14,287 nt of DNA, from positions 1 to 14,287 of the forward strand of contig QQUD01001072.1 of assembly GCA_008501785.1 (NCBI GenBank), given 5' to 3'. The DNA comes from Chloroflexota bacterium (GTDB taxonomy: Bacteria; Chloroflexota; Anaerolineae; Promineifilales; Promineifilaceae). Positions 1 to 14,287 of the stretch are shown here, in pieces. Both the position numbers and the translations under genes were made by a program. The first letter of the stretch is position 1. Every line of letters starts with the position of its first letter. The notes beneath the pieces were generated by a model. It was given only the letters and a program-made list of their open reading frames with translations. It had not been told where the DNA came from and ran no database searches.

Positions 1-3000
1 CGTTTGATCATGCAATTATCCGATATGGTGGTAATTCCAGTGGTATTGATGCTCTTGTCAGAGTCAACGATGGTGGGTCTCTGACCCTCACCAACTCTAC
101 ACTTTCCCACAGCGACCAGTATGGTGTTTACGTTGATAGCGTGAGCCATTCAATTCAAAATAATCGGATTTACAACAATGATTCATATGGTGTGTTTAAT
201 GGCAATTCAGACAACATCACTGTTAATGCAGAAAATAACTGGTGGGGGCATGAAAGTGGCCCATCACCTTTTGGAGCTGGTGATGGTGTCAATTATGCTT
301 CACACTATGATTCTGATTGTCAATGTACAATCATCGACCAGTTTTATGTGGATGCCAATCCGTGGATAGGGAAAAAAGCCAGCAATGGTAGTAATGTTTC
401 CTGGAATGAATATGTGGCCGATCCGGTTAATACGGCCAATGGAAATTACACTTACAGCCATACCGAGCTATCAATCGATACTCGCTCAATTCCTCTTTTA
501 TTTGCTATGGCATACAATTCATTGTCTCCTGACCCTGGCGTTCTCGGGTTTGGTTGGACTCACACTTATGATATGTATGTTACCGAAAATGAATCTGGGG
601 AGTTGGTATCTATTCATTTTGGAGATGGACGAGAACTTCTCTTCTCCTGGGATGGTGCGGCTTATATCCCACCAGTGGGAACGTATTCTCAGTTGACAAA
701 AACGGGTGATAACTTCACTTTAACATTAAAAGATCAGACAGAATACCGTTTTGATGCATTGGGCCGGTTGTCTGAGATGGTTGATAGCAATAGCAACATC
801 ACATCTCTGCAATATACCGGTGTCAATCTCACATCTGTTACTGCGCCCGATGGCAGGATGCTTCTTTTTATTTATAATGGAAACGGACATCTGTCTCAAC
901 TCACTGATCCTATTGGCCGCACAATTCAATTTGGCTATGATGCAAATGACGATCTTGAATATATAGCCAATCTGACGGGAGCTGTTACCAATTTTGGCTA
1001 TGATGCTGCCCATCAATTACTCACGATTACCGACGCCAATGGGCATACATTTATTAATAATACCTATGATAGTAATGGCCGGGTGATTGAACAACTGGAT
1101 GCTCAAGGTAATTTGACAACCTTTGCATATGATTTACTCAATCATCTAACAACGGTCACAGACCCCCGTGGTATTCAGACATTTTATCAATATGACGAAT
1201 ATTCCCGTCTCATTAGCAAGACAGATGCCCTTGGGTTTACAGAACAGTTTACCTATGATAGCAACAACAATCGCACGTCAGTTACAGATAAAAATGGTAA
1301 CGAATCAACGTATACCTATGACGCAAACGGCAATCTCCTGACTGTTACCGATCCACTCCTCAAATCGACAAAATTAACATACGATGCTCAAAACAATCTC
1401 CTCACACAAACTGATGCAAATAATCGTACCACTACATATACCTATGATTTCTCAGGTAATTTGCTCTCAGTAACTGGGCCACTCAATCATACGACATCGT
1501 ATGCATATTATTCAGATGCGAATCGAAGCGGATTGATAAACACAGAAGTTGATCCACGTGGCAGTGTGACAACTTTTGATTATAACCAACAGGGAGATTT
1601 GACCCGTACCATTGATCCAACAGGCGCAGTGGTCGAAAGCGAATTTGATTTGGTAGGGCGGGTTATTACAACCACAGACTCATTGGGGTATTCAACAACA
1701 TATGCTTATGATGCTTTAAATCGTGTTTTAACCGAGACAAATACATTAGGACATCAGATTTCAAATATTTATGATCCTGTTGGGAATCTCCTGTCGATGA
1801 CCGATGCAAACGGGGAAAAGACAAGTTACGACCATGATGAAAAGAATCAAGTAATTACAGTCACAAATGCACTGGGGTATGTGACCACAAGCCAATATGA
1901 TGTAGTGGGTAATGTGATTACTACGACAGATGGCAATGGCTTTGCAACCTATTTTGAATATGATGCAAATAACAGGGTGATTTCAACAACCAATGGATTA
2001 AGCGAAACAACAATATTTACCTATGATGGCAATGGAAATTTGCTCACAGAAACTAATCCGCAAAATCATGTAAAAACAAGCAATTATGATGTGCTTAACA
2101 GGGTGGTGACGGAAACCAATTCGTTAGGATTTTTCGCAATAAATACATATGATGCTGTAGGCAATATCGTGAGCAGCACCGATGAAAATGATAATGTGAC
2201 TTCTTTTGCATATGATGCGAATAACCAGTTGATCAGTACGACTGATGCATTAGGGAATGTGATGTCATATACCTATGATGCCAATGGGAATCGTACAAGT
2301 TATACAGATACAAATGGCCACACAACATCATACACGTATACATTGCGCAATGAAGTTGAAACCCTCACCGATCCTATAGGAAATACATGGACCTATACTT
2401 ATGATAATAATGGTAGTCGGGTCTCCTTAATAGATGGTGCTGGTGACACCACAACATACAGCTATGATCAACTAAATCGATTGGTTAACATTGTTTATGC
2501 TGACGCAACCTCGGTGCAATACAGTTATGATGCAAATGGTAATGAATTGAGCTTGACTGATGGTACAGGTACAACAAACTTTAGCTATGATGCATTGAAT
2601 CGCGTGACGAATATTAATTCTCCATCTGGCAATGTTAGCTACAGTTATGATGCTGTTAATCGTACATCATTGACCACACCCACAGGCACAACGACTTATG
2701 CCTATGACGAGGTTAATCGTATGGTCGCTGTCACGGATTGGTCGGGAGAGGTTGTTTCATATACCTATGATGTGGCTGGGAACCATGTTGGCACATCCTA
2801 TCCAAACAATATTCATGAGACACTTTCATATGATGATGCCGGACGCCTAACCGGGATTCTTTATGAGAAGTCAAGCACGGCTCTTGCATCTTTTGACTAT
2901 ACACTGGATGCTGTTGGTAACCGGCTTACTATGTCTGATGCTGATGGTGTCACCTCATACGTTTATGATGCGCTCAATCGTTTGACAACTGTATCGTATC

Positions 3001-4379
3001 CAGATGGCACACCAGGCGTTGTTACCTATACCTATGATTCGGCGGGTAATAGATTGACAATGGTTGAGGATGGTGTGACAACAACATACAGCTATGACGC
3101 TGCCGATCAGCTGCAATCAATTACAGATAATAGCGGCACAACTTTATTAACCTGGGATGATAATGGGAATTTGATAAGCAAAGGGAGTGAGAGCTTCACC
3201 TGGGATAAGGCCAATCGATTAACTGGATGGACAAATGGTACAGACAGCGTAGCTTATGTCTATAATGGTGAAGGGACACGGGTGAGTCAATCCATTAATG
3301 GTGTAACAACTAACTATCTTCAAGACATTGCTATTAAATTACCTGTGGTTCTAAGCGAGTCAACGCCATCGTTAGCAGCAACGGTTGATTATGTGTATGG
3401 TCTTGATTTAATGACTGCTATTGATTCTTCCAACAATCCCACTTATTACCATACAGATGGCCTGGGCAGTGTGCGATTGCTTACGGATGAATTGGGAAGT
3501 ATCAGCGATGAATACGTGTATGATGTTTTTGGGGCTGAACGCAGCCACTCAGGCTCCAATAACAACCCGTTTACTTTTACAGGTGAACAAGTTGATGCTA
3601 CGAATGGGCTTGTTTATCTGCGAGCACGTTATTATGATCCTGACACGGGCCGTTTCATTTCTCGTGATCCGTTTCCTGGGAACATACAACATAGCCAAAG
3701 CGCAAATCGTTATGTTTATGTGCAAAATAATCCAATAATACACACTGATCCCAGTGGGGAAATAGCACCTGCACTTGCTGGCGCAGCGATAGGGGCAGTA
3801 GGAAAAGGTGGATTTTATCTTGGAGAGGTTATTGGAAATTCCATGATGAATGCTATTTATGGCGAATGCTATGGTGATTGTTTTACAAACCGAGATGGTA
3901 GTATAAATTGGGATGTCGCCGGTCATTTAGTTGCAAAAATAGGTAGCGGGGCATTGACAGGAGGTATGGTTGGATTAAATCCAACAGGATCTATAGGCAA
4001 AGCAGTTGCAGTAGGTGCATTTAAAGGTTCCGCTGGATATGCTTCGGAAGAGACATTATATAGTCTGTACGAAGTGATTAAAACGGGGGATGGATCTCAA
4101 TTTTTGTCGGACTTTACTATCTCTGAATTATCAAAAAGCACTGTACTAGGTGGACTTTCTAGCGGTATTTTTGAAAATTATTTAAAAGGTTTTGTCGGTT
4201 CTCATACTGCCGATGCATTAGGTTATCAAGGATTTAAGAAGTTAACCACTACAGGTCTTAAGAAACTTATTCTTGGGCCACTCTATGATGTCGTTTCCTC
4301 TAAAAGTGGTTCAAGTGGTGATTACAGTTTGTCAATGGACCCTAATTGGAATTCGTACGCTCCAAGTGATGGAAAGTGA
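1..4379 (+). CDS. Beta-helix / Rhs (YD-repeat) surface protein, 5' partial
   Basis: The frame is open to the left edge (first whole codon at 3), so the GTG at 141 is internal and the true start lies outside the window. The visible start (about 3-370) is parallel beta-helix sequence with the typical ENNWWGHESGP block. Next comes an Rhs N-terminal-like domain (about 400-720, VADPVNTANGNY... LGFGWTHTYD), then some 2.5 kb of YD repeats with a period near 21 residues. The Rhs core follows at about 3440-3760 (YHTDGLGSVRLLTD, GLVYLRARYYDPDTGRF, NRYVYVQNNP, TDPSGE). The last about 205 residues after DPSGE are a Gly/Ala-rich tail that I do not recognise; in Rhs proteins this is where a variable toxin sits. 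Known family role: large secreted or surface proteins whose YD repeats form a shell around the C-terminal domain. No catalytic toxin motif is visible and no immunity-like gene follows on the same strand. The gene is visibly AT-richer than its right-hand neighbours and lacks the ACGGCCGT palindrome, consistent with transfer or different selection. Confidence 0.9.
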   Translation, partial: FDHAIIRYGGNSSGIDALVRVNDGGSLTLTNSTLSHSDQYGVYVDSVSHSIQNNRIYNNDSYGVFNGNSDNITVNAENNWWGHESGPSPFGAGDGVNYASHYDSDCQCTIIDQFYVDANPWIGKKASNGSNVSWNEYVADPVNTANGNYTYSHTELSIDTRSIPLLFAMAYNSLSPDPGVLGFGWTHTYDMYVTENESGELVSIHFGDGRELLFSWDGAAYIPPVGTYSQLTKTGDNFTLTLKDQTEYRFDALGRLSEMVDSNSNITSLQYTGVNLTSVTAPDGRMLLFIYNGNGHLSQLTDPIGRTIQFGYDANDDLEYIANLTGAVTNFGYDAAHQLLTITDANGHTFINNTYDSNGRVIEQLDAQGNLTTFAYDLLNHLTTVTDPRGIQTFYQYDEYSRLISKTDALGFTEQFTYDSNNNRTSVTDKNGNESTYTYDANGNLLTVTDPLLKSTKLTYDAQNNLLTQTDANNRTTTYTYDFSGNLLSVTGPLNHTTSYAYYSDANRSGLINTEVDPRGSVTTFDYNQQGDLTRTIDPTGAVVESEFDLVGRVITTTDSLGYSTTYAYDALNRVLTETNTLGHQISNIYDPVGNLLSMTDANGEKTSYDHDEKNQVITVTNALGYVTTSQYDVVGNVITTTDGNGFATYFEYDANNRVISTTNGLSETTIFTYDGNGNLLTETNPQNHVKTSNYDVLNRVVTETNSLGFFAINTYDAVGNIVSSTDENDNVTSFAYDANNQLISTTDALGNVMSYTYDANGNRTSYTDTNGHTTSYTYTLRNEVETLTDPIGNTWTYTYDNNGSRVSLIDGAGDTTTYSYDQLNRLVNIVYADATSVQYSYDANGNELSLTDGTGTTNFSYDALNRVTNINSPSGNVSYSYDAVNRTSLTTPTGTTTYAYDEVNRMVAVTDWSGEVVSYTYDVAGNHVGTSYPNNIHETLSYDDAGRLTGILYEKSSTALASFDYTLDAVGNRLTMSDADGVTSYVYDALNRLTTVSYPDGTPGVVTYTYDSAGNRLTMVEDGVTTTYSYDAADQLQSITDNSGTTLLTWDDNGNLISKGSESFTWDKANRLTGWTNGTDSVAYVYNGEGTRVSQSINGVTTNYLQDIAIKLPVVLSESTPSLAATVDYVYGLDLMTAIDSSNNPTYYHTDGLGSVRLLTDELGSISDEYVYDVFGAERSHSGSNNNPFTFTGEQVDATNGLVYLRARYYDPDTGRFISRDPFPGNIQHSQSANRYVYVQNNPIIHTDPSGEIAPALAGAAIGAVGKGGFYLGEVIGNSMMNAIYGECYGDCFTNRDGSINWDVAGHLVAKIGSGALTGGMVGLNPTGSIGKAVAVGAFKGSAGYASEETLYSLYEVIKTGDGSQFLSDFTISELSKSTVLGGLSSGIFENYLKGFVGSHTADALGYQGFKKLTTTGLKKLILGPLYDVVSSKSGSSGDYSLSMDPNWNSYAPSDGK
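735..3290 (+). repeat. YD-repeat array inside the Rhs gene
   Basis: Coding repeat with a unit of about 63 nt (21 residues) of the form YDxxGNLLxxTDxxGxxTxYxYD. The span suggests about 35-40 units. Units diverge strongly at DNA level, so this is an old, protein-level repeat rather than a recent expansion. Confidence 0.85.
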
Positions 4380-4463
4380 GAAACAGAAGCATTCCAAGAA
4401 TTTGATCAACACGTGAGCATGATAGGAACGGCCGTTTCCCCACACCCGTTCACCCCTCAAATC

Positions 4464-4495
4464 ACCAATCCAGTGTTATCCGGCATTGGATTGGT
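4464..4495. terminator. Stem-loop between convergent rhs and kinase genes (possible terminator)
   Basis: A 12-bp stem, ACCAATCCAGTG (4464-4475) against CATTGGATTGGT (4484-4495), with one G-U pair on the plus strand and an 8-nt loop. The loop contains the TAA stop of the minus-strand kinase. It lies about 85 nt after the Rhs stop and between convergent genes, where a terminator is expected. The downstream plus strand is only moderately T-rich, so the terminator role is an inference. Confidence 0.45.
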
Positions 4496-5075
4496 CGTTC
4501 ATTTGTTTGAAGGCGGTGGGCAAACGGCCGTTTTCCACCCCTCTCATAATCTCCAATGCACATTCCTCAGGACTCAATTTCGATGTGTCCACTTCAAAAT
4601 CATAAATGCTGTGCGCGTGTACCAGGTCAAATTGCGCCCGTGCTTGCCCGAGCGTGCGGTCTTTGCGTGCTGCTTCGCGCTGTTCTAGCACTGGTAATGG
4701 GCAATGGATGCCAACAAACCAGGCAGGCAATGTGCTAAACAAGGCTGCACATTCATCGATCCAAGATTTTTCAACCATCACATGATCTGCCACCACGTTA
4801 TTTCCTGCTTGTGAGAGTGCCGCAATCGTTTGATGCATCCCCGAAAACAGGCGATGGCCAACCGGACCTGCTTCCGTTGCCAATCCCAGCACTTCATCCC
4901 ACAGCGGTTGGTTGAGATAACGCTTGGGCAGCATCCAGATAAATTTGTCAATGCCCGCATCAAGGAATGGGTCATCCAGCATTTTTTGCAGCGCTTTGAC
5001 AATGCTGGTTTTCCCTGAACTAGATGTGCCATTCAGAATGATAATCTTTCCAGGTTTCATCGAGTTTGATTCCAT
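4476..5075 (-). CDS. Chloramphenicol phosphotransferase-like P-loop kinase
   Basis: 199 residues, close to the usual length of the chloramphenicol 3-O-phosphotransferase (CPT) family. The N-terminus KIIILNGTSSSGKTSIV holds the Walker A P-loop (GTSSSGKT, residues 16-23). GIDKFIWMLP follows, with Asp43 at the position of the proposed catalytic base of Streptomyces CPT (GVDSLI...MP). The C-terminal part has the family blocks WFVGIHCPLPVLEQRE, ARKDRTLGQARAQ and the YDFEVDTS strand. Family role: ATP-dependent phosphorylation of a small hydroxylated substrate, classically chloramphenicol; many homologues have unknown substrates, so resistance should not be assumed. The ATG at 5075 is supported by GGAAGG 8 nt upstream; the in-frame Met6 lacks such a site. 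It is a single gene, convergent with the Rhs gene. Confidence 0.85.
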   Translation of the reverse strand: MESNSMKPGKIIILNGTSSSGKTSIVKALQKMLDDPFLDAGIDKFIWMLPKRYLNQPLWDEVLGLATEAGPVGHRLFSGMHQTIAALSQAGNNVVADHVMVEKSWIDECAALFSTLPAWFVGIHCPLPVLEQREAARKDRTLGQARAQFDLVHAHSIYDFEVDTSKLSPEECALEIMRGVENGRLPTAFKQMNDQSNAG

Positions 5076-5093
5076 TTTTTGAGCCTTCCGCTA

Positions 5094-5327
5094 CTGGGTG
5101 ATTATTGAAGTTAATAAATTAAATCTGCAATGGTAGGGGCTAGGCAATCGGCTACGATCTGTGCCTAGCAAACAGCCTTCGCTCCGATTGCCTCGCCCGG
5201 TTTGCCGCCGTGCGGGCGAGGCGGCGGCGAGACAAGGTCATTTGTTTTGGCAAAATCCTTTCGCCGCCGTCTAGCCCCTACCATAATCTATTTCCGATTT
5301 GAATTTTGAAGGTTCATCATCACCCAG
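5094..5327. repeat. Nested palindromic element I (MITE-like or structured RNA)
   Basis: Several inverted repeats sit inside one another. Outer arms are CTGGGTGAT (5094-5102) and ATCACCCAG (5319-5327). Next are ATGGTAGGGGCTAG (5130-5143) and its perfect 14-nt complement (5271-5284). Inside are AGGCAATCGG/CCGATTGCCT (5142-5151 / 5184-5193), CTCGCCCG/CGGGCGAG (5192-5199 / 5213-5220) and CGGCGGCGA/TCGCCGCCG (5222-5230 / 5261-5269). The GC-rich core within AT-rich flanks and the nested arms resemble a miniature mobile element or a branched RNA. No coding frame is apparent. Confidence 0.65.
5101..5130 (-). promoter_or_regulatory. Possible promoter of the CPT-like kinase
   Basis: On the minus strand TTGCAG (5125-5130) and AATAAT (5101-5106) are separated by 18 nt, followed after about 25 nt by the kinase start and its GGAAGG ribosome-binding site. 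Matches to sigma70 boxes are moderate and the region is AT-rich, so this is tentative. It overlaps the left arm of the large palindrome at 5094-5327. Confidence 0.3.
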
Positions 5328-5349
5328 CTAAAAAAATGCGCCCGATGAT

Positions 5350-5395
5350 GGTGATTTACAAAATAATTAGGTAAACGAATCGTGCGTAAATCACC
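5350..5395. repeat. Inverted repeat GGTGATTTAC/GTAAATCACC
   Basis: Perfect 10-bp arms at 5350-5359 and 5386-5395 around a 26-nt AT-rich spacer. Part of the chain of palindromes between the kinase and the helicase. Confidence 0.7.
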
Positions 5396-5398
5396 TTA

Positions 5399-5441
5399 AT
5401 GAACCTTTACGCCATTACCTATTTAAATAGTAAAGGTTCAT
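5399..5441. repeat. Inverted repeat ATGAACCTTTAC/GTAAAGGTTCAT
   Basis: Perfect 12-bp arms at 5399-5410 and 5430-5441 with a 19-nt spacer. The left arm is also complementary over 9 nt to AAGGTTCAT at 5309-5317. The right arm, extended to 5446, is complementary over 10 nt (TTCATAATCG) to 5500-5509. Alternative pairings are therefore possible. Confidence 0.7.
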
Positions 5442-5465
5442 AATCGGACTATACCCTGTTTTCAA

Positions 5466-5481
5466 GCCCGATTCATCGGGC
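5466..5481. repeat. Short hairpin GCCCGA-TTCA-TCGGGC
   Basis: Perfect 6-bp GC-rich stem with a 4-nt loop, followed on the plus strand by GCTATTTTAC. It looks like a weak terminator, but no plus-strand gene reads into it. Confidence 0.5.
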
Positions 5482-5493
5482 GCTATTTTACTA

Positions 5494-5629
5494 GCTCTGC
5501 GATTATGAACGTTAAGAAAATAAAACGGTAATAGGGAACTTGTCATTCCCGCGCAGGCGGGAATGACAGGGCCACATTTTGTAGTTTTCTATTACCTGAT
5601 TATTTATTTAACTTCCATTATCGCAGAGC
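5494..5629. repeat. Nested palindromic element II (MITE-like), downstream of recD2
   Basis: Two 45-nt arms (5494-5538 and 5585-5629) are inverted copies matching at about 35 of 45 positions, beginning with the perfect block GCTCTGCGAT against its complement. At the centre is a perfect 12-bp hairpin TGTCATTCCCGC-GCAG-GCGGGAATGACA (5541-5568); the TCATTCCCGC/GCGGGAATGA type of hairpin is a familiar dispersed bacterial repeat. The right arm ends 5 nt before the recD2 stop codon on the opposite strand, so in the recD2 transcript it follows the stop directly and may act in termination or mRNA stability. Non-autonomous mobile origin is an inference. Confidence 0.7.
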
Positions 5630-5634
5630 GTTAT

Positions 5635-7923
5635 TTAGCGCTGCAATCGCCAATCCAGCGCGGTATGGCGCTGGGTTGTTTTGTTGTTTTTGACGGCGAT
5701 GTTGATGGCTTTACGGGTACCGACGAGGATGACCAGCTTTTTGGCACGGGTAACGGCCGTATACAACAAATTCCGCTGCAACATCATGTAATGCTGCGTC
5801 ACAACCGGCATCACCACACACGGATACTCGGCTCCTTGCGATTTATGCACTGAAATGGCAAACGCATGAACCAACTCGTCTGCTTCCAAAAAGTCATATA
5901 CCACTGGATTGCCATCGATGTTAATTGTGATCGTTTGTTGAATCACATCCATTGCTGAGATGCGTCCGATGTCGCCGTTGTAGACGCTTTTGTCGTAATT
6001 GTTCACAGTCTGCATCACTTTGTCGCCGACGCGGAACATACGTCCGCCCAGCTTGCGTTCTGGTTTGCGACCGTGTGGTGGATTGAGTGCTTGTTGCAGC
6101 AGCAAGTTAAGATTGGCAACGCCAACGGTACCGTTGTACATTGGAGCCAGTACTTGCACATCGTCCATCGAATTTAGCCCAAATTTGTGCGGAATCCGTT
6201 TTTGTACAATGTCTACCAGCAGCTGTGCCATTTCGTCTTGGTCCTGCTTGATGAACATGAAAAAGTCTTTGGCGTCAGGCTTTGCTTCGGGCATTTTGCC
6301 CTCATTGATGCGGTGTGCGTTGCTGATGATTAGCGAATCGGCAGCTTGGCGGAAGATGGTTTTGAGACGCACAACGGCCGTTACCCCCGACGCAATCAAA
6401 TCCCGCAGCACATCCCCAGCACCCACGCTCGGCAGCTGGTCCACATCCCCCACAAACAGCAGATGACTATCCGGTCCCACCGCTTTCAGCAGTTGGTTGG
6501 TGAGTACCAAATCGAGCATCGATGCTTCATCGATCACCACCATATCCGCATCAACAGGATTGTCTTCGTTGCGACCAAACCCTTCACCTGGGTTGTATTC
6601 GAGTAGGCGATGCACCGTTTTGGCTTCGCGTCCGGTGGATTCGGCCATGCGTTTGGCAGCCCGTCCGGTAGGGGAGGCGAGGACATAATTCCGGCCGTTT
6701 CCATCCAACAAATCCAACAGCGCCCGCAGCGTCGTCGTCTTCCCCGTTCCCGGCCCGCCAGTGAGGACAGTGACTTTGTTGGAAACGGCCGTTTTCACCG
6801 CAAACTCCTGCTGCGGAGCCAACTTCATTGACAATTGACGATTGGCAATTGTCAATTGTCCACTCTTCCTTCGCATCCCCGTTAATCGCGACGTCGGATG
6901 CCCTATCATCCGCTGAATCCGCTGCGTCACCCCAATTTCAGAAAAATAAAGCGGCGTCAAATAAATCGCACGTTCTTCATAAACTGAATTTTCTTGGCTG
7001 ACTGCTTGATATTCTGGCCTCGGCTCACGAACAACATTCCCTAGCTGATTGCTGACCCCCGACACCTGATAGCTAATCGTTTCGCGCTTAATGAAGTCGC
7101 TGGTTTCTAGTTGGTCGATAACGGCCGTAATCTTCTCCGCCTCCACCTCCAAAATCTCAGACGCTTCAGGTTCCAATTCTTCTTGCGGCATGTAAACATG
7201 GCCTTCCTCGGCCATGCGGTTCAGCGTGTAGGCAATACCTGCTTCAATGCGAGCCGGGTCGTCCTTTTTCAGCCCGAGGGCTTGGGCGATCTTATCGGCC
7301 GTTTTAAAGCCGATGCCCCGAATATCCTGCACTAGTTTGTACGGTGTTTGCTGCACAATGGCGACGGCATCATCCCCATACTTTTTATAAATTTTTGTGG
7401 CTAGCGTTGTGGAAACGCCGTGTGATTGTAGAAAAATCATTACTTCTTTGATCGCCCGCTGCTCGTTCCACGCCTTAATAATTTGCGTGACGCGCTTTTT
7501 GCCAATACCGGACACTTCATATAGGCGTTCTGGCTGGTGGTCGATGATTTCCAGCGTGTCTTCGCCAAATCGTTCAACAATGCGTTCGGCCATCTTTTTG
7601 CCCACGCCGCGAATCATGCCAGAGCCGAGGTAGCGGCGAATACCTTCAATATTGGCGGGCATCGATTGTTCGCATAGTTCGGCTTTGAATTGACGGCCGT
7701 GTCGCGCATGGCTGGCCCATTCACCTGTCAGCTTCAGCCATTCACCCGGCTGTAGCTCCGGTAAATTGCCCACCACCGTAATCAACGAATCCCGCCCCGA
7801 CGCATACCGAAACGGCAGCATCCCGCGCGAATCTGGCTTCAACCGAATGACAGAATATCCATTTTCAGCATTATAATAAGTAATTCGCTCAACCGAGCCA
7901 CTAACCTGCACACGTTCAGACAT
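5635..7923 (-). CDS. recD2: RecD2-type ATP-dependent DNA helicase
   Basis: 762 residues from ATG 7923 (MSERVQVSGSVERI). The frame stays open up to 8061, but that extension would run into the tRNA gene and is low-complexity. Family role: RecD2/TraA-like SF1B 5'-3' helicase in DNA repair, acting without RecBC. Visible parts: an OB-like N-terminal domain, helix-hairpin-helix blocks (VSGIGKKRVTQII near 135; IRGIGFKTADKIA near 204), Walker A GGPGTGKT (389-396, Lys395), Walker B VVIDEAS (Asp465-Glu466), GDVDQLPSVGAGDV, FRQAADSLI, SVHKSQGAEYPCVV (about 682-700) and motif VI YTAVTRAKK near 722. Slightly longer than usual because the linker between the N-terminal and motor domains contains two repeat-derived inserts (near 282-295 and 352-365). 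No strong Shine-Dalgarno sits directly before the ATG; purine-rich GGAGGGGAAGGG lies 12-23 nt upstream. Confidence 0.93.
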   Translation of the reverse strand: MSERVQVSGSVERITYYNAENGYSVIRLKPDSRGMLPFRYASGRDSLITVVGNLPELQPGEWLKLTGEWASHARHGRQFKAELCEQSMPANIEGIRRYLGSGMIRGVGKKMAERIVERFGEDTLEIIDHQPERLYEVSGIGKKRVTQIIKAWNEQRAIKEVMIFLQSHGVSTTLATKIYKKYGDDAVAIVQQTPYKLVQDIRGIGFKTADKIAQALGLKKDDPARIEAGIAYTLNRMAEEGHVYMPQEELEPEASEILEVEAEKITAVIDQLETSDFIKRETISYQVSGVSNQLGNVVREPRPEYQAVSQENSVYEERAIYLTPLYFSEIGVTQRIQRMIGHPTSRLTGMRRKSGQLTIANRQLSMKLAPQQEFAVKTAVSNKVTVLTGGPGTGKTTTLRALLDLLDGNGRNYVLASPTGRAAKRMAESTGREAKTVHRLLEYNPGEGFGRNEDNPVDADMVVIDEASMLDLVLTNQLLKAVGPDSHLLFVGDVDQLPSVGAGDVLRDLIASGVTAVVRLKTIFRQAADSLIISNAHRINEGKMPEAKPDAKDFFMFIKQDQDEMAQLLVDIVQKRIPHKFGLNSMDDVQVLAPMYNGTVGVANLNLLLQQALNPPHGRKPERKLGGRMFRVGDKVMQTVNNYDKSVYNGDIGRISAMDVIQQTITINIDGNPVVYDFLEADELVHAFAISVHKSQGAEYPCVVMPVVTQHYMMLQRNLLYTAVTRAKKLVILVGTRKAINIAVKNNKTTQRHTALDWRLQR
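6830..6860. repeat. In-gene inverted repeat GACAATTGAC/GTCAATTGTC
   Basis: Perfect 10-bp arms (6830-6839 and 6851-6860) inside recD2, translated as part of the linker GQLTIANRQLSMK just before the motor domain. Repeats built from CAATTGAC units are typical of dispersed intergenic repeats, so this looks like an insert tolerated in frame. Confidence 0.65.
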
Positions 7924-7953
7924 GACTCTATTGTACCCTTCCCCTCCCTCTCT

Positions 7954-7981
7954 TGCACCTTGCCCCCTGCACCTTGCCCCT
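7954..7981. repeat. 14-nt tandem direct repeat upstream of recD2
   Basis: Two adjacent copies, TGCACCTTGCCCCC (7954-7967) and TGCACCTTGCCCCT (7968-7981), differing only in the last base. They lie in the C/T-rich leader between recD2 and the tRNA gene. No function is apparent. Confidence 0.7.
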
Positions 7982-8004
7982 TCGCTTCCCTTCACAAATT
8001 CCCC

Positions 8005-8033
8005 TTGCCTCACACCCCCCAATGTGCTAATAT
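8005..8033 (+). promoter_or_regulatory. Promoter of tRNA-Gln
   Basis: TTGCCT (8005-8010), a 17-nt spacer, and TAATAT (8028-8033) preceded by TGC, an extended -10. A start near 8040 would lie just ahead of the mature tRNA 5' end at 8048. The spacing and position make this a convincing housekeeping-sigma promoter. Confidence 0.7.
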
Positions 8034-8047
8034 TCCCGCCATCACAT

Positions 8048-8122
8048 TGCGGTGTCGCCAAGCGGTAAGGCAGCGGACTTTGAATCCGCCATTCCCAGGT
8101 TCGAATCCTGGCACCGCAGCCA
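8048..8122 (+). tRNA. tRNA-Gln (anticodon UUG)
   Basis: Cloverleaf is readable by eye: acceptor TGCGGTG (8048-8054) pairs with CACCGCA (8112-8118), discriminator G, encoded CCA at 8120-8122. The anticodon arm is GCGGA-CTTTGAA-TCCGC with anticodon TTG, which reads CAA (Gln). The T arm is CCAGG-TTCGAAT-CCTGG. It is 72 nt long without CCA. It is divergent from recD2 and followed closely by a terminator. Confidence 0.97.
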
Positions 8123-8129
8123 CGAAAGA

Positions 8130-8163
8130 AAAGGGGTCATATGAAAAATATGGCCCCTTTTTT
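8130..8163 (+). terminator. Rho-independent terminator of tRNA-Gln
   Basis: A 13-bp stem AAAGGGGTCATAT (8130-8142) / ATATGGCCCCTTT (8148-8160) with one G-U pair and loop GAAAA, ending in a run of six T (8158-8163). It starts 8 nt after the CCA end. Confidence 0.9.
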
Positions 8164-8214
8164 ATTTAAGACTTATTTTGTCTTTGTTTGTTGCATTTAT
8201 GAATCTCACAAAAA

Positions 8215-8245
8215 TTGACGGGGGATTTCATGAACGTGGTACACT
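8215..8245 (+). promoter_or_regulatory. Possible promoter of the solute-binding lipoprotein gene
   Basis: TTGACG (8215-8220) and TACACT (8240-8245) with an extended TGG before the -10. The 19-nt spacing is longer than optimal. The predicted transcript would carry both copies of the 92-nt repeat as a leader of about 200 nt. Confidence 0.45.
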
Positions 8246-8287
8246 CTTCGACCTTGCTCAAGGCAAGCACTACGAATGAAAACCCGT

Positions 8288-8471
8288 AGGTCAAGACGCT
8301 GTCTTGACTATTTGAACCGGACAAAACAGCGTTTTGTCTTACAATTCACCCAGGAGGTGGAAAAGTTAAACGCTTCCTCAGGTCAAGACGCTGTCTTGAC
8401 TATCTGAACCGGACAAAACAGCGTTTTGTCCTACAATTCACCCAGGAGGTGGAAAAGTTAAACGCTTCCTC
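8288..8471 (+). repeat. 92-nt tandem duplication with paired palindromes and RBS
   Basis: Copy 1 is 8288-8379 and copy 2 is 8380-8471; they abut exactly and differ only at two T-to-C positions. Each copy holds two palindromes: GTCAAGAC-GCT-GTCTTGAC (8290-8308; 8382-8400) and GACAAAAC-AGC-GTTTTGTC (8320-8338; 8412-8430). Each also holds the Shine-Dalgarno-like AGGAGGTGG and the first codons of the lipoprotein signal peptide. 92 is not a multiple of three, so copy 1 cannot be read in frame into the gene. The four hairpins could be operators, leader hairpins or simply REP-like repeats. Confidence 0.93.
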
Positions 8472-10832
8472 GCATTTTTTGTAGTCGTTTTTACTTTGTT
8501 GTTCGGCTGTCGCCCGGTTGAAGAACCCGCATTAGAGGGGCGAATACTGTTTTGGCACGATTGGGGAACTGAAGATACGGCCGTTCTCGATGAACTACTG
8601 GCTGGCTTTAGCGCCCTCAATCCAGATGTGCGTGTGCTCACTGTCGCCGTTCCGCCCGGTACGCTGCGCCAACGATACGAAGAAACGGCCGTTTTGGGGC
8701 TGGGGCCTGATTTGCTTGTGCTTTCCGACACCGACGTGCGTCCTCTGGCCGATGCCAACTTGATACGTTCAATTCCCGATGATGTCACCAATGCCGATAA
8801 ATTCCTCTCTACTGCGCTGGGTTCCCTGCGCTACGACGATCATCTATACGGATTTCCGTTGTCGCTGCGACCCTTGGCGCTTTATTACAATGCGGACAAA
8901 GTTGCAGAGCCACCGGGTACGCTCGATGCGCTGCTGCAAGAAGCACGCGCCGGGCAGTCGGTCGCATTAAACGCGCAGTTTTTGCACTCACTCTGGGGGT
9001 TGCCAGCATTTGGTGGCAGCTTGTTTGATGCCGAAGGTCGAGTCGTGCTGAATCAAGGTGGGTACAACAGTTGGCTAAACTGGTTGAAAACGGCACAGGA
9101 AACGCCTGGTGTGATTCTGGAGCGCAACGACGAAATATTACGCGAGCTATTTGTGTCTGAGCGTGTTGCTTATTACGTGGGCAGTCCGCAAGCACTGCCG
9201 GACTTGCAGGAACAGATGGGAGTGGCACGGGTGCGGTCCACAGTGCTTCCTGCTGGCCCAAACGGACCCGCTGGACCGTTGCTGCAAGTAGAGGCCATTC
9301 TCTTTAACCAGGCGTCGTCAAATCATCAGATTGAGCTGGCGTTAGCGTTGGCTGATTTTTTGACGAATGCGGAACAAAATGCACGCCTCATGCGCGATAC
9401 AAACCGTGTGCCAGCCAATCGTCGCGTGCGTGTAGACCAACAGACATTTCCGGTCATTGCTGGTTTTGCAGCGCAGGCGCGAACGGCCGTTCCTGTCCCG
9501 CAAGGGCCGCAAATGGAAACGCTCGTAGCCTCTGGTGAAGATATGCTGCGCGGGGTGCTCACTGGCATTGTCGATGTGAATGAAGCGGCAGATCGGCTGG
9601 CACAAACGGTCAATCAACAATATGGATTTGAAACATTGCTGGCTGCACCAGTGGTTGCTAACTGCGATGCTGCTGGGTCGCTCACAGTTTGGCATGCCTG
9701 GGATGGATCACTGGCTGCTGCTTTGATGCAGGTTGCTACCGAATTCATGGCACAGTGTGAGGATGCGGTGGTTCAACTGCGTCAATTTGCGCCGGAGGTG
9801 CTTTGGGAACGGCTGCAAGAGACCAACGGGAACGAACCTGCTCCCGACTTGATTTTAGGACCCAGTGAATGGATGCTGGATTTGGTCAATGCTGGCACGA
9901 TTACCCCGTTAAACGGCCGTGTTGATGCTGATGTGTTGCAGCGATATGTGCCAGTGGCGCTGAATACGCTGCGTGCAGATGGGCAGCTATATGGATTGCC
10001 CGTGAATTTGAATTTATCTGCCCTTTATTACAATGGCGATGTCATCACTGATCCGGCGACAACGTTAGATGATTTACTGACTGTAGCAGCGGCGGGACAA
10101 AAGGTGGCACTGCCTTTGTCATTTGAGGATGCTTTTTGGGGCGTCGGGTCTTTTGGCGGCACCTTGTTTGACGAGCGTTACCAACTAACCTTGGTGGAGT
10201 CGGGTTTTGTGTCATGGCTAACCTGGCTGCAAGAGGCGCAAAACGTGCCGGGAATTGTCTTGTCGGTTGATGAAACGATTTTACAGGTGCTTTTTTCATC
10301 TGGTGCGGTGGCATATTATGCTGGTCCGTCACATCAGTTAAGTGCCTTGCAGGATGCTCTGGGCGTGGAAGCGGTACGCATCACAGATTTGCCAGCTGGT
10401 CCAGGTGGCGCGGCTGCGCCGTATTTGAGTGCAGATGCATTTTTCATCACCAGGGAAGTAATGCAGACAAATAGTGATCTGGCGCTGGACTTTGCCTTAT
10501 ACACAACGGCCGTGAATGCACAGACCACCTTAATGACCCAGGCGCAAATGGTGCCAACCAATGTCAATGTAGACAGCACCGGTTATCCGGCCATTGCTGG
10601 CTTTTTGATGCAGGCGCAAACGGCCGTTATCTGGCCACAAGTGCCGCAGGTAACGGCCTTGCAGCAGCAGGGGGACGACCTGTATGAAAGCGTGGTGCTG
10701 CGTCAGATGCCGCCAGCAGAGACTGCCTGTACATTTGAAATTGGCGTGAATCAAGTCAACGGTTTTTTGATTGATGAGACAGCACTGCCGGATATTTGTA
10801 CGTCGGAAAATGGTGCGATAACGGATGACTAG
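8457..10832 (+). CDS. Lipoprotein with two tandem solute-binding (family 1, MalE-like) domains
   Basis: Read from 8457 the protein has 791 residues and opens with a lipoprotein signal peptide (KRFLAFFVVVFTLLFGC, lipobox Cys17). Domain 1 (about 26-390) starts GRILFWHDWG; domain 2 (about 407-760) starts GSLTVWHAWDGS. Matching blocks show an internal duplication: FGGSLFD/FGGTLFD, YYVGSPQAL/YYAGPSHQL, LPAGPNGPAGP/LPAGPGGAAAP, VIAGFAAQARTAV/AIAGFLMQAQTAV. Family role: outside binding component of ABC sugar importers; the ligand is not predictable and no ABC permease or ATPase gene is in the window. Start problem: AGGAGGT at 8444-8450 points to codon 8457, which is GTT; there is no in-frame ATG, GTG or TTG between the stop at 8397 and TTG 8496. 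Starting at 8496 (778 residues) would delete nearly all of the signal peptide. Confidence 0.88.
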   Translation, partial: VKRFLAFFVVVFTLLFGCRPVEEPALEGRILFWHDWGTEDTAVLDELLAGFSALNPDVRVLTVAVPPGTLRQRYEETAVLGLGPDLLVLSDTDVRPLADANLIRSIPDDVTNADKFLSTALGSLRYDDHLYGFPLSLRPLALYYNADKVAEPPGTLDALLQEARAGQSVALNAQFLHSLWGLPAFGGSLFDAEGRVVLNQGGYNSWLNWLKTAQETPGVILERNDEILRELFVSERVAYYVGSPQALPDLQEQMGVARVRSTVLPAGPNGPAGPLLQVEAILFNQASSNHQIELALALADFLTNAEQNARLMRDTNRVPANRRVRVDQQTFPVIAGFAAQARTAVPVPQGPQMETLVASGEDMLRGVLTGIVDVNEAADRLAQTVNQQYGFETLLAAPVVANCDAAGSLTVWHAWDGSLAAALMQVATEFMAQCEDAVVQLRQFAPEVLWERLQETNGNEPAPDLILGPSEWMLDLVNAGTITPLNGRVDADVLQRYVPVALNTLRADGQLYGLPVNLNLSALYYNGDVITDPATTLDDLLTVAAAGQKVALPLSFEDAFWGVGSFGGTLFDERYQLTLVESGFVSWLTWLQEAQNVPGIVLSVDETILQVLFSSGAVAYYAGPSHQLSALQDALGVEAVRITDLPAGPGGAAAPYLSADAFFITREVMQTNSDLALDFALYTTAVNAQTTLMTQAQMVPTNVNVDSTGYPAIAGFLMQAQTAVIWPQVPQVTALQQQGDDLYESVVLRQMPPAETACTFEIGVNQVNGFLIDETALPDICTSENGAITDD

Positions 10833-10880
10833 TATTGCGCATAAAAGTTTGCATTTGGTAATTGATGATTGCGCAATACT
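10831..10880. repeat. Inverted repeat after the solute-binding gene
   Basis: Perfect 11-bp arms AGTATTGCGCA (10831-10841) and TGCGCAATACT (10870-10880) with a 28-nt spacer. The left arm overlaps the TAG stop of the lipoprotein gene. No T-run follows, so it may be an attenuator, mRNA-stabilising stem or binding site in front of mscS rather than a classic terminator. Confidence 0.65.
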
Positions 10881-10948
10881 TAAACAGTGCGGGGCATTTG
10901 AATAACAACTTGCCAGGGACTTGCCCCAGACTGTACTAGAGGCTTTTA

Positions 10949-12286
10949 ATGGAGCGAGATGCGCGATTACAGCTTGTTTTAGAGCAGTTCGAAATCATCT
11001 TAGTGCTGCTTGAGCGACCGGTGGTGCAGCAGCAGCTAGGCGTGCTGGCGGTGACGCTGCTGCTGGCGTGGCTGGTGGCCGCTGGGCTGCGACGGCTGGG
11101 GCAACGTGGATCGCGGACATGGCGCGCACGTCTAAATGAAGGGCGTTACCAGCGTTTGCAGCGTGGCATAACGGCAGCGGAGCAGATTTATTTTCCAATT
11201 TTGACGCTGCTTTTGCTGCAATTAGCTATTTGGATGATGAGTGGGCTGGAACGGCCGTTTGGTCTGCTGGCGGGTGCGACTGGACTGCTGCTGGTGCTGC
11301 TGCTCTATCGGCTGTTGGGCGCGGCATTGTACGCTGTTTTTGATGAATCGCGGGCGCGCACCTACGATATGCGCATTCTGACCCCCATATTTGTCTGGCT
11401 GCTGTTAACTATTTTGGTGAGTGGTTTTGTTGAACTGAATGTGCTGGCTGAAATTGAACTGTTTATGCTGTTCGAGACGATGGTGACGCTGGGTCGGCTG
11501 GTACTGACAATCATCGTTGTGTATCTGTCGTTGGTGCTGGCATGGCTGCTGCAAGATTTGCTGCGCAAAGTGGTAATCCCGTACACAGATGCCGATGTGG
11601 GCGTTACAAATTCAGTGCTCACAATCACCCGCTATCTGTTCATTTTGGTGGGCATTATAGTAGCGGTTAGTACGCTGGGTGTCGATTTGTCTACTTTAGC
11701 GCTGATTGGTGGTGGGCTGTCAATTGGTATTGGCATCGGCTTGCAGCAGATCATCTCCAATTTTATCAGCGGGATTGTGCTGCTGTTTGAGCAATCACTG
11801 CGGCCAGGGGATGTGATTGAGCTAAACGGCGAAATTGGTGTGGTGGAAAAGTTGAATATCCGTTCAACTATCATCCGTACCAATGACAATGTGGAAGTGG
11901 TGGTGCCGAATGAGCACTTTTTTACTTCGCAGGTAACGACCTATACGCGCTCGGAGAATTTGACACGCATCAATTTGACCTTGGGTGTCAGCTACAGCAG
12001 TGATCCGAAGCAGGTGCGGGATATTTTGGTAGAAACGGCCGTTAAGCACGGACTGGTGCGTAAAGACCCATCCCCCACCGTCTTTTTTAATGGATTTGGT
12101 GAATCTAGCCTGGATTTTCGGTTAGCAGTGTGGATTGACCAGCCAAAGCGTGCGCAGCGCGTGCGCAGCGATCTCTATTTTATGATTTGGGAAGCGTTGG
12201 CTCGCCATGAGATTGTCATTCCATTCCCGCAGCGCGATTTGAATATAGGCGGGGGCTGGAAAGAAGTGTTTGGGGATGAATCATAG
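10949..12286 (+). CDS. MscS-family mechanosensitive ion channel
   Basis: 445 residues, longer than E. coli MscS (about 286) because extra membrane helices precede the core. Hydrophobic segments lie at about 24-46, 81-98, 103-128, 146-165 and 180-203, then the MscS core: a helix near 225-247 and the Gly-rich pore helix GGGLSIGIGIGLQQIISNF near 254-272, followed by LRPGDVIEL and the beta domain (VVEKLNIRSTIIRTNDN, VVVPNEHFFTSQV). The cytoplasmic alpha/beta domain reaches RHEIVIPFPQRDL. Family role: opens under membrane tension to release solutes on osmotic downshift. ATG 10949 is preceded by AGAGG with 6-nt spacing. It lies 116 nt after the lipoprotein gene and its stop is only 3 nt from the convergent corA stop, with no terminator between. 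Confidence 0.93.
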   Translation: MERDARLQLVLEQFEIILVLLERPVVQQQLGVLAVTLLLAWLVAAGLRRLGQRGSRTWRARLNEGRYQRLQRGITAAEQIYFPILTLLLLQLAIWMMSGLERPFGLLAGATGLLLVLLLYRLLGAALYAVFDESRARTYDMRILTPIFVWLLLTILVSGFVELNVLAEIELFMLFETMVTLGRLVLTIIVVYLSLVLAWLLQDLLRKVVIPYTDADVGVTNSVLTITRYLFILVGIIVAVSTLGVDLSTLALIGGGLSIGIGIGLQQIISNFISGIVLLFEQSLRPGDVIELNGEIGVVEKLNIRSTIIRTNDNVEVVVPNEHFFTSQVTTYTRSENLTRINLTLGVSYSSDPKQVRDILVETAVKHGLVRKDPSPTVFFNGFGESSLDFRLAVWIDQPKRAQRVRSDLYFMIWEALARHEIVIPFPQRDLNIGGGWKEVFGDES

Positions 12287-12289
12287 AGG

Positions 12290-13360
12290 TTACAGCCACT
12301 TCTTTTTTCTGAAATAGTACAGCATTGTTATGCTTATTAGCAGCATGACCAGCCATACAATAAAGTACCCCCAGTGAAAACCAAGTTCAGGGATATACTG
12401 GAAATTCATGCCATACAGGCTTGTAATAAAAGTAAGTGGAATGAAGATTGTGGCAATGATGGTTAACACCTTCATCACCTCGTTCATCTTGTTGCTAAGG
12501 CTGGAGAGATAGATATCAATTAAGCTTGATACAATGTCACGATATGTTTCGACGGTATCGATTACCTGTATGGTGTGTTCATATACGTCACGTAGATAGA
12601 TCAGAGTTCCTTCTTGAAATTGAGCGTAATCACCACGCTGTAGCCCCCCAATGACTTCTCTTAAAGGCCAGATTGAGCGACGCAAAAAGAGCATCTCACG
12701 CTTGATTTGATTTATTTTTTGTAAAGTTTCTGGATTTGGATCAATCACCAATTCTTCTTCGATTGTTTCGATCTGCTCTCCCAAATTTTCAAGGATTAAG
12801 TAGTAATGATCGACAATCGAATCCAGCATAGCATACGCTAAATAATCGGTGCCTGTTTGGCGGATGCGGCCTTTACCGGAACGGATACGGTTTCGTAAGG
12901 CATCAAAAACATCTTTTTCTTGTTCTTGAAAGGTGAGCACAAAGCCTTGTCCTAAAACAATGCTGATTTGTTCTGTTTCTATCTGATTTGTATCTTCTTG
13001 CCAATGGATCATTTTTAGAATCAGATATAGATAGTCATCGTACTGATCAATTTTGGGCCGTTGCTCGGTATTGAGAATGTCTTCCAATAACAAGGGGTGG
13101 ATGCTAAAAATCTCACCAATTTTGGCAATTTTCTCTGTCTCGTGTAAACCGGCGATATTAATCCAGGTAACAGGCTTGCTGTCTCTGGCCCGTGCGAGTT
13201 CATGGATGTGAGCTGATTCTCGTTCTTCGAAGAACTCATCTGCATGATACTCAATGATAGACACTTTGGACTGGCTCATTTTCTGTTGGCCAACATGCAC
13301 CATCGAGCCAGGAGCCATGCCTATCTTTTTTGTCATTCGGCTAAACCGTTTCCATATCAT
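12290..13360 (-). CDS. corA: CorA-type magnesium/cobalt transporter
   Basis: 356 residues, the size of Thermotoga CorA (351), and similar to it along its whole length as far as I recall that sequence (TWINIAGLH, IHPLLLEDILN, QRPKID, RDIVSSLIDIYLSSLSNKMNEVMKVLTIIATIFIPLTF in parts). The signature pore-loop YGMN is at 316-319 (Gly317-Met318-Asn319), between the two C-terminal helices; the protein ends in a basic RKKKW tail. Role: pentameric channel for Mg2+ (and Co2+) uptake. The N-terminus KRFSRMTKKIGMAPGSMVHVG aligns with the start of the Thermotoga protein, supporting ATG 13360 although no Shine-Dalgarno is visible. The start lies 15 nt after the extended rhodanese stop, suggesting an operon and perhaps translational coupling. 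The gene is AT-richer than its neighbours and lacks the ACGGCCGT palindrome. Confidence 0.95.
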   Translation of the reverse strand: MIWKRFSRMTKKIGMAPGSMVHVGQQKMSQSKVSIIEYHADEFFEERESAHIHELARARDSKPVTWINIAGLHETEKIAKIGEIFSIHPLLLEDILNTEQRPKIDQYDDYLYLILKMIHWQEDTNQIETEQISIVLGQGFVLTFQEQEKDVFDALRNRIRSGKGRIRQTGTDYLAYAMLDSIVDHYYLILENLGEQIETIEEELVIDPNPETLQKINQIKREMLFLRRSIWPLREVIGGLQRGDYAQFQEGTLIYLRDVYEHTIQVIDTVETYRDIVSSLIDIYLSSLSNKMNEVMKVLTIIATIFIPLTFITSLYGMNFQYIPELGFHWGYFIVWLVMLLISITMLYYFRKKKWL

Positions 13361-13375
13361 GATATTTTATTGCGT

Positions 13376-13981
13376 TTAGTTTTCGATTTGGAAGCCTGCT
13401 TCTTGCCATGCAGCAAAACCACCGCGCAGGGTGGTGACGTTGGTAAAACCGAACTCCATCAGACCAGACGCCACACGGGCGCTTGATTCTTCGCTTGGTC
13501 AAGTACAGTAAGTGATGATTTCGGGGCTGTCGACGAGTTCCCTGTGGCGGGTTTCAATGTCGGCTAGTGTCATGTGAACCGCACCGGGAATGTGGGCAGC
13601 TTCGTACTCGTCGAGGTCGCGGGTGTCAACGAAAACGGCCGTTCCTGCATCAAATCTACGCTTCGCCTCATCCAAATCAATCCGTGCCACTTCAGGGTAG
13701 GGCAGCCCTGCATTCTCCTGACTCACCGGGTTAGATTCCAACCGGCTTGGTGCTTCAGCCGAATTGGGCTGAGAAAGCCAAAAGGCAGCAAAAATGAGCA
13801 CGGCTCCTGCAATCAAACCAATGATGAGGAGTGGACTTGCTCCCTGTCGTTTGGGTTGTTGAAATGGTTGTGAATGTGGAAATTGTTTGGCTGTTTCCGA
13901 AAGGGGGTCACCACAATGACGGCAAAACTGGTCATTTACCATGACGCTGTTGCCACAATTGGAACAAAAGTTAGCGGCCAT
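13376..13981 (-). CDS. Zinc-ribbon, membrane-anchored rhodanese; probable selenoprotein (in-frame TGA)
   Basis: A 160-codon frame ends at TGA 13499-13501, but the same frame continues for 40 codons to TAA 13376-13378 and completes a normal rhodanese domain. Read through, the protein has 201 residues: a zinc ribbon (Cys6, Cys9, Cys20, Cys23), a Pro/Gln linker, one membrane helix (about 50-69), and a rhodanese domain (about 98-201) with FVDTRDLDEYEAAHIPGAVH, then EIITYCT-TGA-PSEESSARVASGL and TTLRGGFAAW. In the related YCxCPxExxSA rhodaneses the residue at the TGA is the catalytic cysteine that carries the persulfide, so selenocysteine (residue 161) is the natural reading. If TGA is only a stop, the protein lacks its active site. 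Zinc ribbon inside and rhodanese outside the membrane is inferred. AAGGAG lies 10 nt before ATG 13981. Likely co-transcribed with the upstream arsR-like gene and downstream corA. A nonsense mutation is the main alternative. Confidence 0.8.
13462..13501 (-). promoter_or_regulatory. Candidate bacterial SECIS hairpin after the in-frame TGA
   Basis: On the minus strand GCGCC (13482-13478) pairs with GGCGU (13472-13468; four Watson-Crick pairs and one G-U), closing the loop CGUGU (13477-13473). The loop begins 21 nt after the TGA and has a G at its second position. GACCA (13500-13496), which contains the GA of the TGA, pairs with UGGUC (13466-13462), giving a lower stem. These features match the general description of bacterial SECIS elements (loop about 16-37 nt from the UGA, early loop G). 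The lower part is asymmetric (13 nt against 1), so the fold needs computing. Confidence 0.5.
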
Positions 13982-14019
13982 AAGGTCTTATCTCCTTTGC
14001 TCCAAATTTATCATGGAAA

Positions 14020-14287
14020 TCAGGTATTTTCAATGGGGGTGGCATTTTGACCTTCAGGACCGCATAACGGCCGTTTTACCATCCGCCCCGTATCCCAAAA
14101 CGCATCAAACCATTCTCGCCAATGTTTTGCCGCATCCCGATCCACCGCATAATAAACCCAACGTCCATCCAATTTGTCCCGTCGTGAATGAATCAGCCCC
14201 GCCTTGCTCAACACCCGTAAATGGTGCGAATGTAAGTTAGCAGGCAAATCCAGCGACGCTTGCAGCTCACAATTGCAAGAATCCCCC
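14020..14287 (-). CDS. ArsR/SmtB-family winged-helix regulator, 5' partial
   Basis: The frame runs to the right edge (first visible whole codon at 14286), so the true start lies outside; the TTG at 14247 is internal. The visible 88 residues contain SCNCELQASLDLPANLHSHH in sequence, the ArsR recognition-helix region with SHHLRVLSKAGLI, and the wing SRRDKLDGRWVYYAVD. The Cys-x-Cys (CNC) at the start of the DNA-binding helix is at the place of the ELCVC metalloid/metal-sensing motif of ArsR. Family role: repressor released by metal, metalloid or persulfide binding. It ends 38 nt before the rhodanese start in the same direction, so it probably heads the operon and may sense the stress the rhodanese deals with. 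Confidence 0.85.
   Translation of the reverse strand, partial: GDSCNCELQASLDLPANLHSHHLRVLSKAGLIHSRRDKLDGRWVYYAVDRDAAKHWREWFDAFWDTGRMVKRPLCGPEGQNATPIENT

Follow-up and report, generated by a model that had tools for sequence, protein, structure and literature searches.

A gene on the minus strand at positions 13376-13981 of the window, the whole stretch of 14,287 nucleotides of Chloroflexota DNA that was analysed, very probably encodes a 201-residue selenoprotein in which a UGA codon is read as selenocysteine (Sec) and in which a zinc-ribbon-like segment, a likely transmembrane helix and a rhodanese domain follow one another. Selenocysteine at this codon had been proposed in the original prediction, and the proposal is borne out by the conservation of the TGA, a SECIS hairpin behind it, the Sec machinery in the genomes of relatives and the occurrence of relatives with cysteine at the same place. 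The features of the region are as follows.

13376..13981, minus strand: putative selenoprotein gene of 201 codons, from ATG (13979-13981) to TAA (13376-13378), with the TGA inside the frame translated
13499..13501, minus strand: Sec codon TGA, residue 161, position 3 of the CxU motif C159-T160-U161
13505..13507, minus strand: Cys159, opposite the canonical rhodanese nucleophile in the profile alignment
13397..13675, minus strand: rhodanese domain PF00581, residues 103-195 (profile search, 65.4 bits)
13468..13482, minus strand: SECIS hairpin, 5-bp stem GCGCC/GGCGU (one G-U) and loop CGUGU
13775..13831, minus strand: likely transmembrane helix, residues about 51-69 (sequence and hydropathy), preceded by basic residues
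13901..13969, minus strand: zinc-ribbon-like C-x2-C...C-x2-C, residues 5-27 (PF13240)
13992..13997, minus strand: Shine-Dalgarno-like AAGGAG (by sequence), 10 nt 5' of the ATG
14020..14286, minus strand: ArsR-family regulator, incomplete at the edge of the window (PF01022, 22.3 bits; cut-off 22)
12290..13360, minus strand: CorA-family transporter (PF01544, 252.7 bits), on the same strand as the selenoprotein gene

The standard ORF ends at the TGA and gives 160 aa only. When the TGA was translated as U, 40 further codons were gained up to the TAA, and this TGA, at codon 161, is the single one in the frame. The read-through protein matched positions 2-102 of the 102 positions of PF00581, with a score well above the gathering cut-off of 22.2 bits. 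The part behind the TGA thus completes the rhodanese domain, in agreement with the original prediction that these 40 codons supply its missing end. The zinc-ribbon profile PF13240 scored 24.9 bits against a gathering score of 25, with all four cysteines present. Near its N-terminus the protein has a single hydrophobic helix, preceded by basic residues, and the likely orientation, judged from these two features of the sequence, is therefore N-in and C-out with the rhodanese domain outside the membrane, where it had originally been placed. The flanking genes are close: the stop TGA of the ArsR-family gene lies 38 nt upstream of the selenoprotein ATG, and the ATG of the CorA-family gene lies 15 nt past the selenoprotein stop.

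A search of predicted proteins returned 50 homologues including that of the window, and 48 of the 50 end in YCT exactly at the TGA codon, a uniformity that goes far beyond what chance would give. The remaining two, known as proteins only, read on, with W at this position in P0014 and C in P0029. Genome DNA was searched with the pattern I-T-Y-C-T-[TAA/TAG/TGA/TGG]-P-x-E, and in the 108 loci matched, which are partly non-independent (102 distinct 132-base contexts among 109, the window's included), the codon was TGA in every case, with TAA, TAG and TGG at 0 each in a complete codon count. The fixed residues of the pattern miss members that depart from it, and YCAU members turned up in later searches. 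By title, 82 of the 108 loci belong to Chloroflexota, 16 to Acidobacteria, 6 to Deltaproteobacteria, 2 to Firmicutes and 1 to Planctomycetota, and 1 is untitled; the records include Thermanaerothrix daxensis GNS-1 (L071) and Acetoanaerobium pronyense (L077). In nearly all loci, among the matches listed, the frame ends about 40 codons past the TGA. The codons beyond the TGA are under purifying selection: past the TGA, 115 pairs over 38 codons gave a median dN/dS of 0.151 and a maximum of 1.04, and ahead of it 111 pairs over 58 codons gave 0.131 and 0.46, the pairs overlapping in that sequences were used in more than one. Cysteine takes the position of the TGA in six relatives, as YCTCP in P0029 and L173 and also in L183, L184, L186 and L187, so that the exchange to cysteine at residue 161 which had been expected among homologues does occur. 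A bacterial selenoprotein is recognised by an in-frame UGA that is either conserved or exchanged for Cys, and the family shows both.

That the TGA is a true stop, behind a truncated and decaying 160-aa rhodanese, is highly improbable: the standard ORF listing does end there and an extra in-frame TAG is known within the family (L006 and L092), but such a pseudogene was discarded in view of the uniformity of the TGA over 108/108 loci from several phyla, the dN/dS beyond it, the hairpin and the common frame end in nearly all of the loci listed. Decoding of UGA as tryptophan, or by a general read-through other than Sec insertion, can be given just as little credence. The W of P0014 speaks for it, possibly as TGG or as TGA under another code, but TGG was found at 0 of 108 loci though the pattern allowed it, and UGA also terminates several family members (among the matches listed) and two ORFs of the window; on these two grounds the reading was rejected. 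The five non-TGA relatives seen as DNA (L173, L183, L184, L186 and L187) have Cys and never Trp, and both Sec machinery, in the genomes of relatives, and a SECIS-like hairpin exist. In L006 and L092 the additional TAG stands upstream within the gene. Their upstream sequences are identical, and the two loci are therefore perhaps one lineage.

Among 199 genomes from the phylum of G032, 20 matches were found in 18 genomes, of which 15 carried TGA and 5 had no stop. In eight of these loci (L178, L180, L181, L182, L185, L188, L189 and L190) the TGA rhodanese lies within frames of 312-671 aa when stops are read through, and other domains are possibly present in these long frames.

The hairpin starts 16 nt after the TGA, and the spacing from TGA to loop is 21 nt. 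The published bacterial SECIS model, as given in the legend to Fig. 2 of PMC13188914, has a loop of 3-9 nt, a stem of 4-16 bp, a spacing of 16-37 nt, a G within the first two loop positions and an MFE of -7.5 or lower. The window falls within the limits stated in that legend when the 40-nt fold (-10 kcal/mol) is considered; the bare 17-nt hairpin, at -6.9 kcal/mol (z -2.34), is short of -7.5 if counted alone. This hairpin did fold better than its shuffles, but the 40-nt fold of the window did not: its z was -0.51, and 58 of 200 shuffled versions were equally good. Over 109 loci, the mean energy z against synonymous shuffles was -0.90, and a control stretch further on gave +0.23 (108 loci).

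The family consensus GCGCC-CGUGY-GGCGY, from codons 6-10 past the TGA, is near-fixed at the nucleotide level. Codon choice in the hairpin is accordingly biased, and among 102 distinct sequences Ser is AGC/AGT in 99, Ala is GCC in 99, Arg is CGT in 79 and Ala is GCG in 89. Base pairing was followed in a wider set, with 122 distinct sequences bearing the TGA. The pair of nt 21/33 is C-G in 102, U-A in 8, U-G in 4, G-C in 1 and unpaired in 7, giving 115 paired where 106.1 would be expected if the positions were independent, and U21 accompanies A33 (Fisher test without correction for kinship, p about 1e-8). Pair 20/34 showed no excess (106 of 122 paired, 104.6 expected) and pairs 22/32, 23/31 and 24/30 hardly vary, so that pair 21/33 is the one which carries the covariation; at 19/35 no pairing was seen in these sequences. 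Loop G26 is present in 122/122 and G26-U27 in 110/122. In a set of 6 Cys relatives G26 was found in none, a Lys or other codon standing there, and the stem is kept in L183.

The Sec machinery was sought in the genomes of 36 gene-carrying relatives, hand-picked from the 108 loci, and in 14 control genomes. selB scored over its cut-off in 34/36 carriers and 2/14 controls, and selA in 31/36 and 1/14. A tRNA-Sec of at least 60 bits was present in 32/36 carriers; at the gathering score it was found in 34/36, but also in 5/14 controls. The ten carriers of a zinc-ribbon gene among the 36 had selB in 10/10, selA in 8/10 and a tRNA-Sec of at least 60 bits in 9/10. For the organism of the window itself, Sec insertion is inferred.

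Selenocysteine use is common in the class of G029: in the Anaerolineae sample, selB exceeded its cut-off in 239 of 298 genomes, with at most four candidates scored per genome, and 10 of 59 negatives rescored fully all stayed under the cut-off. A TGA-bearing match was found in 10/59 selB-negative genomes versus 16/60 selB-positive genomes, the latter hand-picked from the 239 with the known carriers G027 and G029 included and other known carriers left out. Thus, within the class, there is no clear enrichment of selB among carriers. In the selB-negative stratum, selA was over cut-off in 9/10 carriers versus 19/49 others (p 0.004), a comparison chosen after the selB association had failed. One TGA carrier of this stratum, G320, has no selA over cut-off either. 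In G005 and G326, the genomes of L006 and L092, no match to selA or selB passed the cut-off; together with the extra TAG, this would look like the pattern expected from loss of Sec use.

Rhodanese selenoproteins have been catalogued before. The NCBIfam family NF041203 (rhodanese_LYCAU) corresponds to the 'rhodanese-like form 3' of PMC13188914, in the portion of that review available to us a family of UGA-coded CxU selenoproteins, and CxU rhodaneses are named in parts of both the 2022 and the 2026 review (PMC9312934, PMC13188914). That the protein of the window is a divergent NF041203 rhodanese and nothing beyond is a reading with a real, if lesser, chance of being right. Among the NCBIfam models it matches NF041203 best (73.7 bits), and the window protein carries the motif, as YC-T-U, at the same place as in the family, as far as the family is described in the source at hand. 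Both have the rhodanese domain, the Cys-x-Sec active-site loop and UGA coding in common. The members that pass the NF041203 cut-off (L017, L053 and L070) have hydrophobic signal-like N-termini and, judged by these, are probably exported, so that export is not peculiar to the clade of the window.

Against this reading, the window protein is below the curated cut-off of 115, which L017 alone of ten domains and L053 and L070 of ten whole frames passed. Scores of the Chloroflexota clade range over 67-88 bits, with 71.5-79.5 for the whole frames of L056, L071 and L011 and 67-88 for domains. In a tree of 97 rows (the 109 loci minus short or repeated rows), built on few columns and without the NF041203 seed sequences, 72 rows form one separate branch (support 100/98), all titled Chloroflexota except L042 ('bacterium') and the window; two more Chloroflexota rows, L024 and L058, fall elsewhere in the tree. 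The window falls in a subset of 13 rows (98/80), and of the 12 rows with a zinc ribbon 10 lie in this subset; 4 changes on the tree are required to explain the distribution of the zinc-ribbon label. A hydrophobic helix was predicted in 82 of 109 loci (in none of the 16 Acidobacteria loci at the N-terminus) and the zinc-ribbon pattern was found in 12 of 109; among the loci checked, zinc-ribbon tips are limited to the 72-row clade. The window protein differs from NF041203 in belonging to a separate Chloroflexota clade, in that its membrane helix lacks a signal-cleavage-like end, and in the zinc ribbon found in part of the clade. The other rhodanese selenoprotein family, NF045694 (TsoB, rhodanese/DsbD-fusion-like), has another motif (UxxxxU) and another length, and the window protein scored 28.7 bits on it, with a curated cut-off of 805.

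The architecture had been put forward as new. This did not stand for CxU rhodanese selenoproteins as such, which are catalogued in NF041203 and some of which appear to be exported, whereas the anchored Chloroflexota clade is undescribed in the literature searched by title and abstract, and the claim of novelty is limited to that extent. The main texts of PMC9312934 and PMC13188914, in the parts available, do not name Chloroflexi, 'UxU' is absent from the same part of PMC13188914, and PMC12013277 mentions neither rhodanese nor Chloroflexi. The apparent novelty lies in a Chloroflexota clade of its own, whose members mostly carry a membrane anchor and in part a zinc-ribbon tip, and in related UxU proteins.

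In the original prediction the TGA was placed at the catalytic cysteine itself, and this part was not upheld. In the profile alignment against 15 canonical rhodaneses, YCTUPSEESSA stands over YC--RSGNRSA, so that Cys159 takes the place of the canonical nucleophile and T160-U161 forms an insertion. Cys159 is invariant in both alignments, A1 (50 rows) and A2 (28 rows). The spacing of the loop leaves some doubt. In the predicted model (pLDDT 94.5) the strand ends at Tyr158 and the helix begins six residues past Cys159, and in a canonical rhodanese model (pLDDT 91.9) the helix begins four residues past the Cys; the loop in the prediction exceeds the canonical one by two residues, and the helix spacing would fit U161. 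The strand end therefore points to Cys159 as the canonical residue and the helix start to U161. Some single alignments of a PDB search also set the target Cys opposite U161. The nucleophile is probably Cys159, followed at a distance of two residues by Sec161 (CxU), although this is not fully settled. Rhodaneses of the GlpE/PspE type (1gmx, 2jtq), matched in the PDB search, have the same domain, and the nucleophile of the canonical set aligns with Cys159. The loop of that set is two residues shorter than that of the window protein. The loops of GlpE and PspE are shorter by the same two residues, and we know of no Sec in either enzyme. BH2092 (3nhv) has a loop of equal length and the start IITYC in common with the window protein but, unlike it, a Gly at the +2 position.

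Three relatives, L119 (from 1687, plus strand), L146 (879, minus strand) and L164 (1681, minus strand), have YUTU with TGA twice and the hairpin kept, and in these Sec perhaps occupies the canonical Cys place too. They raise the question of one SECIS serving two UGA codons 6 nt apart. In the selB-negative set the TGA lies in the active-site loop in 10/10 matches (L111-L120), with CU rather than CxU in L117 and UxU in L119. In the selB-positive set 12 show CxU or UxU, L147, L148 and L156 are unplaced, and the loop of L166 (minus strand) reads YUMMRHP, with U solely at the canonical Cys place. The loop of L117 (minus strand) reads YGDRCUPP, in the CU layout.

The following course of events is proposed. 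With the hairpin that begins 16 nt behind it as the signal, the UGA at 13499-13501 would be decoded as selenocysteine by SelB and Sec-tRNA. In the product, a single membrane helix would lie between a zinc-ribbon-like tip in the cytoplasm and an outside rhodanese domain with the loop C159-T160-U161-P-x-E. C159 may take up sulfane sulfur as a persulfide (or form a disulfide), which U161 would attack to give an Se-S bond with release of sulfide or of the reduced partner; the Se-S bond would then be reset by a thiol donor outside the cytoplasm. Such persulfide-reducing chemistry at C159/U161 is put forward tentatively, and topology, substrate and electron donor are parts of the model that we infer.

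There is a real, if lesser, chance that the CxU site belongs instead to an extracytoplasmic thiol-disulfide (or copper-site) oxidoreductase and not to a sulfur-transfer enzyme. A CxU/UxU pair suits Se-S redox, the loop exceeds the canonical rhodanese length, and some neighbours are of the copper type, SCO1 adjoining L011 and the PCu(A)C copper chaperone and YtkA adjoining L022. However, this context is absent in the window, where ArsR and CorA genes flank the selenoprotein gene, and beside L056, L041 and L071; L056 is followed by DinB, UbiA and MoeA. No common operon was seen among the contexts compared, and the neighbour genes give only hints to function. Returning to the persulfide-reducing proposal, its widest form is speculative and rather unlikely as a whole: Chloroflexota would possess a large undescribed family of outward-facing, membrane-anchored CxU rhodanese selenoproteins, with rare UxU relatives (one hairpin, two UGA 6 nt apart), acting as an Se-S persulfide-reducing relay at the surface, with a link to copper delivery in some lineages.

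The family is easily missed, since its predicted proteins are cut at the TGA (48/50) and all clade proteins scored are below the NF041203 cut-off. Selenocysteine-containing formate dehydrogenases, as well as Sec translation factors, were already reported in Anaerolineales (PMC4959059; also PMC5736913, both as excerpted), and Sec use in this order is therefore not new. A common Sec use there apart from dehydrogenases would be new; the table of a 2006 survey, in the part available, lists 3 selenoproteins for Chloroflexi (PMC1794560). Thermanaerothrix daxensis (L071), an isolate by its record, carries the gene, which makes a direct test possible.

Three further genes of the window were noted in passing. 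At 8496-10832 (plus strand), two tandem solute-binding stretches lie in one protein (SBP_bac_8, profile search). A long YD-repeat protein at 3-4379 (plus strand) is open at the window start, and we take it by eye to be RHS-like. The P-loop protein at 4476-5075 (minus strand), which carries GTSSSGKTS not far from its start, presumably resembles small-molecule phosphotransferases.
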